A DNA stretch of 64,000 bases from Candidatus Hecatella orcuttiae (GTDB lineage Archaea > Thermoproteota > Bathyarchaeia > Hecatellales > Hecatellaceae), in NCBI GenBank assembly GCA_002011035.2, contig MTLY02000003.1, forward strand, positions 365,194-429,193, read 5' to 3'. Shown here in pieces: positions 1-64,000 of this stretch (position 1 is its first letter; each line of letters starts with the position of its first letter). The translations under genes were made by a program, and so were the position numbers. The notes beneath the pieces were generated by a model. The model had not been told where the DNA came from, did not search any database, and saw only the letters and a list, made by a program, of their open reading frames with translations.

Positions 1-412
1 TTTTAACAAGGTTTTTATTACTCATGCTTTTGAGCATAGCGGTAATCCTGAACTGTTACTGAGAGAACTCACGAGGGTTTCTAAAACGCAAGTGACGATA
101 ATCGTGCCAAACGCTTTAGCGCTTTTCTATTTTGCCATCTATTTAATAACTGCTCATAGATGGAATGCTGTGAGAAGTTGGCTTTATGGTGTTGGGCAAT
201 CTCCTTCAGCACGACATAGAAGGATTTACACTCCGTTTTCACTTTACAGGTTTATACAGAGGGAAGGGTTTAGATTAAGCGTAAAGACGAAGTCACGTTG
301 GTATTACAGAAGGTGCATGAGGATGTTGATGGGAATTTTAAGTAAAATTTCAGTGGTTTTTGGCGACGAAGTCGAAGCGACGATATACTTAGAAGAAGCG
401 GGAACTAACTGA
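1..412 (+). CDS. SAM-dependent methyltransferase, C-terminal part (cut by window start)
   Basis: The open frame enters from the left edge (phase starts at base 2) and stops at TGA 410-412. The first visible residues, THAFEHSGNPELLLRELTRV then TIIVPN, match the motif after the SAM-binding core of class I (type 11) methyltransferases, where an EH.P..LL.E..R segment is followed by a strand ending in PN. The N-terminal half with the glycine-rich SAM loop lies outside the window. The rest is basic and poorly conserved. It precedes a glycosyltransferase on the same strand, so a role in surface polysaccharide or lipid decoration is plausible, but the substrate cannot be read. Confidence 0.6.
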   Translation, partial: FNKVFITHAFEHSGNPELLLRELTRVSKTQVTIIVPNALALFYFAIYLITAHRWNAVRSWLYGVGQSPSARHRRIYTPFSLYRFIQREGFRLSVKTKSRWYYRRCMRMLMGILSKISVVFGDEVEATIYLEEAGTN

Positions 413-470
413 TCGTGAAGCATTCATAACTTAGTCTAATGTCTTCCCGGAGAAGTGATGGCGGGGAACC

Positions 471-1406
471 ATGAACCTCTTCTGGTTAACACTGCACTAT
501 ACACCTAAGAAGCCGCTGGGAGGCGTTAACAGATATAGCGTGGAAGTGGTGGAAAGGCTTAAACGATTTATCGACGTTAAAGTTATTCACGACGGAAAAC
601 CTTGGATTGGGACCTCCATCTGGGTTTTAAAAACAGCCCTAAAACTAAGAAAGTTAAAGAAGGATGAGCCTTCGATAATACATGCAGCAAATTTTAGAGC
701 AGCGTTGCCACCGGCTTTGGCGGAGAAAAAATTTGTTTTAACCTTCCATGATGTAGCGCCCATGAGAATGTATAAGTTTAGAGGTTATCTCCAAAGGTTG
801 GCGGCTAGAAAGGCTGCGGCCATAATAACCCCAACGAACGCCGTTAGAGAAGCCTTACTCAGGGAAGCACCCAACGTCGCCGATAAGGTTAGGGTGATTC
901 CTAATGGCGTTGATTGTAGAAAATTTAAACCCATCCTAAAGGAAAAATCTGAAAAACCAACCATAGGTTATGTGGGTAGGAGGGCAGCTTATAAGGTTAG
1001 TCTTATTCCAAGGATAGTCAGATTACTTCCATCCTATTACAGGTTTAAATTTGCTGAAGGAGATCTTGACGACACTCAGCTTTGCATTTTTTATAACTCA
1101 TGTCATTTAATTCTTGTTTCAAGCCCGCCATATGCTGAAGGTTTTTCGCTCGTAACGGTTGAAGCCTTAGCGTGCGGGACACCGGTTGTAGCGACCGATA
1201 ATCCGGCCATCAGAGAAATCGTGAACGGTTATGCATTTTATAGCAGATATGAAGTCGAAGAGTTTGTTAAAAAAATTAGGTGGGTAATCGAAAACTATGA
1301 TGATGCAAGGAAAAAGGCGTTAGAAGGAAGGAAGTATGTGGATGAAAACCTAGACTGGGATAAAACGGCGGCCATGAACCTCAAATTATATAAAGAACTA
1401 CTCTAG
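471..1406 (+). CDS. Glycosyltransferase family 4 (GT-B fold)
   Basis: A 311-residue protein with a GT-B layout. The N-terminal acceptor domain begins LHYTPKKPLGGVNRYS, the glycine-rich start typical of GT4 enzymes. The C-terminal donor domain carries PNGVDCRKFKP and then SPPYAEGFSLVTVEALACG, where the glutamates of the E-x7-E motif contact the nucleotide sugar. Together these say retaining glycosyl transfer from an NDP-sugar, probably in cell-surface glycan or glycolipid assembly. It ends in TAG, and the local sequence is clearly more AT-rich than the block starting at 1.87 kb, a sign of different origin. The sugar is unknown. Confidence 0.85.
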   Translation: MNLFWLTLHYTPKKPLGGVNRYSVEVVERLKRFIDVKVIHDGKPWIGTSIWVLKTALKLRKLKKDEPSIIHAANFRAALPPALAEKKFVLTFHDVAPMRMYKFRGYLQRLAARKAAAIITPTNAVREALLREAPNVADKVRVIPNGVDCRKFKPILKEKSEKPTIGYVGRRAAYKVSLIPRIVRLLPSYYRFKFAEGDLDDTQLCIFYNSCHLILVSSPPYAEGFSLVTVEALACGTPVVATDNPAIREIVNGYAFYSRYEVEEFVKKIRWVIENYDDARKKALEGRKYVDENLDWDKTAAMNLKLYKELL

Positions 1407-1867
1407 ACGGTAAAACCCTCTCTACCTGAAGAAGACTACGAACTGGTAACTAGTTAAAAATAAAAGATTAGATCCGAATATTTTTTTAGTACGGCTAACA
1501 ATATCCTTTAGATGTAGCGTTAAATAGCTTATAAAGCAACCTCGGTGGTAACAGGGCTACCCTTAGCCATGTTCGCCAACCAACGCTTAACCGAGTATCC
1601 TGAAAATAGGAATAATTTTTGGAAGTTTTTCCAGCTTCGAATGTTCCTAGAAGGGGCTGCCTTATACCAGAAATTCGCTTAGGGGTATAGATACGGCAGG
1701 TTTCTTTGAGGATGGACGGATTCTGCCAGATACTAGAAAAAGTAGCTTTCATCATAAAATTAATTCTTGTCGCTTGATTTTGAGTTGCGAATCTGCCTTT
1801 TTGGAATCCCTTGTGAAGTGAGATAATGTATTAAAGCGAGGTCTTAACCCTTAGGTGCTGGTGGGAA
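1407..1867. other. Intergenic region, 460 bp, no supported gene
   Basis: AT-rich spacer at the composition boundary between the glycosyltransferase and the GC-rich housekeeping block. A minus-strand open frame exists at 1495-1755, but it has no recognisable motif or ribosome-binding site. I see no tRNA, repeat or clear terminator here. Confidence 0.5.
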
Positions 1868-2725
1868 TTGAAGCCAGGTCTGCCGTTGCTTTTGCTGCTG
1901 GGGACGATGAGGGTTCAGCGGACGCTGCCCAGCGCGGCCTCTTCAGCTGCCTCTCTTGTCTTGGTAGGGTTGACCTCGGAGCTGTGGAGGTTTCTCCTCT
2001 TCCCCCTGAGCATGGCCTTGTTCCACATGGCTTCCAGCGTGGTCAACGACCTCTCCGATTGCTCCGTGGACAGGGTGAACGTCCCTGGGAGGGCGCTGCC
2101 TTCCGGAAGGGTGTCGCGGGGATTCCTTCAGGCGCTGTTCGTTCTCCTCTTCGGAGGCGGGCTTCTTGCAGCTTTTGCGCTGGATTTCCTCTACTTCCTC
2201 GCCGCGGGGACTTTCGGCTTTATTTACGTTTTAGCCTACAGCTACGGTCCCTCTTTCAAAAATCGCCCCTTAGGCTCGTTTGCATACTATACTCTTTCAG
2301 GCTCTGCGGCTCCCTATGTCATGGCGTCGCTGATGGCGCGGAGCCTCGGCTTCGACAGCCTAGTCTTCGCTTCCCTCTTAGCCTTGCTGGCTACCTGCGC
2401 AGTGATGGGGTCGATGGGTGATTATGAGGGGGATCTCCGAGGGGGGAAGAAAACTCTCCCAGTGGCTTTGGGATTCGACAGAGCCAGACGGGTGCTCGCG
2501 GCCATGGTCTTGGGCGCTGCGGCAGCATATCCGGCTCTCTACCATGTCTTCAGTTTTTCACCCGCTTTTCCCATCTTCGCCGTGCTGCCCCTAAGCCTCA
2601 GAGCGGCTCTGTTCTATCTGGTTTTACGCTGCAATAATCCTCAAGCCTTCCGAAGGCTCAGCCCCTTGTACAGGGTTCTCATAGCCGCGGACATGACTGT
2701 CTTGGCTTTGACTTGGGAAGGTTGA
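1868..2725 (+). CDS. UbiA-family prenyltransferase
   Basis: A polytopic membrane protein of 285 residues. It has both aspartate-rich motifs of UbiA prenyltransferases: NDLSDCSVDRVN near residue 61 (NDxxDxxxD) and GDYEGDLRGGKKTLP near residue 183. These bind the prenyl diphosphate through Mg2+. Archaeal members make digeranylgeranylglyceryl phosphate for ether lipids or prenylate quinone-type acceptors. Which one applies cannot be settled here, although a geranylgeranyl-reductase-type flavoprotein lies at 24.2-25.5 kb. The start is taken as TTG 1868 behind GGTGGG; ATG 1907 is an alternative that removes 13 residues. Confidence 0.8.
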   Translation: MKPGLPLLLLLGTMRVQRTLPSAASSAASLVLVGLTSELWRFLLFPLSMALFHMASSVVNDLSDCSVDRVNVPGRALPSGRVSRGFLQALFVLLFGGGLLAAFALDFLYFLAAGTFGFIYVLAYSYGPSFKNRPLGSFAYYTLSGSAAPYVMASLMARSLGFDSLVFASLLALLATCAVMGSMGDYEGDLRGGKKTLPVALGFDRARRVLAAMVLGAAAAYPALYHVFSFSPAFPIFAVLPLSLRAALFYLVLRCNNPQAFRRLSPLYRVLIAADMTVLALTWEG

Positions 2726-2832
2726 AGGGTTGCCTTTTTCTCAAGGGAGGGGAAACACTAAAAGTAGGTTTCCTTCTATCTTAGGTGGAGGCTTCTCCGA
2801 CCGTTGAGGGGGAATGAAACCTGGCCCGGTGG

Positions 2833-4833
2833 ATGATCGGCTCCGCTTGGCCGTACATCAACTACATGCCTCACCTAGGGACCATCATAGGCTCCGTTCT
2901 CTCCGCGGATGTGGCGGCCAGATACCTGAGGATGAAGGGAGAGGACGTGGTCCTCGTCAGCGGCTCGGATGAGCATGGAACCCCCATCGAACTGGAGGCG
3001 GTCAGGCAGGGGATTCCCCCGAAAAAGCTCACCGACGAAAACCACCGGAAGGTTAAGAAGCTGTTTGAAAGGTGGGCGCTTTCCTTCGACAACTACACCC
3101 GAACGGAGAGCCCTGTCCACATCAGGTTCGTCCAGGATTTTTTCAGAAAAATCTACTCCAACGGCTACATCTTCACTGAGGAGGTGGTCTTCCCCCACTG
3201 CCCCCGCTGCCGCCGTTTTCTACCGGACAGGTTTATTCAGGGGAAATGCCCCCGCTGCGGCTTCGAAGCCGCCCGGGGAGACCAGTGTGACGCCTGCGGC
3301 TGGCCTTTGGATCCCTCCAAGCTTGTGGAGCCGGTTTGCGCCCTCTGCGGGGAAACCCCCAGCCCTAAGACGACCAAGCACTGGTATTTCGACCTGCCTC
3401 GCTTTACCCATCAACTGGAAAGCTATGTCAAGGAGAATCCCCGCCTGCCTGAGAACGCCCGGAACTTCTCCCTGAACCTGATCCGGGAGGGCTTGAAGCC
3501 TAGGCCTATAACCCGGGATACGGAGTGGGGTATCCCCGCTCCCTTCCCAGGCGCGGAGGGTAAGACTATCTACGTGTGGATGGAGGCGGTCTTGGGATAT
3601 GTTTCCGCCACCTTGGAGCATTTCCAGCGGCTGGGGCAGGAGGACCGGTGGAGGGATTTCTGGCTTGACCCGGAGGCCAGAACCGTCTACTTCATCGGGA
3701 AGGACAACATTCCCTTCCACACCATCATCCTCCCTGCGCTCCTTCTGGCTTCGGGGGAAGGCTACAACCTTCCTTGGACGGTGAACTCCACGGAGTTCCT
3801 GATGTTCGAGGGGCAGAAGTTTTCCAAAAGCCGCCGGATAGGCATCTGGATCGATGAGGCGCTGCGGATGTTCCCAGCGGACTATTGGAGGTACACCCTC
3901 ATTTCCATAAGGCCTGAGGTCAAGGACACCAGCTTCTCCTGGAGCACCTTCTTGGAGAAGGTTAACTCCGACCTCAACGACACCTTCGGAAACTTGGTCC
4001 ACAGGACGCTGACCTTCATTGGCAGGCATTTTGAAGGAAAAATTCCTACCCCTGAAGCCTTGGACATCTACGACGGGGAAATGTTGAAGGTTGCCAAAGA
4101 AGCGCAGAAAGAGTTTGAAAGAAACTTGGAGCAGTTTAAGCTTCAAGCCGCCGTTCTAACCGTCATGGACCTCGCCCGGAAAGCCAACAAGTACGTCAAC
4201 GACAAAGAACCTTGGAGAACCGTGAAAACAGAGCCCTCCAAGGCAGCGGCCACCCTCTACGTGGCTGCCAAGATTGTGAAAACCCTAGGCATCCTCCTAC
4301 AGCCCTTCATTCCCTCCACGGCGGATGTGCTTCTGGAAAAATTCGGAGTAAAACCGGGGGAGTCCCGGAAACTTTGGGATGAACTCCGGAAAGAACTAGC
4401 CTCCGGGCAGAAGCTGGGCAAACCTAAAGTTCTCTTTAAGAAGACAAGTTTGGAGGAGGTGGAGAAAAAGCTGAAAGAACTGGAGCAGGCTGGGAAAAAG
4501 GAGGAAAGGATTTCAGCGGAGGAGCTTTCAAGGCTAAACTTGAGGGTAGGCCGGATCGTCGATGTTCAACCGGTAGCCGGGTCGAGGAAGCTTCTCCGGT
4601 TGAAGATAGACCTAGGAGAGGAGGGTGTGAAAGCAGCGGCAGCCGGCTTGGGCGAGTGCTACCAGCCTGAGGAGCTGAGGGATAGGCTGGTGGCGGTGGT
4701 GGCTAACATTCAGCCTGTCAAAATCTTAGGCGTCCACTCTGAGGTCATGGTGCTGGCCGCCGACGACGGCACGGGGAAGTTCGCCTTGCTGACTCCGGAC
4801 AGGGCTGTGAAATCAGGGAGCAAGATACGCTGA
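2833..4833 (+). CDS. metG: Methionyl-tRNA synthetase
   Basis: Charges tRNA-Met. The protein (666 residues) shows the HIGH-like motif HLGT in PYINYMPHLGT, the zinc-knuckle insert with CPRC, CPRCG, CDACG and CALCG, and the KMSKS motif as KFSKS. The alpha-helical anticodon-binding domain follows. A C-terminal tRNA-binding (EMAPII/Arc1p-type OB-fold) domain begins near residue 560 at RLNLRVGRIVDV. The start is uncertain: ATG 2833 gives MIGSAWPY, but the frame is open for six more codons upstream (from 2818), so a non-ATG start just before is possible. Its stop overlaps the ATG of the PHP gene (TGATG), indicating co-translation. Confidence 0.95.
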   Translation: MIGSAWPYINYMPHLGTIIGSVLSADVAARYLRMKGEDVVLVSGSDEHGTPIELEAVRQGIPPKKLTDENHRKVKKLFERWALSFDNYTRTESPVHIRFVQDFFRKIYSNGYIFTEEVVFPHCPRCRRFLPDRFIQGKCPRCGFEAARGDQCDACGWPLDPSKLVEPVCALCGETPSPKTTKHWYFDLPRFTHQLESYVKENPRLPENARNFSLNLIREGLKPRPITRDTEWGIPAPFPGAEGKTIYVWMEAVLGYVSATLEHFQRLGQEDRWRDFWLDPEARTVYFIGKDNIPFHTIILPALLLASGEGYNLPWTVNSTEFLMFEGQKFSKSRRIGIWIDEALRMFPADYWRYTLISIRPEVKDTSFSWSTFLEKVNSDLNDTFGNLVHRTLTFIGRHFEGKIPTPEALDIYDGEMLKVAKEAQKEFERNLEQFKLQAAVLTVMDLARKANKYVNDKEPWRTVKTEPSKAAATLYVAAKIVKTLGILLQPFIPSTADVLLEKFGVKPGESRKLWDELRKELASGQKLGKPKVLFKKTSLEEVEKKLKELEQAGKKEERISAEELSRLNLRVGRIVDVQPVAGSRKLLRLKIDLGEEGVKAAAAGLGECYQPEELRDRLVAVVANIQPVKILGVHSEVMVLAADDGTGKFALLTPDRAVKSGSKIR

Positions 4834-5504
4834 TGCAGCTTAAACTCGACCTCCACGTTCACACAGTCTACTCGGGGGACAGTGTCATCACCCTTAAAAA
4901 AGCCGTGGAGGCCGCTGAGAAGGCGGGACTGGACGGCATAGCCATAACCGACCACGACACCGTTGATGCTTTAAAGGAGATACCCTCCCACTCCTCCATT
5001 CTCATTCTCGAAGGCATAGAAGTCTCCAGTCTCCAAGGCCACATCCTAGGCCTAGGAGTCTCAGCGCGCATCCCACAAGGCCTCCCCGCATCCGACACCG
5101 TTGACAGAATCCGCCGTCTGGGAGGTGTGGCGGTGGTGGCCCATCCCTTCAACTTCCTGAAGAGAAGCCTAAACGGCGAGGCCATTAGGCGGCTGAAGCC
5201 TGACGCCGTGGAGGCTATCAACGCCTCATCCATTCTGCCCCTTACCATCCGGAAGGCTGTGCAGGCTGCGAGGGAACTGGGCCTCCCCCAGGTGGGGGGG
5301 AGCGACTCCCATATCCCCGAGACCATCGGGAAAGCCTACACGCTGGTGGAGGTGGAGGAAGCCAGCCGGGAGGCTGTTCTCCAAGCCCTCAAGGCTGGGA
5401 AAACCAGGGCGGAGGGGAGGAAGATCTCTCCCGTGGATTTTCTGCGCAAGATAGGCTGGCAGATGAAGATAAAAGGGGGATGCACGTTCCTCCCCTTCAG
5501 ATGA
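4833..5504 (+). CDS. PHP-domain metal-dependent phosphoesterase
   Basis: A 223-residue PHP domain. Metal ligands are visible as DLHVHTVYSGD at the N-terminus, TDHDTVD near residue 41, VVAHPFN and the C-terminal GSDSH. Family members hydrolyse phosphoesters, for example nucleoside 3',5'-bisphosphates or short RNA ends, using a trinuclear metal centre. No polymerase domain is attached. The start ATG overlaps the metG stop by one base, so it is translationally coupled to metG. The substrate is not deducible. Confidence 0.85.
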   Translation: MQLKLDLHVHTVYSGDSVITLKKAVEAAEKAGLDGIAITDHDTVDALKEIPSHSSILILEGIEVSSLQGHILGLGVSARIPQGLPASDTVDRIRRLGGVAVVAHPFNFLKRSLNGEAIRRLKPDAVEAINASSILPLTIRKAVQAARELGLPQVGGSDSHIPETIGKAYTLVEVEEASREAVLQALKAGKTRAEGRKISPVDFLRKIGWQMKIKGGCTFLPFR

Positions 5505-5595
5505 AAGTTTTCCCTTCAGCCCTCGCGCAGCTCAACTTTTCCGGGATGAAACTTTTTTGAGAGGCTACTCTAAAAACAACTTGGGAAAGCGGCTG

Positions 5596-6057
5596 TTGAA
5601 AGTCTACACCGTGGGGCATTCCACTCGAAGCCTTCCAGAGTTTCTGAGGCTTCTCAAAGCCTACAGTGTCCGCGTCCTCGTTGACGTGCGCAGGTTTCCC
5701 GGCTCCAAGAAGTTTCCCCATTTCAACAGAGAAAACTTGGAGGCAGTGCTCCCCCGGAAAGGTATCCGCTATCTCTGGCTGGGAAAGTCTTTGGGGGGAT
5801 TCAGGAAGGGAGGCTACCGTGAGCATCTGAAGACCCCGGAGTTCAAGACGGGACTTGAGAAGGTGACTGAGACAGCGGCTGAGGCCTCCGCAGCCATCAT
5901 GTGCGCTGAAGCCCTATGGTTTCGATGCCATCGGAGGTTCATAGCCGACAGGCTGGCTCGCCGCGGATTCACGGTCCTCCACATCTTGGATGAGAAGAGG
6001 ACGTATCTCCACCGCCTAGGCCGCCGAGTTCGGGGGGAGGCGGAGGCTAAAACCTAA
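5596..6057 (+). CDS. DUF488 family protein
   Basis: The conserved DUF488 start KVYTVGHSTRSLPEFLRLL is present, followed by LVDVRRFPGSKKFPHFN and, near the end, a Cys/Arg/His segment (CAEALWFRCHRRFIADRLAR) characteristic of the family. No biochemical function is established for the family. I place the start at TTG 5596, next to the conserved beginning; the frame is open to TTG 5557, which would add 13 residues. It ends TAA and overlaps the 3' end of the convergent sugar kinase by 4 bp. Confidence 0.75.
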   Translation: MKVYTVGHSTRSLPEFLRLLKAYSVRVLVDVRRFPGSKKFPHFNRENLEAVLPRKGIRYLWLGKSLGGFRKGGYREHLKTPEFKTGLEKVTETAAEASAAIMCAEALWFRCHRRFIADRLARRGFTVLHILDEKRTYLHRLGRRVRGEAEAKT

Positions 6058-7001
6058 GGCTTTTCGCCTAGGAATTCCTCCAAGACCGACTGGACGGTGC
6101 CTTCCCTCAGCTTCAGAACGTGGTAGGCTATGTCCTCCAGGCTTTTCAGCCTCAGCCTCCTAAGCCTTTCGAAGCCCCATCCCAAGCATTTCACGGCGGA
6201 GATGAGGCAGGCGGCCACCACCGCCTTGGTCCAGTCTCGGCTCAGCGCGTAGGCTGCCAGAAGGGTGCCGCACCAGGTGTCCCCGGCGCCGGTGGTATCC
6301 TTCAACGTCGCCTTCAACCCGCTGAGGGCGGGAATCATCTGCATCCGTCCCTCCTCCACGAGGATGGCTCCCATCTGGCCTAGGGTCACAGCGAGCCTTT
6401 TGGCTTTGAGGGCTGAGAGGGCGGAGGTGAGGCTGCCTGTTTCAGCCAAGGCTGAGGCCTCTTGGTCGTTGACCACCATGAGGTCTGCCTTTTCAGCCAG
6501 CTTCCTCAGGATTCGCCTATTTTCAGCCTTCCCCAAGTAATCGGGGGAGCTGTGGATGGAAACCCAGGTTTCAGGGCAGAGCTTCCTGATTCTCGCCGCA
6601 AATTTCTCCACCTTCTGAGGCCGCATGGGGGCTAGGTGGACGTAAACGTCCCGGCTGACCCAGTGGGCTGGGAGGTCCGCTACCTTGATGGCTGCTCCAG
6701 CCCCCAGTCTGACCGCGTCGTAGCGGGCTTGAAAGTTTTGGTCGTAGCTGATGTCGAAGGAGGTGGTGGGAGCGTTTACTCTTCTGATGAGGGAGCCGGG
6801 AAAGGTAGAGTGGAGGAAGCTGAGCTGTTTGAAGTCCTTCCCCACCGCGGAGATGAGCTTAACCCTGTCGTAGAGAACCTTAGCGCCCAGCGCCGCGTAG
6901 AGGGCAGCCCCGCCCAGCTGAAGCCTTTCCCCCCACGGATTCCTGACCCGGTCGAGGGAAACATGTCCGATGAAGAGGAGGGTAGGCCCGGCCAAAGGCA
7001 A
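6054..7001 (-). CDS. PfkB-family carbohydrate/nucleoside kinase
   Basis: A 315-residue ribokinase-fold protein. The PfkB signature near the C-terminus, DTTGAGDTWCGTLLAAY, contains the catalytic Asp and anion-hole glycines. The N-terminal substrate region is IGHVSLDR with LQLGGAALYAA. It phosphorylates a sugar or nucleoside hydroxyl using ATP; archaeal relatives act on ribose, cytidine, adenosine or sugars of central metabolism, and the sequence does not choose among them. It ends in TAG and converges on the DUF488 gene. Confidence 0.85.
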   Translation of the reverse strand: MPLAGPTLLFIGHVSLDRVRNPWGERLQLGGAALYAALGAKVLYDRVKLISAVGKDFKQLSFLHSTFPGSLIRRVNAPTTSFDISYDQNFQARYDAVRLGAGAAIKVADLPAHWVSRDVYVHLAPMRPQKVEKFAARIRKLCPETWVSIHSSPDYLGKAENRRILRKLAEKADLMVVNDQEASALAETGSLTSALSALKAKRLAVTLGQMGAILVEEGRMQMIPALSGLKATLKDTTGAGDTWCGTLLAAYALSRDWTKAVVAACLISAVKCLGWGFERLRRLRLKSLEDIAYHVLKLREGTVQSVLEEFLGEKP

Positions 7002-7105
7002 CCATCAAAAATAAGACCGCCCCTAAACTTTTAACAGTATCTCCTTCTTGGCGACGGAGGCCGTGAGGCGTTCTATGGCACAGCCATCCATGGCCATGGA
7101 TTTTT

Positions 7106-7654
7106 TCAGCCGCCGGTTTTTTCCAGGCCGCTTACCACCAGGTCCAGCTGTTTGAGCCATTCTTCCACCTTGAGGTTGGGGAAGGACCAGGTGGCGTGGG
7201 GTTGATAGAAACGGTCGAGGGAGACGGTCTTAAGGCTGGGGGCGAAATGCTTCAACGCGGAGAGTATGACCCATTCCACATAATAATGGATGCCTCCCAC
7301 CAAGACCAGATCGTACCGGCCGGCTCCGTCTAAGCCTTTCCACCCCGGGTCGCAGAGCCGGTTGGCTATGTCCATGGCCGGCATCCAAACAGCGCCTTGG
7401 AAGCCTTTTTTGAGGAATTCTCCCACCGTCTGAGCGGTGGCCACCACCCCCATCTTCCCAGCTTTGGCTATGAGGACCGCGTAGTCGATGAGGCGCCTGT
7501 CGCCTAAGCCGGCTTGGGAGGCTTCGGGGCCTACGATGAGCAGCGGCCTTCTCGCCCTTCTGACCATGGCCACCACCACCTCAGGCTTGGTGATGACTGA
7601 AGCCTTCAAAGGCCCGGGGACTTCTGCCTTCTGCCAGGGTTCCGCTCTCATCAT
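7106..7654 (-). CDS. cdhB: CO dehydrogenase/acetyl-CoA synthase epsilon subunit
   Basis: The small (182-residue) CdhB subunit of the archaeal acetyl-CoA decarbonylase/synthase complex. It has the Rossmann-like segment RRPLLIVGPEA and the downstream DLVLVGGIHYYVEWVLS-type region. In the complex it associates tightly with CdhA. Its ATG follows the cdhA stop directly (TAAATG), so the two are co-translated in the order cdhA-cdhB. The other subunits (cdhC, D, E) are not in this window. Confidence 0.9.
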   Translation of the reverse strand: MMRAEPWQKAEVPGPLKASVITKPEVVVAMVRRARRPLLIVGPEASQAGLGDRRLIDYAVLIAKAGKMGVVATAQTVGEFLKKGFQGAVWMPAMDIANRLCDPGWKGLDGAGRYDLVLVGGIHYYVEWVILSALKHFAPSLKTVSLDRFYQPHATWSFPNLKVEEWLKQLDLVVSGLEKTGG

Positions 7655-10018
7655 TTACCGGGCCTCCTTAGGTTTCGCCAGCCTCTCCAGCAGGGTGGGG
7701 TCGGGGGTCTCTCTTTCCCGCCAGCCCTCGGCTTTCAGGATCTCCATGACCTCGTCTCTGAGGGTTATGGGGATGTCCGTCTCCTTCCGGACTAGCAGAT
7801 GGAGGTCGTCGGGCATCACCCCGTAATACCGCTTGTGCAAGTCCACGTAGTGGGCCAGCTTTATCGCCCGCCCCTTGGCTGTGTCGTTCGCCCTCATGCA
7901 AAGCTTCACCAGCATCACCAACGCTTCCTCCTTGGTTTCAGCCGTGAAGAACAAGTGCTCGGGAACAGGGCCCACGTAGACCTTCTCCCCCGTGCGGGCG
8001 TCGTAGACATACCAGTTGCTTTCCACTTCCTTCCTACCCAAGAGCATGCGCCTGTACTTGGAGCCATGAGGGCCTACGACCACGGGAATCCCCAGCCTCC
8101 AGAAGCCGCTGGCGATGGAGGCCGCCTTCTGGGACATGGCCCCCCAGGCGATGCCCGCGGCGCCCACCCGGTTGTGGATGTAGTCGGCTATCTCCTCGTA
8201 GTTGCCCCTCAGGTTCCGTCTGGCGAAGATGCTGGCTATCTTGATGGCCGCTCCAGCTATGTGGGAATTAGCCACGCAGGAGCCCACGTTGACCAAGCCT
8301 CCAGCGTCGAACACCCCCGGGTAGGCTTCGTAGAGGCTTTGACCGTCCTCGTTCTTGTACATACCGATGGACATGGCGGCGCAGCCGGAGGCGACCACGA
8401 TGAACCGGCGTTTCAGAAACTCCTCAGCCATCTCAGCCACCTCCCGCCCTCCACCCGGGTAGTTGGCGCAGCCCACCAAGGCTATGACGCCGGGTATCTC
8501 CCCTAAAACCAGAGGCCCTCCGACCTTCCGAATTTCCACATCTTGAATGGCGCCTCTTCCAACCCGAACCTTGTAGGCTTCTTCTCTGAGTTTCTCCTCC
8601 GAAGCTTTCACGATGCCGCTGTGGATGGGTATCTCCTGGGGGCAGGCGTCTTCGCAGCGGGCGCAGCCAATGCAGGCGGCGCAAAGGTCAGCCAGCCCGG
8701 TGAGAACCCCGGAAGCCGCTGCCTTCACAGCCTCAGGGATGGGCAGGTCGTTGGGGCACGCCCGCCGGCATTCCTCGCATTCTGTGCATTTTTTAGCCAA
8801 CTCCACCAGTTCATCCTGCCCGGGAAGGGCTCCGAACTTTCTCCTTTTTGGGGCTACCTCTATGGCTGTTCTCACGGCCACCTCTCCCACCTTAGCGGGG
8901 TCGAGGATTAAGGCGCCCGGGGTCTTCCCTTCCACGAGGTCTTTCACGATTTCGTCGACAGGGTCGCCGGTTCTGTTGGGCAGGCCCGCGCACTGCTTTT
9001 CCGTGCTGGCGATGAAGGGGACCTTAGCCTTCTCCGCCTCGGAGAGGAGGTCGGTGCGGATGCACTGCTCGTCGACCACCGCCACGTCGGGGATGCCGCT
9101 TCGGATGAAGCGAAGCTGCCATGAGATGGGGCCGATGATTTTAGCTTTGGAATTGTACCGAGTGAGGTCGTGGGCGGTGCAGCATATTCCCGCTACTTCC
9201 ACAGAGCCTTGGAGGCTGTTCTCAGAGAGATAGTCCATGATGTAGGCGGCGGGGGGCACGTTGTGGCCGACGACGAGGATGACGGGCTTAGAAGTGTCGA
9301 CGCTTCCAAAACCTATATTTGCCAAGGGAGCCTCAGGGTCAGCCTTAGGGTAGGGGTAGGCGGAAACCTGAGCTATGTCAGCCACCTCCATAGCCACTTG
9401 GTCGACCATCCCTGCGTGGAAGACCTTGGACTCGAAGTCCAGCGCGTCGCCTTCTTGACCTGTGTGGGTGGCGGAGAGCAAGTGGGTTATCTGGGATTCA
9501 ACATAGTCCAAAGCTTCATCCAAATCCCCTAAGGTTTTAGGCTTGATCCCGCAGACCAGCCGGAGAATGGGCGCCTCCACTTCCACCTCTCCGGTTCCCA
9601 CTTGGATGGGATGGTCTCTCCCGTAGATTTTTGAAAGATGCTCCACCAAATGTCGGGCGTGGCTTGCATGGGTGGCCGCTCCCATGCAGCAGGCCAGCAG
9701 GACGATTCTAGACTGCTGAGCCGCCAGGTTCAGCCCGCAGGCGCCTTTCTTTCCCCGGGTTAGGTCGCATTTTCCCATGGTGCAAAGGCAGCAGAGGTCG
9801 CAGTAGGGCAGGTAGAAGGGCCTGTAGCGGCTCAGAAGCTTAAGGTCCCAATCTCGAAGGTCGACGGCGGAGGGAAAAGGGGTGGGGCCTTGAGGTTCCT
9901 CCCAAGGCTCTGTTATGGTTTTGCCTAAGACCAGTTCCAGGTCTCTGAAGACTCCTAGACCTGTCTTCAGCTCTTTAACCTTTAAGTGCAAGCTTTTCTT
10001 CATATTTTCCTTCACCAT
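7655..10018 (-). CDS. cdhA: CO dehydrogenase/acetyl-CoA synthase alpha subunit
   Basis: The 787-residue catalytic CODH subunit, which interconverts CO and CO2 at a Ni-Fe-S C-cluster and passes electrons to ferredoxin. Visible are the N-terminal Cys cluster CDLCCLCTMGKCDL with GACGLNLAAQ, the two ferredoxin-type motifs CTECEECRRACP and CAACIGCARCEDACP around residues 410-460 (typical of archaeal CdhA and absent from bacterial CooS), and the Cys-containing LVGCANYPGGG and SGCAAM segments. It is the first gene of a cdhA-cdhB pair. Its product serves carbon fixation or acetate metabolism through the archaeal Wood-Ljungdahl pathway. Confidence 0.95.
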   Translation of the reverse strand: MVKENMKKSLHLKVKELKTGLGVFRDLELVLGKTITEPWEEPQGPTPFPSAVDLRDWDLKLLSRYRPFYLPYCDLCCLCTMGKCDLTRGKKGACGLNLAAQQSRIVLLACCMGAATHASHARHLVEHLSKIYGRDHPIQVGTGEVEVEAPILRLVCGIKPKTLGDLDEALDYVESQITHLLSATHTGQEGDALDFESKVFHAGMVDQVAMEVADIAQVSAYPYPKADPEAPLANIGFGSVDTSKPVILVVGHNVPPAAYIMDYLSENSLQGSVEVAGICCTAHDLTRYNSKAKIIGPISWQLRFIRSGIPDVAVVDEQCIRTDLLSEAEKAKVPFIASTEKQCAGLPNRTGDPVDEIVKDLVEGKTPGALILDPAKVGEVAVRTAIEVAPKRRKFGALPGQDELVELAKKCTECEECRRACPNDLPIPEAVKAAASGVLTGLADLCAACIGCARCEDACPQEIPIHSGIVKASEEKLREEAYKVRVGRGAIQDVEIRKVGGPLVLGEIPGVIALVGCANYPGGGREVAEMAEEFLKRRFIVVASGCAAMSIGMYKNEDGQSLYEAYPGVFDAGGLVNVGSCVANSHIAGAAIKIASIFARRNLRGNYEEIADYIHNRVGAAGIAWGAMSQKAASIASGFWRLGIPVVVGPHGSKYRRMLLGRKEVESNWYVYDARTGEKVYVGPVPEHLFFTAETKEEALVMLVKLCMRANDTAKGRAIKLAHYVDLHKRYYGVMPDDLHLLVRKETDIPITLRDEVMEILKAEGWRERETPDPTLLERLAKPKEAR

Positions 10019-10086
10019 GTACTGATGAAAATATACAAAGGGAAAAAAGTCTTTAGGCTATATATGCCTACTGGCTCAGACCCCCC

Positions 10087-10707
10087 CTAAAGCACTAAAC
10101 CGGCGAAGTAGAGGATCAGGGCTATCAGAACCCCCGCCGAAAGCATTTTGACTCCTTGAACAAAGATGTTCTCCTTGGAGATCTTCCCCAGAAACATACC
10201 TAAGGCGAAGAGGACGGCTAAGGCTGTGCCTAGCGAGAGAAAAACAGCGAATTGGAAACCGAGCAGACCTAACTTTACCAAGAAAAAGGGAGTAATGGCC
10301 GCCAAGGCTACAGCCACTGGAGAAATCCCGTTCACAAAAGCCAGCCAGACGGTCGCAACCCGGGAGGCTCTGCCCCACAAAGAGTTTTTAAGGTCTGTGA
10401 AGAGGGCGCTCTCCAGCTCTTTGAGAGCCTTGCTTCTTTCAGCCTTCTCCGCCATGTAGGCGCCCCAAACTCCGGAGAGGCTCATGGCCAAGCCGGCTCC
10501 TAGGCCGGCGCTGATGACGATGTGGGGGTCGGTGACCCCGGCCACATAGGTGCCCAGCACCACCCCCAGCACTATTAGGGCTCCGTCGAAGGCGTTCAAC
10601 ACGAAGTATCTTCGAGCAATCTCCCCCACTTTAGCCATCTGGAAATATTGCTTAAAGTTCCCGGAAAAATTCCTCAAAGCCTTAAGCTTCTGACGGATGG
10701 ATAACAT
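10087..10707 (-). CDS. VIT1/CCC1-family metal transporter
   Basis: A membrane protein of about 206 residues with the VIT1/CCC1 pattern. A first helix RYFVLNAFDGALIVLGVVLG is followed by AGLAMSLSGVWGAYMAEKAE and a cytoplasmic charged loop, then three more hydrophobic helices. Family members move Fe2+ or Mn2+ across membranes. The iron-handling genes 1 kb away (superoxide reductase and a ferritin-like protein) fit such a role. I prefer ATG 10707 over TTG 10728 because GGGG lies just upstream. It ends in TAG. Confidence 0.75.
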   Translation of the reverse strand: MLSIRQKLKALRNFSGNFKQYFQMAKVGEIARRYFVLNAFDGALIVLGVVLGTYVAGVTDPHIVISAGLGAGLAMSLSGVWGAYMAEKAERSKALKELESALFTDLKNSLWGRASRVATVWLAFVNGISPVAVALAAITPFFLVKLGLLGFQFAVFLSLGTALAVLFALGMFLGKISKENIFVQGVKMLSAGVLIALILYFAGLVL

Positions 10708-10829
10708 CTTCCCCAGAAGACGCCCCAATACATAAAAATAGCAAAGATATTAATTAACCTTCGAACATTTGCAGCTAAAACCGGCGTCCCAACCGGGATC
10801 CCAGCGAAATAAGCAGATGGGAGAATTGT

Positions 10830-11186
10830 TCAAGTCTTTTGAGTCTGCGGCTTCGGCTGGCAGGGAATGCAAATGGGAGCCTGGCTTCTAACCCTCAGCC
10901 AGTCTGTTTTGGGGCACTGGTATAGGTCTGGTTCTATTTCTTCCGCCTCCGGGCATGGTTTACCCACCGGAAGCTTGAAGGTTGACTCTTTTTCCTTCAT
11001 CTTCCCAGCCATTCTCGCTCTGCTTTCAATGTACTGCTTGAGTTTCGGTAGCTCAGTCTCAGGGATAACCCAATGCCCCGTGCTGTTCTTAGACCCTTTG
11101 ATGACTCCCTTGGACACCAGCTCCGTAACTCTTTCAGTGCGCACCTTCAGGATATCGGCCAGCTGGGAAGTAGTATAATACTGCAC
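10830..11186 (-). CDS. Excisionase-type HTH protein with C-terminal cysteine motif
   Basis: A 118-residue protein. Residues 1-50 (YYTTSQLADILKVRTERVTE, then SKNSTGHWVIPETEL) form a MerR/excisionase-type winged helix of the helix-turn-helix_17 kind. The C-terminal half has four cysteines (C-x12-C, then CIPC), which suggests a bound metal. It sits alone between the VIT1-type transporter and superoxide reductase, so it could be a redox or metal-sensing regulator, but no target site is proven. Confidence 0.6.
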   Translation of the reverse strand: MQYYTTSQLADILKVRTERVTELVSKGVIKGSKNSTGHWVIPETELPKLKQYIESRARMAGKMKEKESTFKLPVGKPCPEAEEIEPDLYQCPKTDWLRVRSQAPICIPCQPKPQTQKT

Positions 11187-11336
11187 GTCCGGAAACCTCG
11201 AAATCTTTTGTAAAAGAAAAAGCAGCCGCCTTATTAAAATTAACCCGCCACGCCGGCGATAAAAAATCCTACCAGCCGGTTAAGAAGCCGTTAACACTAT
11301 TCAGGGGGGAAATCCCCCATCTCATGCTAAAAAAAT

Positions 11337-11369
11337 AAACCGGCGGGGAACACCGCTTTCTCCCGGTTT
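11337..11369 (-). terminator. Hairpin plus T-run terminator downstream of superoxide reductase
   Basis: On the minus strand the arms AAACCGG and CCGGTTT enclose a GC-rich loop and are followed by a run of seven Ts (the A-run at 11329-11335 on the plus strand). It lies 15 bp past the stop of the superoxide reductase gene. Confidence 0.65.
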
Positions 11370-11384
11370 CCCCTTCGACAGCGG

Positions 11385-11768
11385 TTATTCTACCTTTATT
11401 TCTTTGGTCCCTTCCCACGTGCCGTGAAGGTTGCACCGTTCGAAGGCTCTCAGCGGGTGGGCGTGGGTTAGGCTGATGGGGATGGTTATTTTTGGAGCTG
11501 TTCTTTCGGGGATCAGGTCAACTCTGGTGAGGAAGGTGTCCCCCGCGTAGAGTTCTATAAATTCGATGTAGTGGCCGGCTTCGTTGGGATGCTTCATGAG
11601 TTTCCCTACTTCGACGGTTACGTTGAACATTTCCCCCTTCTTGACCACATCCGGAGCCTCGATTACCGGGGTATGCTTCTTTTCCAAGTCTGTCATCTGA
11701 GCTGGGTTTTTAGGCTTGTTGACTCCGCAGAAGAGGTCTCCTTCGCAGGATTTATCTTCTTTCAACAA
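11385..11768 (-). CDS. Superoxide reductase (neelaredoxin type)
   Basis: Reduces superoxide to peroxide at a mononuclear Fe(His)4Cys centre, the usual defence in anaerobes. The ligands are all visible: His32 in EKKHTPVI, His60 and His66 in HPNEAGHYIEFIELY, and Cys112 and His115 in CNLHGTWEG. There is no N-terminal desulforedoxin domain, so it is the class II one-iron form, although Cys8 and Cys14 occur in the short N-terminal extension. The start is a TTG pair (11768/11765) behind a strong AAAGGAGGA. It is divergently transcribed from the ferritin-like gene across a 137-bp gap. Confidence 0.95.
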   Translation of the reverse strand: MLKEDKSCEGDLFCGVNKPKNPAQMTDLEKKHTPVIEAPDVVKKGEMFNVTVEVGKLMKHPNEAGHYIEFIELYAGDTFLTRVDLIPERTAPKITIPISLTHAHPLRAFERCNLHGTWEGTKEIKVE

Positions 11769-11805
11769 AATTCCTCCTTTACTTTTAGAAAATCGTCCGC
11801 CAGTA

Positions 11806-11819
11806 GATAAAGCTTTATC
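11806..11819. promoter_or_regulatory. Perfect 14-bp palindrome between sor and ferritin-like gene
   Basis: GATAAAGCTTTATC is fully self-complementary and lies between the divergent superoxide reductase and ferritin-like genes, 37 bp from the former's start codon. It could be an operator for a dimeric redox or metal regulator shared by both genes. Its function is inferred only from position and symmetry. Confidence 0.4.
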
Positions 11820-11851
11820 CGGTGTGGGGTGTTGAATCCTTCAGGCCAAGG

Positions 11852-11866
11852 CAACCTATTTATAAC
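11852..11866 (+). promoter_or_regulatory. Putative TATA box of ferritin-like gene
   Basis: CTATTTATAAC lies about 45 bp upstream of ATG 11906. This spacing places transcription initiation roughly 20 nt before the start codon, leaving room for the AAGGGGA ribosome-binding site. Confidence 0.45.
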
Positions 11867-11905
11867 AATCCGACCCTAATATTAGTTCTTAAAAAGGGGA
11901 TTTGT

Positions 11906-12403
11906 ATGGGTAAAACTTCAAGGGTCATAGCGGATTTAGACGTCGACGCCCTCATCGAGGAGTTGAACAGGGCTATAGCCGACGAATGGCTGGCCATCGC
12001 TCAGTACTGGTACGGTTCCCTAGCGCCTGAGCAGACCATGAACCCCGTGGTGAAGGAAGCCATCAAGAAAGCCTTGGACGACGAACGGGAGCACGTCAAC
12101 GAGCTGGCGGAGAGGATACTGGAGCTGGGGGGAACCCCCCTGAAGAACCCGGACCAGTGGAACCAGCTGGCCCACTGCAAATATCTGGAACCTCCCAACA
12201 AGCTCACCGACTTGAGGAAGTTTCTCCAAGATGCCTTAAAGGGGGAAGAATGCGCCATGAAGGCCTACAACGAAATCGCCAAGCTGACCTTCGGCAAAGA
12301 CCACATCACCTACCAGCTCATCGTGCACATCCTCAGCGAAGAAGCTGAGCATGAGGAAATGTTCGAAGACATGCTGGAAAACCTACCCTGCGACTTCAAA
12401 TAA
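11906..12403 (+). CDS. Ferritin-like diiron protein
   Basis: A 165-residue four-helix-bundle protein of the ferritin-like/bacterioferritin superfamily. Diiron ligands are recognisable in the helices: E in ADEWLAIAQYWY, EREHVNE (ExxH), GEECAMKAYNE and EEAEHEEMFED (the second ExxH). Members store iron or remove peroxide. ATG 11906 sits 5 nt after AAGGGGA; the frame is open further upstream, but that part has no family similarity. The neighbours (superoxide reductase, VIT1-type transporter) support an iron and oxidative-stress role. A run of ten Ts right after the stop probably terminates transcription. Confidence 0.85.
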   Translation: MGKTSRVIADLDVDALIEELNRAIADEWLAIAQYWYGSLAPEQTMNPVVKEAIKKALDDEREHVNELAERILELGGTPLKNPDQWNQLAHCKYLEPPNKLTDLRKFLQDALKGEECAMKAYNEIAKLTFGKDHITYQLIVHILSEEAEHEEMFEDMLENLPCDFK

Positions 12404-12408
12404 GCCAA

Positions 12409-12420
12409 CTTTTTTTTTTG
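12409..12420 (+). terminator. Poly-T terminator after ferritin-like gene
   Basis: Ten consecutive Ts begin 7 bp after the TAA of the ferritin-like gene. Archaeal RNA polymerase terminates at such T-tracts without needing a hairpin. Confidence 0.6.
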
Positions 12421-12456
12421 AAGACGGCGGAAGTCCACCGCTAGGAGGTGAAGGCT

Positions 12457-12762
12457 ATGGGTGAAGAAACCACCCACGAGAAGGTCTTGGAGGCCATGGC
12501 CAAGCTGAGCCCCGAGGAATTGAAGGCGAAAATGGAGGAAAGCCGGAAGATGTGCGAAAGCTTCTGCGGCGAATGCCCCACCTACACCGGTACGGGGGAG
12601 AAGGAACTGCTGTTCTGCATCCTAGGCCGAAGCAGTGTGATAAAAGAGCAGAAGGGTTGCCTCTGCACAGCGGGATGCCCTGTTCAGAAGAACATGGGCC
12701 TCCGATGGGACTACTACTGCATCCGCGGCTCAGGCAAAGAGCAGATGGCTAAAGAAAAATAA
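12457..12762 (+). CDS. DUF2769 cysteine-rich small protein
   Basis: A protein of about 101 residues. ATG 12457 lies 6 nt after a perfect AGGAGGTG; a GTG at 12448 overlaps that site and is unlikely. The core carries CESFCGECPTY, LLFCILGRS, KGCLCTAGCPV and DYYCIRGS, a set of eight cysteines that fits the DUF2769 family, widespread in anaerobic archaea. The cysteine spacing suggests an Fe-S or zinc centre. Function is unknown; its place after the ferritin-like gene hints at redox or iron handling. Confidence 0.7.
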   Translation: MGEETTHEKVLEAMAKLSPEELKAKMEESRKMCESFCGECPTYTGTGEKELLFCILGRSSVIKEQKGCLCTAGCPVQKNMGLRWDYYCIRGSGKEQMAKEK

Positions 12763-12802
12763 GTCAGAATTTTTTCGTATCCGCTCCTCCAGTTCGGAGG
12801 TC

Positions 12803-13633
12803 TTACCTGCTGGGGTTCAGCGCCTCGTCCATGCTTCCCGTCCTGTAGCCTGTTAGGTCTAAGGCCACATAACGGTAGCCCAGCTTCCTTAAGCCTTCCG
12901 CCACCCTGTCCATGAGGGCTTCGTCGAAGAAGAGGCGCCTCTCCTCTTTTCCAACCTCGATGCGAGCTATGCCTTGGTGGTCTCGAACCCTCAGCTGCTT
13001 GACTCCCACGGTTTTTTTGATGAAAACTTCAGCCTCCGCCACTCTCCTGAGGCCTTCGGCTGTAATCCTCTCCCCGTAGGGAAACCTGGAAGAAAGACAG
13101 GCCATCGACGGTTTTCCCGCGGTGGGCAGCCTGAGCATTTCAGCCAGCAGATAGACTTCCCTCTTGGTGATGCCTGCCTCGGCTAAAGGGCTGCGTACGC
13201 CTTCCTCCCGGAGGGCCAGCGCCCCAGGCCTGTGCCCTTGAAGGTCCTCAGCGTTGGTGCCGTCCACCACGGCGTCGAGGCCTTCCTCCCGGGCGATTTT
13301 TTTCAGGGCCTCTAGGAGCTGCTTTTTGCAGTAGTAGCAGCGGTTGGGAGGGTTGGCTGCGAAGCGGGGGTCGTCCAGCTCGTCGACCTTCACCACCCTG
13401 TGCCTGATGCCCAAGGCCTCCGCCACCTTTCGGGCTTCCTCTAACTCACCCGGGGGAAGAGTTGAGGAGTCAGCGGTCACGGCCAGCACCCTGTCGCCCA
13501 AGGCTTTCTTAGCTGTAGCGGCCACGAGGGAGCTGTCCACACCGCCTGAGAAAGCGACCACCACCCCCTTTAAAGCTTGGAGGTTTTTGAGCATTCCTTC
13601 GAATTTTTCTTCCAGCTGCCGGCTTTCCTCCAT
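12803..13633 (-). CDS. larE: LarE-type ATP-dependent sulfur transferase
   Basis: A 276-residue PP-loop protein with the pyrophosphatase loop FSGGVDSSLVAA. LarE adenylates pyridinium dicarboxylate mononucleotide and inserts sulfur while making the nickel-pincer cofactor of lactate racemase-type enzymes. Three cysteines, RCYYCK near residue 98 and ACLSSRFPYG near residue 178, match the variant in which a [4Fe-4S] cluster carries the transferred sulfur, rather than the single-cysteine sacrificial form. No larA, larB or larC is in the window, so the client enzyme is elsewhere or the transfer serves another pathway. Confidence 0.85.
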   Translation of the reverse strand: MEESRQLEEKFEGMLKNLQALKGVVVAFSGGVDSSLVAATAKKALGDRVLAVTADSSTLPPGELEEARKVAEALGIRHRVVKVDELDDPRFAANPPNRCYYCKKQLLEALKKIAREEGLDAVVDGTNAEDLQGHRPGALALREEGVRSPLAEAGITKREVYLLAEMLRLPTAGKPSMACLSSRFPYGERITAEGLRRVAEAEVFIKKTVGVKQLRVRDHQGIARIEVGKEERRLFFDEALMDRVAEGLRKLGYRYVALDLTGYRTGSMDEALNPSR

Positions 13634-13706
13634 GGCCCTTACCTTCGCAGCCGCCTGAGCATAGGTTAGAGGGGGTGTTGGCGGTTTAAAAACTAGGCCG
13701 AGCCTT

Positions 13707-14645
<939 letters not shown>

Positions 14646-14680
14646 CTATGCCGCGGGGACATACATTTATTAATTGATCG

Positions 14681-15181
14681 GTGGAGTCTATTTTAGCTTT
14701 GGAGTCCGTGTCCGCAGTGGTCAGCGAGGAGCTTCGGGTGGAAAAAATCAGGGACGGAACGGTCATCGACCACATCGACGCGGGAACCGCCTTGGCGGTG
14801 CTGAGGATTCTGGGCATCACAGGCCGGGAGGGCTACGTGGTAAGCCTTCTGATGAATGTCTCCAGCAAGAAACTGGGAAAGAAGGACATGGTGAAGGTGG
14901 AAGGCCGGGAGCTCAGCCCCACCGAAGTCCAAGAGATAGCCTTGGTCGCGCCTAACGCCACCATCAACATCATCAGAAACTTCAAAGTCCTGAGGAAGGA
15001 GAGGGTCAAGCCGCCTGACCTTGTCAAGGATTTGCTGAAATGCCCCAACCCTGCCTGCGTCACCAACAGCCCGGAGCCCGTTAAGGCCGTGTTCCACGTG
15101 GAGGTCTCCGACGGCGTCACCCTACGGTGCTACCACTGCGGCATCCTCATGGAAAAGGAGGACATCCTCAAACAGTTCTAA
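14681..15181 (+). CDS. pyrI: Aspartate carbamoyltransferase regulatory subunit
   Basis: Binds CTP/ATP and regulates PyrB. The conserved start of the allosteric domain, ELRVEKIRDGTVIDHIDAG, is followed by the zinc domain with CPNPAC and CYHCG (four Cys). GTG 14681 gives 166 residues, slightly longer than usual. GTG 14711 or a later GTG, just before the ELRV motif, would fit the family better. It is followed closely by the ATPase F subunit gene on the same strand. Confidence 0.92.
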   Translation: MESILALESVSAVVSEELRVEKIRDGTVIDHIDAGTALAVLRILGITGREGYVVSLLMNVSSKKLGKKDMVKVEGRELSPTEVQEIALVAPNATINIIRNFKVLRKERVKPPDLVKDLLKCPNPACVTNSPEPVKAVFHVEVSDGVTLRCYHCGILMEKEDILKQF

Positions 15182-15200
15182 GCGGAGGGAGCAACGGGAA

Positions 15201-15518
15201 GTGGCAAAAATAGCCGTGGTAGCCGACCCCGACGTGGCCTCCTACTTCAGGGTCACTGGAGTCAAAAAAGCCTACGGCGTCAAAACAGCCAAGGAGGCCG
15301 CGGAGGCCCTCAGGAAGCTGGCTGGGGAGAAGGAGGTAGCCGTCATCATCGTCACCGAAAAAATCGCCGAAGAAATAAAACCCGTCATCGAAGAGGTGGG
15401 CAAGAGGGTTTACCCCACGGTGATAACCATCCCCGGAAAAGAAGGCCCCATCCCCGGGAAGGTTCCCTCAGTCATGGACTTGGTCAAAAGAACCGTAGGA
15501 GTAGAAATAAAACTCTAA
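15201..15518 (+). CDS. atpF: A-type ATP synthase subunit F
   Basis: A 105-residue protein with the V/A-ATPase F-subunit pattern: KIAVVADPDVASYFRVTGV at the start, VIIVTEKIAEEI in the centre and PTVITIPGKEGP near the end. It links the rotor to the catalytic head and modulates hydrolysis. It is isolated here from other atp genes and follows pyrI by 19 bp. Its end overlaps the convergent zinc-protein gene by 4 bp. Confidence 0.85.
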   Translation: MAKIAVVADPDVASYFRVTGVKKAYGVKTAKEAAEALRKLAGEKEVAVIIVTEKIAEEIKPVIEEVGKRVYPTVITIPGKEGPIPGKVPSVMDLVKRTVGVEIKL

Positions 15519-15877
15519 CCGATCCGAGACAACTCTTCCTTGGTTTTTTGGATGTAGCGCTGGTAGAGGTTGGTTTTGCTGTAGCATTTTTTGCAGAGGC
15601 AGTAGGTGGGAATGTCCCGGCTGGGACAGGTGGCTGCGTACTCGCAGACACCGCAGGGGAAAACAGCGCCGCAGAGGTAGCAGGTCTGAGCGAACTCCAC
15701 CTCCTCCCCCAGCAGCGGAACGAGCAAAGCCTTGATCCTATCGAAGTTTTCCAAGTCTTCAATGTAGAAAGTCCGGGTTGCCCGGTCGTAGCCTAGGCCG
15801 GCTCTCATCAACTCAATGAACTTGTCCTTCCCCATGAAGGCCAGTTTAATGCCTGTTCGGGTTATCCTCTTCACCAT
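15515..15877 (-). CDS. Small cysteine-rich archaeal protein of unknown function
   Basis: A 120-residue protein. The C-terminal half has CYLCGAVFPCGVCEYAATCP and CLCKKCYSK: nine cysteines in CxxC-type pairs that probably bind one or two zinc ions or an Fe-S cluster. The N-terminal half contains RATRTFYIEDLENFDRIKAL. I do not recognise a named family. It lies just downstream of the RFC large-subunit gene on the same strand (13 bp gap), so it is likely co-transcribed with the clamp-loader genes. It ends in TAG. Confidence 0.65.
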   Translation of the reverse strand: MVKRITRTGIKLAFMGKDKFIELMRAGLGYDRATRTFYIEDLENFDRIKALLVPLLGEEVEFAQTCYLCGAVFPCGVCEYAATCPSRDIPTYCLCKKCYSKTNLYQRYIQKTKEELSRIG

Positions 15878-15890
15878 CGACGCTTCCCCC

Positions 15891-17180
15891 TCACCGCCGG
15901 GCTCCCCGCCTCCCAGCAGGTTTCCTCCCCCTAGCCGGCGCGGAGCTGGGCTTAGCGGCTTCCCCCTTCAAGTAGGCCACAGCAGCCTCGTCGAGGCCCA
16001 GCCAGGAAGCCAGCTGAGCGGCGGCGGCTTCTTTGCTGTGCTGGAACATCACCCTCAGGTAGGGGAGGAAGTCAGCGGCGGCCCTCCGGCGGGAAACATG
16101 GCACTTCACTCCTATCTTGGCGCTTATTTCCTTGATAAGCTCCCTCTGAGCCTTGGTCCTGCCGAGGATGAGAATCCGGCTGGGGGGAAACCGGTAGCCG
16201 GCTGGGGTGTATTTTCCCCTCCGCGCAGCGGCGACGCCCATGCTCATCTGCTCCAGCGCGTAGCTGAGAAGCCCCCAGTTTTGAGTCCGCTTAACCCTGC
16301 CGAAGAAGACGTCGGCGCGGGACAGCGCATCGTAGCCGGCTGCCAGGTCTTCAGGGTCGGTGAACTGGTAGGGGAGGTTCTCATGCACCGAGAGGTGGAG
16401 GAGGTCGCGGTCCACCTCCGCCTCCGCCTGAGCTCTTTTAGCGTAGAGGGGGTTGTTGGTCAGGAAGATTTCCCCCAAAACCTCTTGAACGGAGAGCTGC
16501 CGGTCTCTGGCGGTCAGCTTCTCCACGTCGACAGCCCGGAGGCTTCGGGTTTTCTCCGCCAAGGCTTGAAGGTCGTTGACAGCCGACCGAACGTCCCCCC
16601 GGCTTCGGGCTGCGATGAGCTTGAGGGCTTCCTCCTCCGCCTCCAAACCCTCCCTCCGGCAGATTTCCTCCAGCCAAGCCACCATGACCGGAGGCCTGAC
16701 CTTTTGAAACCTGATGGTGAGGCAGGCGTTCTTCAGCTCCCTCAGCCGCATGTCCGAAATGTCATTGGCCGTCAGGGCGACGGGAACCTTTGACTCCTCC
16801 AGCAGTTTGAGGATCGCCCCCAAGCCCCCTTGGTCTTCGCGGCCGTAGATGCCGTCCACCTCGTCCAGCAGGATGAGGACGCCCTTGGAGTCTGAGAAAA
16901 ACTGGAAGATGGAGGACTCCGACGCCGCATGGCCTGCGGTGCGCATGATCTTCTCCGCTGTTCTAGCGTCGCTGGCGTTCATCTCAATTAGGTCGTAGGC
17001 AGCTGCCTTGGCCGCCGCGTGGACGAGGGCGGTCTTCCCCACTCCTGGAGGCCCGTGGAGGAGAGCCGCCTTACCTCCCGGCTTCCATTTTTTCAGCCAA
17101 GACAGAAATTTGAGTTTAGCCTCCTCGTTGCCCACGACCTCCTCGGGGGTTTGAGGCCGGTGTTTCTCCACCCACATCAT
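15891..17180 (-). CDS. rfcL: Replication factor C large subunit
   Basis: AAA+ clamp-loader subunit that opens PCNA together with RfcS. From ATG 17180 (MMWVEKHRPQTPEEVVG) the protein has 429 residues, with Walker A GPPGVGKTALVHAAA, Walker B LILLDEVDGI and a basic C-terminal tail (KPAGRRGARR) as in other archaeal RfcL. The frame stays open upstream to 17597, but that stretch is the antisense-free shadow of rfcS coding sequence and has no family similarity, so it is excluded. It follows rfcS by 17 bp in one operon. Confidence 0.93.
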   Translation of the reverse strand: MMWVEKHRPQTPEEVVGNEEAKLKFLSWLKKWKPGGKAALLHGPPGVGKTALVHAAAKAAAYDLIEMNASDARTAEKIMRTAGHAASESSIFQFFSDSKGVLILLDEVDGIYGREDQGGLGAILKLLEESKVPVALTANDISDMRLRELKNACLTIRFQKVRPPVMVAWLEEICRREGLEAEEEALKLIAARSRGDVRSAVNDLQALAEKTRSLRAVDVEKLTARDRQLSVQEVLGEIFLTNNPLYAKRAQAEAEVDRDLLHLSVHENLPYQFTDPEDLAAGYDALSRADVFFGRVKRTQNWGLLSYALEQMSMGVAAARRGKYTPAGYRFPPSRILILGRTKAQRELIKEISAKIGVKCHVSRRRAAADFLPYLRVMFQHSKEAAAAQLASWLGLDEAAVAYLKGEAAKPSSAPARGRKPAGRRGARR

Positions 17181-17197
17181 CTGAGGCTCGGCGGGCT

Positions 17198-18184
17198 TCA
17201 GGCCTTCTCCCCCAGCTGAGAGCCGTATTTGACCAGCTGGGCCAGCAGTGCGCTCAGCTGGATGTCGTCGTTGGCTCCTTCGACCAGGCGGAAGTCGTAT
17301 TCGCCGATGATGTCCGCCAGTTCGATCTGAGCCTTGGGGGGAAGCTTCAGGTTGAAGATTTCCCGGTGAACCTGCCGGATGATGTCGCTTCCCGACATCC
17401 CATAGGTGGCCATGAGCGTGTAGAGGGTGTTCCGAGCCTCCAGGAAGTCTCCTTTCAAAGCCTTTCCCAGCATGTCCCTTATCTCCTCGGAGCCGGCTTT
17501 CCCCATCACCTGCAGGACGGTTTTCCTGTCCACAGTCCTGCCTACGGTGGCGGCGGCTTGGAGGGTGTTCACAGCTCTCCTCAAGTCCCCACCGCAATGC
17601 TCGATGAGAGCCTCAACACCGCTGTCTTGGAGGTTCAGCTTCTCCTTCTTGGCTATGAAGCGGAGGTAGTTTTCCACATCCCCCCTCGCCAGGGGAGCGA
17701 ACCTGAAGATGGCGCAGCGGCTTTGGATGGGCTCGATGATCTTGCCGGAGTAGTTGCAGATGAGGATAAACCGGGAAGTCCGACTGTTGGCTTCCATGAT
17801 CCTCCGCAGGGCAGTTTGAGCCTCTGCAGTCATCTGGTCGCTTTCATCCAAGATGACCAAGCCGAAGGGAACCTTCGCCATAGTCCCGAGGACATGCCTA
17901 GTGAAGTTTTTTATCCTCTCCCTGACCATCTGGATGCCTCTCTCATCTGAGGCATTGAGTTCGAGGACGTAGTTTCTCCAGCCGGGGCCAAGAAGCTGCC
18001 TAGCTAGGCAAAGGGCCACGGAGGTCTTTCCGTTTCCGGGGGGCCCGGCGAAGAGGAGGTGAGGCATGGTGTTGGGGGACTTCAGAAAGCCCTTGAGGCT
18101 TTCGATAACCGACTTGTGGTCTACAACCTCATCCAGCATTTTAGGCCGGTATTTTTCCACCCACATAACGGCTTCTTCGCTCAT
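17198..18184 (-). CDS. rfcS: Replication factor C small subunit
   Basis: A 328-residue AAA+ protein with the RFC box at the start (WVEKYRPKMLDEVV), Walker A FAGPPGNGKTSVALCLAR, Walker B VILDESDQM and the SRC arginine-finger motif (QSRCAIFRF). With RfcL it forms the archaeal clamp loader. It is first in the rfcS-rfcL operon and divergent from dcd. Confidence 0.95.
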   Translation of the reverse strand: MSEEAVMWVEKYRPKMLDEVVDHKSVIESLKGFLKSPNTMPHLLFAGPPGNGKTSVALCLARQLLGPGWRNYVLELNASDERGIQMVRERIKNFTRHVLGTMAKVPFGLVILDESDQMTAEAQTALRRIMEANSRTSRFILICNYSGKIIEPIQSRCAIFRFAPLARGDVENYLRFIAKKEKLNLQDSGVEALIEHCGGDLRRAVNTLQAAATVGRTVDRKTVLQVMGKAGSEEIRDMLGKALKGDFLEARNTLYTLMATYGMSGSDIIRQVHREIFNLKLPPKAQIELADIIGEYDFRLVEGANDDIQLSALLAQLVKYGSQLGEKA

Positions 18185-18300
18185 AATCCTTCAACCAAAC
18201 TACGTAGAGCTCCGATAATAAGATATATCTTTCAACCTTCGCCAATGTAACTTTTATTAAACTCCAATTTTTATTGATAGGGTTAAGAAGGGGTTGCCCT

Positions 18301-18840
18301 TTGATTCTCTCTGACTTCGACCTTTTGAATTATATCCGAGAAAGGCGGCTGGTGATCAGGCCTTTCAAGAAGGATACTCTCCGCGAGAACGGTGTCGACC
18401 TCCACTTGGGGGACACCATAGCCCGGCTGAGGCCTTCAAGCCGGATTCTGGACACTCGGGGAACACCGGGGATAGAAGGTTTCTACTCTGTGGAGAAAGC
18501 GAAGGCCTTCACCATTCAGCCCAACGAAAAAGTTCTGGTAAGCACCTTGGAGCATGTGGAAATACCCTCAGACCTCATGGGCTTCGTGGAGCTGCGCTCC
18601 ACTTTCGCCCGGTGCGGAATCCTCCTGCCGCCTACCATTCTCGATGGAGGCTTTAAGGGAAACATCACCATCGAAATCCTAGGCTCCGCCTTCCCGGTTA
18701 GGCTTTACAGCGGAGACCGCTTCGCCCACGTGGTCTTCGCCAAGCTGACCTCCCCGCTGGGAAGACCTTACGACGGCAAGTATCAAGGCCAACAGGGCAT
18801 CGCCCTCCCCCGCTTCGACTTAGCCTCCCAGCCGAAGTGA
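18301..18840 (+). CDS. dcd: dCTP deaminase
   Basis: Deaminates dCTP to dUTP (or to dUMP in bifunctional forms) for thymidylate synthesis. The typical start is LILSDFDLLNYI. The active-site motifs are ELRSTFARCGI and LDGGFKGNITIEI, with QGQQG near the C-terminus. I start it at TTG 18301 just after AGAAGGGGTT, because that matches the usual family N-terminus; the frame extends nine codons further upstream to 18274. Divergent from rfcS. Confidence 0.88.
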   Translation: MILSDFDLLNYIRERRLVIRPFKKDTLRENGVDLHLGDTIARLRPSSRILDTRGTPGIEGFYSVEKAKAFTIQPNEKVLVSTLEHVEIPSDLMGFVELRSTFARCGILLPPTILDGGFKGNITIEILGSAFPVRLYSGDRFAHVVFAKLTSPLGRPYDGKYQGQQGIALPRFDLASQPK

Positions 18841-18845
18841 GTCTT

Positions 18846-20015
18846 CTATTTCAGGTAGATTTCGATGAGGTCGCCGTCTCGGAGAGGGAAGTCCAGCCCC
18901 ACCTTTTCACCCGGATACTTGGCGGAGGGCCCCCAGAGCTTGGCGTATCGAAACCTTCTCCGCAGGTCGGTGTGGATTCTCGAAGCCGCGTCGGAAACCT
19001 TCTCACCCCTCCTGAGGATAAGCGGCTTATCCGGCTCCGGCTGGCCGGGTCTTCGAGGGTAAACCCTCATGATGCCGAGGAAGTCGAAGAGTCTTCGCTT
19101 CAGTTCCTCCAAGCCCCCTCCTTCTTTGGCTGAGACTTGGATGAGGGGAAGATTCTCCCCCTCAGATAGGGGGAGGTTTCCCGTATCCTCAGAGGAGGCC
19201 AAGTCCGCCTTGTTTACGGCTACCAGCATCGGCTTCTGCACGGTCTTCTGGGAGAGAGCCAGTTTGACGTCTTCCTCCGAAGCTTCGTCCAAGATTTTTA
19301 TGACAGCGTTCCTGACGTCTTCCTCCGCAGCCAGCCGGGGGACATTCTCTAGGCTGCCGTGAAACTTGTTGGCGCAGAAAACTCTCACCCCGCCTGAGCT
19401 GGTGGGTTGCACATCTATCCTAGGCTGCTTCCCTTTGCGGGGGTGGATTCCGAAAGCCTTCAACTCGTCTAGGAGGATTTGAAGCTGCAAGCCGAGGTCT
19501 TGGTCCGCCGCCAGCACTAGGAGGATGCCGTCGGAGTTTCTGGCCAAACCTAGGACTTGGGGGCCCCATGCTTTTCCTTCGCTAGCGCCCTCCATGATGG
19601 CAGGGGCTTCCACCAAGCTGAGCTGAATGTCTTGGTAGGGCATCATCCCCACCACGGGGGCGAGCGTGGTGTAAGGCCGGTTTCCTATCTCCACCGCCGC
19701 GTTGGTCAGAGCTTTCAGCAGCTGACTTTTCCCAACCTGGGTTAGGCCTAGGATGAGGACTTGGGCAGCTCCTGTTTTCTTGATGTCGAAGGCCGTCCTC
19801 CCGCTGGCTCCAGCCTTGGAGCGCCTCCTGTTCTCCAGTTCTTCCCTGAGCTTCGCCAGCTTGGTTTTCAGATGGGACCGAAGCTTCATGGTTCCTTTAT
19901 GCTCAGGAATAGACCCGATGTAGGCTTCGAGAGCTCTGATTTTCCCTTCCAGGCTTTTGGCCTCTCGATACTCTCGCTCCAGCTGGGTGCACTTGGCGGG
20001 AAGGTTGGTAGGCAT
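18846..20015 (-). CDS. OBG/DRG-type GTPase with TGS domain
   Basis: A 389-residue protein. The N-terminal coiled-coil region (residues 5-65) is rich in Lys, Arg and Glu. The G domain has G1 LGLTQVGKSQLL, a G3 position reading VEAPA where DxxG is expected, and G4 VNKAD. The C-terminal TGS domain ends GDLIEIYLK. This layout matches archaeal developmentally-regulated GTP-binding (DRG) proteins, which associate with ribosomes. The degenerate G3 is odd and could lower hydrolysis. It ends in TAG and is followed 21 bp on by the convergent-free minus-strand methyltransferase gene. Confidence 0.8.
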   Translation of the reverse strand: MPTNLPAKCTQLEREYREAKSLEGKIRALEAYIGSIPEHKGTMKLRSHLKTKLAKLREELENRRRSKAGASGRTAFDIKKTGAAQVLILGLTQVGKSQLLKALTNAAVEIGNRPYTTLAPVVGMMPYQDIQLSLVEAPAIMEGASEGKAWGPQVLGLARNSDGILLVLAADQDLGLQLQILLDELKAFGIHPRKGKQPRIDVQPTSSGGVRVFCANKFHGSLENVPRLAAEEDVRNAVIKILDEASEEDVKLALSQKTVQKPMLVAVNKADLASSEDTGNLPLSEGENLPLIQVSAKEGGGLEELKRRLFDFLGIMRVYPRRPGQPEPDKPLILRRGEKVSDAASRIHTDLRRRFRYAKLWGPSAKYPGEKVGLDFPLRDGDLIEIYLK

Positions 20016-20036
20016 GGTAGGCCAGAAGATAGGTAG

Positions 20037-20669
20037 CTAACTTTGGCTAATAAGCCTAGCTTCTAAGCAGACTAAGGTCTCAAAAAAGAACCGCTTCTCC
20101 TCCACCGTCCTCACGGAGAAACCGACCGCCTGCAGTCTCCGCACGGTTTCTTCAATTCCCCCAAGGGAGGACTGGACGAGGAGAACCCTTCCCCTGGGCT
20201 TGAGGAAGCAGCCTACCTCCCTGATAAACCTCTCCGTCACTTCCCAGCCTTTCTTACCTCCACACCAAGCCCTACTCAACCAGTCCTGAGGCTCCTTTCC
20301 ATCAGAAGGTAAATAGGGAGGATTGAAAACTATCAAGTCGAATTTTTCCCCAAACCGAACCGGCTTGAAGAGGTCGCCCTGTCTAACTTCCACTCGGGCC
20401 TCCAAACCGTTGGCTTGGGCGTTTGCCTTGGTTGCCTCCACCGCAAAAGGGTTCAAGTCCGTGGCCACAACCCGAGCTGCCTTCCGGGCCGCTAGGAGGG
20501 CTATGAGGCCGCAGCCGCAGCCTACCTCCAAGACCGTTTCACCCCTCTGAAGGAGGAGGTTCTCAGCCAAGAGGAAGGTATCCTCCTTCGGCCTGTAGAC
20601 TTGGCTTGGCACCATGAGGGTGAGGCCGCTGTAGGTGAAGGTCCACCGGCCTTCAGGCGAAGATGGCAT
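20037..20669 (-). CDS. HemK/Mtq2-like N5-glutamine methyltransferase
   Basis: Class I SAM methyltransferase of 210 residues with SAM loop VLEVGCGCGLIALLAA and catalytic NPPY in LIVFNPPYLPSDG. Archaeal HemK/Mtq2 relatives methylate the GGQ glutamine of release factor aRF1, which fits this size and motif set. Its start overlaps the end of the ksgA gene by 17 bp, so the two RNA/translation methyltransferases are coupled. It ends in TAG. Confidence 0.82.
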   Translation of the reverse strand: MPSSPEGRWTFTYSGLTLMVPSQVYRPKEDTFLLAENLLLQRGETVLEVGCGCGLIALLAARKAARVVATDLNPFAVEATKANAQANGLEARVEVRQGDLFKPVRFGEKFDLIVFNPPYLPSDGKEPQDWLSRAWCGGKKGWEVTERFIREVGCFLKPRGRVLLVQSSLGGIEETVRRLQAVGFSVRTVEEKRFFFETLVCLEARLISQS

Positions 20670-21375
20670 CTGAGACCTCTCCCAGCTCTTCAGGGGTGAG
20701 GGTGAAAACCTTCCTTTCCAAGTAGGGGGCTTTCTCTAGGCTCAGAGGCCTCATCCTTGAAACCACCCGCAGGGCTTTGCTGAGCTTTCTGTTTTTCTGA
20801 GTGAACAAAAGCCTCACAGCTTCCTCAAAGGCGCCCCAGTTTTTCACTTGAAAGGGAGGCTTCTCCCTCGGCTTGATGCGCACCATCCAGGAGGACACTT
20901 GGGGCTTGGGGTAAAAGGCTTTAGGGGGCACAGGCTCCAGCAGCTCCACTTCCGCCTTGGTGTAGACCATGACGGAGAGCCTTCCGTAGGCTTTCTCCCC
21001 CGGCTTAGCCACCATTCTCTTGGCGAACTCTGTTTGAAAGGTGAAGACACCCAACTCGAAGCTTTCCTCCAGCAGTTTGAAAACCATGGGGGACGCTATG
21101 GAGTAGGGAGGGTTTGAAACAACCTTGTTATAGCAGCCCTTCAAGTTCATCTTCAGGAAATCTCCCCGTCTCAGATCGACTTTTCCCCAGTCCTTAAATT
21201 TCTCGGAGAGGTAACCGCAAAGCCTGGGGTCAGACTCCACAGCCATAACTTTTCCAGCTCTCTCAGCCAAGACTTCCGTGAGAAAACCGAATCCAGCCCC
21301 AACCTCCAAGACTACGTCGCCGCGTTGGAGCTCAGCATAATCAGCCAGCCGAGTCAGAGTTTCCCAGTCTACCAT
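20653..21375 (-). CDS. ksgA: 16S rRNA adenine N6-dimethyltransferase (KsgA/Dim1), start unclear
   Basis: Dimethylates two adjacent adenines near the 3' end of 16S rRNA. SAM motif LEVGAGFGFLTEVLAE, catalytic NPPYSIASP and the C-terminal RKLSKALR segment are present. The only canonical start is ATG 21375, but the family motif KFGQSF lies directly upstream in the same frame and should be part of the protein. Between an in-frame TGA about 43 codons upstream and this ATG there is no ATG, GTG or TTG. Either a rare start codon is used after the GAGGAGG at the end of the DUF655 gene, or the assembly has an error there. Confidence 0.88.
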   Translation of the reverse strand: MVDWETLTRLADYAELQRGDVVLEVGAGFGFLTEVLAERAGKVMAVESDPRLCGYLSEKFKDWGKVDLRRGDFLKMNLKGCYNKVVSNPPYSIASPMVFKLLEESFELGVFTFQTEFAKRMVAKPGEKAYGRLSVMVYTKAEVELLEPVPPKAFYPKPQVSSWMVRIKPREKPPFQVKNWGAFEEAVRLLFTQKNRKLSKALRVVSRMRPLSLEKAPYLERKVFTLTPEELGEVSDAIFA

Positions 21376-21463
21376 AAAGCTCTGGCCGAACTTCCTCCTC
21401 GGCCTGACCTTCCACTGCTGGAGAAGTCTCTTAACCTGCTGCGGGGAGAGCTGCCTCGCCTCC

Positions 21464-22018
21464 TCAGGGTTGACGGATGAACAGGCGGTACTTGGGAGTG
21501 GTGGTCAGCTCTTCCATAATCCTCTTCACCACCGCCTTCTGGGGGTCGGGCACAGAGGTTCGTTTCTGAAGGTCCGCAAAGCTTTCGAAGGGCTTTTTCT
21601 CCCTCTCGTTCACTATCTGCCACATGTATTTTTTCCCTATGCCTGGGAGCAGTTCGAAGGCATGCATCCTAGGGGTGACCGCTTGGGCTGTGTTGAAAAA
21701 CTGGACGAATCTCTGCTCCTGCATTTTGACGATTTCCTCCACCACGTAGGGAAGCTCGCTTTTAGCCGTGGAGGTCAACTCCTCGTAGCTGATCCGGCCG
21801 AGGATGTGGTTGACTTTATCTCTTTTCTCCTTCCCTATGTGAAGGTATTCGTGGAGGTTGACAGTCACCCCCGGCTTGAGAGTAGCCTCTAGAAGGGTGA
21901 AATAGTCCTCCCCCACCAACTGAACCACCGGCTCCGCTACAAATTCGCGGCCGAACATTTTCCCTCGCGGGAGGAAATCTAGGACGAAAGCCATTTCCTC
22001 ATAGCGGCGTTTTTCCAT
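21464..22018 (-). CDS. DUF655 RNA-binding protein
   Basis: A 184-residue protein matching archaeal DUF655: a basic OB-like N-terminal part (FLPRGKMFGREFVAEPVVQL) and a C-terminal helix-hairpin-helix-type segment HAFELLPGIGKKYMWQIVNE. It is commonly found next to rpo4, L21e and ksgA, as here, and is presumed to act in ribosome or tRNA metabolism. Its stop TGA overlaps the GAGGAGG ahead of ksgA. Confidence 0.82.
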   Translation of the reverse strand: MEKRRYEEMAFVLDFLPRGKMFGREFVAEPVVQLVGEDYFTLLEATLKPGVTVNLHEYLHIGKEKRDKVNHILGRISYEELTSTAKSELPYVVEEIVKMQEQRFVQFFNTAQAVTPRMHAFELLPGIGKKYMWQIVNEREKKPFESFADLQKRTSVPDPQKAVVKRIMEELTTTPKYRLFIRQP

Positions 22019-22050
22019 TAAAGCCCCTCAAATATGAAATCAGCCTATTG

Positions 22051-22065
22051 AAAATATATAAATTA
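22051..22065 (-). promoter_or_regulatory. Putative TATA box for DUF655-ksgA-hemK operon
   Basis: On the minus strand TAATTTATATATTTT lies about 40 bp before the ATG at 22018, in the 138-bp gap after rpo4. This suggests an internal promoter dividing the long ribosomal/RNA operon. Confidence 0.45.
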
Positions 22066-22156
22066 ACAGCCCCCCGTTCAGATAGGCAGGCAGCCTCCCC
22101 TCAGCAATAGCTGGAAACGGACGGGGAAGTGTTCTCCTATCGGCATTTCCGCGTAG

Positions 22157-22483
22157 CTATTTTCTGTACTTATCTAGGAGGCTGAGCATTTCTTGGAGTT
22201 TCTCGGTTGGAATGAGCTTATACCGGGGGAAGAAAACTCTCAGCTCCTCCACGCTCTCAGGCATACAGTTGACTATCTGAACAGCCTCCTTGACCTCGAG
22301 GTCAAAGGAGGACACCAACTCTTCAACCAGCTTTTCCGCATCCTCCGCGTTAACCTTAGAGAAGACATCCAAGTACTCCAAGGTTTTTTTCTGAAACTGG
22401 TTTAACTCCCGACCTAGATTTCGGAGTATCTCCCTCGCCTTTGCGTGGGTGAGAAGCTTGTTTTCCGAAATTTTCAGGGGCAC
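22157..22483 (-). CDS. rpo4: RNA polymerase subunit Rpo4 (RpoF)
   Basis: A 108-residue Rpb4-family protein that pairs with Rpo7 to form the polymerase stalk. The pattern ALTHAKAREIL-like start (LLTHAKAREILRNL), a central KTLEYLDVFSKV and the C-terminal LRVFFPRYKLIPTEKL fit archaeal Rpo4. It follows L21e by 12 bp. It ends in TAG. Confidence 0.9.
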   Translation of the reverse strand: MPLKISENKLLTHAKAREILRNLGRELNQFQKKTLEYLDVFSKVNAEDAEKLVEELVSSFDLEVKEAVQIVNCMPESVEELRVFFPRYKLIPTEKLQEMLSLLDKYRK

Positions 22484-22495
22484 CTAGCTTTCCCC

Positions 22496-22801
22496 CTAAA
22501 CCTTGTTTTCGAAGGTTTTCAGGTGCTCAGGCCGAGCTATTATCTGTCTGGTTTTGCCTCCATCCTGAACTTGAACCACGTAGGCTCTCCCTCGCTGTTG
22601 GAGGATTACCCCAACCTTGCCGTGGTAGCGCCGGTGAGGCTGTCCCTTATGCACCGCAGGGTCGATGGAGAGCACAACCTTGTCTCCTGTCCTGTATTTT
22701 CTCAGCAGGTATCCCAGAGGTTTGAGTCCCCGGCTTCTCCGAGGCTTTCTCAGCAGGTTCCTCGTCCTAGACCGGTAGCCCTTAGACTTCATCTTCCTCA
22801 C
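22496..22801 (-). CDS. rpl21e: Ribosomal protein L21e
   Basis: A 101-residue basic protein with the L21e sequence RSRTRNLLRKPRRSRG, then YRTGDKVVLSIDP and the HRRYHGKVGVI turn. It is a large-subunit protein shared by archaea and eukaryotes. Its ATG lies within the last 20 bp of pus10, so translation is probably coupled. It ends in TAG. Confidence 0.95.
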   Translation of the reverse strand: MRKMKSKGYRSRTRNLLRKPRRSRGLKPLGYLLRKYRTGDKVVLSIDPAVHKGQPHRRYHGKVGVILQQRGRAYVVQVQDGGKTRQIIARPEHLKTFENKV

Positions 22802-24119
22802 CGCCGATATCTATCACGGAAAGCCTCAGGCATTTAACCTTTTTTCCCAGCACCTCGGCGATGCTGGGAGTCGTTCTACCCTCATCCCCGTCCACCAGTT
22901 CTTTTACATAGAGGCCGCCTTGACATTTTAGGGTTACTTCAAACCTGCTGTCTGAAAGCTTTTCAGCTTTCAAACTGTAGACCCGCCGCTCTCGCTCCTT
23001 GTCTGCTCTCCGGTGGAGCACCCTCCTGGGTGTGAGCTGTCGGATAACCCTATCTGTGAAGGCTTTTTCCACAGCGTCCAGGTCTTCCTCCGTCAGCCTC
23101 TCTGTTGACTCTACTAGGAAGCGGTAGACTTTAGGGCTTGCCTCTGCCGCTTTGACCCTTCTGACAGCGTCTTTGCCTGCGAGCTTGAGGTCTAGAACCT
23201 CCACCCTGCCCCCTGCGTTCACCTCCCTCCTAACTCTTTCAAGGTCGATGAAGCGTCTTCGAGGGTTTTTCACCTCCACGACGAAGGGTCTTCCGCTGCC
23301 TAAAACCTGAGCGTCGATGTCTTCGCGGCCTCCTGCGTGGAATTCAGCGCCCTCTCCCTCCGTCAGCTTCAAGATGGGAGCTTCTAGGATTTCTTGAACT
23401 GATTCAGGGTATTTTTTACCTGTGCCCCCGCAGAAGCTACAGCCCTTGCCTCCGCATCTTCGGCAAAGCCAACGGGACTGAGGGATCCCCGTGACCAGTT
23501 TCCGGTATCGACCTTCAACGAAAAGGGGGTTAGCCTTCAAGGTGAACTCGTTTTTGAAGGGGGAGACTGTGACCACGAGCTCCGGGTTGGCGAAGTCCGC
23601 CTGTTTACCTGTGAGCTTCGACAGGGTCTTCCCGATTTCCCGGGTGAATTCGCTTTTCATGCTTTCCCCCCACTCCGCCCCGCACCGCGCCCTTACCGAG
23701 TCCTCCGCCTCCAGAAGCTGAGCGGGAATCTTGGCTCCCACCAGAAAGGTGTTGAATTCAAACTCCTTGGCTTTTTCAGCAATCTCCGCTGCGAGCTGGG
23801 GGATTTCTTGAATTTTTCCCCTGCAGAGCTGACATTTCTCTTTTTTCCCCTTTCCTGCTTCAACCCCCAGCCTCCGAAGGGTCTGCGCGGCGGCTTCAAA
23901 CATGCCGTGAGCGGCCAGTTTTCTGAGAAGCCTCACCCCGGCTTTATCCTCTGCCTGAATCATGCTGTGGGCCTCTAGGAGGAGGGTGTTTTTCAGCGAC
24001 CGGCCTCTCTCCGCATTGTCCATCCCATGGCCTAAGGTGGCGAACTGTCTTCCGAGGCAGTTGTCGCAGAGGCGGTATTCTTCCAGCAGTCTCTGAGCCG
24101 CGTCCAGTATTCCGCCCAC
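22782..24119 (-). CDS. pus10: tRNA pseudouridine synthase Pus10
   Basis: Makes pseudouridine 54 and 55 in archaeal tRNA. The 445-residue protein has the THUMP-containing N-terminal part with CDNCLGRQFATLGHG, CQLCRGK, and CRRCGGKGCSFCGG zinc motifs, then the catalytic domain with the aspartate in GREDIDAQVLGSGRPF. Length is typical. It heads the pus10-rpl21e-rpo4 transcription unit. Confidence 0.93.
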   Translation of the reverse strand: MGGILDAAQRLLEEYRLCDNCLGRQFATLGHGMDNAERGRSLKNTLLLEAHSMIQAEDKAGVRLLRKLAAHGMFEAAAQTLRRLGVEAGKGKKEKCQLCRGKIQEIPQLAAEIAEKAKEFEFNTFLVGAKIPAQLLEAEDSVRARCGAEWGESMKSEFTREIGKTLSKLTGKQADFANPELVVTVSPFKNEFTLKANPLFVEGRYRKLVTGIPQSRWLCRRCGGKGCSFCGGTGKKYPESVQEILEAPILKLTEGEGAEFHAGGREDIDAQVLGSGRPFVVEVKNPRRRFIDLERVRREVNAGGRVEVLDLKLAGKDAVRRVKAAEASPKVYRFLVESTERLTEEDLDAVEKAFTDRVIRQLTPRRVLHRRADKERERRVYSLKAEKLSDSRFEVTLKCQGGLYVKELVDGDEGRTTPSIAEVLGKKVKCLRLSVIDIGGEEDEV

Positions 24120-24221
24120 TTCATGTCCCCCGTGAGGGTTTATCCTTCCAGTAGGTTTAGGTGGTGGAGAAATTTAAAGGGTAAAAGAGAAACCCCTCCA
24201 CCAAGCCGGCTGGTTTGCTGT

Positions 24222-25451
24222 TTACTGGGAGAAGAGACCTCGAAGGTCCTCTATTTGGCTTAGGAATTCCGCCAAAGACTCCTTGTGAGACTTGTCCAGG
24301 TAGCTTCCATGCTTGCTGAGAGCGGCTCCGAGTTCGTAGAGAAGCCTGCTAAGCCTGCCGATGCCTATGCCGTTTAAGATTAAATCCTGCAGCCGTGCTC
24401 CCGTGTCTATATCCCCGCCCATCCAGCTTTTTTTCCACTTTTTTTCATACTTCTCCAAGGCCTCAGCCGAGCAGTCGCCTTCGCCTAAAGCCTCCGCCGC
24501 CACCTCCGCAGCCAGTTTACCGGAGAAGACAGCTGCCTCGTAGCCTGCTCCATCCATAGGGCAGACGAAACCCGCTGCGTCTCCGACGAGGAGCACGCCG
24601 TGAGCGTAGGTTTTCCCCTGAGGACCGTAAACGGGGACGGTGTGAACAGAGTGCTGGAACACGGTAGCGCCTTGGGTCAGCTTCCTTACTAGGGGGAAGT
24701 CCAAGAAGTTTGAAAGACGGTTTTCAATGCTTTCTTCGAGCACGTCGAGAGCGGAGCCTACTCCCACGCAGAAATCTTCTTTGGACGGGAAAATCCACCC
24801 GTAGCCTTTTGGTGAGATTTTCTCACTGAGGAATATCTTCAACTCTCCGCCATCGTTCTCGTCGCAAAACCTCCGAGTAATCTCCTCCTCAGACAGGAGG
24901 TAGGTGTGCTTGACGCAGAGGGCGAGGGCGTTAAGCGGCCACCTAGACCTGAGGCTTGCTTTCAATGCGACGGTGGAGTTGGAGCCGTCGGCTCCGATGA
25001 CCACTGAGGAATAGAATTTCTCTCCCCCCTCAGCCGCCACGCCTACTACGTGGTTCTGTTTGTCGAAGAGCAGGTTCTCGACGAGGGTGGAGGTCTTCAG
25101 CGTAGCTCCTGCAGCCTCCGCAAAGCCTGAAGTCCACCTATCCCAGCTGGGTCTGTGCACGGTGAAGCCGTATTCCCCGTTTCGGCGGCTGAACTTGAGC
25201 TCAGTGAGCTTATCTTCGTGGAGAAAATGGAAGCCCCACTTGGTCATGGCTCTCTCCACCGGGCCTTCCTTCATCCAAGGGAACCTCTGGAATATGCTGA
25301 TGGGGAGAAACTCGCCTCCCACGCTTTTGTCGCCGGGCTGCCTCCCCCGCTCTAGGAGGAGAACCTTCAACCCCTTTTCCGCGGCTGTTTTTGCCGCTAG
25401 GATTCCAGAAGGCCCGGCTCCCACCACCACAATGTCGTATTTTTCAGCCAA
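24222..25451 (-). CDS. Geranylgeranyl reductase family flavoprotein
   Basis: A 409-residue FAD enzyme. The dinucleotide fold IVVVGAGPSGILAAKTAA is at the N-terminus, and the second FAD motif LLVGDAAGFVCPMDGAG is near residue 290. Archaeal members saturate the geranylgeranyl chains of ether lipids or prenylated quinones. The UbiA-type gene at 1.9 kb may act in the same route, though they are not adjacent. The motif after the FAD site (GAGYEAAV) resembles the geranylgeranyl reductase consensus. Confidence 0.85.
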   Translation of the reverse strand: MAEKYDIVVVGAGPSGILAAKTAAEKGLKVLLLERGRQPGDKSVGGEFLPISIFQRFPWMKEGPVERAMTKWGFHFLHEDKLTELKFSRRNGEYGFTVHRPSWDRWTSGFAEAAGATLKTSTLVENLLFDKQNHVVGVAAEGGEKFYSSVVIGADGSNSTVALKASLRSRWPLNALALCVKHTYLLSEEEITRRFCDENDGGELKIFLSEKISPKGYGWIFPSKEDFCVGVGSALDVLEESIENRLSNFLDFPLVRKLTQGATVFQHSVHTVPVYGPQGKTYAHGVLLVGDAAGFVCPMDGAGYEAAVFSGKLAAEVAAEALGEGDCSAEALEKYEKKWKKSWMGGDIDTGARLQDLILNGIGIGRLSRLLYELGAALSKHGSYLDKSHKESLAEFLSQIEDLRGLFSQ

Positions 25452-25625
25452 GGTTATGGCTCCGCGAAGGTGAAATTTTTTCGCTTAGAACTAGGATAAG
25501 TTTCGAATATTAAAACTTAACAGCAACCTCAAAATCTCTGCCTACCAATTAAGTATAGGCAGCCACAGCGGAGGAGCAGCTGCCTTCTAGGAGTTTGACC
25601 GACCTCGAAGGGAAGGCTGAAGGCG

Positions 25626-26810
25626 ATGAAACTTGAGTTTCCCACCATGTGGGCGGAGGAAGGGAAAGCCAGATTCATGGTTCCCGCGTCCAAGCCTAAA
25701 CCTCAAGGCCCGGGGTCCGCTGAGGCTCCTGTTTTCTACAACCCCGTCATGGAGTTGAACAGAGACTTCGCGGTGCTCTTCCTCCAAGCCTTCGGAACTT
25801 CAGCTTCCAGAGAGCTGGAAGTATGCGAGCCCTTAACTGGCTGCGGGGTGAGAGGCATCAGATTCGCCCTCGAAGTGGATAGGGTGAAAAAAGTGTGGGT
25901 GAACGACCTAAACCCCCAAGCCGCAGCCCTAGCTCAACTTAACGTAAGGGAGGCTGGAGTTGAAGCTAAGGTCGAAGTATCCCGAGAGGACGCCAATGTC
26001 TTCCTCAGCAGCCATGGGAAACCCGGCAGCCGTTTTGACTACATCGACGTGGACCCCTACGGTTCACCCGTACCCTACTTGGACTCGAGTTTGAGAGCCC
26101 TCAAGGCGGGAGGGGTTCTAGCCCTTACCGCCACCGATATGGCTCCCCTCTGCGGAGTTCACCCAAAAGCCTGCCTGAGGCGTTACGGGGCGAAACCCCT
26201 CCGAACCGAATACTGCCATGAGTTGGCGGCCAGAATCCTTGTGGGCTCCGCAGTCCTCACGGCAGCCAGGGTGGACATCGCGCTTAAGCCTTTGTTCACC
26301 CATTCCAGCGACCACTACGTCCGAGCCTACTTGGCGATGGAAAGAGGAGCCGGTAAAGCGGACCGGAGCCTCAGCCAGCTGGGCTATTTTCACCACTGCT
26401 TTCGATGTCTGAGCCGCCGGCAGGCTCCGGGTCTTTTCCCAAAGCTGGAGGCTCGATGCAAAAACTGCGGAAGCCCCCTAGACTACGCGGGGCCTCTGTG
26501 GATAGGGAAACTCTGGAGCCGAGAAATCTTGGAGACGATGTTCAAAGCTCTTGGAAAGATGAGGCTGAGGCAGATGCACCGTTTGAAGGGGGTTCTCCGA
26601 AAAATCGGAGAAGAAGCCGATAGGGGTCCCGGCTACTACGTGGTAAGCCGGCTCTGCGAGCTGTGGAAATGCCCTCCTCCTCCCTTCGCTAAACTGCTTC
26701 AGAGGCTCCGAACCCTAGGCTTCCCAGCTGCGGGAACCCATTTCCACCCCCTAGGCTTGAAAACGGAGGCCCCCCTAGACCTGCTGAGAAGAGTCCTCAC
26801 GGAAGCCTAG
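25626..26810 (+). CDS. trm1: tRNA (guanine26-N2) dimethyltransferase
   Basis: A 394-residue Trm1 with SAM-binding segments ELEVCEPLTGCGVRGIRFA and VWVNDLNPQAAALA, catalytic YIDVDPYGSPVPYLDSSL and the TATDMAPLCG loop. The C-terminal zinc motif is HHCFRCLSRR with CKNCGSPL. It methylates G26 of many tRNAs. Its 3' end (TAG) overlaps the convergent rlmE gene by 36 bp. Confidence 0.95.
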   Translation: MKLEFPTMWAEEGKARFMVPASKPKPQGPGSAEAPVFYNPVMELNRDFAVLFLQAFGTSASRELEVCEPLTGCGVRGIRFALEVDRVKKVWVNDLNPQAAALAQLNVREAGVEAKVEVSREDANVFLSSHGKPGSRFDYIDVDPYGSPVPYLDSSLRALKAGGVLALTATDMAPLCGVHPKACLRRYGAKPLRTEYCHELAARILVGSAVLTAARVDIALKPLFTHSSDHYVRAYLAMERGAGKADRSLSQLGYFHHCFRCLSRRQAPGLFPKLEARCKNCGSPLDYAGPLWIGKLWSREILETMFKALGKMRLRQMHRLKGVLRKIGEEADRGPGYYVVSRLCELWKCPPPPFAKLLQRLRTLGFPAAGTHFHPLGLKTEAPLDLLRRVLTEA

Positions 26811-27401
26811 GCCTAGGAAGTAGAGCTCAGAGCTTCTAGCCCGGCTGGCTTGGGGTTTGAAAACCCTCACCACCTCGAAGGCCTGCTTAAGCTCCCTTTG
26901 AAACTCTTTGGTCAGAGGGCCTTCGAAAACCTTGACCATGCAAACGCCCCCTTTCCGGAGGACTGCCTTAGCCAAGGTGAAGGCAGCCTGAGCCAGCTCT
27001 ATCTGCCGGGCGTGGTCGACTTCCCAGACTCCTGAAATGTTGGGGGAAGCGTCGGATAGGACCACATCCACCTTGGTCTTGAAAGCTTCAAGAATCTTGG
27101 AGGGAAGACTCGGGTCTAAGACATCGCCCACCATAAACCGGATGTTAGTCGCCTTCAGGGGGGCGACGGGTTTCACGTCTACGCCCAGCACCTCGCCTTT
27201 ATCTCCGACCAGCCGGCCGGCTGCCTGAAGCCAGCCGCCTGGGGCGCTACCGAGGTCTACAACCCTATCCCCCGGCTTGATGAACCTGTATTTTCCGTTG
27301 GCTTGAAGAAGCTTGTAGGCCGCTCGGCTACGGTAGCCTTCCGCTTTGGCTTTCTTGTAGTAAAAATCCCTCTTTCTCTCCTGCTTCCAGTTTCTACCCA
27401 T
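26775..27401 (-). CDS. rlmE: FtsJ/RlmE-type rRNA 2'-O-methyltransferase
   Basis: A 208-residue FtsJ protein that methylates a ribose in 23S rRNA. The N-terminus YYKKAKAEGYRSRAAYKLLQ is typical. The SAM loop is VVDLGSAPGGWLQAA, and the catalytic K-D-K-E set is visible as K in RSRAAYK, D in DVVLSDASPNISG, K in VCMVKVFEG and the following E. Start ATG overlaps the TFE-beta-like gene by 8 bp; its C-terminal 12 codons overlap trm1 in antisense. It ends in TAG. Confidence 0.94.
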   Translation of the reverse strand: MGRNWKQERKRDFYYKKAKAEGYRSRAAYKLLQANGKYRFIKPGDRVVDLGSAPGGWLQAAGRLVGDKGEVLGVDVKPVAPLKATNIRFMVGDVLDPSLPSKILEAFKTKVDVVLSDASPNISGVWEVDHARQIELAQAAFTLAKAVLRKGGVCMVKVFEGPLTKEFQRELKQAFEVVRVFKPQASRARSSELYFLGLGFREDSSQQV

Positions 27402-27765
27402 CCTGTTTTCTCCCAGCCTCCCTTTCCACCCACTGGTTCAGCCTTGGACATGTGCAGGGGGAAAGGGGGTTTCCGGCGCCGCATTTTTCTTGGAGATAGC
27501 AGAAGCCGCAGGGCAGCTCTATGAGGGTGTCCACGGTGATGGCTTTCTTCTTGGCCACCAGCTTGTAGGTCCATTTGCCTTCGTGGAGGATGCGCTGCCT
27601 CTCAACAAGCCCCGCTCTCTCCAGTCTCATGGAAATCCGAGAGCCTTCCCTGCTGGTGGCCTTTATCAGCTTCCAAAGCTGGCTTTGGAGGATCCCCTCT
27701 TGGCCTTTCTCCTTGATCATCCGAAGGATCTCGTATTCGAGATTCTCATGCCTCTTGCCGGACAA
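27394..27765 (-). CDS. RPC34/TFE-beta-like winged-helix protein with cysteine cluster
   Basis: A 123-residue protein. Residues 8-72 form a winged helix (EILRMIKEKGQEGILQSQLW, then RLERAGLVER and the wing KWTYKLVAKK). The tail has Cys86, 89, 95, 104 and 106 (CGFCYLQEKC, then CTC). This pairing matches archaeal homologues of Pol III subunit RPC34/RPC39, known as TFE-beta, which carry a [4Fe-4S] cluster and stabilise the open promoter complex. A 9-bp inverted repeat lies 22 bp upstream. Alternative: a generic Fe-S-containing transcriptional regulator. It ends in TAG. Confidence 0.65.
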   Translation of the reverse strand: MSGKRHENLEYEILRMIKEKGQEGILQSQLWKLIKATSREGSRISMRLERAGLVERQRILHEGKWTYKLVAKKKAITVDTLIELPCGFCYLQEKCGAGNPLSPCTCPRLNQWVEREAGRKQDG

Positions 27766-27787
27766 GGGAAAGCTCCTGCTTCCAGCC

Positions 27788-27815
27788 GATGTTTCCCGAA
27801 ATCCTAGGAAACATC
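27788..27815 (-). promoter_or_regulatory. Perfect 9-bp inverted repeat upstream of TFE-beta-like gene
   Basis: GATGTTTCC and GGAAACATC are separated by 10 bp, immediately upstream of the winged-helix gene. It could be a regulator-binding operator (dimer with about two-turn spacing) or a hairpin in the 5' leader. No T-run follows on either strand, so a terminator is less likely. Confidence 0.45.
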
Positions 27816-27937
27816 ACTCTTAAGATTTAATTGGAGGGCACGGTGTAAAAAGCTTTAGCCTAACAAACAGCAAACGCCACCCAACGCTTTAGACTTTTAG
27901 GAAAAAATCTCCCCTAACCCTCCCCTGGGGTTAAAAT

Positions 27938-28387
27938 TCAGCTGAGCTTTGCTGTGGGAGGTAGGTCGAAGGCGATGGTGAGGAGGGATTTGAGTTTACC
28001 GAGAAGCTCGAAGACTTGAAGCCTATAAAGGTAGAGGTCTTTCTCCCCTTCATCCAAGTTTAAAAGTCTGCTGACCAAGGCTTTCTCAGCTCTGCCCCCT
28101 AGGATGAAGTATACGCCCTTCCCCAGTTCCAGTCTTCTCACAACCACGATGGGGAGAAAGAGGGAGCCGTGAAGCTCGGCAGGCATCACCTTAGCCACAG
28201 TTTCGATGTCCTGCCGTCGGAAGCAGATTTTGCTTCCGTCCACAGCCTCCACTGAGGGTTCCTCCTCCCGGAGAAGCTGACCTAAGGTTTTACGGGTCTT
28301 GGGCAGATGCTTGTTAAGCCTCTCCACCATGTGCTCCACTTGGGAGAGGTAGCGTTCATACCGTTGGTTCAGCCACACAGCTTCCAC
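27938..28387 (-). CDS. UPF0216 (DUF61) family protein
   Basis: A 149-residue archaeal protein with the UPF0216 pattern: LNKHLPKTRKTLGQLL, VEAVDGSKICFRRQDIE, LHGSLFLPIVVV and YFILGGRAEKALVSRLL. The function of the family is unknown. It is divergent from the Hsp20 gene at 28.5 kb. Confidence 0.75.
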   Translation of the reverse strand: MEAVWLNQRYERYLSQVEHMVERLNKHLPKTRKTLGQLLREEEPSVEAVDGSKICFRRQDIETVAKVMPAELHGSLFLPIVVVRRLELGKGVYFILGGRAEKALVSRLLNLDEGEKDLYLYRLQVFELLGKLKSLLTIAFDLPPTAKLS

Positions 28388-28526
28388 CCCCTTCCCAGGG
28401 GGGCGCAGTCAAGATCTCCGTCCCCTTGGGAAGCTAAAGGTTTTACCCCGCCGGCTTTCAGCTGGGAACTTCTCCATAAATGTTTATGAGCATCTGTGGA
28501 TATGAAAACTCTTGGAGGCGGTTAAC

Positions 28527-29144
28527 TTGTCGTGGGATGAGTTTTCTGAATGGTGGAAGCGCAGAAGGTTTCCCTTCCCAGGGTTCGGGCGATGGTTCTA
28601 TGAAGGCTTCGAAGACATGATGAAGGAAATAGACCGCATGATGGAAGACCTGTTCAAAGGCTTCAAAAACATCCCCGAAGACATGATAAGGGAACGCAAG
28701 CTTCCCGATGGAAGAACCATCCGAGAAATAGGCCCCATGGTCTACGGGTACTCCGTAACCATAGGCCCGGATGGAAAGCCTGTGATCAGAGAGTTCGGCA
28801 ACATCAAGCCGTCCGCAAGGCCTAAGCTGGGCGGTCTAGGCCCGGGGTTAGACATAAAGACTGAGCGAGAGCCCTTGGTCGACGTGATCTCCGACGACGG
28901 GAACATCAAGGTCATAGCCGAGCTTCCCGGAGTGGAGAAAACCGACATCAAGCTTCACGCAACCTCAAACACGCTGACAATCCACGTGGATAACCCTCAA
29001 AGGAAATACTTTAAGGAGCTGGAGTTGCCTGAGGAGGTAGATCCGAAAACAGCTAAAAGCACCTACAGAAACGGTGTGCTCGAGGTAACGTTGGCGAAGA
29101 AGGAGAAAAAGAAACCGAAAGGGGAGCCCATCGCCATCGAATAA
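28527..29144 (+). CDS. Small heat-shock protein (Hsp20/alpha-crystallin)
   Basis: A protein of about 205 residues. The alpha-crystallin domain spans about residues 110-190 (PLVDVISDDGNIKVIAELPG, then NGVLEVTLAKK). A long N-terminal region precedes it, with a Trp/Phe-rich start and an acidic-hydrophobic stretch of DDMMKEIDRMMEDLF type, typical of larger archaeal Hsp20s. It holds unfolded proteins as oligomers without ATP. Start TTG 28527 sits 8 nt after GGAGG; the upstream TTG 28512 lies before that site. Confidence 0.9.
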   Translation: MSWDEFSEWWKRRRFPFPGFGRWFYEGFEDMMKEIDRMMEDLFKGFKNIPEDMIRERKLPDGRTIREIGPMVYGYSVTIGPDGKPVIREFGNIKPSARPKLGGLGPGLDIKTEREPLVDVISDDGNIKVIAELPGVEKTDIKLHATSNTLTIHVDNPQRKYFKELELPEEVDPKTAKSTYRNGVLEVTLAKKEKKKPKGEPIAIE

Positions 29145-29230
29145 ACGGTCTCCGGGTAGAAGGCTCAAAGAACGGCTGCCAGCCAAAACCACAACAGCTT
29201 CTTTTCAACCCAGCGAAAAAGGTGGAAAGT

Positions 29231-29644
29231 TTGAATGCTGGAATAACCTCCACGGAGAAATATCTTGAAATGCTGGAAAAAGACTTGGGGAAGCTGGAAT
29301 ACGACCTCCGAACCCTCAGGAAATGGGTTTACTTGGATAAGAAAATCTTCTTCGACTGCGAAACCTCAGACTTGGAAGGTCAGCTTAAACAACTTCTTGA
29401 AAGACGAGACCTGAGCAGGCATGTGGTTTTGGCTGTGGTTAAAAACCAGGCTCAAAGTCTCTCCCTGAGGAGCATCACTTACACTAACATCGGCAACAAG
29501 ACCATTGAAGACTTCATAAAACACTTCACTTTAATCCTCAAGACTCCCATGACCTTAGAGCTTCAGCTTGAGGGCTTGGAGCTTGTGGACTGCGTAGGCT
29601 ACAGCTACGTAACATCGGAAGAAGCTGAATCCTTGGGAAGCTGA
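29231..29644 (+). CDS. Conserved-looking protein of unknown function
   Basis: About 137 residues, starting at TTG 29231 just after AAGGTGG. The N-terminal 40 residues are predicted helical (TEKYLEMLEKDLGKLEYDL), and the rest alternates strands and helices (HVVLAVVKNQAQSLSLRSIT, then MTLELQLEGLELVD). Codon use and GC resemble the neighbouring housekeeping genes, so it is probably a real gene. I recognise no family. It lies 77 bp after hsp20 on the same strand. Confidence 0.55.
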   Translation: MNAGITSTEKYLEMLEKDLGKLEYDLRTLRKWVYLDKKIFFDCETSDLEGQLKQLLERRDLSRHVVLAVVKNQAQSLSLRSITYTNIGNKTIEDFIKHFTLILKTPMTLELQLEGLELVDCVGYSYVTSEEAESLGS

Positions 29645-29659
29645 AAACCGGGTTTAACC

Positions 29660-30004
29660 CTACTGGGCAGCCTCTGCCAAGTAGGCTGTGGCTACACCCT
29701 TCCTGTCCTTGGTCACTCTGACCCTTATTTTTCTGGGAGGCTTTTCGATGCTTCGCCCCCAGATGAATTGGTTTAGCTTACCGTCAACCCGCACCCGGTC
29801 AACTTTCATGTGTTTTTTGATGAAGTCTTTCAAGGCCTTTACAGCTTTAGGAGTGCGGTAAGGTCGGGGGGCATTCCACACTCTGCCAAACGGCACCACG
29901 TAGAGCCTTTCTTCTTCAACCTCTTCTCCAGCTTCTTCCTCTTCCTCCTCCCGCTCCTCGGCTTCATCTTCGCTGGGTTTAGAAGAATCTTCAGCCATAG
30001 ACAA
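29660..30004 (-). CDS. rpl31e: Ribosomal protein L31e
   Basis: A 114-residue protein. Residues 33-114 are the L31e core (RLYVVPFGRVWNAPRPYRTP, KFIKKHMKVDRVRV-type segment, WGRSIEKPPRKIRV). An unusual acidic N-terminal extension (about 30 residues, almost all Glu/Ser/Ala) precedes it. It lies 10 bp downstream of rpl39e, the usual archaeal pairing. It ends in TAG. Confidence 0.93.
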   Translation of the reverse strand: MSMAEDSSKPSEDEAEEREEEEEEAGEEVEEERLYVVPFGRVWNAPRPYRTPKAVKALKDFIKKHMKVDRVRVDGKLNQFIWGRSIEKPPRKIRVRVTKDRKGVATAYLAEAAQ

Positions 30005-30014
30005 CGCCCGCTGA

Positions 30015-30170
30015 TTAGATTTTTATCTTCGTCCTCCGCCAATGTCTTCGAGCAGGGCTTCTCCTGACTTTTCCTTTGGTTTTAGCCATAATCCAAGCTG
30101 GCACAGGCTTCGCTGCCTTCAACTCTTTGGACAGTCTCAGTTTTTTGGGGAAAACCTTGCGGCTTGTCAA
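30015..30170 (-). CDS. rpl39e: Ribosomal protein L39e
   Basis: A 51-residue, very basic protein that lines the exit tunnel of the large subunit. Start TTG 30170, stop TAA 30015-30017. The translation reads LTSRKVFPKKLRLSKELK, then PVPAWIMAKTKGKVRRS and finally HWRRTKIKI, which is the L39e consensus, including the conserved PVPxWIMxKT core. It is the missing member of the PDCD5-L39e-L31e cluster and is short enough to be overlooked by length cut-offs. Confidence 0.93.
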   Translation of the reverse strand: MTSRKVFPKKLRLSKELKAAKPVPAWIMAKTKGKVRRSPARRHWRRTKIKI

Positions 30171-30185
30171 AGGCTATTCAACCTT

Positions 30186-30518
30186 CTAGATTCTCCTGAT
30201 GGTTATATCTTTTCGGGTGGAGGTAAGTCTTCTTAGAAGCTCCTTCAGCTGCTGGTCTGTCAAGGGAGCCGGAACCCGCCCGGACTGAGCCAGCTGAATC
30301 AGCTGCCTCTCCAGCTGCTCGGCGAATTCAGGCCTAACCATCTTAATGTTGCTGAGCCTCAGCCTCGCCTCAGGAGTTAATATAACCCTGAGGAGGGCTT
30401 GCTTTTCACTTTCAGCGCGAACCTTCGCCTCTTCAGCCGCTGCCTGTCTTCGCAGCTCCACCATCCTCTGCTGCTTCAATCTTTCAAGCTCCTCATCGTC
30501 GACGGACAAGACTTCCAT
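30186..30518 (-). CDS. PDCD5-family DNA-binding protein
   Basis: A 110-residue protein of the PDCD5/TFAR19 family: [20 protein letters not shown] at the start, [20 protein letters not shown] in the core and [14 protein letters not shown] near the end. In archaea it is found between S19e and L39e, as here. Bacterial homologues are absent, and its exact function is unresolved (DNA-binding in vitro). It ends in TAG, 15 bp before the L39e start. Confidence 0.9.
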
Positions 30519-30519
30519 C

Positions 30520-30960
30520 TCACCTCTCAGGACTTTTCATCTCCTCCTTAATCTCCGCAGCCAGCCTGTCCAGGAGGCTTCTCCCTTTCCCGCTTAGCGC
30601 TCTTCCCTTCGAAGACTCTTTTCTAACTAGGCCGGCTTTCTCCAGCTGCTGGAAGATTTTTCTCAGAATGTTTCCGCTTCCCTTCTTGAAATGCTCAGGC
30701 CTCCTTTTACCTGTTTTTCTTCCGCCATATTCCAGCCTAAGCCGGGAAACCCCTACAGGGCCTCTCACGTAAAGCTTTCGGAGAACAGAGGCGGAGCGAA
30801 CGTACCACCAGTCATCCCTGTCCGGCGGCCTCTGTCTGGGGGCTCCAGTCTTTACGTATTCAGCCCAAGGGGGCGGACTGACTTCTTCCACATTCTCCAT
30901 CAGATATTTGGAGAGCTTCTCTATCAAGAGCTCTGGAGGAACATCGTACACCGACGGCAA
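30520..30960 (-). CDS. rps19e: Ribosomal protein S19e
   Basis: A 146-residue small-subunit protein. The S19e signature [20 protein letters not shown] is followed by [17 protein letters not shown] and a C-terminal winged-helix portion ([15 protein letters not shown]). It begins the rps19e-PDCD5-rpl39e-rpl31e operon. Confidence 0.95.
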
Positions 30961-30996
30961 GCCTGACCCTTCCCGAGTATGTATGGATGTAAAGTA

Positions 30997-31356
30997 TTAC
31001 GGTAAACGTTTCAAGTTAAACTTTTTGTCTGCCCGCCGCCCCCCGCTTTTAAAGGGAAGACGTTTGATGCGGCCACATTGCAGGCAAGTTATGGTCAGAT
31101 GAGGCTCCCTCCGCTCCTGAATTCGCACCCTAGAGGTCAGGCCTGGAATGAGCAGCCTGTTACACGTCCGGCAGACCATGGTTCTCCAACGGGCGGGCAG
31201 ACGGACCTTGTGCTTCATGGCTATCTTCCGAGCTAGGTGAACATAACGCTGGGCTAGATTTGGATGTTGGCGGTGTGTCTCTAACGCCAAGTTTAGCAAG
31301 ATGTTGACTCTTTCCCGGGCAATCTGCTTGGTTTCGCCTTTAGGAGTCTTCGTCAA
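30997..31356 (-). CDS. rnp4: RNase P protein component 4 (Rpp21)
   Basis: A 119-residue Rpr2/Rpp21/Rnp4 protein of the tRNA 5'-maturation complex. Residues 12-50 form two helices (ARERVNILLNLALETHRQHP, YVHLARKIAMKHKVRLP), followed by the zinc ribbon CRTCNRLLIPG and CLQCGRIKRLP (four Cys). It sits 36 bp upstream of rps19e on the same strand and is divergent from nep1. Confidence 0.92.
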   Translation of the reverse strand: MTKTPKGETKQIARERVNILLNLALETHRQHPNLAQRYVHLARKIAMKHKVRLPARWRTMVCRTCNRLLIPGLTSRVRIQERREPHLTITCLQCGRIKRLPFKSGGRRADKKFNLKRLP

Positions 31357-31425
31357 GCCACCCCCTTGGAAGCCAGCGGAGTTATTTTATAGAAGAAAAC
31401 ATCTGTTCCATTATAGGTTATCTGC

Positions 31426-32145
31426 TTGTTAACTTTTCTGCTGGCTGAAGCAGCCTTGGAGGTTATCCCGCCGGAGATAAGGAGACATCGCCAAGTTGTT
31501 GCTCTTTCCCGTAGGCTGGGGAAAAAAGCCGAAGTCCAGCTGCTGGATAAATCCTACCACTACAGAGCCATGGGAAGCTTGAAGGATAAGGAAAAAAGAG
31601 GGCGCCCTGACATCGTGCACCTAACTCTCCTAGAAGCCTTGGGCTCCCCCCTCAACCTCGCAGGCCTTCTTCGAACCTACGTCCACACCTACGACGACCG
31701 CGTCATTTTCGTTAACCCTCAGCTGAGGCTTCCTAGGAACTACAATCGATTCCTAGGGCTGATGGAGCAACTCTTTCAGGCGGGGAGGGTTCCCCCCGAA
31801 GAAGATACCTTGCTAAAACTTGAAAACCTCTCCTTCCCGGAGCTTGTCGCCCACGTGAAGCCCACTCTCTTGGTTGCTTTAACCCGGAAAGGAAATCCGA
31901 AGACTCCCCTGGAGGTCGCGGAGGAACTCTCAGCCTCACCCCGCCCGGCTGTCGTGGTAGGTGGCTTCCCCCACGGCTGCTTCTCCAAGGCTGTTCTAGA
32001 AACAGCCGACTGGTCGGCTTGCATCGACCCGCAGAGTCTGGAGGCGTGGGTGGCTGCTTCGAGGATCATTTCCGCCTACGAAACAGCCATAGGGCTTCCG
32101 GAGAAAAGGCTGGAAACTTTGAGAAAATCGAAGACGCATAAGTAG
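31426..32145 (+). CDS. nep1: 16S rRNA pseudouridine N1-methyltransferase Nep1
   Basis: A 239-residue SPOUT methyltransferase needed for small-subunit assembly. It shows RRGRPDIVHLTLL-like sequence (KRGRPDIVHLTLLEALGSPL), the knot loop VVVGGFPHGCFSK and the C-terminal AWVAASRIISAYETAIGL helix. Start TTG 31426 follows AGGTTA. It ends in TAG. Confidence 0.92.
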   Translation: MLTFLLAEAALEVIPPEIRRHRQVVALSRRLGKKAEVQLLDKSYHYRAMGSLKDKEKRGRPDIVHLTLLEALGSPLNLAGLLRTYVHTYDDRVIFVNPQLRLPRNYNRFLGLMEQLFQAGRVPPEEDTLLKLENLSFPELVAHVKPTLLVALTRKGNPKTPLEVAEELSASPRPAVVVGGFPHGCFSKAVLETADWSACIDPQSLEAWVAASRIISAYETAIGLPEKRLETLRKSKTHK

Positions 32146-32189
32146 GCTGAGGACGGCTGGGCAGCGTAGCTCTATCTTTCCCAGCCTCT

Positions 32190-32582
32190 CTACTTCTCAA
32201 GCATCTCCTGCCTAAGCATGTCCCATCGGCCGTCTAAGACAGCGGAGACAACCCAGCCTTTCTCCACGGTGATGTGCGCTGTGTGGGGAGTTACAACCGG
32301 AAGAAGCACTTGACCGGTTCGGTCCCCATAGCCGGCATGTCGGCTGTGGAAGGAGAACACAAACTCCCAACGGCCGGGGGCATCGGAGCGCACGATCTCT
32401 ACAAGCTTGAGAGTCTCCTCCATGCCATCAAATCGAAAGGTGGGACTGTTCAGCAAAAACTCCCGGGCTATTTCCAGGCTTTGTTCTTCATCCACCGCTC
32501 CGCCAGTGTAGGATAGTGCTGCGTAGACGCCGAGTAGCAGGGCGACAGCTGCGAACGCTACGGTCAATGTGAGGCTTTTCAA
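32190..32582 (-). CDS. Secreted or membrane-anchored protein of unknown function
   Basis: A 130-residue protein with one N-terminal hydrophobic segment (SLTLTVAFAAVALLLGVYAA) that should act as a signal or anchor, followed by a soluble domain with EEQSLEIAREFLLNSPTFRF. That segment resembles the PepSY-like or archaeal EAR/REFL repeats seen in secreted proteins of this kind, but the match is weak. It lies between nep1 and acs and ends in TAG. Confidence 0.5.
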   Translation of the reverse strand: MKSLTLTVAFAAVALLLGVYAALSYTGGAVDEEQSLEIAREFLLNSPTFRFDGMEETLKLVEIVRSDAPGRWEFVFSFHSRHAGYGDRTGQVLLPVVTPHTAHITVEKGWVVSAVLDGRWDMLRQEMLEK

Positions 32583-32702
32583 GGGAAAGCTTCCCCCGGC
32601 ATTCCGGCGGGGTTTCTGGTGTTCTTTTGACTCATACGGACGTGGGCCTAAAACTTTATGTATTTTTTAAAAAATATAAAGAGCCTGAAGGTGCGTCGGG
32701 TA

Positions 32703-34664
32703 ATGCCTCCCTCCAAAACGGGAATAGACGTTCTGCTGAAAGAAGAGAGAATTTTTCACCCACCAAAAGACTTGGTGGAGCAGACCCATGTCAAAAAGTG
32801 GATGGACGCTCACGGCATAAAGACCTACGAGGAACTGCTGGAAAAGGCCAAAGACCTAGAGTGGTTTTGGGGTGAAATCTCAAAGGAGCTGGTAGGTTGG
32901 TCTAAGCCCTACACCAAGGTTTTGGAGTGGAACCCCCCCTGGGTTAAGTGGTTCTTGGGCGCAGAGTACAACATCGTCTGCGATGCTTTAGACAGGCATG
33001 TGAAGAGTTGGAGAAAGAACAAAGTCGCCTACATCTGGGAGGGCGAGCCTGGAGACAGGGAAAAGCTGACCTACGCTGAACTGCATGGGAAAGTCTGCCA
33101 GGCTGCTAACGCCCTGAAAAGCTTGGGGGTGAAGAAAGGCGACAGGGTGGGAATATATCTGCCCATGATCCCCGAGCTTCCCATAGCCATGCTGGCATGC
33201 GCGAAGATAGGAGCTTTGCACAGCGTTGTTTTCTCCGGTTTCAGCGCCCACGCCTTGAGAGACAGGGTTAACGACTCGGAGGCGAAGGTTGTCATCACCT
33301 GCGACGGCTTCTACAGGAGGGGGAAGACCGTTCCCTTGAAGAAGCAGACGGATGAGGCTCTTCAACAGGCGCCCAGCGTGGAGCATGTCATCGTCTACAA
33401 GCGGACAGGCGGCGAGGTTTCTTGGAATGAGAAAAGGGACCTCTGGTGGCATGAGGTGGTAGACGGCCAGAAGAAAACATGTGAGACGGAGATCTTGGAC
33501 GCCAACGACTTCCTCTACATCCTCTATACTTCCGGAACCACGGGAAAGCCCAAGGGGGTGGTTCATGCCCACGGAGGCTACGCCGTGGGGACAGCCTTCA
33601 CCCTCAAATGGGTTTTCGACTTGAAGGATGAGGATGTTTGGTGGTGTGCGGCGGACATCGGCTGGGTCACAGGGCACAGCTACATAGTCTACGCGCCTCT
33701 GATTTTGGGGGTTACCTCAGTGCTTTACGAGGGCGCGCCGGACTACCCGAAGCCTGACAGGTGGTGGTCCATCGTGGAGCGGTATGGGGTGACTGTGCTC
33801 TACACTTCGCCCACCAGCATCAGGCTTTTCATGCGCTATGGGGAAGAGTGGCCTGCGAAACATGACCTGAGCTCCCTGAGGTTGCTGGGCACGGTGGGGG
33901 AGCCCATCAACCCCGAGGCTTGGATGTGGTACTACAAGCACATCGGAGGGGAACGCTGCCCCATCATGGACACCTGGTGGCAGACGGAGACGGGTAGCTT
34001 CTGCATCTCACCTCTCCCCATCACCCCCCTGAAGCCCGGCTCGGCTACAAGGCCTCTGCCCGGGTGGACGGCTGATGTCTACGATGAGGAGGGAAAACCC
34101 TTGGTGAACCAAGGAGGCAACCTCGTCCTCCTCACCCCTTGGCCCGCTATGTTCCGCGGCCTCTACAAGGACCCTGAAAGATACAGGGAAGTCTACTGGA
34201 GCAAGTACCCCAACGTCTACCTGGCGGGGGATGTAGCCCGCATCGACAGGGACGGCTACTTCTGGATCCAAGGGCGAGCCGACGACGTCCTCAATGTGGC
34301 AGGCCACCGGATAGGCAACTCCGAGGTGGAGTCAGCCCTCGTCAGCCACGAGGCTGTGGCTGAGGCCGCTGTGATCGGGAAACCCCACGAGGTGAAGGGA
34401 GAAGCCATCGTCGCCTACGTGGTCTTGAAGAGAGGCGTGGAGCCCACGGAGAAGCTGCGGGAAGAGCTGAGGGGGCATGTGGCCCGGGAGATAGGGAAGC
34501 TGGCGAGGCCTGAGGAAGTGTGGTTCGTCTCCGACCTCCCCAAAACCCGAAGCGGCAAAATCATGCGGCGGGTGGTGAAGGCGGTGGTCTTGGGGAAGCC
34601 GGCGGGGGACATATCCACCCTCAGCAACCCCGAGGCTGTGGAGGAGATAGGCAAAGCCCGGTGA
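32703..34664 (+). CDS. acs: AMP-forming acetyl-CoA synthetase
   Basis: Activates acetate to acetyl-CoA. The protein (about 653 residues from ATG 32703; an upstream ATG at 32658 would add 15) has the adenylation motif [18 protein letters not shown], the WWQTETG signature, the [15 protein letters not shown] hinge and the lysine-containing [10 protein letters not shown] motif that is acetylated in bacterial Acs. Together with CODH it would connect acetate and the Wood-Ljungdahl pathway. It lies just upstream of tRNA-Gly. Confidence 0.94.
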
Positions 34665-34726
34665 AGGCTGGGCCAAATCTTCAACAGTTTTAAATCAGGT
34701 TCCACCATAATCCTAGAAGGAGCCGG

Positions 34727-34819
34727 GCGGCCGTAGTCTAGCTTGGTTAGGACATCAGCCTGCCAACCTTGGGAGGCAGAACGCTGAGGACCCGGGTTCA
34801 AATCCCGGCGGCCGCACCA
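34727..34819 (+). tRNA. tRNA-Gly (GCC) with 16-nt canonical intron
   Basis: Acceptor stem GCGGCCG/CGGCCGC, discriminator A and encoded CCA (34817-34819). The anticodon stem TCAGC/GCTGA encloses 23 nt instead of 7. Removing 16 nt at 34766-34781 (ACCTTGGGAGGCAGAA) restores the loop CTGCCAC with anticodon GCC, with the intron between positions 37 and 38. The exon CTGC can pair with GCAG inside the intron, giving a relaxed bulge-helix-bulge for the archaeal splicing endonuclease. T arm CCGGG-TTCAAAT-CCCGG. It marks the left edge of the AT-rich accessory block. Confidence 0.9.
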
Positions 34820-34844
34820 TTCTAGAGCTGAATAGGTACTTTTT

Positions 34845-34991
34845 TCATCGGTCTACTAGCGGCACCCATTTTAACGTCTCCTTCAGGGCTTGGCTGAGGG
34901 CTTTCAGTTGGTGGTCTTCCAGTTCTTGAGGGTTGATGTATACTCTGGCCGGCTGGGATAGGGCTTCTCCCGCGAGGATTTTCTTCAGCAA
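34845..34991 (-). CDS. Possible 48-residue small protein
   Basis: An open frame from TTG 34991 to TGA 34845-34847. It reads KKILAGEALSQPARVYINPQ, then LEDHQLKALSQALKETLKWV and PLVDR. Its amphipathic helix and balanced composition look more protein-like than the overlapping frames, but there is no good ribosome-binding site and I recognise no family. It might be the surviving C-terminus of a longer gene; the frame is closed by TGA directly upstream of the TTG. Confidence 0.3.
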   Translation of the reverse strand: MLKKILAGEALSQPARVYINPQELEDHQLKALSQALKETLKWVPLVDR

Positions 34992-35202
34992 TCATGCTTC
35001 TCATAGGCTCGGAGCCATTAAGGTGGTTGAAGACTGATCATGTTCACTCTAAACCAACTGCCTACATTAGGTATCTGTGGACTCTGCGGACTTGAATTCA
35101 TCGCAAGGTTAATACTATCATGTGGACTAACTTGTGCAGGTTCTTTACCATACCAAGTTAGCCGGGACGAACGAAACCGTTGCCGAATGGTGGATGGTTT
35201 TT

Positions 35203-36432
35203 TTAAATTCCAGCAGCTATTTTGGCTTCTGTCCATGCTTCAAAGTATTTGTCCCATATCGGTGGATCTGGGTGTTCCCAGTTGTAGAAGATTCCTTTCT
35301 CCAACAGGTCTTCAGGTTTATCCAATCCCAACAGTTTTATTATTTCGGGGTCCGCCAGTTCCCATCCTTTTACATTCGTGGATGCGTAATAGTAAACGTT
35401 GGTCAGAAATTGGCCTGTTCGAGGATCTAAGAAGGCATTTATGTAGTCATGGGCAAGCTCGTAGGTTCCTCTTTCTGGAGAGCCTTCTCCCACATTCATA
35501 GCGTAAGGCCAGATGAACAGAGCCTCTCCCGTCCTGTAATTGGCTCCAGGTGTAAGCCCCAGATAGACCACGTCCAAACCTTCAGCCAACCCTGCAGCGT
35601 ACAATTCCGTCCACATGGTTGCAATGGCTACTTCGCCTTCTTTAAGACTTGCAAAAAGCTCATACTGGTCATCGTAGATAATTTTTGCTTGCTTAAACGC
35701 TTTCATCACCGCATCTTTCCAAGCTTCTATCTGGTCATCAGTAGGATTTTTGAACTCTTCCACTGTAAACAATGCGTCGAACATAGGCCCAGCAATTTCA
35801 GAAGGAGCATCGTACATGGCCGTTCCTACCTCTGCATATTTTGGATCCCACAAGCACGACCAACTGTCAGGCTCTGGTAATCCCGCATCCCGGATTAGGT
35901 CTCTTCTGTAAATAATCGAAGTCATTCCCATATCCGTCACCAGCATATAGAGTTGGCCGTTGTGTCTGCCGTATTTTTCAACTAGTGCTTTAAAGAAAGG
36001 ATGTACATCTTGGTAGTTAGGTATCAAATCTAAGTCTATCGGCTCTAGCGCATCAAACTCCAAATATCTCTTGAAATGAGTCCAATAGCCGCCGAAGTTG
36101 GAGGCGTCAAACCTATCTCCAATCGCTATCCTTGCCAACGCTGAATCTTCATCAGGAAAAATGACGTGCGATACCTTTACATCCGGATGTTTTTCCCTAA
36201 ACGCAAGCCACAGTTCTTCAACATCATACCCAGCCCACGTCCAAACTATTATCTCATTAGCTTTCGGTGGTGGTACTGGAGTTGGCGTAGGAGTTGGTGC
36301 GGGTGTCGGGGTTGGGGCTGGAGCGGGCCTTGTGGCCTGCCAAGCGGCGTAGCCGCCCACACCGGCCACCACCGCCGCAACCACGGCGGCGATGCCGTAT
36401 TTCAGGGCCTTTCTTCGAGATTCATTACTCAT
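35203..36432 (-). CDS. potD: Pot-type ABC transporter solute-binding protein
   Basis: A 409-residue extracytoplasmic binding protein. The N-terminus has a twin arginine (SRRKALKYG) and a hydrophobic stretch of about 20 residues, then a Pro/Thr/Ala-rich linker (residues 33-57), so the protein is probably tethered to the outside of the membrane. The domain that follows begins EIIVWTWAGYDVEELW and resembles spermidine/putrescine-binding PotD/PotF (group D SBPs). It is last in the potABCD order but has its own TATA box. The ligand is predicted to be a cationic amine; the methyltransferase neighbours suggest a methylated one. Confidence 0.85.
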   Translation of the reverse strand: MSNESRRKALKYGIAAVVAAVVAGVGGYAAWQATRPAPAPTPTPAPTPTPTPVPPPKANEIIVWTWAGYDVEELWLAFREKHPDVKVSHVIFPDEDSALARIAIGDRFDASNFGGYWTHFKRYLEFDALEPIDLDLIPNYQDVHPFFKALVEKYGRHNGQLYMLVTDMGMTSIIYRRDLIRDAGLPEPDSWSCLWDPKYAEVGTAMYDAPSEIAGPMFDALFTVEEFKNPTDDQIEAWKDAVMKAFKQAKIIYDDQYELFASLKEGEVAIATMWTELYAAGLAEGLDVVYLGLTPGANYRTGEALFIWPYAMNVGEGSPERGTYELAHDYINAFLDPRTGQFLTNVYYYASTNVKGWELADPEIIKLLGLDKPEDLLEKGIFYNWEHPDPPIWDKYFEAWTEAKIAAGI

Positions 36433-36445
36433 TTTTATATATCTC

Positions 36446-36493
36446 TCCTAAAAGCGGCTGTTTATTATTCCGGTTCAGATTATATATAAATAT
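36446..36493 (-). promoter_or_regulatory. potD promoter (TATA) and ribosome-binding site
   Basis: On the minus strand AATATTTATATATA (36481-36493) lies about 55 bp upstream of the potD ATG, and AGGAGAG (36446-36452) precedes the ATG by about 13 nt. A second TATA-like ACTTATAAATAGG occurs near 36600 in the same 277-bp gap after potC. Separate transcription of the binding protein would allow its expression above that of the permease. Confidence 0.45.
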
Positions 36494-36709
36494 TACGGTT
36501 TACTGAACGATGTTGCTAAGATTTTTTGTTGGGCCGGATTTGCAAGCGTAATTTGCGGACTGCAGGGGTCAAGCTGATTGCTTCATGATTTAGGATCCTA
36601 TTTATAAGTCTCTCTGTCACTGTAGAAACCCGGAAAACTCTCGACTAGGTTTTTCTGATTTTTCTAACTAAAGTCAACTTCTCAAATGCCTAGCTTTGAG
36701 TTGGCGTCT

Positions 36710-37486
36710 TCAGGCTGATATTCTTTCGATCATCCTCATCAAAAACGCAAGTCCGATGGCAAAAGACAATATGATGGAGGACATAGCCGTTAAGATTGGC
36801 ACGAATTTTGGCAGTTTCATCAGCAAAGAGTAAATATACACAGGCGCTGTTTGCTCTGTCCCGGCAAGGAAAACCGCGAGGGCAACATCTTCCCACGAGA
36901 TGATAAAGGCTAAAATGGCGGCCACCGCCACTCCTGGCATTATAAGAGGCAACGTTACTTTCCGAAAAGTGGTGAATTTACCCGCGCCCAAATCCATGGC
37001 AGCCTCTTCAAGACTTATGTCAAGAGCTATGAATCTGGAGGTTAAGACCAAGGTAGTGTAGGGTATGGTGATTAGAATATGACCTATAATGATGACTATT
37101 AACGATGGGTTTACCCCCATTTTTAATAAAAAGGACATCAAACTGAAACCCATGATGATGTAAGGTGTCACCATGGGCATCAGCAAGAGCCCTGTGAAAA
37201 TTTTTTTCCCAGCGAAGTTTGTGCGCGCTAGTGCATACCCTCCGCAGATTCCGAAGATTACAGCGGCTCCCGTGGTAACGGAAGCGACCATGAGGGAGTA
37301 TTTAACGGCATTTATAGCGGCTGGAAATCGGAGAAGTTCGATGTACCATTTGAGGGTGGGGAAGTTTCTTAAGGGCAGAGTAGAAGTTTCGTTGAGGGAT
37401 AGCAGTAACAGTATGGCGATGGGGAAAAATGTGAGTATCAACAAGAATCCAAGTACGACAATGAACATTATACTCGATTTCGTCAT
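36710..37486 (-). CDS. potC: Pot-type ABC transporter permease (PotC-like)
   Basis: A 258-residue inner permease with six predicted membrane segments and the EAA loop EEAAMDLGAGKFTTFRKVTL, where the ATPase docks. The order and similarity to PotC place it as the second permease of the importer. Its start lies 1 bp after the potB stop. Substrate as for potD. Confidence 0.9.
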   Translation of the reverse strand: MTKSSIMFIVVLGFLLILTFFPIAILLLLSLNETSTLPLRNFPTLKWYIELLRFPAAINAVKYSLMVASVTTGAAVIFGICGGYALARTNFAGKKIFTGLLLMPMVTPYIIMGFSLMSFLLKMGVNPSLIVIIIGHILITIPYTTLVLTSRFIALDISLEEAAMDLGAGKFTTFRKVTLPLIMPGVAVAAILAFIISWEDVALAVFLAGTEQTAPVYIYSLLMKLPKFVPILTAMSSIILSFAIGLAFLMRMIERISA

Positions 37487-37487
37487 T

Positions 37488-38411
37488 TTAGAGACTCTCC
37501 ATCAGCTTCCTGAAGCCGATTCTCCGATAAAGTAGGAAGACCGCTATGAAAGTTATAATCAGCAGATAAACAGTGAAAGCCGCGGCTACATCCCACCTAA
37601 ACCCCTTGAGGAAGAAATCGTAGATCAGGTTTCCAAACAATATTCCGGTTCTGCCTCCCACTACTGCTGGAGCTATGAATTCTCCCATCGTCGGAATAAA
37701 CACGAACAAAACTGCTACGAAAACTCCGGGTAGACTCAGGGGAAAAGTAACTTTTAGGAATGTTGTAATGGGCGAAGCGCCCAGATCGTCTGAAGCCTCC
37801 AGCAAAACTCTGTCTATTTTTTCCAGCGACACGAATATCGGCAGAATCAACCAGGGAAACCATGTGGCAGTTAAAACCAGCCAAACAGAAAATAGGTTGT
37901 ACCCCAATAGTTTGATGGGCTCGCTTATTAAGCCGAAATATAGGAGCAATGAATTTATTACTCCTGTGCTGCCTAACATCAACCGCCAAGCCAGCAATAT
38001 CAGCATATAGGTGGCAAAATAAGGCGCTTGAAACAGGAATAGAACAGTATACTTATTTTTTAAAACTCTAAAGGCTATAAAATAGGCTACAACATACGCG
38101 AACAAAACGGATGAAGCTGTAACGGTAACCGCTATAAAAAACGTTCGAAGTAGAAGTCTGGCATAATCCGTTCGGATGAATAGTTTTGCATAATTGCTGA
38201 GTACGGGAAAATTAACAACAGTTCTTGTCACAGGACTTAATTCAGCGAAGCTCAAGATTAACACTGAAAAAACAGGAATGAAAAATACGATGATAATCCA
38301 TAAGTAAGTGGGTAGAACTAGCAAAAGATCTTTTAACCTTGAGTTGGTCTGTGCCGTGAAAAAATTCCGGAAAGATTTCTTTATACTCATATTACCACTT
38401 CCGTTCGACAA
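37488..38411 (-). CDS. potB: Pot-type ABC transporter permease (PotB-like)
   Basis: A 307-residue permease with six membrane segments and EAA loop LLEASDDLGASPITTFLKVT. The long N-terminal cytoplasmic segment and the large extracellular loop after the first helix are typical of PotB. It forms a heterodimer with PotC. It follows potA by 20 bp. Confidence 0.9.
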   Translation of the reverse strand: MSNGSGNMSIKKSFRNFFTAQTNSRLKDLLLVLPTYLWIIIVFFIPVFSVLILSFAELSPVTRTVVNFPVLSNYAKLFIRTDYARLLLRTFFIAVTVTASSVLFAYVVAYFIAFRVLKNKYTVLFLFQAPYFATYMLILLAWRLMLGSTGVINSLLLYFGLISEPIKLLGYNLFSVWLVLTATWFPWLILPIFVSLEKIDRVLLEASDDLGASPITTFLKVTFPLSLPGVFVAVLFVFIPTMGEFIAPAVVGGRTGILFGNLIYDFFLKGFRWDVAAAFTVYLLIITFIAVFLLYRRIGFRKLMESL

Positions 38412-38431
38412 TGGCCTCCAATGGATTTAGC

Positions 38432-39487
38432 CTAGGTTATCAACTTGGAGTCTTTCTTATTCCAACCGATTTTTACCTTCTCCCCAATTCCAAAAATGCC
38501 TTCCATGCCGGGACTGGGCGCTACAACTGAAATGGAGGAACCATTTTCCAGCAAAACTCTGTAGGTGACGACTCGGCCCTGATAATAGGCCTCTTTAACT
38601 TCTCCAGCGAATATATTATCCAACGCGTTTAACTTTCTTCCGATGAAAATTTTCTCCGGCTTGATGGAGACTAAGACTGATCCTTTGGATAGCTGACACT
38701 CAGGTGTGACGGTGATTTTCCCCAGATTATCGACTTCCACTGCCCCATTCTCATACCTCCCTTTGAAAACGTTAGTTCCCCCAATAAAATTAGCCACAAA
38801 CTCAGAGTTAGGCTGTTCATAAATCTCGATAGGCGAGCCGATCTGCATGATCTTTCCGGCTTTCATTACGGCTATTTTGTCGGACATCGTTAGAGCTTCT
38901 CCTTGGTCGTGAGTGACGTAGATGAAGGTAGTGCCGACTTCACGTTTAATTCTCTTCAGCTCGACAATCATTTCCTCCCTAAGTTTTAGATCTAATGGTC
39001 CCAAAGGTTCGTCTAGAAGCAATACAGTTGGTTTATTAACCAAAGCCCTTACAATGGCAATTCTTTGTTTTTCGCCGCCGCTCAATTGGCTTATTTTCCT
39101 CTTTTCATAGCCTGGAAGTCTAACGAGGTCTAACATTTCTTTAACTCTTGCTTTGATTTCGTTTTCCGGTATTTTTTTTATTTTTAATCCGAATGCTATA
39201 TTTTCATAAACGTTGAGGTGAGGGAATAGAGCTAAGCTCTGAAAGACTAGGTTTGTAGGCCTCTTAAAGGGGGGTACATCCGCCATAGGTTCTCCTTCGA
39301 TGAGTATCTCCCCTTCGGTTGGCTTCTCAAAGCCGCTGATCATTCTGAGTATAGTAGTCTTTCCACATCCGGAGGGCCCTAAGAGAGAAAAAAATTGTCC
39401 CTTTTCCACTTGAAAGGAAACATCGCTAACTGCAACAACATCTCCGAATTTCTTAGTTACGTTTTTCAGTTCAACATCGATCTTCAT
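38432..39487 (-). CDS. potA: Pot-type ABC transporter ATPase
   Basis: A 351-residue ATPase: Walker A LLGPSGCGKTTIL, signature ISQLSGGEKQRIAI, Walker B VLLLDEPLGPLD and the H-loop TYVTHDQ-like FIYVTHDQGEAL. The C-terminal 110 residues form a TOBE domain typical of PotA/FbpC-type importers, which can sense substrate or regulators. It is the first gene of the operon, divergent from the MtmB-like gene. The TATA box lies only about 22 bp before ATG 39487, so the transcript may be leaderless. It ends in TAG. Confidence 0.93.
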   Translation of the reverse strand: MKIDVELKNVTKKFGDVVAVSDVSFQVEKGQFFSLLGPSGCGKTTILRMISGFEKPTEGEILIEGEPMADVPPFKRPTNLVFQSLALFPHLNVYENIAFGLKIKKIPENEIKARVKEMLDLVRLPGYEKRKISQLSGGEKQRIAIVRALVNKPTVLLLDEPLGPLDLKLREEMIVELKRIKREVGTTFIYVTHDQGEALTMSDKIAVMKAGKIMQIGSPIEIYEQPNSEFVANFIGGTNVFKGRYENGAVEVDNLGKITVTPECQLSKGSVLVSIKPEKIFIGRKLNALDNIFAGEVKEAYYQGRVVTYRVLLENGSSISVVAPSPGMEGIFGIGEKVKIGWNKKDSKLIT

Positions 39488-39504
39488 CTTATCGGACCAT
39501 TACT

Positions 39505-39533
39505 GATATATACAGGAAGAAGAATATAAAAAT
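39505..39533. promoter_or_regulatory. Divergent TATA boxes of potA (-) and mtmB-like gene (+)
   Basis: GATATATAC (39505-39513) serves the minus-strand potA gene and ATATAAAAAT (39524-39533) the plus-strand methyltransferase gene. Having both boxes within 30 bp suggests that transporter and methyltransferase could be controlled together by one factor binding this 116-bp gap. Confidence 0.45.
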
Positions 39534-39621
39534 AATCGGTCAAGAAAAAGGCCAAAACATGGAAAGATTAAAACAAACTATGTTCCATTAGTGTTTATGA
39601 AAAGTGGAGGATACGCCTCAT

Positions 39622-40992
39622 ATGATTCTTTCGTTAGATGAAATTTATAGGAGGACTGAAGATGGTCCGATAGTGGAGGAGGAATATTTCGACAAAAAGC
39701 TTTTGCCCAGAAAACTTCGAGAACTAGCAAAGGAATATGATATTAATTACAATCCGGAAGAGCCCGTTCCAACTGACGACAAGTTAGCTGACGACGTTTT
39801 TGAGGCGGGGAAAAAGTTACTGTGTGATGTAGGTATTCTGTGTGTGGACACAGGTAGGTTGATAAAGTTCTCTGAGGATGAAATTAAAGAAGGACTTAAA
39901 GCAGCTCCAAATAAAATAACCATCGGGCAAGGTGAGAGATCCCGAGAAATAACTGAGAGAAAAGCAGAAGACAAAAAGATACCTTGGCTTGTTCCCGGCC
40001 CCAGCGGAATGCCTATATCAGAGGACTTGGCTAGCGTGATAGCTCAATCCATCGTTCAAGAACCGTTAGCAGAAGGTTACTGGACTCCAACTATTACGAA
40101 ATATGGAGGGATGGAGGTAAAACTGCATTCTCCGTTGGAAGTTCTTGCATCAAGATATGAAATTATATCGGCCAAGGAGGGAGTCAGAAAGGCTGGTAAA
40201 GAAGGGCTTCCCATTGTTGGAGGAATGACAGGGTTAAGTCCAGCTGGATTCATCGCTTCTATATTTAATGGAGGATTTACGAGAGGGGACTGTCTTCTCG
40301 TAAGCTGCATGAACGAGTTGAAAATCAACTACGATATCATGACGAAAGTATGGTTCGTTTCAAAATGTAGCGACGTAAACCTGATGTATGATGCCACTCC
40401 TCTATTAGGCGGAATCGCAGGTGGACCGGAAGGCACTGCTTTAGTCTCAGTTGCTCAGGAAATAGAATGCCTGTTGCTGGGAGCAGACCTAAGCGGTGGT
40501 AACTCAATCGATATTTGGTCTGGAACAAGCTCAGGCAGGAAGACCATGTGGGCCTCTAATTTATTCTTGAACGCCATGAACCGGAACGTCAACGCAATAG
40601 AGTATTGCTACCACTTTGCCGCAGCAGGACCTTGCACAGAAATGCTTCTCTATGAGGGGGCAGCGAAAACCATAAGTGTGGTGGCTGCAGGATACGATTT
40701 TCACTGTGGTCCTTTGGCCTTGAGAGCTGGGAAGGAAGATTACATTTCTCCGTTAGAATTTAGGCTCAGCTGCGAAGTCGCCCATGCCATGGCTGGAATT
40801 AAAAGGGAAAATGCCAATTACTTGATAAAAGAATTATTAGCAAAGTTCGAAGATAAAATTCAAAAACCGCCTCTTGGTAAAAGCTTTACCGAGTGTATGG
40901 ACTTAACTACGCTTCAGCCTTCCAAAGAATGGCAGGCTATCTACGAGAAAGTGAAAAAAGAATTAGAAGACTTGGGAATAAAATTCAAATGA
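39622..40992 (+). CDS. MtmB-family methyltransferase with Ala in place of pyrrolysine
   Basis: A 456-residue homologue of monomethylamine:corrinoid methyltransferase MtmB (458 residues). Collinear features include a GPSGMPISED segment matching MtmB GPTGSPISED, NELKI, GGIAGGPEGT, AAGPCTEM and the C-terminal GKSFTEC. Counting back from the shared NELKI block without gaps, the Pyl202 position of MtmB falls on Ala208, an ordinary GCT codon at 40243-40245. There is no in-frame stop. Pyl binds the methylamine nitrogen, so this enzyme should act on another substrate or by another mechanism, as Pyl-free MttB relatives do with betaines. ATG 39622 follows GTGGAGG; GTG 39604 is less likely. Confidence 0.85.
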   Translation: MILSLDEIYRRTEDGPIVEEEYFDKKLLPRKLRELAKEYDINYNPEEPVPTDDKLADDVFEAGKKLLCDVGILCVDTGRLIKFSEDEIKEGLKAAPNKITIGQGERSREITERKAEDKKIPWLVPGPSGMPISEDLASVIAQSIVQEPLAEGYWTPTITKYGGMEVKLHSPLEVLASRYEIISAKEGVRKAGKEGLPIVGGMTGLSPAGFIASIFNGGFTRGDCLLVSCMNELKINYDIMTKVWFVSKCSDVNLMYDATPLLGGIAGGPEGTALVSVAQEIECLLLGADLSGGNSIDIWSGTSSGRKTMWASNLFLNAMNRNVNAIEYCYHFAAAGPCTEMLLYEGAAKTISVVAAGYDFHCGPLALRAGKEDYISPLEFRLSCEVAHAMAGIKRENANYLIKELLAKFEDKIQKPPLGKSFTECMDLTTLQPSKEWQAIYEKVKKELEDLGIKFK

Positions 40993-41053
40993 CCTTTGTA
41001 TAAGGGGCGGTCAAAGAAAGTAGCAGGCTTGTCGCGATGCCGCTGTTTCTGGT

Positions 41054-42397
41054 TTACGAACCCCGTATATTTTTGAGAGTGTCATAAGTAGCCTGTATGG
41101 TCTTTTGTATATCTTCCGGCTCATGCATCGCCGAAACCATCCACTCCTCAAACCATGCTGAACCGCTCGGTATTATTCCTCTATTCAACATGTTGATCCA
41201 GTATTTATTCCACATCGCCGCGTCGCAAGCTGAAGCTTCTCTGTAGTTTTTTGGAACCTTGTCCAATCCGAAGAAGATGCATCCCATCATGGTGCATCTG
41301 CCCACAGCGGCTTTTATACCTGTATCTGCTATGGCGTCTACAACTCCCTTGTACAACTCCTCGCCAAGGTTGTTAATTTTCGCATAGGCATTAGAGGTTA
41401 ATACCTTTTTCAGGCAGGCTAAGCCTGCAGCTGTTGAAAGAGGATTGGCGTTATAGGTTCCGTAGTGCACAACACCGCCCAAAGGAGTTATCATCTCCAT
41501 GTATTCTCTCTTTCCGCCGAACGCGGCCAGAGGTGATCCGCCGCCGATGGCTTTGGCGAAAGTTACCAAGTCGGGTTCAATACCGTAGAGTTGGCTTCCG
41601 CCCCCCTCAGCTAGATTGCATCCTGTCTTAACTTCATCCAATATTAACAAAATGCCATATTCATCGCAAAGCCTTCTAACTTCCCTGAAATAGTCTTTTT
41701 CCGGGGTTATGATCCCGCTGTTGGTAAGCACAGGCTCGGTTACTATCGCCGCAACTTCGTTTTCATGCTTTTTCAACACTCTTTCCAAGCCGTCGGCATC
41801 GTTAAAGTGAACCACCAAGGTCTGTTCGACGTTCTCCTTCGGTGTGCCCAGCGAGTCGGGAGTGGATGCAGGGTTATGTATCGATCCTAACAGGATGCGT
41901 CTTCTGGGTTTATCGCTTATCAGCAGCACATCGTTTGCTCCATGATAGGAGCCCTCCATCTTAACCACCTTAGTCCTCCCTGTGATTCCTCTGGCAAGCC
42001 TAACGGCATAGAAAGTTGCTTCCATTCCCGTGTTCGCAAAGCGGAGCATCTCAACATACGGGTACCTTCTCATTATCTCTCTCGCCAATTCATCGGCCCC
42101 TTCCCCTTGAAATCCCAGCAACGTCCCCCGCTCCGCCTGCTCTTTTATCGCTTCAACTATGATGGGGTTAGCGTGACCAGCAGTCATGGCTCCGTAGGCC
42201 AGACAATGGTCTACATACTCTCTTCCGTCTAAGTCCCATAGCTTGCCGCCCTTTCCCCTTGCCATGTAAAGCGGATAGGGCTTAAAGAATTGGATAGCTG
42301 TATTTACTCCTCCAGGAATAATCTGAGATAGTTTTTCGAAAAACGCCTTTGAAGCTGGGGTGTTTTTAATATATATATCCTCTTCAGCCAATGCCAC
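41054..42397 (-). CDS. Class III aminotransferase, glutamate-1-semialdehyde aminomutase-like
   Basis: A 447-residue PLP enzyme of the HemL/omega-aminotransferase group. The phosphate-binding NTGMEATFYAVRLAR, the Asp254 that binds the pyridine nitrogen (LILDEVKTG) and the Schiff-base Lys282 (VTFAKAIGGGSPLAAFGG) are all present. True HemL would be expected near haem genes; here it lies between two methylamine-type methyltransferases, so a catabolic role on an omega-amine or amino acid, giving an aldehyde or keto product, is more likely. Start GTG 42397 follows GGTGA. Confidence 0.85.
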   Translation of the reverse strand: MALAEEDIYIKNTPASKAFFEKLSQIIPGGVNTAIQFFKPYPLYMARGKGGKLWDLDGREYVDHCLAYGAMTAGHANPIIVEAIKEQAERGTLLGFQGEGADELAREIMRRYPYVEMLRFANTGMEATFYAVRLARGITGRTKVVKMEGSYHGANDVLLISDKPRRRILLGSIHNPASTPDSLGTPKENVEQTLVVHFNDADGLERVLKKHENEVAAIVTEPVLTNSGIITPEKDYFREVRRLCDEYGILLILDEVKTGCNLAEGGGSQLYGIEPDLVTFAKAIGGGSPLAAFGGKREYMEMITPLGGVVHYGTYNANPLSTAAGLACLKKVLTSNAYAKINNLGEELYKGVVDAIADTGIKAAVGRCTMMGCIFFGLDKVPKNYREASACDAAMWNKYWINMLNRGIIPSGSAWFEEWMVSAMHEPEDIQKTIQATYDTLKNIRGS

Positions 42398-42840
42398 GTA
42401 AATTCACCGTTTTCATTTAACAATCGATGTTTATTTAACATTTTCGACAGGGGGTAGAGGCGGGTCTTTTATTTAATTTTTCAGTTAAAAGGCATCGTCT
42501 ATGTGCCGCAATTAATTTATTTCTATTCATAACAAAAATAGGCTCTCTCTTTACCAATTTGCCTTTTATCTTGTCTATACCATCAATTTTCTACTTAGAA
42601 CTGTGCAGCTTGATGCATATCTCGGCATAAGTCAATGGACAAACTCCCCTTAAACAACAAGCATTGAGAAAAATATCAAACCTAACTTCAAGATAGACAA
42701 CAGACTCCGAATAATTTTTTGGTTAAATTTCTCTCAAAGAAGAAAGGGGGAGGTAATTTGTTAACCCTGCGCATTGCTGAGCTTCATTTCATTTGATCTG
42801 CCTGCGGTGTTGGCAGGATTTTTGATTTGTCGGAGACTGC
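42398..42840. other. Intergenic region, 443 bp, with mini-ORF and hairpin
   Basis: Downstream of mtbB and upstream of the aminotransferase start. On the minus strand, GTTAAATAAACAT around 42430 may be the aminotransferase promoter. On the plus strand there is AAAGGGGGAGGT, a TTG start (42758) for 12 codons ending TGA 42794-42796, and then CTGCC/GGCAG (42798-42816) followed by five Ts, resembling a leader or attenuator with no gene behind it. No tRNA was found. Confidence 0.35.
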
Positions 42841-44247
42841 TCAAACTTTCGAGAGTTTCTCGAGGCGTTCTACACAATTAATTTTGATGCCGAGCAGTTC
42901 AGCGATCCTAACTTTAGCTTCGAGTCCTTTCGCTGCACCCGGTAAACCAGTTATAACACCGATGTCAAGTTTTTCCCTAAGCTTTCTCATAGTAAACTCA
43001 TCACAAAGCTCTATTGAGGAGACACCTAGCTTTTTAGCGACGTAATCCTTCGCTTCAGGTAGTCTCATTTTCTTTTGCAACTGCATCCTACCAATCAGGT
43101 CGCCTGATGTTCTGATGCTGCCTATGCCACCGGCTACCAGATGCCCAATGGGCATTCCAATGCAGTCTCCGACACCCACCTAAATGCCATCGACGCCGGC
43201 TATCTCGATCATAGCTTTGTTCGCTCTAGTTACTGTATCCAACGGTGGTGTTTCTAACATGGGCACGCCGCCTACACCCATTCCCATGTTGGGGTGAACA
43301 GGGATAGTCGCTTCTCTCACGCATGCCTTGGTAAACGTAACCGCCCTGGAGAGATTCCATGGGAAAGTGAGGTGGGGTTTTGTATTTATCACAGGTCCAA
43401 ATATGTCGACACCCGCTTTTTCCGCTACTTTAAGTTGTTGATGCGGCCACATTCCAGCCAAACGTTCTCCTGCATATTTCAATTCCGTGTGAAATCCGTG
43501 TACAGCCTCGGTAGCCATACCCATCTGGACAGCTAGGTCGGGGTACACCTTTTTCAATGACTCTGTAGCCGTAAGGGCTGCATAAAAGTCAGGATCTCCC
43601 GCCGCTCCTACTGTATCGATATTTATTCCATCCACGCCTACTCTTCTGAGATGTTTAGCTACATATATTATGGCATCATGACATTCTCGAGCAGCGCCCT
43701 CCATAGATTTCCTCGCTTCGTCGTTCTTTCCTTCTCTGATCAGAGAGATCGGTTCAGGCCATTGACCATCAGGCTTATAGAAATAGCCTAAGTTGGGCAT
43801 AGCCATGAATTCTAGAGGACTGATCGACGTGTGCAGAGTATTGTGGATAACATTCGCCAAATAGCTCACTATTACCTTTGCAGGCTTAAAGCTTCCATCC
43901 GATTCAGGAAATTGTAGTATATCAAGTCCAAGCACCCTTTCAGACAGCGCTCCTTGAGCAATGGAACGTTCAATCGGCATACCTAATCCACTAGTGCCAG
44001 AGTCAATCCAGAAAGTCGAGCCTCCTGCATCAGCGGACAGGACGACCTCGCATCCATGTTTTACAGCCACAACCTTATTGGCGTCGATGATAATTTCATA
44101 TAATGTTTCCAGATCTTCGCCGGTTAATTCGGGTATTTTCGCCCTTTCTGCAGCGTCTTTTGAACCCAATTCTAGGTCGTCTTTGATCTGTTTACCCGTC
44201 ATGGTGATCAGTCTACCATCGCCTCTTCTCGTCAAATGTTCTGGCAT
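42841..44247 (-). CDS. mtbB: Dimethylamine:corrinoid methyltransferase MtbB with in-frame UAG (pyrrolysine)
   Basis: Transfers a methyl group from dimethylamine to its corrinoid protein. The gene spans 468 codons, with a TAG at codon 356 (43180-43182) between EIAGVDGI and [13 protein letters not shown]. Both halves align end to end with MtbB, whose pyrrolysine occupies residue 356 in the same context, and lengths agree to within a residue. The true end is TGA at 42841. ATG 44247 follows AAAGGAGGTGAG. Before the [25 protein letters not shown] and [15 protein letters not shown]. It is the second gene after mtbC (36 bp gap). Function needs a pyl system encoded elsewhere. Confidence 0.93.
43180..43182 (-). 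other. In-frame amber codon decoded as pyrrolysine (predicted)
   Basis: Reading the minus strand gives GAT GGC ATT TAG GTG GGT GTC, that is D-G-I-Pyl-V-G-V. In MtbB proteins the same place reads DGI-Pyl-IGVGD. Coding continues in the same frame for 112 further codons with full family similarity, so this is recoding rather than frameshift decay. Confidence 0.88.
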
Positions 44248-44283
44248 ACGTTCTCACCTCCTTTCTATTTTTATTTGTGAGCA

Positions 44284-44934
44284 TCATTTTTTTAGAAGGC
44301 AAGTGCGGGATGCAAGGAGTCTTTTAGCTTTAACTACAGCATCCATTGCGTCGGCACCCCATTCGTCGGCGCCGATCTCTTTTGCATGCAATTCGGTTGT
44401 TGCTCCTCCGCCCACCATTACTTTAACGTCATCACGAACTCCTGCTTCCTTCAGAGCATCAATTACCTCTCTTTGGGCGATGGCGGTTGTGGTCATGAGA
44501 GCGGAACAACCTACAAATGCGGGTTTGTGCTTTTTAACTGCCTCTACAAATTTTTCAGCAGCAACATCTCGACCTAGATCGATGACATCGAATCCTTGAG
44601 CTTCCAGCATCGTGGCCACTATACTCTTACCGATGTCATGAATGTCGCCTTCAACTGTACCGATTATGAACTTGGCTTTTTCACCTCTTTTCTTCCTAGG
44701 CACTTTTTTAAGCAAAACGTCCGCAACCTTCTTGATGGCCTCGGCAGAAAGAACTACTTGTGGAAGAAATATCTCTGACCTACCGTATAGATCTCCTACC
44801 TGCCTGATAGCCTCAGAGGCATGGTCCAACGCCCTTAAAGGTTCAATACCTGCTTTCAGACAAGCCTCAGCGATTTTAACAGCGCCCTCAACATCTTGAT
44901 TTAAGATCGCATTATAGAGCTTATCTAGTTCCAA
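44284..44934 (-). CDS. mtbC: Methylamine corrinoid protein (MtbC/MtmC type)
   Basis: A 216-residue cobalamin protein that accepts methyl groups from the methyltransferases. The N-terminal helical cap domain (residues 1-85) precedes the B12 domain with EGDIHDIGKS, where Asp97, His99 and Gly102 form the DxHxxG motif and His99 is the lower cobalt ligand. Later motifs are GCSALMTTT and VMVGGGATT. It lies 36 bp upstream of mtbB, the known mtbC-mtbB arrangement. It may also serve the nearby MtmB-like enzyme, since no second corrinoid gene is visible. Start TTG 44934 follows AGGGGGTG. Confidence 0.9.
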   Translation of the reverse strand: MELDKLYNAILNQDVEGAVKIAEACLKAGIEPLRALDHASEAIRQVGDLYGRSEIFLPQVVLSAEAIKKVADVLLKKVPRKKRGEKAKFIIGTVEGDIHDIGKSIVATMLEAQGFDVIDLGRDVAAEKFVEAVKKHKPAFVGCSALMTTTAIAQREVIDALKEAGVRDDVKVMVGGGATTELHAKEIGADEWGADAMDAVVKAKRLLASRTCLLKK

Positions 44935-45076
44935 AATTATGCACCCCCTACTTTTTTATATTAAAGTTTTTTTTAAACATAATGTTTCACCCTCTTTTTG
45001 GATCTTTATTTCAAAATCACTAGCATCTGTCTTCACTTTACAACTTGTTATCGCGGATGTAGCAAATAATTCATTA

Positions 45077-45180
45077 GCCTACACCGCGGCCTGAAAATAT
45101 CACTTCTACATACTTATCGATGTAGTCCCCTAATTTAGTGGTGTTCATCATAGTCTCGTTGAGTTTTCTCGATCAAAAAA
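45077..45180 (+). pseudogene. Decayed 3' end of a transporter gene, copy 1
   Basis: Recognisable by comparison with the copy at 47662-47800: GCCTACACC, CGGCCTGAA, CTTCTACATAC, GATGTAGTCC and CGTAGTCTC-like segments line up. An extra A after GGCCTGAA shifts the frame, and stops follow, so it cannot be translated. It encodes no other detectable gene. It lies just past the Fe-S protein gene, on the opposite strand. Confidence 0.6.
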
Positions 45181-45297
45181 TAAGTGAAACGAGTTTTCGG
45201 TCTTCTCGAGGAAGTACGGATATGGTTAAGAATCATAATTCGGCGAGAAAAGGAGTTCCTGTCGGCAGTTTCGCTGGAGAAAAGCATGTCGCCTCAA
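45077..45297 (+). repeat. Diverged direct repeat, copy 1 (left of AOR/ferredoxin pair)
   Basis: About 220 bp that align with 47662-47912 through short identical blocks such as GCCTACACC, CTTCTACATAC and TATGG-TAAGAAT-like motifs, in the same orientation. The two copies bracket the minus-strand Fe-S protein and AOR genes. Confidence 0.55.
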
Positions 45298-45300
45298 TAA
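45184..45300 (+). CDS. 38-residue small ORF following transporter remnant, copy 1
   Basis: GTG 45184 to TAA 45298-45300. The product begins MKRVFGLLEEVRIWLRIIIR and is basic and amphipathic. It is related to the 49-residue ORF at 47804, which begins MKRLSNPLKKVYVWLRMI, with conserved KR, V-x-x-WLR and SPEK/SLEK positions. The shared reading frame in two diverged copies suggests a once functional small protein encoded behind the transporter. Confidence 0.4.
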   Translation: MKRVFGLLEEVRIWLRIIIRREKEFLSAVSLEKSMSPQ

Positions 45301-45327
45301 TAAGTGGCAAGGAACTTTTACTAATTA

Positions 45328-45750
45328 TTATGCGCCCAGTTTTTTAACTGTTAATGCGCCTGTGGGGCACCATTCAACACATGCCGGAGAACCTTGACAT
45401 AGGTCGCATATCAGCGGTTTTCGACGTGGTTCATTCATCCTTATCGCCGAGTATGGACATTCTTCAACGCACAATTTGCAGCCTGTGCACTTTTCCTCAT
45501 CGAGTATAACAGCCCCGGTTTTCTCATCTTTTTGGAGTGCTTTCACAGGGCAGACTTGAATACAGGTGGCTTCTTCGCATTGAATGCACGCAACAGGATA
45601 CACGAGAGTAGGCGGATAGCTTGTTGCAATGTGGATTCTGGATACTTTCGGATTAAACACTGAGGCTTTTTTGAATGAGCAGATAAGCTCGCATGTTTTA
45701 CAGTCGGTGCATTTTTGGCCATCAATCAACAAGCGGATGGAGATAAGCAT
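45328..45750 (-). CDS. 4Fe-4S ferredoxin-type electron carrier (AOR partner)
   Basis: About 140 residues with four Cys clusters: CTDCKTCELIC, CIQCEEATCIQVCP, CTGCKLCVEECP and CDLCQGSPACVEWCP. This set of four cubane-binding motifs is that of HycB/NrfC-like subunits that accompany aldehyde:ferredoxin oxidoreductases. It should take electrons from AOR to ferredoxin or other acceptors. It begins 8 bp after the AOR stop (AAGGAGGTG lies just before ATG 45750, with unusually short spacing; TTG codons five residues later are alternatives). Confidence 0.85.
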   Translation of the reverse strand: MLISIRLLIDGQKCTDCKTCELICSFKKASVFNPKVSRIHIATSYPPTLVYPVACIQCEEATCIQVCPVKALQKDEKTGAVILDEEKCTGCKLCVEECPYSAIRMNEPRRKPLICDLCQGSPACVEWCPTGALTVKKLGA

Positions 45751-45758
45751 CACCTCCT

Positions 45759-47600
45759 TCACGTTACTAGGTCGGTAAGTTCCAATTCGATAAGCTTCTC
45801 CCTCGTAGGTTCGCCTTCTCGGTTCCACCCTCTCAGTTCATAGTACTCATCGAGCAGCTTAGTCATGTCGTCGGAGGTAACTTTGTGCCCCTTGGCCGGC
45901 CCTGAAGGCAGAGGTTCCCCGGTGAACCGCTTGGGTAAACAGTCGTCTTTCCGCGTAAAGCCTTCGCGAATGTTAAACATGCGGATCAAATTCCATACAC
46001 GCTCACCTAGCTTCATAAATTCATCTGCACCTCCCTTCCACCCGGTGGCCAGCGACAACAACTCCGCATAGTGCTCAGGTTGAAGGCCTGTTCGGCTGAA
46101 ATCGCAGCAGGGAAGCGTGCAAACAGCCGTAAGCCAATCCTGCTCCCACTTGACGATTTCAGCCTTACCCTTGAGCGAAAGCCGCTCCACGGTGCCGGAG
46201 GGTCCGGGGATTCCCTCAACCTCGTACGCGATCGGCCATCCCCGCTCATGGCAGCCGCCCCTGTCAGCTGTGGCTAGGGCCAGCGCCATTCCCGGGGCTC
46301 CCCTGGGAGGCCACGCCGGCGTCTCCAGCCCCTTGATGCTGACAGCTAAATCTAACGCTCGGCCGCCTATCTTTTCCGAAGCTTGCTTTACGCCTTCAGC
46401 CATCAGGTCGCCTATCCCTTCTCGGCGGGCTATTCTTTCAACAAGCTCAAGCACAGCTTTGGAGTTCCCAAACTTCGGGTTAACCCCTTGGAAATCCTCC
46501 GAGGTCAGAATTCCCTTTTCAAAAAGCTCCATGAAGAAACCTATGACGCCGCCGGTGGATATGGTATCTAACCCCAGTTCATCGCACAGGTAATTTGCGT
46601 AAGCCACAGCGTCCAGATCCGTGATGCCGCAGTTGGCTCCCAGCAGGCCGGTGGTTTCATATTCCACACCGTCCACCACGGTACCCGCGTAGGGGCCTTT
46701 CTTTATCATCAGAAGGTGGCCGCATCGAATGGGGCAGGAGAAGCAGGCAACCTTTCTAAAGCGGACGGCCTTGGACTGAATTCTGCCTGAAAGCTTTTCC
46801 GCCCCCCGGATGCTTCCGTCTTGAAAGTTTCTTGTCGGGAAGAAACCTTCAGAGTTGGCGAAATCCACAGACCCCGCGGTTCCGTATTCCGTCCACGTCG
46901 CTCGCACAGCTTCGCTTTCAACCAGAGCCTTGTGCAGCTTTCTCGCAGCTTTCACAAATTCCTTTGGATTGGCCACCTCCACAGGCTTTGTTCCTCGAAC
47001 GGCCACAGCCTTCAGATTCTTTGAGCCCATCACGGCTCCTAGGCCTCCCCTCCCCGCCTGCCGGTAGTCACAGCCGACGCACGCAAACCTGACAAGTCTC
47101 TCTCCCGCCGGTCCGATGCACGCTGTTTTCACCTCGTTGTCGCCGAGCTCTTTTTTGACGGCAAGGGCGGTCTGGGTTATGGTAAGACCCTGAAGGTGGC
47201 TGGCGTTTTTGATTTCCACATGCTCATTGTCGATCCAGATGTAGCTGAGTTTTTCAGCCTTCCCCGTGAGCACCAAGGCATCGTAGCCGGCGTATTTTAG
47301 TTCCTGGCTGAAATAGCCCCCAACATAGCTGTCGCAAAAGGTTCTCGTGAGGGGGGACTTGGAGACCACGATGCCCTTCTGAGCTGGAGCCAGCGTACCT
47401 GTCAAAGGCCCTGTGCTGAATATGAATATGTTTTCAGGGCCAAGGGGATCAGCCTTGGGGGGTAGCTCCTTATACAATATCGCTGCTGCTTGCCCTTTTC
47501 CACCGACCAGTCTCCTAGCAACAGATAAATCCAATGGCTGCCGGAGTATTCGCCCTGTGGTTAAGTCTATGCAAAGAATATTCCCCTGATAACTATCCAT
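45759..47600 (-). CDS. Aldehyde:ferredoxin oxidoreductase
   Basis: A 613-residue tungsten/molybdenum bis-pterin enzyme that oxidises aldehydes to carboxylic acids. It has the N-terminal GGKGQAAAILY and GPLTGT segments, GGLGAVMGSKNLKA binding pterin, the [4Fe-4S] motif CFSCPIRCGH around residue 290 and the last cluster cysteine in CTLPCCDFS. With the Fe-S protein gene behind it, it forms a two-gene unit. In this block it could oxidise the aldehyde made by the adjacent aminotransferase; that is inference. Substrate range of the AOR family is broad. Confidence 0.9.
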   Translation of the reverse strand: MDSYQGNILCIDLTTGRILRQPLDLSVARRLVGGKGQAAAILYKELPPKADPLGPENIFIFSTGPLTGTLAPAQKGIVVSKSPLTRTFCDSYVGGYFSQELKYAGYDALVLTGKAEKLSYIWIDNEHVEIKNASHLQGLTITQTALAVKKELGDNEVKTACIGPAGERLVRFACVGCDYRQAGRGGLGAVMGSKNLKAVAVRGTKPVEVANPKEFVKAARKLHKALVESEAVRATWTEYGTAGSVDFANSEGFFPTRNFQDGSIRGAEKLSGRIQSKAVRFRKVACFSCPIRCGHLLMIKKGPYAGTVVDGVEYETTGLLGANCGITDLDAVAYANYLCDELGLDTISTGGVIGFFMELFEKGILTSEDFQGVNPKFGNSKAVLELVERIARREGIGDLMAEGVKQASEKIGGRALDLAVSIKGLETPAWPPRGAPGMALALATADRGGCHERGWPIAYEVEGIPGPSGTVERLSLKGKAEIVKWEQDWLTAVCTLPCCDFSRTGLQPEHYAELLSLATGWKGGADEFMKLGERVWNLIRMFNIREGFTRKDDCLPKRFTGEPLPSGPAKGHKVTSDDMTKLLDEYYELRGWNREGEPTREKLIELELTDLVT

Positions 47601-47661
47601 ATCTTATCATTACCAATTATCCGTTTAAAAAATTTAGTGGTAGAGAATCGGCGCCCCCCCT

Positions 47662-47800
47662 GCCTACACCATGGCCTGAATATCCCTTCTACATACCCAT
47701 TGGTGTAGTCCTCTCTCTGATAGCATTCGTCGTAGTCTCCTTGATAACTCGTCCAATACCAGAAGAAAGGCTGCAGAGATTTTTCCCGACCAAAAAGTAG
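47662..47800 (+). pseudogene. 3' end of a sodium:solute symporter-like transporter, copy 2
   Basis: The frame reads one membrane helix and a tail: YPFYIPIGVVLSLIAFVVVS followed by RPIPEERLQRFFPTKK and TAG. A final helix with a PxPEExLxRFF tail is typical of SSS-family symporters. The rest of the transporter is missing: upstream lies the divergent AOR start. It is therefore a truncated relic rather than a working gene. Confidence 0.5.
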
Positions 47801-47912
47801 AAAATGAAAAGACTTTCCAACCCCCTCAAGAAAGTATACGTATGGCTGAGAATGATTGGTTCGACGAAAGAAAGAATCCCCTCAGCAACTTCGCCAGAGA
47901 AAAACAGCTACT
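47662..47912 (+). repeat. Diverged direct repeat, copy 2 (right of AOR/ferredoxin pair)
   Basis: Counterpart of 45077-45297. It includes the transporter tail and most of the following small ORF. The better-preserved frame here shows what copy 1 once encoded. Confidence 0.55.
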
Positions 47913-47953
47913 CTAAATTTACCACGGACTACGGGGCTATGCAGGGTTTTTAA
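47804..47953 (+). CDS. 49-residue small ORF following transporter remnant, copy 2
   Basis: ATG 47804 to TAA 47951-47953, starting 3 bp after the TAG of the transporter tail. The product is basic (MKRLSNPLKKVYVWLRMI at the start, SPEKNSYSKF later). Related to the ORF at 45184. Function unknown; possibly a small accessory protein of the lost symporter, or itself a relic. Confidence 0.4.
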   Translation: MKRLSNPLKKVYVWLRMIGSTKERIPSATSPEKNSYSKFTTDYGAMQGF

Positions 47954-48081
47954 GAAACCTGTCAAGATTCCGAATGGCATCGGTGAAATCGATGAAGAAT
48001 TATGTTAAATATGGGTAAGGCTGATAAACGCTTGATGAAGGTGTTTTATTAATTCAAAGCAGACTAATCTTAAGAATACGA

Positions 48082-49257
48082 TTATATTTTTGACAACTCT
48101 TTTTCTCTCAGGATTAGTACGGCTCCAGTGAACTGGTTGTCTTGATTTTCGATGGGGGTAGTGTAAATGAACGTTCTCAGAGGGCTTCCTCCTTTCTTCA
48201 GGAACTCAAATTCATGAACTTCATCGAACCTATGTTTCCGCCTGTTTTTTATGCTATGGAGAATTTTTCCCCATCTCTGACTGCAGAACTCCTCAAGATT
48301 CTTGCCCACCATCTCCTTTGATGTGTATCCGAGCATCTCAGCAGTCCTTGGGCTGACATATGTAGTGTTGAACTCTGCGTCTACAAGCCATAAGCCTGTC
48401 TCTCCTTTCATGGCTGACGTCCTCTTTGGGGGAAGTTTTGTTTTTAACAGGGTATCCACAAGTTTAAAGGGGTCCGCTGAGCTCCACATTTCCTCGAAGA
48501 ATCTTTGGTATAGCCTTGTCCAACCTTTGCTGTTCAGCCATATATCTCTACAGCAAGAGTTCGATGGCCATCTTTCCATGTCTATTGCTATTCCGACAAT
48601 GGTCCATTTATCATCAATAATCATCGTGTGAAAGGGGATTCTGGAAATTTGTCTTAACTCTGCAAACTTATTGCAGATTTCAACCTCGCGGATGATTGTC
48701 TCGTCAACCTCCGTAAGTATCCTCACCGGCATCCTGTGAGAGCATTTTCTTAATATGTCAACGAGACCATGATACTCCGCCAGATAAAGACCTGCCCCTG
48801 GCACCATGTAGTCTATTTTGTTTTCCGCCGATTTACATAATGCGATCTTTTTACTATAGACTTGTTTCATTCCAGTCAAAATTTGTATGCCTTCTCTTTC
48901 TTCTCTCTCTTCTTCTTTCTCCTCACTTACTGCTTTCAGAGCGTCGACGAGCCTAGCTTTGTTAGATGCTATTCTGTTCACTCTTTCTCTTTCAGCCGCT
49001 AATAACCAATCTACAAGCATCTCAGGTTTAACGGCTTTAAATTTTTTAGGCCGTTCCAATAAAGACTGGATAAGTTCCCGTCCTTCAAGCTTCTTAAGTA
49101 TGCGGTAGACTTCAGGCCGAGGGATTCCTGCCCGACGGGCTAACTGGTTTGCGGTTAGGTCTGAGCTATATTTTATTAGTGTAACCAGTACTTTAATGTC
49201 GTTTCCAGATAAGCCGAACTCGCTTAGGTTCTGTACAATTTCTTGTTCTTTACTCAA
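48082..49257 (-). CDS. TrmB-like transcriptional regulator with PAS domain
   Basis: A 391-residue sensor-regulator. Residues 1-80 are a TrmB-type winged helix (NDIKVLVTLIKYSSDLTANQ, RRAGIPRPEVYRILKKLEGR). A coiled, charged linker (KEEEREEREG) leads to a TrmB-middle-like effector domain. Residues 280-390 form a PAS domain (GLWLVDAEFNTTYVSPRTAE, LGYTSKEMVGKNLEEF). Such proteins bind a ligand or redox signal and control catabolic genes. It is next to the AOR unit and the methylamine genes, which are its likely targets. It is separated from the next regulator by 56 bp, divergently. Confidence 0.8.
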   Translation of the reverse strand: MSKEQEIVQNLSEFGLSGNDIKVLVTLIKYSSDLTANQLARRAGIPRPEVYRILKKLEGRELIQSLLERPKKFKAVKPEMLVDWLLAAERERVNRIASNKARLVDALKAVSEEKEEEREEREGIQILTGMKQVYSKKIALCKSAENKIDYMVPGAGLYLAEYHGLVDILRKCSHRMPVRILTEVDETIIREVEICNKFAELRQISRIPFHTMIIDDKWTIVGIAIDMERWPSNSCCRDIWLNSKGWTRLYQRFFEEMWSSADPFKLVDTLLKTKLPPKRTSAMKGETGLWLVDAEFNTTYVSPRTAEMLGYTSKEMVGKNLEEFCSQRWGKILHSIKNRRKHRFDEVHEFEFLKKGGSPLRTFIYTTPIENQDNQFTGAVLILREKELSKI

Positions 49258-49313
49258 AATAATGTCCTTAACATTGTTATCGATGTTGTAACTTAAAAAG
49301 GTTACACTACTTT

Positions 49314-49628
49314 ATGACAGATGACCGATTTAATACCCTTAATAAGAGAATGTTGGATTTGAAGATCGAGAAAATCGGAAAAACCACAACCGTAGCTGTG
49401 CTAATTTTGATATTCCAAGCCGGCTCCGTGAGGCATAGGGACATAGCTAAACATGTTCCAAGCAGAGGGGCTTTATCTTCAGCTCTGAACTCTCTGCTGG
49501 AAGAAAAACTCGTAACACGTCAAGTGAACACCGAATCCATGCCAGCTCAAACCTACTACACCATAACCGAGAAAGGCAGGGAAGTGGCGAGAAGATTTGA
49601 TGAAATCATAGATATCTTAAAAGGCTGA
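49314..49628 (+). CDS. Winged-helix regulator (PadR/MarR-like)
   Basis: A 104-residue DNA-binding domain protein: RHRDIAKHVPSRGALSSALN is the recognition helix region, followed by LLEEKLVTRQVNTE and the wing QTYYTITEKGREVARR. There is no sensor domain. It is divergent from the TrmB-PAS regulator and is followed by the V4R gene, so the three may form a regulatory group for the block. Confidence 0.75.
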   Translation: MTDDRFNTLNKRMLDLKIEKIGKTTTVAVLILIFQAGSVRHRDIAKHVPSRGALSSALNSLLEEKLVTRQVNTESMPAQTYYTITEKGREVARRFDEIIDILKG

Positions 49629-49713
49629 AAAACATTCCCTTTCTTGTAACTATGATATCTGACAAACACAAGTTTTTGAGTATCCGACAATCATTAGATT
49701 ATAGGTCTTAGAA

Positions 49714-50250
49714 ATGAATAAAACCTCCATTATTCACAATATTCAAAGTAACGAGCAAATGAAGATGAAAAATTTAAGATACGAACAGGAGATCATCGAG
49801 TTTTTCTCACTTTTTAGAGAGAATAAAGCGATCAGCATACCTCTTGAGGCCTTCATGGATTTCAAGAAGGCTTTAAAGGACTGTTTTGGCTCCGGGGGAG
49901 TTGTAATCTTAAGTGAGATGGGAAAAGGCCATGGCATATATTCAACCAAGCGTTTACTGGATGAACATCCTAATAGACCCAGCTTGCTAGAAGTCATAAC
50001 CAGCTACAAGCAAAAGGAGGGATGGGGGAACATGGAATTTAGAATGAAACCTTCCGAAGCGGAAGTTATTATAACTAAAAGCTTCGAGGCGGAGTATCAT
50101 GAGAGGTCCAAAGAACCTGTTTGCCACTTCTTGAGAGGCTACCTAGAAGGGGTCATAAGCCAAATCGTCGGCAAAGAGATAAAAGTTTCGGAAATCCGCT
50201 GCAAAGCAACAGGGAACGAGACCTGCGTTTTCAAAATACAACCGCCATAG
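49714..50250 (+). CDS. V4R-domain protein
   Basis: A 178-residue protein whose C-terminal part matches the V4R (4-vinyl reductase) domain: CHFLRGYLEGVISQIVGKEI followed by EIRCKATGNETCVFKIQ. The cysteine pair and the RGYLEG loop are typical. V4R domains bind small hydrocarbons or metals and are found in sensors and in proteins of methyl-corrinoid metabolism. The N-terminal part is helical. Possibly a ligand sensor for the adjacent catabolic genes. It ends in TAG. Confidence 0.75.
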   Translation: MNKTSIIHNIQSNEQMKMKNLRYEQEIIEFFSLFRENKAISIPLEAFMDFKKALKDCFGSGGVVILSEMGKGHGIYSTKRLLDEHPNRPSLLEVITSYKQKEGWGNMEFRMKPSEAEVIITKSFEAEYHERSKEPVCHFLRGYLEGVISQIVGKEIKVSEIRCKATGNETCVFKIQPP

Positions 50251-50410
50251 GGCGTATTGATAGTTCTATCATCATAGTTTTAGTAGTTTCCAGCAAACAT
50301 CTATGACCTGTTAATCTAAGCCCAACAGCATTTAAAAGAGAAAATTATAAAGAATTTAATCTCCAGCCAGCACCCATAAGTAAAATGGGTGAGGAACCGA
50401 ACCTGAAGTT

Positions 50411-50511
50411 TGGAGCCCCGGGCGGGGTTTGAACCCGCGACCTTAGCCTTACCAAGGCCACGCGCCACCAGGCTGCGCCTACCCGCCCTTGCTTCGTAAG
50501 GGAACCGGGGC
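50411..50511 (-). tRNA. tRNA-Thr (GGT) with 24-nt non-canonical intron
   Basis: Acceptor GCCCCGG/CCGGGGC, discriminator T (usual for archaeal tRNA-Thr) and encoded CCA (50411-50413). The anticodon arm TGGCC-TTGGTAA-GGCTA gives GGT. After the 5' acceptor strand, 24 nt (50480-50503) interrupt the tRNA. A perfect bulge-helix-bulge is visible: central helix CCCG/CGGG, bulges GTT and TAG, inner helix CCCTT/AAGGG. Cutting each bulge after its second base joins T8 to G9 and restores the D arm GCGC-AGCCTGGTG-GCGC. The intron is therefore between positions 8 and 9. It marks the right edge of the accessory block. Confidence 0.9.
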
Positions 50512-50601
50512 ATCTGCTCCGGGGCTTCAGGCTACGCTTTAAGTGTAGGATAAAATGAATATAAGAATTAAGTTCAACTCCCCAGGGGGATGGGTTCTCG
50601 G

Positions 50602-53532
50602 CTAGGCTAGGTGGACGGATATGTAGTGAAGCTCCACCACGCCTCCCTCCGATATCAGGATGCCGAAGTTCACCGTGGAGTCTTCAACCCACATCAGCAC
50701 CTTATTCGCATCCCAGCCCCACTGCTGTATGAAGGATAAGATCATCCCCCTAGTTAGGCTCCATTGGTCTGAGGAGAGGTAGGAGGTTTCCCCTTCATGG
50801 AAGGTGACATCCGGGCTTATCGCCTCAGGCTTCACGACGGTCATGTTCTTCACCTCGTTGCTTTTGAACAGGTCTAATATGTCGCCTATTCTTTCTTCCA
50901 AGGTTTTCTCCTCCACCACAACGGGCTGCTCTGCTCCCGGCAGCTTGGCTAGGAAGGCTTTGAAGGCTTCTTCGCTGCTGTCTCCCAGCCCCACATAATA
51001 TTCGGCTGTGAAGTAGGCTCCCACGCAGGCCACTTTGCCCAATGCGGTGATCACCGCTTCGCCGGCTGCCGGGGCGGTGTAGATGGGGATGAAATAGACG
51101 TCATGGTCGCCTACCCTGTAAAGGATGTTGTCTCCCACACGCGGGTCGCGCAGGAGGGTTCTTAGAACGCGGAAGTCAGGGTCTTTCTCCAGTGTTTCAA
51201 TAGCCCCTGAGGGGCCCAGTAGCTTTATCGGCGCATCCTCAGCCACCCGGTAGTAGTGCATCTCACCCAAGTAAGGCCAATCGTTTCGCACTAGGATGTA
51301 GCCGACTAGGTTCTTCGTTATGGCGCCTCGACGTTCCAAGGAGAGGAGGCCGACAAATTCGGGTTCCTCGAAGTTCGGAGGCTGAGCTATGATGTAGTAG
51401 GTGTCCAGCCCTTCAGGCACTGCGAGGAATTCTTTGGCTTCGATGAAGGTTCTGGGGTCCGTGACATGGTAAGTATTGTACATGTCCACCCGCCACTCGA
51501 AAAGTTCCTTGGGATATCTTAACTGCTTTTCAAGCCACTCAGGCACCTCTGCGGTGACATGTTCTGAGTAAGTCCGCCGGAACAGGTCGCTGAAAAAGTC
51601 GTCTCCAAGGACTATCAGCCTAATGCTCCCCGTGTATATGTCGATGAGGGCATAGCCCACCAGCCTCATGAAAGGGTTTCGAACACTCCAAGGGACTTTT
51701 CCTGTGTCAAGGCTGACGATGAGGGGCATGAGGTAGTAAGTCCGCTCCCCGTCTGTCACCGGAAGCATGTCCACACGCTTCCCCATCCACTCGTATAAGA
51801 CCACCCGTCTCGCTCCCCATTCATACACGAAATACGGGAAGAGCAGACTCATCCGGTCATAGACATCCCTATACCTGAGCACATGAATCGTTTTGTCACG
51901 GTAGGATAGGAAAAATATGAAATCGAAAAACCAGCTTAAAGGCGGCGGAACACTCAACCCCCCTAACTTTCCGCCCACATAGGCAGAGGGCTTGTCGCGG
52001 TCGTAGAAATGACCCCCTAACTCGTCGCTTTTCGAGCGTTCGAGAGGATAGGCTGCCCAAACCTCCTTGAAAAGGCCGCCTTCGCCATAGTAGATCTTCC
52101 GCTGTTTGAAGAACTGCGAAGTGTCCACGATCACGCCTTCATGGCCGTCTAAAAGCAGGAAGCCGATGGGGGCGTGGGTGTAAACAAGATGCTCATTGTA
52201 CCATCTGTCCTCTGGAAGCACTGTGGGAGGCAGGACGAGTTTCATGGAAGCGCTCCAATAGAGATTTCCGTGAAAGCGGATGATGTCTGAATCCTCATAG
52301 TCCAGGTAGGGTATCGGCCCGATTTCAGGCTTCAACTTTGCGAAGGCAGCGTCCCGGTCCCAAAGGCGTATTTTGCTCAGCAAGTTTCTGTGCTCTGAGA
52401 CATAGGCGTCCATCTGGTCGCTGGCAACCGTTACGATGCTGACGTTATAAGGTATCTCCCTTACTCCCCGTTGAGGATGAGCCAGCTCCGCGAGTTCGCG
52501 GTTCACCGTAATCTGCTGGAGGGTGTAGGGGCCCCGCCACTCAACCTTTCGAGCGTCGGCGATGCTGTGGTTAACGGCCATGATGGAACTTACAACCAGC
52601 AGTATTATGATGATGGCTAGAAAGCGGGTAAGAATAGGGCGCGGCGCTATCACTCTCAAGCCTCTGCCTTTAGCGCGGTCCATGTAGGCTAAAAGAGTGA
52701 ACGCCACACCGGTTGCTCCAAGGCCTCCGACTGCATACTTGGTATTGTAGTCGATGTAGGCTGAGAAAAACACGTTGACCATGGACCAGAAAAGCGCTAT
52801 GGCAATCAACGCTTCGATGGTTGAAACCCGCCAGCGAAACTGCAGCCGCTCCCCGCCCAACTCTCTCACGGAAGGCGTAGCAACCCTAATAATCTCTGTT
52901 ACGCCTACCAAGATGATCAGCCGGGCTCCCACTGCCCAAAGAACCGGCCTAACCACAAGGGTCAGAGCGGGTAGGAGAGGAATAACCGTCATCTGGGCGG
53001 CTGCGCTGTCCAAGCTGCCCGGGGAAACTACGAAGGGCAGCGTGAAAATTTCCCAGATTCGGCCTAGATTAGGATTCCAACCTTGTGTCATTCCAGCCAC
53101 GGCCATGCCGAGAAACAGGTTTCTGAGCATCAGCATTCCGATTACAACTTTGGTAGCCTGCCAGGCAGCGAATTTAAACTTCGGCATCTGGAAAACTTTG
53201 AAGTCTATGTAGTGGGCTGGTACAGCCTCCATGGCGCCGCGTTCCCGGATCGCCCTTAGGGCTAGCCGAACCGCCCACCAAGTGACGGATCTCCTATGTT
53301 TGAAGTCCACTCGGAAGAGGACGATGGGGGCGAGGATCAGTCCTCCTAGAAGGGAGAAGTAGATGGGGCGTATGTAGAGTTCTCCGAACTCCATGATGTT
53401 CAAAGCAAACCATACAACTTCATCTTGAACCGTCCATGCCACCAGCACGATCGCTAAGCCTGTGATTATTCGAATTAGACGCTGCTGGGCACGTTTGGAA
53501 ATCCATCTGGACAGGCCGTATCTTTCGGACAT
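50602..53532 (-). CDS. Large membrane protein, UPF0182/COG1615-like
   Basis: A 976-residue protein. Seven or eight hydrophobic segments fill residues 15-330 (for example GLAIVLVAWTVQ, LALLGGLILAPIVLF-like SLLGGLILAPIVLF). The rest, about 640 residues, is an extracytoplasmic domain with YTHAPIGFLLLDG and RKIYYGEGG, which resemble motifs of UPF0182. The C-terminal 60 residues form a separate small domain after a Glu-rich linker (VVEEKTLEERIG). Length agrees with UPF0182 (about 900-1000). No function is known for the family. It is monocistronic and ends in TAG. Confidence 0.65.
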   Translation of the reverse strand: MSERYGLSRWISKRAQQRLIRIITGLAIVLVAWTVQDEVVWFALNIMEFGELYIRPIYFSLLGGLILAPIVLFRVDFKHRRSVTWWAVRLALRAIRERGAMEAVPAHYIDFKVFQMPKFKFAAWQATKVVIGMLMLRNLFLGMAVAGMTQGWNPNLGRIWEIFTLPFVVSPGSLDSAAAQMTVIPLLPALTLVVRPVLWAVGARLIILVGVTEIIRVATPSVRELGGERLQFRWRVSTIEALIAIALFWSMVNVFFSAYIDYNTKYAVGGLGATGVAFTLLAYMDRAKGRGLRVIAPRPILTRFLAIIIILLVVSSIMAVNHSIADARKVEWRGPYTLQQITVNRELAELAHPQRGVREIPYNVSIVTVASDQMDAYVSEHRNLLSKIRLWDRDAAFAKLKPEIGPIPYLDYEDSDIIRFHGNLYWSASMKLVLPPTVLPEDRWYNEHLVYTHAPIGFLLLDGHEGVIVDTSQFFKQRKIYYGEGGLFKEVWAAYPLERSKSDELGGHFYDRDKPSAYVGGKLGGLSVPPPLSWFFDFIFFLSYRDKTIHVLRYRDVYDRMSLLFPYFVYEWGARRVVLYEWMGKRVDMLPVTDGERTYYLMPLIVSLDTGKVPWSVRNPFMRLVGYALIDIYTGSIRLIVLGDDFFSDLFRRTYSEHVTAEVPEWLEKQLRYPKELFEWRVDMYNTYHVTDPRTFIEAKEFLAVPEGLDTYYIIAQPPNFEEPEFVGLLSLERRGAITKNLVGYILVRNDWPYLGEMHYYRVAEDAPIKLLGPSGAIETLEKDPDFRVLRTLLRDPRVGDNILYRVGDHDVYFIPIYTAPAAGEAVITALGKVACVGAYFTAEYYVGLGDSSEEAFKAFLAKLPGAEQPVVVEEKTLEERIGDILDLFKSNEVKNMTVVKPEAISPDVTFHEGETSYLSSDQWSLTRGMILSFIQQWGWDANKVLMWVEDSTVNFGILISEGGVVELHYISVHLA

Positions 53533-53636
53533 TTTAAAACCTGTTCAGCTATTCCGCATAGATATACCTCCACGTTTATACTTAACCGTTTAGGGAGGCG
53601 AAAGTTTGAAGGGAATGAAAAGTTAAGCCGTAAGGA

Positions 53637-53665
53637 GGCTGCCCTCCATCCGTGGAGTCGCAGCC
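53637..53665. other. Strong hairpin upstream of RAM-domain gene
   Basis: GGCTGC and GCAGCC form the outer stem and TCCA/TGGA the inner stem around TCCG. No T-run follows. It lies in the 5' region of the small ligand-binding gene at 53730 and may be a leader structure. A related hairpin (AGGCTG/CAGCCT, 53989-54032) lies directly downstream of that gene. Confidence 0.4.
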
Positions 53666-53729
53666 AGTCTCAAGCCTTCCCTAATTGTTTAAATTCTCTG
53701 ACAGGGAACCTATGGTGGAGGTTAGACCC

Positions 53730-53966
53730 ATGAGAGCCTACGTCCTGATCACCGCCAAGCCCGGGACCTCTGAGGAGGTTCTGAAGGCTGTTAAGGCCAT
53801 GAGGAAAGTTAAAGGAGTGAAGGTGGCAGATTCCGTCTACGGCAGATTTGACGCCGTCATCGTCATCGAAGCCAAAGACCTGAAGGAACTTACCAAGGTT
53901 ATCTACCAAGTCATCGAGAAGAATCCCAACGTAACCCACACTGAGACCCTCATAACCCTCTTCTAG
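53730..53966 (+). CDS. Lrp/AsnC ligand-binding (RAM) domain protein, copy 1
   Basis: A 78-residue stand-alone RAM domain without a DNA-binding part. It reads AYVLITAKPGTSEEVLKAVK, then GRFDAVIVIEAKDLKEL and ends NVTHTETLITLF, the family pattern. Such proteins bind amino acids and may modulate full-length Lrp regulators. ATG 53730 follows GGTGGAGGT. A paralogue lies at 58.7 kb and the two enclose the purine and MgtE genes. It ends in TAG. Confidence 0.88.
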   Translation: MRAYVLITAKPGTSEEVLKAVKAMRKVKGVKVADSVYGRFDAVIVIEAKDLKELTKVIYQVIEKNPNVTHTETLITLF

Positions 53967-53988
53967 CCTTCACCGCCCACCGGCAGAA

Positions 53989-54032
53989 AGGCTGTGAGTA
54001 GGGAGGGGGTCTCTCACCCTATTTTTCAGCCT
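53989..54032 (+). terminator. Possible hairpin terminator after RAM gene
   Basis: Outer stem AGGCTG/CAGCCT, inner stem TAGGG/CCCTA, with TTTTT on the 3' side inside the structure. It begins 23 bp after the stop of the RAM gene. Terminator function is uncertain because the T-run is within the loop rather than after the stem. Confidence 0.35.
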
Positions 54033-54184
54033 GAGCCTCGGGAGTTCGGGGTTTTCTTTCCCTCGCCATATGTTCAGCAGTTGGCGGTTATGTTGTTAAA
54101 ATACACTTAATTATCTTTTTAATAATAAGTAGACCGAAGCTTGCTGCCGGTTGATGGAGACAGTTAAGAAACGGGAGGATATGG

Positions 54185-55246
54185 ATGGGAAGCGTAAAGG
54201 ATCTGGAAATTGTAAAGAAGCCGACGAGAGAGGAGATGGGTATAGGGCGTTTCCATTTCTCCGATCGGTACTCGGTCTTCGACTGGGGGGAGATGCCGGA
54301 TTTAATCGAAATGAAGGGTGCAGCTCTCTGCGTGATGGGCGCCTACTGCTTTGAGAAGCTGAAGGAAGACGGGATAAGAACGCATTACAGGGGACTGGTA
54401 ACAACCGAGGGAAAGCTCGTCGAAACCTGCGAGCTGGAAAAACCTGTCAATGTCATGGAAATCGACCTCGTAAACGTGCTTCGCCCTCGCTCCTACAAAG
54501 AGGAGGGGAAACTCAAATACGATTACAGCATGTTCACCCCAAGCTTAACCAATTTCCTTCTGCCCTTGGAAATAATATACCGAAACGGGCTGCCGGAAGG
54601 GTCGTCGGTTTTCAGGAGGTTGAAGCAGGGGCTTAAGCCGGAAGACCTTGGGTTAGATCACTATCCCCAGCCGGGGGAAAAACTGGAAAAACCCATCTTC
54701 GATGTGAGCACGAAGTTGGAGGAAAAAGACAGATACGTCACCTGGCCGGAGGCCGAGGAAATAGCTGGCTTAACCGACGAGGAGATGGAGGAGGTCAAAA
54801 ACAAGCTGCTCCGCATAGACAGCCTAATCAGCGAGATCGCTGCAAAAGCTAACCTAAACAACGAGGATGGAAAAATCGAGTTCGCATTCGACAACCGCAG
54901 GAGACTAATGGTTGTGGACGTGGTCGGCACCTTGGACGAGTGCAGATTCACCTACAAAGGTTTGCACGTGAGCAAGGAGATTGCAAGGCAGTTTTACAAA
55001 AAAACGAAATGGTACAGAGACGTAGAGGAAGCGAAAAAAGAAGCCGACGCCAAAGGGATTAAAAACTGGAAAAGCATATGCAAATCCAAGCCGCCGAAGT
55101 TGAACCCTAAATTGAAGAGGATCATACGCAACCTCTACATGGCAACGGCGAACGAATGCACGGGACTCGACTTGTTTGATGCGCCTCGTCTCGCGGACAC
55201 GGTGAAGGAATACCGAGAATATCTGGGTGAGAATGATGGACCGTAA
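54185..55246 (+). CDS. purC: SAICAR synthetase (PurC)
   Basis: Condenses CAIR with aspartate in purine synthesis. The 353-residue protein shows the ATP-grasp-like start FSDRYSVFDWGEMPD, LEKPVNVMEIDLVNVLRPR (E. coli PurC has VPVECVVRNRAAG at this place), SMFTPSLTNFLLPLEII and a C-terminal catalytic EFAFDNRRRLMVVDVVGTLD segment. It is longer than bacterial PurC (about 240). ATG 54185 follows GGGAGGA. It overlaps the purP start by about 14 bp, so purine genes are translationally coupled. Confidence 0.85.
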   Translation: MGSVKDLEIVKKPTREEMGIGRFHFSDRYSVFDWGEMPDLIEMKGAALCVMGAYCFEKLKEDGIRTHYRGLVTTEGKLVETCELEKPVNVMEIDLVNVLRPRSYKEEGKLKYDYSMFTPSLTNFLLPLEIIYRNGLPEGSSVFRRLKQGLKPEDLGLDHYPQPGEKLEKPIFDVSTKLEEKDRYVTWPEAEEIAGLTDEEMEEVKNKLLRIDSLISEIAAKANLNNEDGKIEFAFDNRRRLMVVDVVGTLDECRFTYKGLHVSKEIARQFYKKTKWYRDVEEAKKEADAKGIKNWKSICKSKPPKLNPKLKRIIRNLYMATANECTGLDLFDAPRLADTVKEYREYLGENDGP

Positions 55247-56333
55247 ACTCATCCAAAAACTCGTAGCAGACTACAACCCCGAAGAGATCAGAGTAGGAGT
55301 GTTAGGTTCGCATTCTGCATTGGAGATCGGCTACGGAGCCAAACAGGAAGGGCTTGAGACGGTTGTCGTTTGTCAAGAAGGAAGAGACCGAACCTACACG
55401 AAATACTACAAAAACCTGTTTGACCATATGTTGCTTTTAGACAAATTCTCCGACGTCGTCAACGGAGAAAACCAAGACAGGCTGAGGGAATTGAACACCA
55501 TCTTCGTGCCGAACAGGTCTTTCTCGGTCTATGTAGGATATGATAACATAGAAGAACAGTTTTCCGTTCCGATTCTGGGGAACAGGTACATTCTGAGAAG
55601 CGAAGAAAGAAACGTTGCGAAAAATCAGTATTATCTGCTGGAAAAAGCAGGTATACGCACACCCAAAACATTCCGATCCCCCCAAGAGATAGATCGGCTG
55701 GTGATAGTGAAGGTTCCTGAAAAGAAAAGGAGAATGGAGAGAGCTTTCTTCTACGCTTCAACCCCCGAAGAATTTGAAAGAAAAGCTGAGGAGAGGATTG
55801 AAAAAGGAATAATCGACAGAGAAGACTTGGATGAGGCTGTGATAGAAGAGTACGTGATAGGGGCGAAGTTCAACGCCAACTATTTCTGGTCACCGATAAC
55901 CGGCGAAATCGACTTTCTCGGATTCGACAGAAGGATTCAAACCAACTTGGACGGAGTCCTAGACCTACCTGCCGAGGAACAGTTGGAGGCGAGAATACCG
56001 TCGCAAAACATAGAGATAGGGCATATGGGAGCTACTATGAGGGAATCGCAGCTGGAGAAAATATTTGAAGCTGGGGAAAAATTCGTCGAAGTATGCAAAA
56101 AAGAATACCCCCCCGGCATAATAGGGCTTTTCGCTCTGCAGGGAGCTATAACCAAAGACCTAGAATTCTGCGTCTTCGATGTGAGCCCCAGGATACCGGG
56201 ATGCCCATGCGTAGAGCCTACTTCCCCGTACATGAAGTACAAATACGGAAAAGAAATAGGCCCGGGGAGAAGAGTTGCAATGGAGATTAAGCAGGCGGTT
56301 AAAAAAAGTCGGCTTGAAGACATCGTTACCTAA
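55233..56333 (+). CDS. purP: FAICAR synthetase PurP
   Basis: Archaeal ATP- and formate-dependent enzyme that forms FAICAR from AICAR, replacing the PurH transformylase. The 366-residue ATP-grasp protein reads RVGVLGSHSALEIGYGAKQE at the start, has ANYFWSPITGEIDFLGFDRR in the middle and ends in the FDVSPRIPGCPC loop. ATG 55233 or 55236 lies inside the purC end after GGGTGAG. It is followed by a second homologue. Confidence 0.9.
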   Translation: MMDRKLIQKLVADYNPEEIRVGVLGSHSALEIGYGAKQEGLETVVVCQEGRDRTYTKYYKNLFDHMLLLDKFSDVVNGENQDRLRELNTIFVPNRSFSVYVGYDNIEEQFSVPILGNRYILRSEERNVAKNQYYLLEKAGIRTPKTFRSPQEIDRLVIVKVPEKKRRMERAFFYASTPEEFERKAEERIEKGIIDREDLDEAVIEEYVIGAKFNANYFWSPITGEIDFLGFDRRIQTNLDGVLDLPAEEQLEARIPSQNIEIGHMGATMRESQLEKIFEAGEKFVEVCKKEYPPGIIGLFALQGAITKDLEFCVFDVSPRIPGCPCVEPTSPYMKYKYGKEIGPGRRVAMEIKQAVKKSRLEDIVT

Positions 56334-56436
56334 GACATTTTTGCGGCTGGGGTTTAAATTTCACCAAAAGGCGTAAACAGCGGAAAAGAGAAGATATGGG
56401 TGAAAGCTTCCCGCTTTTAAACTGGGTGGTGGTGGA

Positions 56437-57522
56437 ATGATTTCTAAAGATGAGATAGACGAGGTTTTGAGAAGCTATGATAAAGGTAAAATCTCCATAG
56501 GCACTCTCGGCTCTCACTCTGCGCTTAACATTTTCAAGGGCGCTCAAGAGGAAGGTTTTCGAACAGTTTGCATCTGCCGAAAGGGCGATGAGATTGTTTA
56601 TCAGAGATTTCCTGTGGCAGATGATATCCTCGTGGTGGAGGGCTTTAGAGATCTGTTAAACGATGATGTCCAAGAAAAGTTAAGACGGCTGAACACCATT
56701 CTAGTTCCCCACGGCTCCTTCACCGCCTACATCAGCACCGGCGACCTGATGAACGAGTTACGTTTACCCCTGTTTGGAAACAGGCAGCTACTCCTATGGG
56801 AGGCTGACAGGGAAAAGCAAAGGGAATGGCTTGGGAGAGCTGGGTTGAATCTGCCTAAAATATTCAAAGACCCCGAGGACATAGAGGGTTTAGTCATCGT
56901 AAAATTTCCCGGCGCCAAAGGTGGAAGAGGCTATTTCCTCGCAAGCTCCCCTCAATCTTTTCACCAGAAGGCGAGAGACATGGTTGAAAAAGGGCTTTTA
57001 AAGGAAGAGGACTTGGCCAGGATTCATCTGCAGGAGTATTTTGTCGGTGTAAACGTCTACCCTCTGTACTTTCGCTCCCTAGTGGTAGGGGAGGTTGAGC
57101 TGCTGGGCATAGACAGGCGGTATGAGTCTGCGATAGACGGTATTGGAAGAATACCTGCGAGGGAGCAGCTTGAAGTTGGACTGAATCCCACCTACACCGT
57201 GGTTGGCAACATCCCTTTGACTGTGAGGGAATCGCTACTTTCGGAAATCCTCAGGATGGGCGACAGCGTAGTAAAGGTGTCTGAGGAAATAGCCCCGCCG
57301 GGGATCATAGGGCCGTTTTGCTTGGAGACGGTTGTCACTGATGCCTTACGCATAGTCACGTTCGAAATATCCGCCAGAATAGTCGCAGGAGCAAACGTAG
57401 GCATTGGCATCTCCCCCTATTCGTATCTGAAACATGGGGAAAAAATGTACATGGGAAAGAGGATCGCCCGAGAAATAAGAGCTGGAATCGAAGGCGATAA
57501 TCTGGAAAAAATCGTTTCCTAA
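56437..57522 (+). CDS. PurP paralogue
   Basis: A 361-residue homologue of the preceding PurP, with the same start (ISIGTLGSHSALNIFKGAQE), KGGRGYFLASSPQSF ATP-grasp loop and FEISARIVAGANVG end. Archaea often carry two or three PurP-like genes, and the second may be the active one or act on a different carboxylate. The conserved tail differs (ARIVAG versus PRIPG), which may mark a change in function. It is 103 bp from purP on the same strand. Confidence 0.85.
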   Translation: MISKDEIDEVLRSYDKGKISIGTLGSHSALNIFKGAQEEGFRTVCICRKGDEIVYQRFPVADDILVVEGFRDLLNDDVQEKLRRLNTILVPHGSFTAYISTGDLMNELRLPLFGNRQLLLWEADREKQREWLGRAGLNLPKIFKDPEDIEGLVIVKFPGAKGGRGYFLASSPQSFHQKARDMVEKGLLKEEDLARIHLQEYFVGVNVYPLYFRSLVVGEVELLGIDRRYESAIDGIGRIPAREQLEVGLNPTYTVVGNIPLTVRESLLSEILRMGDSVVKVSEEIAPPGIIGPFCLETVVTDALRIVTFEISARIVAGANVGIGISPYSYLKHGEKMYMGKRIAREIRAGIEGDNLEKIVS

Positions 57523-57651
57523 TGTCTTTCAACTCTTCACTGTCAGTTTAGCCGGACGGTTTTTCTTTTTGAAAAGGTGAGAAATTTTTTATAATGAATG
57601 GTCCCCGCGTTTTTATGAGATTGTGAAAACAAGGTCGTTGCAAGGCTGGGA

Positions 57652-58677
57652 ATGTGGATGGGAAAAGAGGTTAAGAAAGCTGAGCGGAAAAAGACGCTGC
57701 GCAGGCTCATGGTCACCAAGTATGTTGCCTTATCCCAAGATCTGACCGTGGAGGAAGGAATAGGAAAATGGCGTGAAACAGTGCATGAGGCAAGAATCGC
57801 CTACAATATTTATGTTGTCGACTCAGAGGGCAGGCTTGAAGGTTTGCTGACCATGAGGGAACTGCTGGCCGCCAGCCCCCAGACTAAGCTGAAGGATATC
57901 ATGAGGAAAAATTTCGCCTACGCATACGTGGACAGCTCTGTGGAGCAGGTGGCCTCCGTCATCATCAAAAATGACCTCTGCGCGGTGCCTCTCCTAAGTC
58001 GTAATCATAAGCTTTTGGGCATCGTGTCAGCCGACGACATTCTGGACGCTATGAGGGTGGAAAGCGACGAAGACATCTACCGGCTGGCCGGCATACTCGG
58101 ATTGGAGTTTAGGTTTCCAGCAGCGGGTTTAGAAGATCTTTCAATGATGGTGAAGTCGAGAATCCCTTGGCTGATCATCTGCGTGATCATCGGTGTGCTC
58201 GTTTCCGGAAGTGTGATAAAAAAGTATGAAGACGCCATCGCAGCGTTGCCTTTGATCGCTGTTTTCATCCCGGTCTTGATGGATTCAGGGGGTAACATAG
58301 GCACGCAAAGCTCTACCATAATCGTCAGGGCGTTGGCTTTGGGGCAGATGAGAACTAGCCGCGTCGCCGCGCATTTTCTCCTAGCCGACTTAGGAGCAGG
58401 CGCGATCATAGGGTTCATCCTCGCCGTGTTTGTGGCAGCGCTGGCCGCCTTGTTGGGGGTCTACGACCTCATGCTGCTTTTCACGTTGTCCGCGAGTATG
58501 TTTCTCATCCCCATAACAGCCATAGGCATCGGCTTCGTCATACCCTATTTGAGCTACATCTTCAAAGTTGACCCTGCAGTGACCTCAGGGCCTCTGGTCA
58601 CGCTGATCGCAGACGTCACAGCGCTGCTCATATACTTCCTGATGGTGATAACCCTCTACCTTCCCCGCATCGGCTGA
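57652..58677 (+). CDS. mgtE: MgtE-family magnesium transporter (no N domain)
   Basis: A 341-residue protein with two CBS motifs (residues 15-150, for example YVVDSEGRLEGLLTMRELL and LLSRNHKLLGIVSADDILDA), then five membrane helices. The pore signature PVLMDSGGNIGTQSSTI contains the conserved Asp and Gly-Asn. The superhelical N domain of classical MgtE is missing, a common archaeal form. CBS domains sense Mg2+ and nucleotides. Confidence 0.9.
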   Translation: MWMGKEVKKAERKKTLRRLMVTKYVALSQDLTVEEGIGKWRETVHEARIAYNIYVVDSEGRLEGLLTMRELLAASPQTKLKDIMRKNFAYAYVDSSVEQVASVIIKNDLCAVPLLSRNHKLLGIVSADDILDAMRVESDEDIYRLAGILGLEFRFPAAGLEDLSMMVKSRIPWLIICVIIGVLVSGSVIKKYEDAIAALPLIAVFIPVLMDSGGNIGTQSSTIIVRALALGQMRTSRVAAHFLLADLGAGAIIGFILAVFVAALAALLGVYDLMLLFTLSASMFLIPITAIGIGFVIPYLSYIFKVDPAVTSGPLVTLIADVTALLIYFLMVITLYLPRIG

Positions 58678-58701
58678 AGGTCTTCGACGCACTTCATGAG
58701 G

Positions 58702-58944
58702 TCATTCCGGCGGATAGAACATGGTCAGCAGGGTTTCCGTGTGGACTACGTTGGGAGTTTTTTCCACCATCTCGTAGATTATCCTCGACAGCTCCTGCAA
58801 GTCTTTAGCTTCGATGACCACCACAGCGTCAAACCTGCCGAAGACGGAGTTCGCCATTTTCACACCTCGAATATGTCGGGCTTTGACGATTTCCTCCGAG
58901 GTGCCCGGTTTGGTGGTAACTAGGACGAAGGCTCTTATGGGCAT
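58702..58944 (-). CDS. Lrp/AsnC ligand-binding (RAM) domain protein, copy 2
   Basis: An 80-residue RAM domain paralogous to 53730 (AFVLVTTKPGTSEEIVKARH, GRFDAVVVIEAKDLQELSRI, NVVHTETLLTMF). No DNA-binding domain. It converges on mgtE. Two such stand-alone copies within 5 kb suggest that one or both modulate a regulator encoded elsewhere. Confidence 0.88.
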   Translation of the reverse strand: MPIRAFVLVTTKPGTSEEIVKARHIRGVKMANSVFGRFDAVVVIEAKDLQELSRIIYEMVEKTPNVVHTETLLTMFYPPE

Positions 58945-59065
58945 ATGTTCTCCCTCAGGTTAAGTTTGGGGGCTTCCTCCCTAATACTCTTTCTAAAGAG
59001 CTCTCTCCCCCAAGATAATCTTCAAATTCAACTTTCACGCTTCAAGAGAAGAGGGTAGCCGGGTA

Positions 59066-60745
59066 GTGGCCTCCGCGAAGCGGCTTATGTGGATTTTGAG
59101 GGTTCAAGTGTTCGTCAGCGGAGCCATGGTGATGGCTCTGGAGCTGCTGGGAAGCCGATTTCTCATCCCCCATTTCGGTAGCACCCTCTACGTTTGGGGA
59201 AGCCTCATAGGCGTCGTCCTCGCCGCCCTAAGCCTCGGCTACTACCACGGCGGCAGGATCGCTGACAGAAGGCCGAGCTTCCAGGCTTTCGCCTTTATCA
59301 TCTTCTCCGCAGGGGTCTACATTCTCTTCATCAATACCCTTGCCCCTATGGTTTTCGAGTTCGCCCTTTCCCTGAGGATGGGTGAAAGATTCAGCCCTCT
59401 AGCGGCCACGGTTCTTCTCCTCGCCTTACCCAGCTGGTTGCTGGGGATGGTTTCCCCCTACGCCATAAGGCTGGGGGCTAAAACTCTCAAGGAGATTGGA
59501 AGCTTAGCCGGGAACCTTTACTCTCTCTCCACCGCGGGCAGTATAGTTGGGACTTTTCTTACGGCTTTCGTCCTCATCCCGGAGCTGGGGGTTGCCAAGA
59601 CTCTCTACGGTGTGAGCATCGGGCTTATGGCAGTCTCAACGTTAAGTCTTACCAACCGAGGCAAGTCTCTCGCTGTGGTGGTGATCTCGTTGGCTTTGGC
59701 CATGGCTTTCACCGCTCCGGTGAAAGCCAGCGGAGTGGTCTTCGAGGGGGAGTCCGCCTACCATCACATCGTGGTTATGGACAACAACGTTACTGGAGTT
59801 AGAACTCTTCTCTTAGACAACAATTTTCACAGCGCCATGGACTTAAGGGAGCCCAGCCGTATAGTATACACTTACACCGGGTTTTTCCACTTGGGCTTTC
59901 TCTTCAACCCCGAGGTTGAGAATGTGCTCTTCATCGGGGGAGGTGGATTTTCAGGGCCCAAGCGCTTCCTAGAAGACTATGACTGGGTGAAAGTGGATGT
60001 AGTGGAAATAGACCCTCAAGTTGTCAGGGTTGCTGAAGAGTACTTCGGATTGAAACCGGACCCTAGGTTGAAGGTTTACATTCAAGACGGCCGAGTTTAC
60101 TTGGCGAGCTCCGAGAAGAAATACGACTTGGTGGTCATGGATACCTACGATAAGAGCTTCATTCCCTTCCACCTCATGACTCTTGAATTCTGGAGGGAGA
60201 TGGAACGCGACCTGAAGCCTCAAGGGGTTGTGGTTTTAAACTTCATTTCATCCCTAGAGGGAGATGCCTCCCGCATCTTGAAGGCTGAACTGGCCACCAT
60301 GTCTGAGGTTTTCCCTGAAATCTACCTGTTTCCTCTATCCCCCGGGATGCCCAGCCTCGTTCAGAACATCATCATCGTAGCCGTGAAGGCGGAGAAGAAT
60401 TTCAGCCAAGAAACCCTAGTGGAAAGAGCGGAAGAGCTTCATTTCGTCAGAGTCCCCATCCAAAGCTATGCTAACCACCTTTGGGAACCCAGCTTCAAAC
60501 TGGAAGGGGGAAGGGTCCTCACCGACGACAAAGCTCCTGTGGAGAATCTTCTAAACCCCCTTACAGGAAAGCCCCTGGTAAGGGAGGAAGGAGAGGCCAC
60601 CGTCTTGAGGGAAAACGCGGAGGTTCCCCTCTCCACTAAACCCGTTGGCACCCCCACGGTCCTCAGCTTCCTTGCAGTCGGCTTAGGGATTCTCCTGGCC
60701 TTGGAAATTTTCCTATTCGGCAGACAGCGTTCTACTGCAACATAA
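59066..60745 (+). CDS. Membrane-fused spermidine synthase-like protein
   Basis: A 559-residue protein. Residues 10-220 form about seven membrane helices (LRVQVFVSGAMVMALELLG at the start). Residues 230-480 form an aminopropyltransferase-type Rossmann domain with FIGGGGFSGPKRF, VDVVEIDPQVVRVAEEYFG and a catalytic-like VVMDTYDK. A last helix ends the protein. The GGGGFS loop corresponds to the GGGDG loop of spermidine synthases. The membrane-fused forms are widespread and of unknown substrate. An Asp at the polyamine site is present (MDTYD). Start GTG 59066. Confidence 0.8.
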   Translation: MASAKRLMWILRVQVFVSGAMVMALELLGSRFLIPHFGSTLYVWGSLIGVVLAALSLGYYHGGRIADRRPSFQAFAFIIFSAGVYILFINTLAPMVFEFALSLRMGERFSPLAATVLLLALPSWLLGMVSPYAIRLGAKTLKEIGSLAGNLYSLSTAGSIVGTFLTAFVLIPELGVAKTLYGVSIGLMAVSTLSLTNRGKSLAVVVISLALAMAFTAPVKASGVVFEGESAYHHIVVMDNNVTGVRTLLLDNNFHSAMDLREPSRIVYTYTGFFHLGFLFNPEVENVLFIGGGGFSGPKRFLEDYDWVKVDVVEIDPQVVRVAEEYFGLKPDPRLKVYIQDGRVYLASSEKKYDLVVMDTYDKSFIPFHLMTLEFWREMERDLKPQGVVVLNFISSLEGDASRILKAELATMSEVFPEIYLFPLSPGMPSLVQNIIIVAVKAEKNFSQETLVERAEELHFVRVPIQSYANHLWEPSFKLEGGRVLTDDKAPVENLLNPLTGKPLVREEGEATVLRENAEVPLSTKPVGTPTVLSFLAVGLGILLALEIFLFGRQRSTAT

Positions 60746-60886
60746 TTATTCGACGGCTTTTAATTCAGCTTCAACCGAAGGGCTCAGAAAACTCAGGCGA
60801 ACAGCCTCCTTCGCATCAGCTATCCCTAACAGGAAAGAAAACCGTAATTAACCCGCTGGCTTCTCTAATAAACAGGGGTGCTACTG

Positions 60887-61354
60887 GTGAGGGTATATTT
60901 AGTTCAGCATGCCGAGGCCCTGCGGGAGGAGGAAGACCCGTCGAGGCCCCTGTCCCCAAAGGGCTTGGAAGACATCAGAAAGGTGGCGAAATACGCAGAG
61001 AAACACCTGCACATCACCGTAGGGCAGATACTCCACAGCGGAAAACTGCGAGCTAAGCAGACGGCTGAAATCCTGGCCGAACATCTTCGTCCCCCGAAAG
61101 GGGTGGAGGCGGCTGAAGGCTTTGAGCCCTCAGCTGACCCTCAGGTATGGGGAAACCGCCTCTCCGAAGCCGTGGAGAACCTTATGCTGGTGGGGCACCT
61201 CCCCCACCTAGGTAAGCTTGCAGGTCTACTGCTCTGCGGAGACGAGGGCCGAGGGGCTGTGGCCTTCAAGACGGGCTGCATCCTATGTCTGGAGAAGGAT
61301 GAGCGCGGCTGCTGGTCTATCCAGTGGCTGGTCACCCCTGAAATACTGCCCTAA
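60887..61354 (+). CDS. SixA-type histidine phosphatase
   Basis: About 155 residues of the branch-1 histidine phosphatase superfamily. Catalytic His in YLVQHAEAL near the N-terminus, conserved HSGKLRAKQTA (the second Arg of the RHG set is replaced by Gln here) and the second His in MLVGHLPHLGKL. It would remove phosphate from histidines or small phospho-compounds. I choose GTG 60887; GTG 60878 adds three residues. Confidence 0.85.
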   Translation: MRVYLVQHAEALREEEDPSRPLSPKGLEDIRKVAKYAEKHLHITVGQILHSGKLRAKQTAEILAEHLRPPKGVEAAEGFEPSADPQVWGNRLSEAVENLMLVGHLPHLGKLAGLLLCGDEGRGAVAFKTGCILCLEKDERGCWSIQWLVTPEILP

Positions 61355-61368
61355 AAGGCTGAGTGAAA

Positions 61369-61752
61369 TCAGAGAATTTCAAACTTGACAGGTTCACCGT
61401 CCCGGTTGAAGACGGCTACATCCTCGAAACGGTAAGGGTATCCCACGATGACCATGATTCTCCCGTAGAAATTGTTCAAGTCTTCAGGCGACGGCTTCAG
61501 ATGCCCGGAGGGGTGAGAATGGGCTACCCCTACGATGGAAGCGTCCATGGGAAGCGTGAAGAGGGGAAAACTTGAAAAGGCTCTTCCACGGCTGGCGAAG
61601 GGGGGTATGACGATCTCCTCAACCATAATCCTATCCTTGGAGAGCTTTCCCCTCAGCAAGAGAATCCCCTCCTCTGGGTGTAAGTGGCGAGCGTAGTCCA
61701 CAAGGCCTTGAACAACATCCCGGGCGATGAAAACAGCCTTACCCATCTTCAA
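61369..61752 (-). CDS. JAMM/Mov34 metallopeptidase
   Basis: A 127-residue MPN+ domain. The zinc motif is complete: Glu27/28 (HPEEGILLL), then HSHPSGHLKPSPED with His78, His80 and Asp91. Archaeal enzymes of this type cleave isopeptide bonds of SAMP-type ubiquitin-like proteins or process ThiS/MoaD-like precursors. No SAMP or E1 gene is nearby. It converges on the sixA gene. Confidence 0.85.
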   Translation of the reverse strand: MKMGKAVFIARDVVQGLVDYARHLHPEEGILLLRGKLSKDRIMVEEIVIPPFASRGRAFSSFPLFTLPMDASIVGVAHSHPSGHLKPSPEDLNNFYGRIMVIVGYPYRFEDVAVFNRDGEPVKFEIL

Positions 61753-61896
61753 GTTTCCCAGAGTTAAACATACATCATTCGAATTAGATTCTTAAAAATC
61801 TATGGCAGAAGGCTCTTGGTAGCAATAGCTATATTAAAGGTTAAGACAAGCCTTTACAGCTTATTTTAGGTTTCGAGGATTATCACCGCTTTTATA

Positions 61897-61964
61897 CGAA
61901 AAGTTTATATATTAGAAGTATAGATTATGACTTAAGGAATAAGTCGAGGCTCCTTCTATATAAG
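61897..61964 (+). promoter_or_regulatory. TFB promoter region with two TATA-like boxes
   Basis: CGAAAAGTTTATATAT (61897-61912) has a BRE-like purine stretch before the TATA box but lies about 110 bp from the start codon. TCTATATAAG (61955-61964) lies about 60 bp before GTG 62024 and would give a leader of about 35-40 nt. GGAGGTG precedes the start. Confidence 0.5.
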
Positions 61965-62023
61965 CTCCTCCTATTTCTCGATGGGAACGGAGTTTTAAGG
62001 ACCGATGACGACGGAGGTGAAAC

Positions 62024-62962
62024 GTGCAGATGGAAACATCGTCAAGAGAAGTAGGCGCCGGTAGGGAATCCCGCTGCCCCGAATGCGGCAGCACCCTGAT
62101 AGTGGAGAGTGGCGAAACCGGCGAGGTTGTCTGCGGCAACTGCGGCTTGGTGTTGAATGAGGTATCCTACGACAGGGGGCCTGAGTGGAGAGCCTTCACC
62201 CCGGAGGAGAAAGCTGGGAAAAGCCGGGTGGGTGGACCCGTTTCCATCCTTCAAGCTGATAAAGGTTTACCTACGGTGATAGACAAGGTTGGCAAGGATG
62301 CCTTCGGAAGGAAGGTTGACCTGCCAACCCGGAGGCAGATGCTCCGTCTCAGAAAATGGCAGACCAGAACCCAGTACCAGTCTCCTGTGGAGAGAAATCT
62401 CCTCCAAGCTTTAGCCGAACTGGACAGGCTTGCGGATAAACTTCACATCCCCGAAGATCTCCAAGAAGAGGCGGCTGAAATCTACCGAAAAGCCTTAGAT
62501 AAAGGGCTGGTGCGAGGGCGCTCCATATCAGCCATCGTAGCTGCAGCCCTCTACGCAGCCTGCCGAGCGTACTCAAAGCCGCGTTCGTTGAAGGAAATAG
62601 CCTCGGTGAGCAGGGTTAAAAAGAAGGACATAGCTCGCTGCTACCGTCTTCTTCTGCAGGAGATAGACTTGAAGATGCCCATTCCTGACCCGAGGAACTA
62701 CATTTCCAAGATAGCCACGAAGGCCAACATTCCGGAGAAAACGCGAACCAAGGCCATTCAGCTTCTCAGCGAAGCTGAAGAGAAAAATGCCATCGTAGGC
62801 AAAGACCCCGTAGGCTTGGCGGCTGCAGCCCTCTACATCGCCTGCGTCCTCACAGGGGAGAAAGAAACCCAAAAGGATATAGCTGAAGCCGCGGGTGTCA
62901 CGGAGGTTACGGTGAGAAACCGTTACAAAGGGCTGAAGGAAGCCTTCAACCTCAACGTCTGA
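62024..62962 (+). CDS. tfb: Transcription initiation factor IIB
   Basis: A 312-residue TFB. Zinc ribbon CPECGSTL/CGNCGLV (residues 18-40), B-reader/linker with RGPEWRAFTPEE, then two cyclin-like repeats at about 110-205 and 206-305 (SISAIVAAALYAACRAY, and later VGLAAAALYIACVLTG). It bridges TBP and RNA polymerase at promoters. Start GTG 62024 after GGAGGTG. It is the only basal initiation factor gene of this type in the window. Confidence 0.96.
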   Translation: MQMETSSREVGAGRESRCPECGSTLIVESGETGEVVCGNCGLVLNEVSYDRGPEWRAFTPEEKAGKSRVGGPVSILQADKGLPTVIDKVGKDAFGRKVDLPTRRQMLRLRKWQTRTQYQSPVERNLLQALAELDRLADKLHIPEDLQEEAAEIYRKALDKGLVRGRSISAIVAAALYAACRAYSKPRSLKEIASVSRVKKKDIARCYRLLLQEIDLKMPIPDPRNYISKIATKANIPEKTRTKAIQLLSEAEEKNAIVGKDPVGLAAAALYIACVLTGEKETQKDIAEAAGVTEVTVRNRYKGLKEAFNLNV

Positions 62963-62992
62963 CCGAAGAGACGACAACGCGGCCGGAAGCCT

Positions 62993-63670
62993 TCAAGGCA
63001 ACTTTTTCTTAAGGTTAATGACTCTATCGGCTAGTTTAGCCATTTTTCTTCTATGCGTTGTGGCCAGTAGGGTTTTTCCTTTCAGGATTTTTCCCTTGAA
63101 AGAGGCTACCATCATATCCTCGGTGAGGGGATCGAGGAAGTCCGTGGGTTCATCTAAAAGCAGAATCTCAGGATCGGAAATCATCGCCCTAGCGTAGGAT
63201 ACCATGCGGTTTTCTCCAACGCTGAGAGTTGCAACCTTCCGGTGGACGTAGTTAGAAATCCAGAAGCTCTCCAAAACCTCCTCCACGCGTCTTCTCCGTT
63301 CATCCCGGCTCATCCCCAAAAATACTAGGGGAAGTTCCAGGTTTTCGTAAACCGTTAAAGAAGGGATGAGGTTAGATACTTGGAAGACAACCCCCAGCTT
63401 TCTCCGCCTTAACTTTGAAACAACGTCCTCAGGAAGCTTCGTTATGTTCACTCCGTCGACGTAGATGTTTCCAGCTTGAGGCCTGTCCAAACCTGCAACC
63501 AAGTTTATCAAGGTCGTTTTCCCGCATCCGGTGGGGCCTACGACGGCGAGAAATTCGCCTTTTTTCACCTCGAAGGATACGTCCTCAAACACTGGGAAAG
63601 ATTTCCCATGCCCGTCGTAGACTTTCCTCACATGCTCCACACGGATGGCGGAGTTACTCGACATGGGCAA
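62993..63670 (-). CDS. ABC transporter ATPase (LolD/MacB type)
   Basis: A 225-residue ATPase with Walker A VVGPTGCGKTTLINL, Q-loop and signature ATLSVGENRMVSYARAM, where the usual LSGGQ reads LSVGE, and Walker B ILLLDEPTDFLDP. It pairs with the FtsX-type permease upstream (17-bp overlap) as an export or mechanotransduction unit. The altered signature is unusual but the rest is intact. Confidence 0.88.
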   Translation of the reverse strand: MPMSSNSAIRVEHVRKVYDGHGKSFPVFEDVSFEVKKGEFLAVVGPTGCGKTTLINLVAGLDRPQAGNIYVDGVNITKLPEDVVSKLRRRKLGVVFQVSNLIPSLTVYENLELPLVFLGMSRDERRRRVEEVLESFWISNYVHRKVATLSVGENRMVSYARAMISDPEILLLDEPTDFLDPLTEDMMVASFKGKILKGKTLLATTHRRKMAKLADRVINLKKKLP

Positions 63671-64000
63671 ATATCTCCGCAGTCATTCGGTGAGATTTTT
63701 TCCACACAGAATATGCTCCGAGAGCGGCTCCCGTAAAAATCCCCAGCAGGCTGAAGAGGAGAGCGAACCCCAAGGCTTCTGCCAGCGTCAGGAGGCTCCA
63801 GCCTTTCAAAGGCAGCAAAGCCGGCAACAGAACTAGGAGGCTTACCCCCACCAGCAGCCCTAGAAGGGCTCCTAAAAGCCCTGTGAGGAAGAGTTCGATC
63901 ATGAAAGAGAGGGTAATGGTCTCCCTAGTGGCGCCCAACGCCTTGTACACGCCTAGGTCGTAGTCAACCCGGTCGGCTAGGTGGAGCATGGTAGCTGAGA
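63654..64000 (-). CDS. FtsX-type ABC permease, C-terminal part (cut by window end)
   Basis: The frame enters from the right edge. Three hydrophobic segments (FMIELFLTGLLGALLGLLVG, LGFALLFSLLGIFTGAALGA) and the coupling segment GVYKALGATRETITLSFMIE are characteristic of FtsX/MacB permeases. The periplasmic domain and N-terminus lie beyond the window. Its stop overlaps the ATPase start. Confidence 0.8.
   Translation of the reverse strand, partial: SATMLHLADRVDYDLGVYKALGATRETITLSFMIELFLTGLLGALLGLLVGVSLLVLLPALLPLKGWSLLTLAEALGFALLFSLLGIFTGAALGAYSVWKKSHRMTAEIFAHVE

Follow-up and report, generated by a model that had tools for sequence, protein, structure and literature searches.

Pyl-free members of the methylamine methyltransferase family MtmB have been known for years, as sequences (PMC13044021). 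A published MtmB tree of 1,061 sequences contains many proteins lacking pyrrolysine (Pyl), all of them of unknown function except MtqB (PMC13044021). MtqB of Methanococcoides methylutens Q3c, published in March 2026, demethylates tetramethylammonium and choline and acts little on monomethylamine, and its function was called the first for any Pyl-free MtmB (PMC13044021). A conserved Met and a conserved Cys are reported in the MtqB group, at positions that are not mappable from the text (PMC13044021). The MttB proteins, by comparison, show no significant sequence homology to MtmB (PMC9842639). Since Pyl-free MtmBs and MtqB were already published, the protein described here (m3) cannot be the founder of the new parallel branch that the original prediction had in mind.

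The window, which is the whole 64,000-nucleotide stretch analysed from Candidatus Hecatella orcuttiae, holds m3 among the following features.

35203..36432, minus strand: substrate-binding protein with a twin-arginine-like signal (SBP_bac_8; weak PotF match)
36710..37486, minus strand: PotC-like ABC permease (NF007047, 1.4e-38, below cut-off)
37488..38411, minus strand: PotB-like ABC permease, from its place in the PotA-B-C run (counterpart at the same place in locus L011, phmmer 2e-22)
38432..39487, minus strand: PotA-like ABC ATPase, divergent from m3 (TIGR01187 at its cut-off)
39622..40992, plus strand: m3, Pyl-free MtmB homologue of 456 residues (PF05369), with Val199 at the Pyl202 column
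41054..42397, minus strand: class-III aminotransferase, HemL/GntE-like paralogue, convergent with m3
42841..44247, minus strand: dimethylamine methyltransferase MtbB with Pyl (TAG in frame just before 43179; matches Rfam PYLIS_2 at 43083-43182)
44284..44934, minus strand: MtbC-type corrinoid protein (profile matches), nearest candidate methyl acceptor
45328..45828, minus strand: 4Fe-4S ferredoxin-like partner of the oxidoreductase
45759..47600, minus strand: aldehyde:ferredoxin oxidoreductase (AFOR_N, AFOR_C)

It was found by ORF analysis that m3 is a real and full-length frame, which starts at the ATG at 39622 and has a stop codon ending at 40992. An in-frame GTG at 39604, upstream of the ATG, is a second possible start, and no in-frame TAG occurs in the ORF (39622-40992, plus strand). 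MtmB is the only Pfam assignment (PF05369, E 1.5e-103; 347 bits, where the curated cut-off is 25; profile positions 5-450 of 450), covering the whole length, while an NCBIfam search with m3 gave no assignment. Identity to M. barkeri MtmB1 (PDB 1L2Q/1NTH) is 31% (phmmer E 4.6e-68, residues 7-455). The original prediction had named four kept motifs, and all were located in the sequence: NELKI (231), GGIAGGPE (263, the GGxAGGxE motif), AAGPCTEM (334), and GKSFTEC (419). Its assignment of m3 to the MtmB family was right, and m3, as a PF05369 protein with no TAG at the Pyl site, belongs with the Pyl-free MtmB homologues. A single-sequence structure prediction for m3 gave a pLDDT of 33, too low to be of use.

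The residue at the Pyl site is not the one predicted. An Ala (Ala208, codon GCT) had been placed exactly at this position by counting 24 residues back from NELKI. However, the residue of m3 that lines up with Pyl202 of M. barkeri MtmB, without gaps, is Val199 (codon GTT, 40216-40218 in the window), both in the phmmer alignment and in a MAFFT alignment of m3, its 11 own MtmB paralogues, and 1L2Q. The stretch of m3 that holds Val199 is GLPIVGGMTGLSPAG. Gly195, which corresponds to MtmB Gly198 and is invariant in 21 family members, lies four residues upstream of the site. The spacing from the site to NELKI is 32 residues without a gap in both m3 (231-199) and MtmB (234-202). Ala208 lies nine residues downstream of Val199 and aligns with MtmB Gln211; it was ruled out as the Pyl-equivalent site by the two alignments and the NELKI spacing. 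That the protein is free of Pyl was nevertheless predicted correctly, since it has Val199 at the site and neither the in-frame TAG nor the Pyl202 of a Pyl-dependent MtmB. In the eleven own Pyl-free paralogues, the Pyl column reads Val, Phe, Leu, Ile, Gln, Ile, Ile, Gly, Gln, Trp, and Pro, which indicates that the position varies freely between them.

Four further residues of MtmB, Glu229, Glu259, Gln333, and Tyr335, presumably surround Pyl in the structure. They are kept together in all of the four Pyl-MtmBs collected, while the full set is found in none of 69 Pyl-free sequences; single residues survive in some of these. In the alignment, m3 has Leu226, Asp257, Tyr330, and Phe332 in their place, with Tyr328 nearby, and thus lacks the residue set of a Pyl-dependent MtmB. 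With its acidic and aromatic residues, the pocket, as read from the alignment, may be of a type able to bind quaternary ammonium. Monomethylamine is an unlikely substrate for m3, since this is a full-length Pyl-free paralogue with an altered active-site set and the genome encodes a Pyl-MtmB besides. The new substrate suggested in the original prediction is supported to this extent, though not as the basis of a new branch.

In the phylogenetic tree, which is unrooted as to Pyl gain versus loss, the Pyl-MtmBs form one clade (support 100/100), and m3 stands alone on a long branch (1.0-1.2 changes per site) inside a set of 16 to 18 rows (98/95). Its exact placement is unsure because the branch is long, and its best identity to any other sequence is about 40%. 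The AU groups were chosen after the first tree had been inspected, so that the following p-values are lenient. Joining m3 to the Pyl clade was rejected at p 0.02, a result of moderate weight given the long branch, and m3 thus falls outside the clade of Pyl-dependent MtmBs. The separate Pyl clade and this test speak against m3 being an MtmB that lost its Pyl only recently. A Pot-linked subfamily of m3 and its paralogues m4/m5 was weakly rejected (p 0.027), so that the Pot linkage does not come from a single ancestor of just these genes; a clade of m3 and the proteins of G008 and G014 alone was also rejected (p 0.003). An orthologue search with m3 in named genomes turned up a single hit, short and weak, in an assembly of Prolixibacteraceae, and no orthologue was found in plasmids. 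m3 is a deep, isolated member of the already known Pyl-free MtmB group.

The host genome (1.75 Mb in 3 contigs) has twelve MtmB homologues, one with a TAG codon for Pyl and eleven Pyl-free. The host decodes Pyl: a tRNA-Pyl with a CUA anticodon and the genes for PylS, PylB, PylC, and PylD lie in one run (L009 1364-2860 and 3862-7950), adjoining a TAG-interrupted MttB-like gene and the Pyl mtmB. This PylS is of the short form (280 aa). A large ATP-binding protein of the same locus was considered as RamA but is RLI/ABCE1. TAG is not reserved for Pyl, since it ends many ordinary ORFs (the stop of 38 of the 143 ORFs of at least 200 aa). A second mtbC-mtbB pair (L010 14797-16520) adjoins an ammonium transporter (L010 12782-14371). 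No match to McrA was found in the host genome, which has two MtrH homologues; this would fit methyl transfer to a pterin carrier without methane.

None of seven members of the same family (G001-G007), several of whose genomes are incomplete, has an MtmB match at E <= 1e-60. With twelve homologues in the host against none in these relatives, the set was probably either acquired by transfer or lost in the relatives. MtmB homologues occur in 46 of the 398 sampled genomes of the phylum, and a TAG-bearing MtmB in only three. Among the copies listed, no genome except the host has more than three MtmBs, these counts being lower bounds (four of the twelve host copies are among those listed).

The original prediction correctly described a Pot-type importer divergent from m3. 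The gene for the PotA-like ATPase faces away from m3 across a gap of 116 bp with the GTG start or 134 bp with the ATG. As the Pot models score at or below their curated cut-offs, "Pot-type" means family likeness rather than specificity. Past m3, the gene order is aminotransferase, Pyl mtbB, mtbC, ferredoxin, and aldehyde:ferredoxin oxidoreductase. The aminotransferase is not taken as the HemL of this genome, which has a better HemL at C3:665888. The co-encoded corrinoid protein that had been expected is missing from the immediate vicinity; no corrinoid gene lies directly beside m3, and the nearest, mtbC, is 3.3 kb off on the opposite strand. A Pot-type importer together with an aldehyde:ferredoxin oxidoreductase also lies beside m4/m5 (L011) and beside a relative in G014 (L038), and one or both are near Pyl-free MtmBs at L011, L038, and L072. 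A class-III aminotransferase is near an MtmB at L076 as well. The recurrence of the Pot linkage at m4/m5 and at the G014 relative makes an imported methylated amine, as had been suggested, a candidate substrate.

I put at about even chances that m3 is a corrinoid-dependent demethylase whose substrate is an N-methylated amine brought in by an importer. The divergent ABC system would import the amine, whose N-methyl group, quaternary or cationic in some other way, would most likely be pre-activated by its positive charge. From m3 the methyl group would pass to a corrinoid protein in the Co(I) state, perhaps the MtbC encoded nearby. An MtrH-type enzyme would then load it onto a pterin carrier, and it would serve as a source of carbon or energy rather than of methane. 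The demethylated amine may be converted by the class-III aminotransferase and then by the aldehyde:ferredoxin oxidoreductase. Pyl would be dispensable because the charge already activates the substrate methyl, as with the quaternary amines of Pyl-free MttB relatives and with MtqB (PMC13044021). I infer the catalysis, the substrate class, the corrinoid partner, and the downstream steps from the Pot-type importer, the aminotransferase, the oxidoreductase, and the nearby corrinoid protein, all of which fit a demethylase of an imported amine; the proven activity of MtqB on tetramethylammonium and choline lends support. Counting against this are the Pot scores and the lack of an adjacent corrinoid gene, unlike most Pyl-free MtmBs, and the aminotransferase and mtbBC, being on the other strand, may be a unit separate from m3. 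A further weakness is that m3 has no close orthologue, its best relative being at 40%, through which to trace a conserved neighbourhood.

The other paralogues provide a different lead, which bears on them and not directly on m3. The host has six genes for PnrA-like binding proteins (Bmp, PF02608), and four of these have a Pyl-free MtmB no more than about 5 kb away (one each at m7 and m8, two at m11). On the catabolic side, m8 and m11 are flanked by amidohydrolases of the deaminase type, while genes for dihydropyrimidinase, carbamate kinase, and PreA/PreT are found by m6/m9. In the host loci L011-L016 (G000:C1 near 5-12 kb, 181-188 kb, and 510-534 kb), Pyl-free MtmBs lie in such nucleoside-type contexts, with PnrA-like proteins, nucleoside-type permeases, amidohydrolases, dihydropyrimidinase, PreA/PreT, and corrinoid genes. 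By coordinates, 14 other genomes, from three families, have a PnrA-like gene within about 10 kb of an MtmB (G063, G072, G079, G086, G120, G132, G183, and G212; G082, G089, G096, G110, and G196; and G187). For G100, G138, and G189, the PnrA-like gene that is listed is on a different contig from the MtmB. No PnrA link was seen at the loci examined in family f46. Across the three families, a corrinoid protein and a Pyl-free MtmB face a PnrA-type ABC importer (L072, L073, L090, L075, L081, L088, L091), the MtmB being a tandem pair or followed by MtaB (L088) or a like gene (L081, L091). At the loci examined in family f33 (G082, G110, G196), the MtmB is followed by a gene that was identified as MtaB in L088 of G196. 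Elsewhere, a Pyl-free MtmB and a corrinoid gene lie by an ECF-type transporter with a CbiQ-like component and a double ATPase (L074 and L087, in G134 and G237). Just 3′ of a Pyl-free MtmB, L037 has a gene (11830-13011) for fused Fae and OMPdecase domains (formaldehyde-activating enzyme/hexulose-phosphate synthase-like), and L038 has one (15813-17021) that starts like this fusion, also just 3′ of a Pyl-free MtmB.

The pattern of PnrA neighbours suggests that some Pyl-free MtmBs act on methylated nucleosides or bases, for which the cationic 7-methylguanosine and 1-methyladenosine would be candidates. It is possible, though I hold it rather doubtful, that the Pyl-free MtmBs of the host radiated into N-demethylases with different substrates, a large share of them, together with their corrinoid proteins and PnrA-type importers, for methylated nucleosides or nucleobases, and m3 and m4/m5 for Pot-type imports. 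The Pyl site would then be one of the positions that changed. No paper linking methylated nucleosides to corrinoid demethylation was found in the literature searched by words.

Is m3 itself an enzyme of this kind? Demethylation of a nucleoside, a nucleobase, or some similar methylated N-heterocycle would agree with the nucleoside-type genes beside m7, m8, m11, and m6/m9 and with the grouping of m3 with that paralogue clade in the set of 16 to 18 rows. However, the importer of m3 is Pot-type rather than PnrA-type and no nucleobase genes are near it, so I regard this as improbable. I see a similarly small chance that m3 is an MtqB orthologue in a non-methanogen, with tetramethylammonium or choline as substrate. 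MtqB is the only Pyl-free MtmB of proven function (PMC13044021), and in m3 Cys229-Met230 precede NELKI and aromatic residues lie near the site, which may recall the conserved Met and Cys of the MtqB group; the long isolated branch of m3 and the absence of an adjoining MtqC-like gene point the other way.

Two readings are far less probable. The branch length of m3 and its lack of an adjacent corrinoid gene could be those of a non-catalytic paralogue, either decaying or regulatory, but the frame is open and full-length, and the invariant Gly and Glu residues and the AGPCTEM and GKSFTEC motifs are kept, which makes this quite unlikely. A monomethylamine methyltransferase working without Pyl is hardly credible: m3 shares the family and length of MtmB, and MtqB has slight monomethylamine activity (PMC13044021), yet the host also encodes a Pyl-MtmB, along with tRNA-Pyl and PylSBCD, and m3 differs at each of the four Pyl-linked positions of the active site.

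Pyl-free MtmBs are numerous, yet only the function of MtqB is known. The host set of eleven Pyl-free paralogues and a single Pyl-MtmB, with varied importers and catabolic neighbours, yields testable substrate predictions, and through it one can ask what purpose Pyl serves. That Pyl-free MtmBs are repeatedly paired with nucleoside-type importers points to anaerobic use of methylated nucleosides or bases as methyl donors; if true, this would be a new corrinoid-dependent recycling route for methylated nucleosides.

Compared with M. barkeri MtmB1, m3 matches PF05369 over the full length, aligns without a gap between the Pyl site and NELKI, and shares the GGxAGGxE, AGPCTEM, GK.F.EC, and NELKI motifs, but differs in Val199 for Pyl202, in the absence of TAG, and in Leu/Asp/Tyr/Phe for Glu229/Glu259/Gln333/Tyr335. 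Its likeness to the Pyl-free MttB relatives of the MtgB type (COG5598; glycine betaine and others), which are corrinoid methyltransferases for quaternary amines, is by analogy only, since they belong to a different family (PF06253). The Pyl-free MtmBs of the same phylum share the family, the absence of TAG, and the loss of the Pyl-linked residue set, although most of them adjoin a corrinoid gene and many lie by a PnrA-type nucleoside importer. MtqB, compared here by description, is likewise a Pyl-free member of the MtmB family; it comes from a methanogen and has its cognate MtqC encoded next to it (RS04770/RS04775 in Q3c), whereas m3 belongs to a host without McrA and adjoins the PotA-like and aminotransferase genes.
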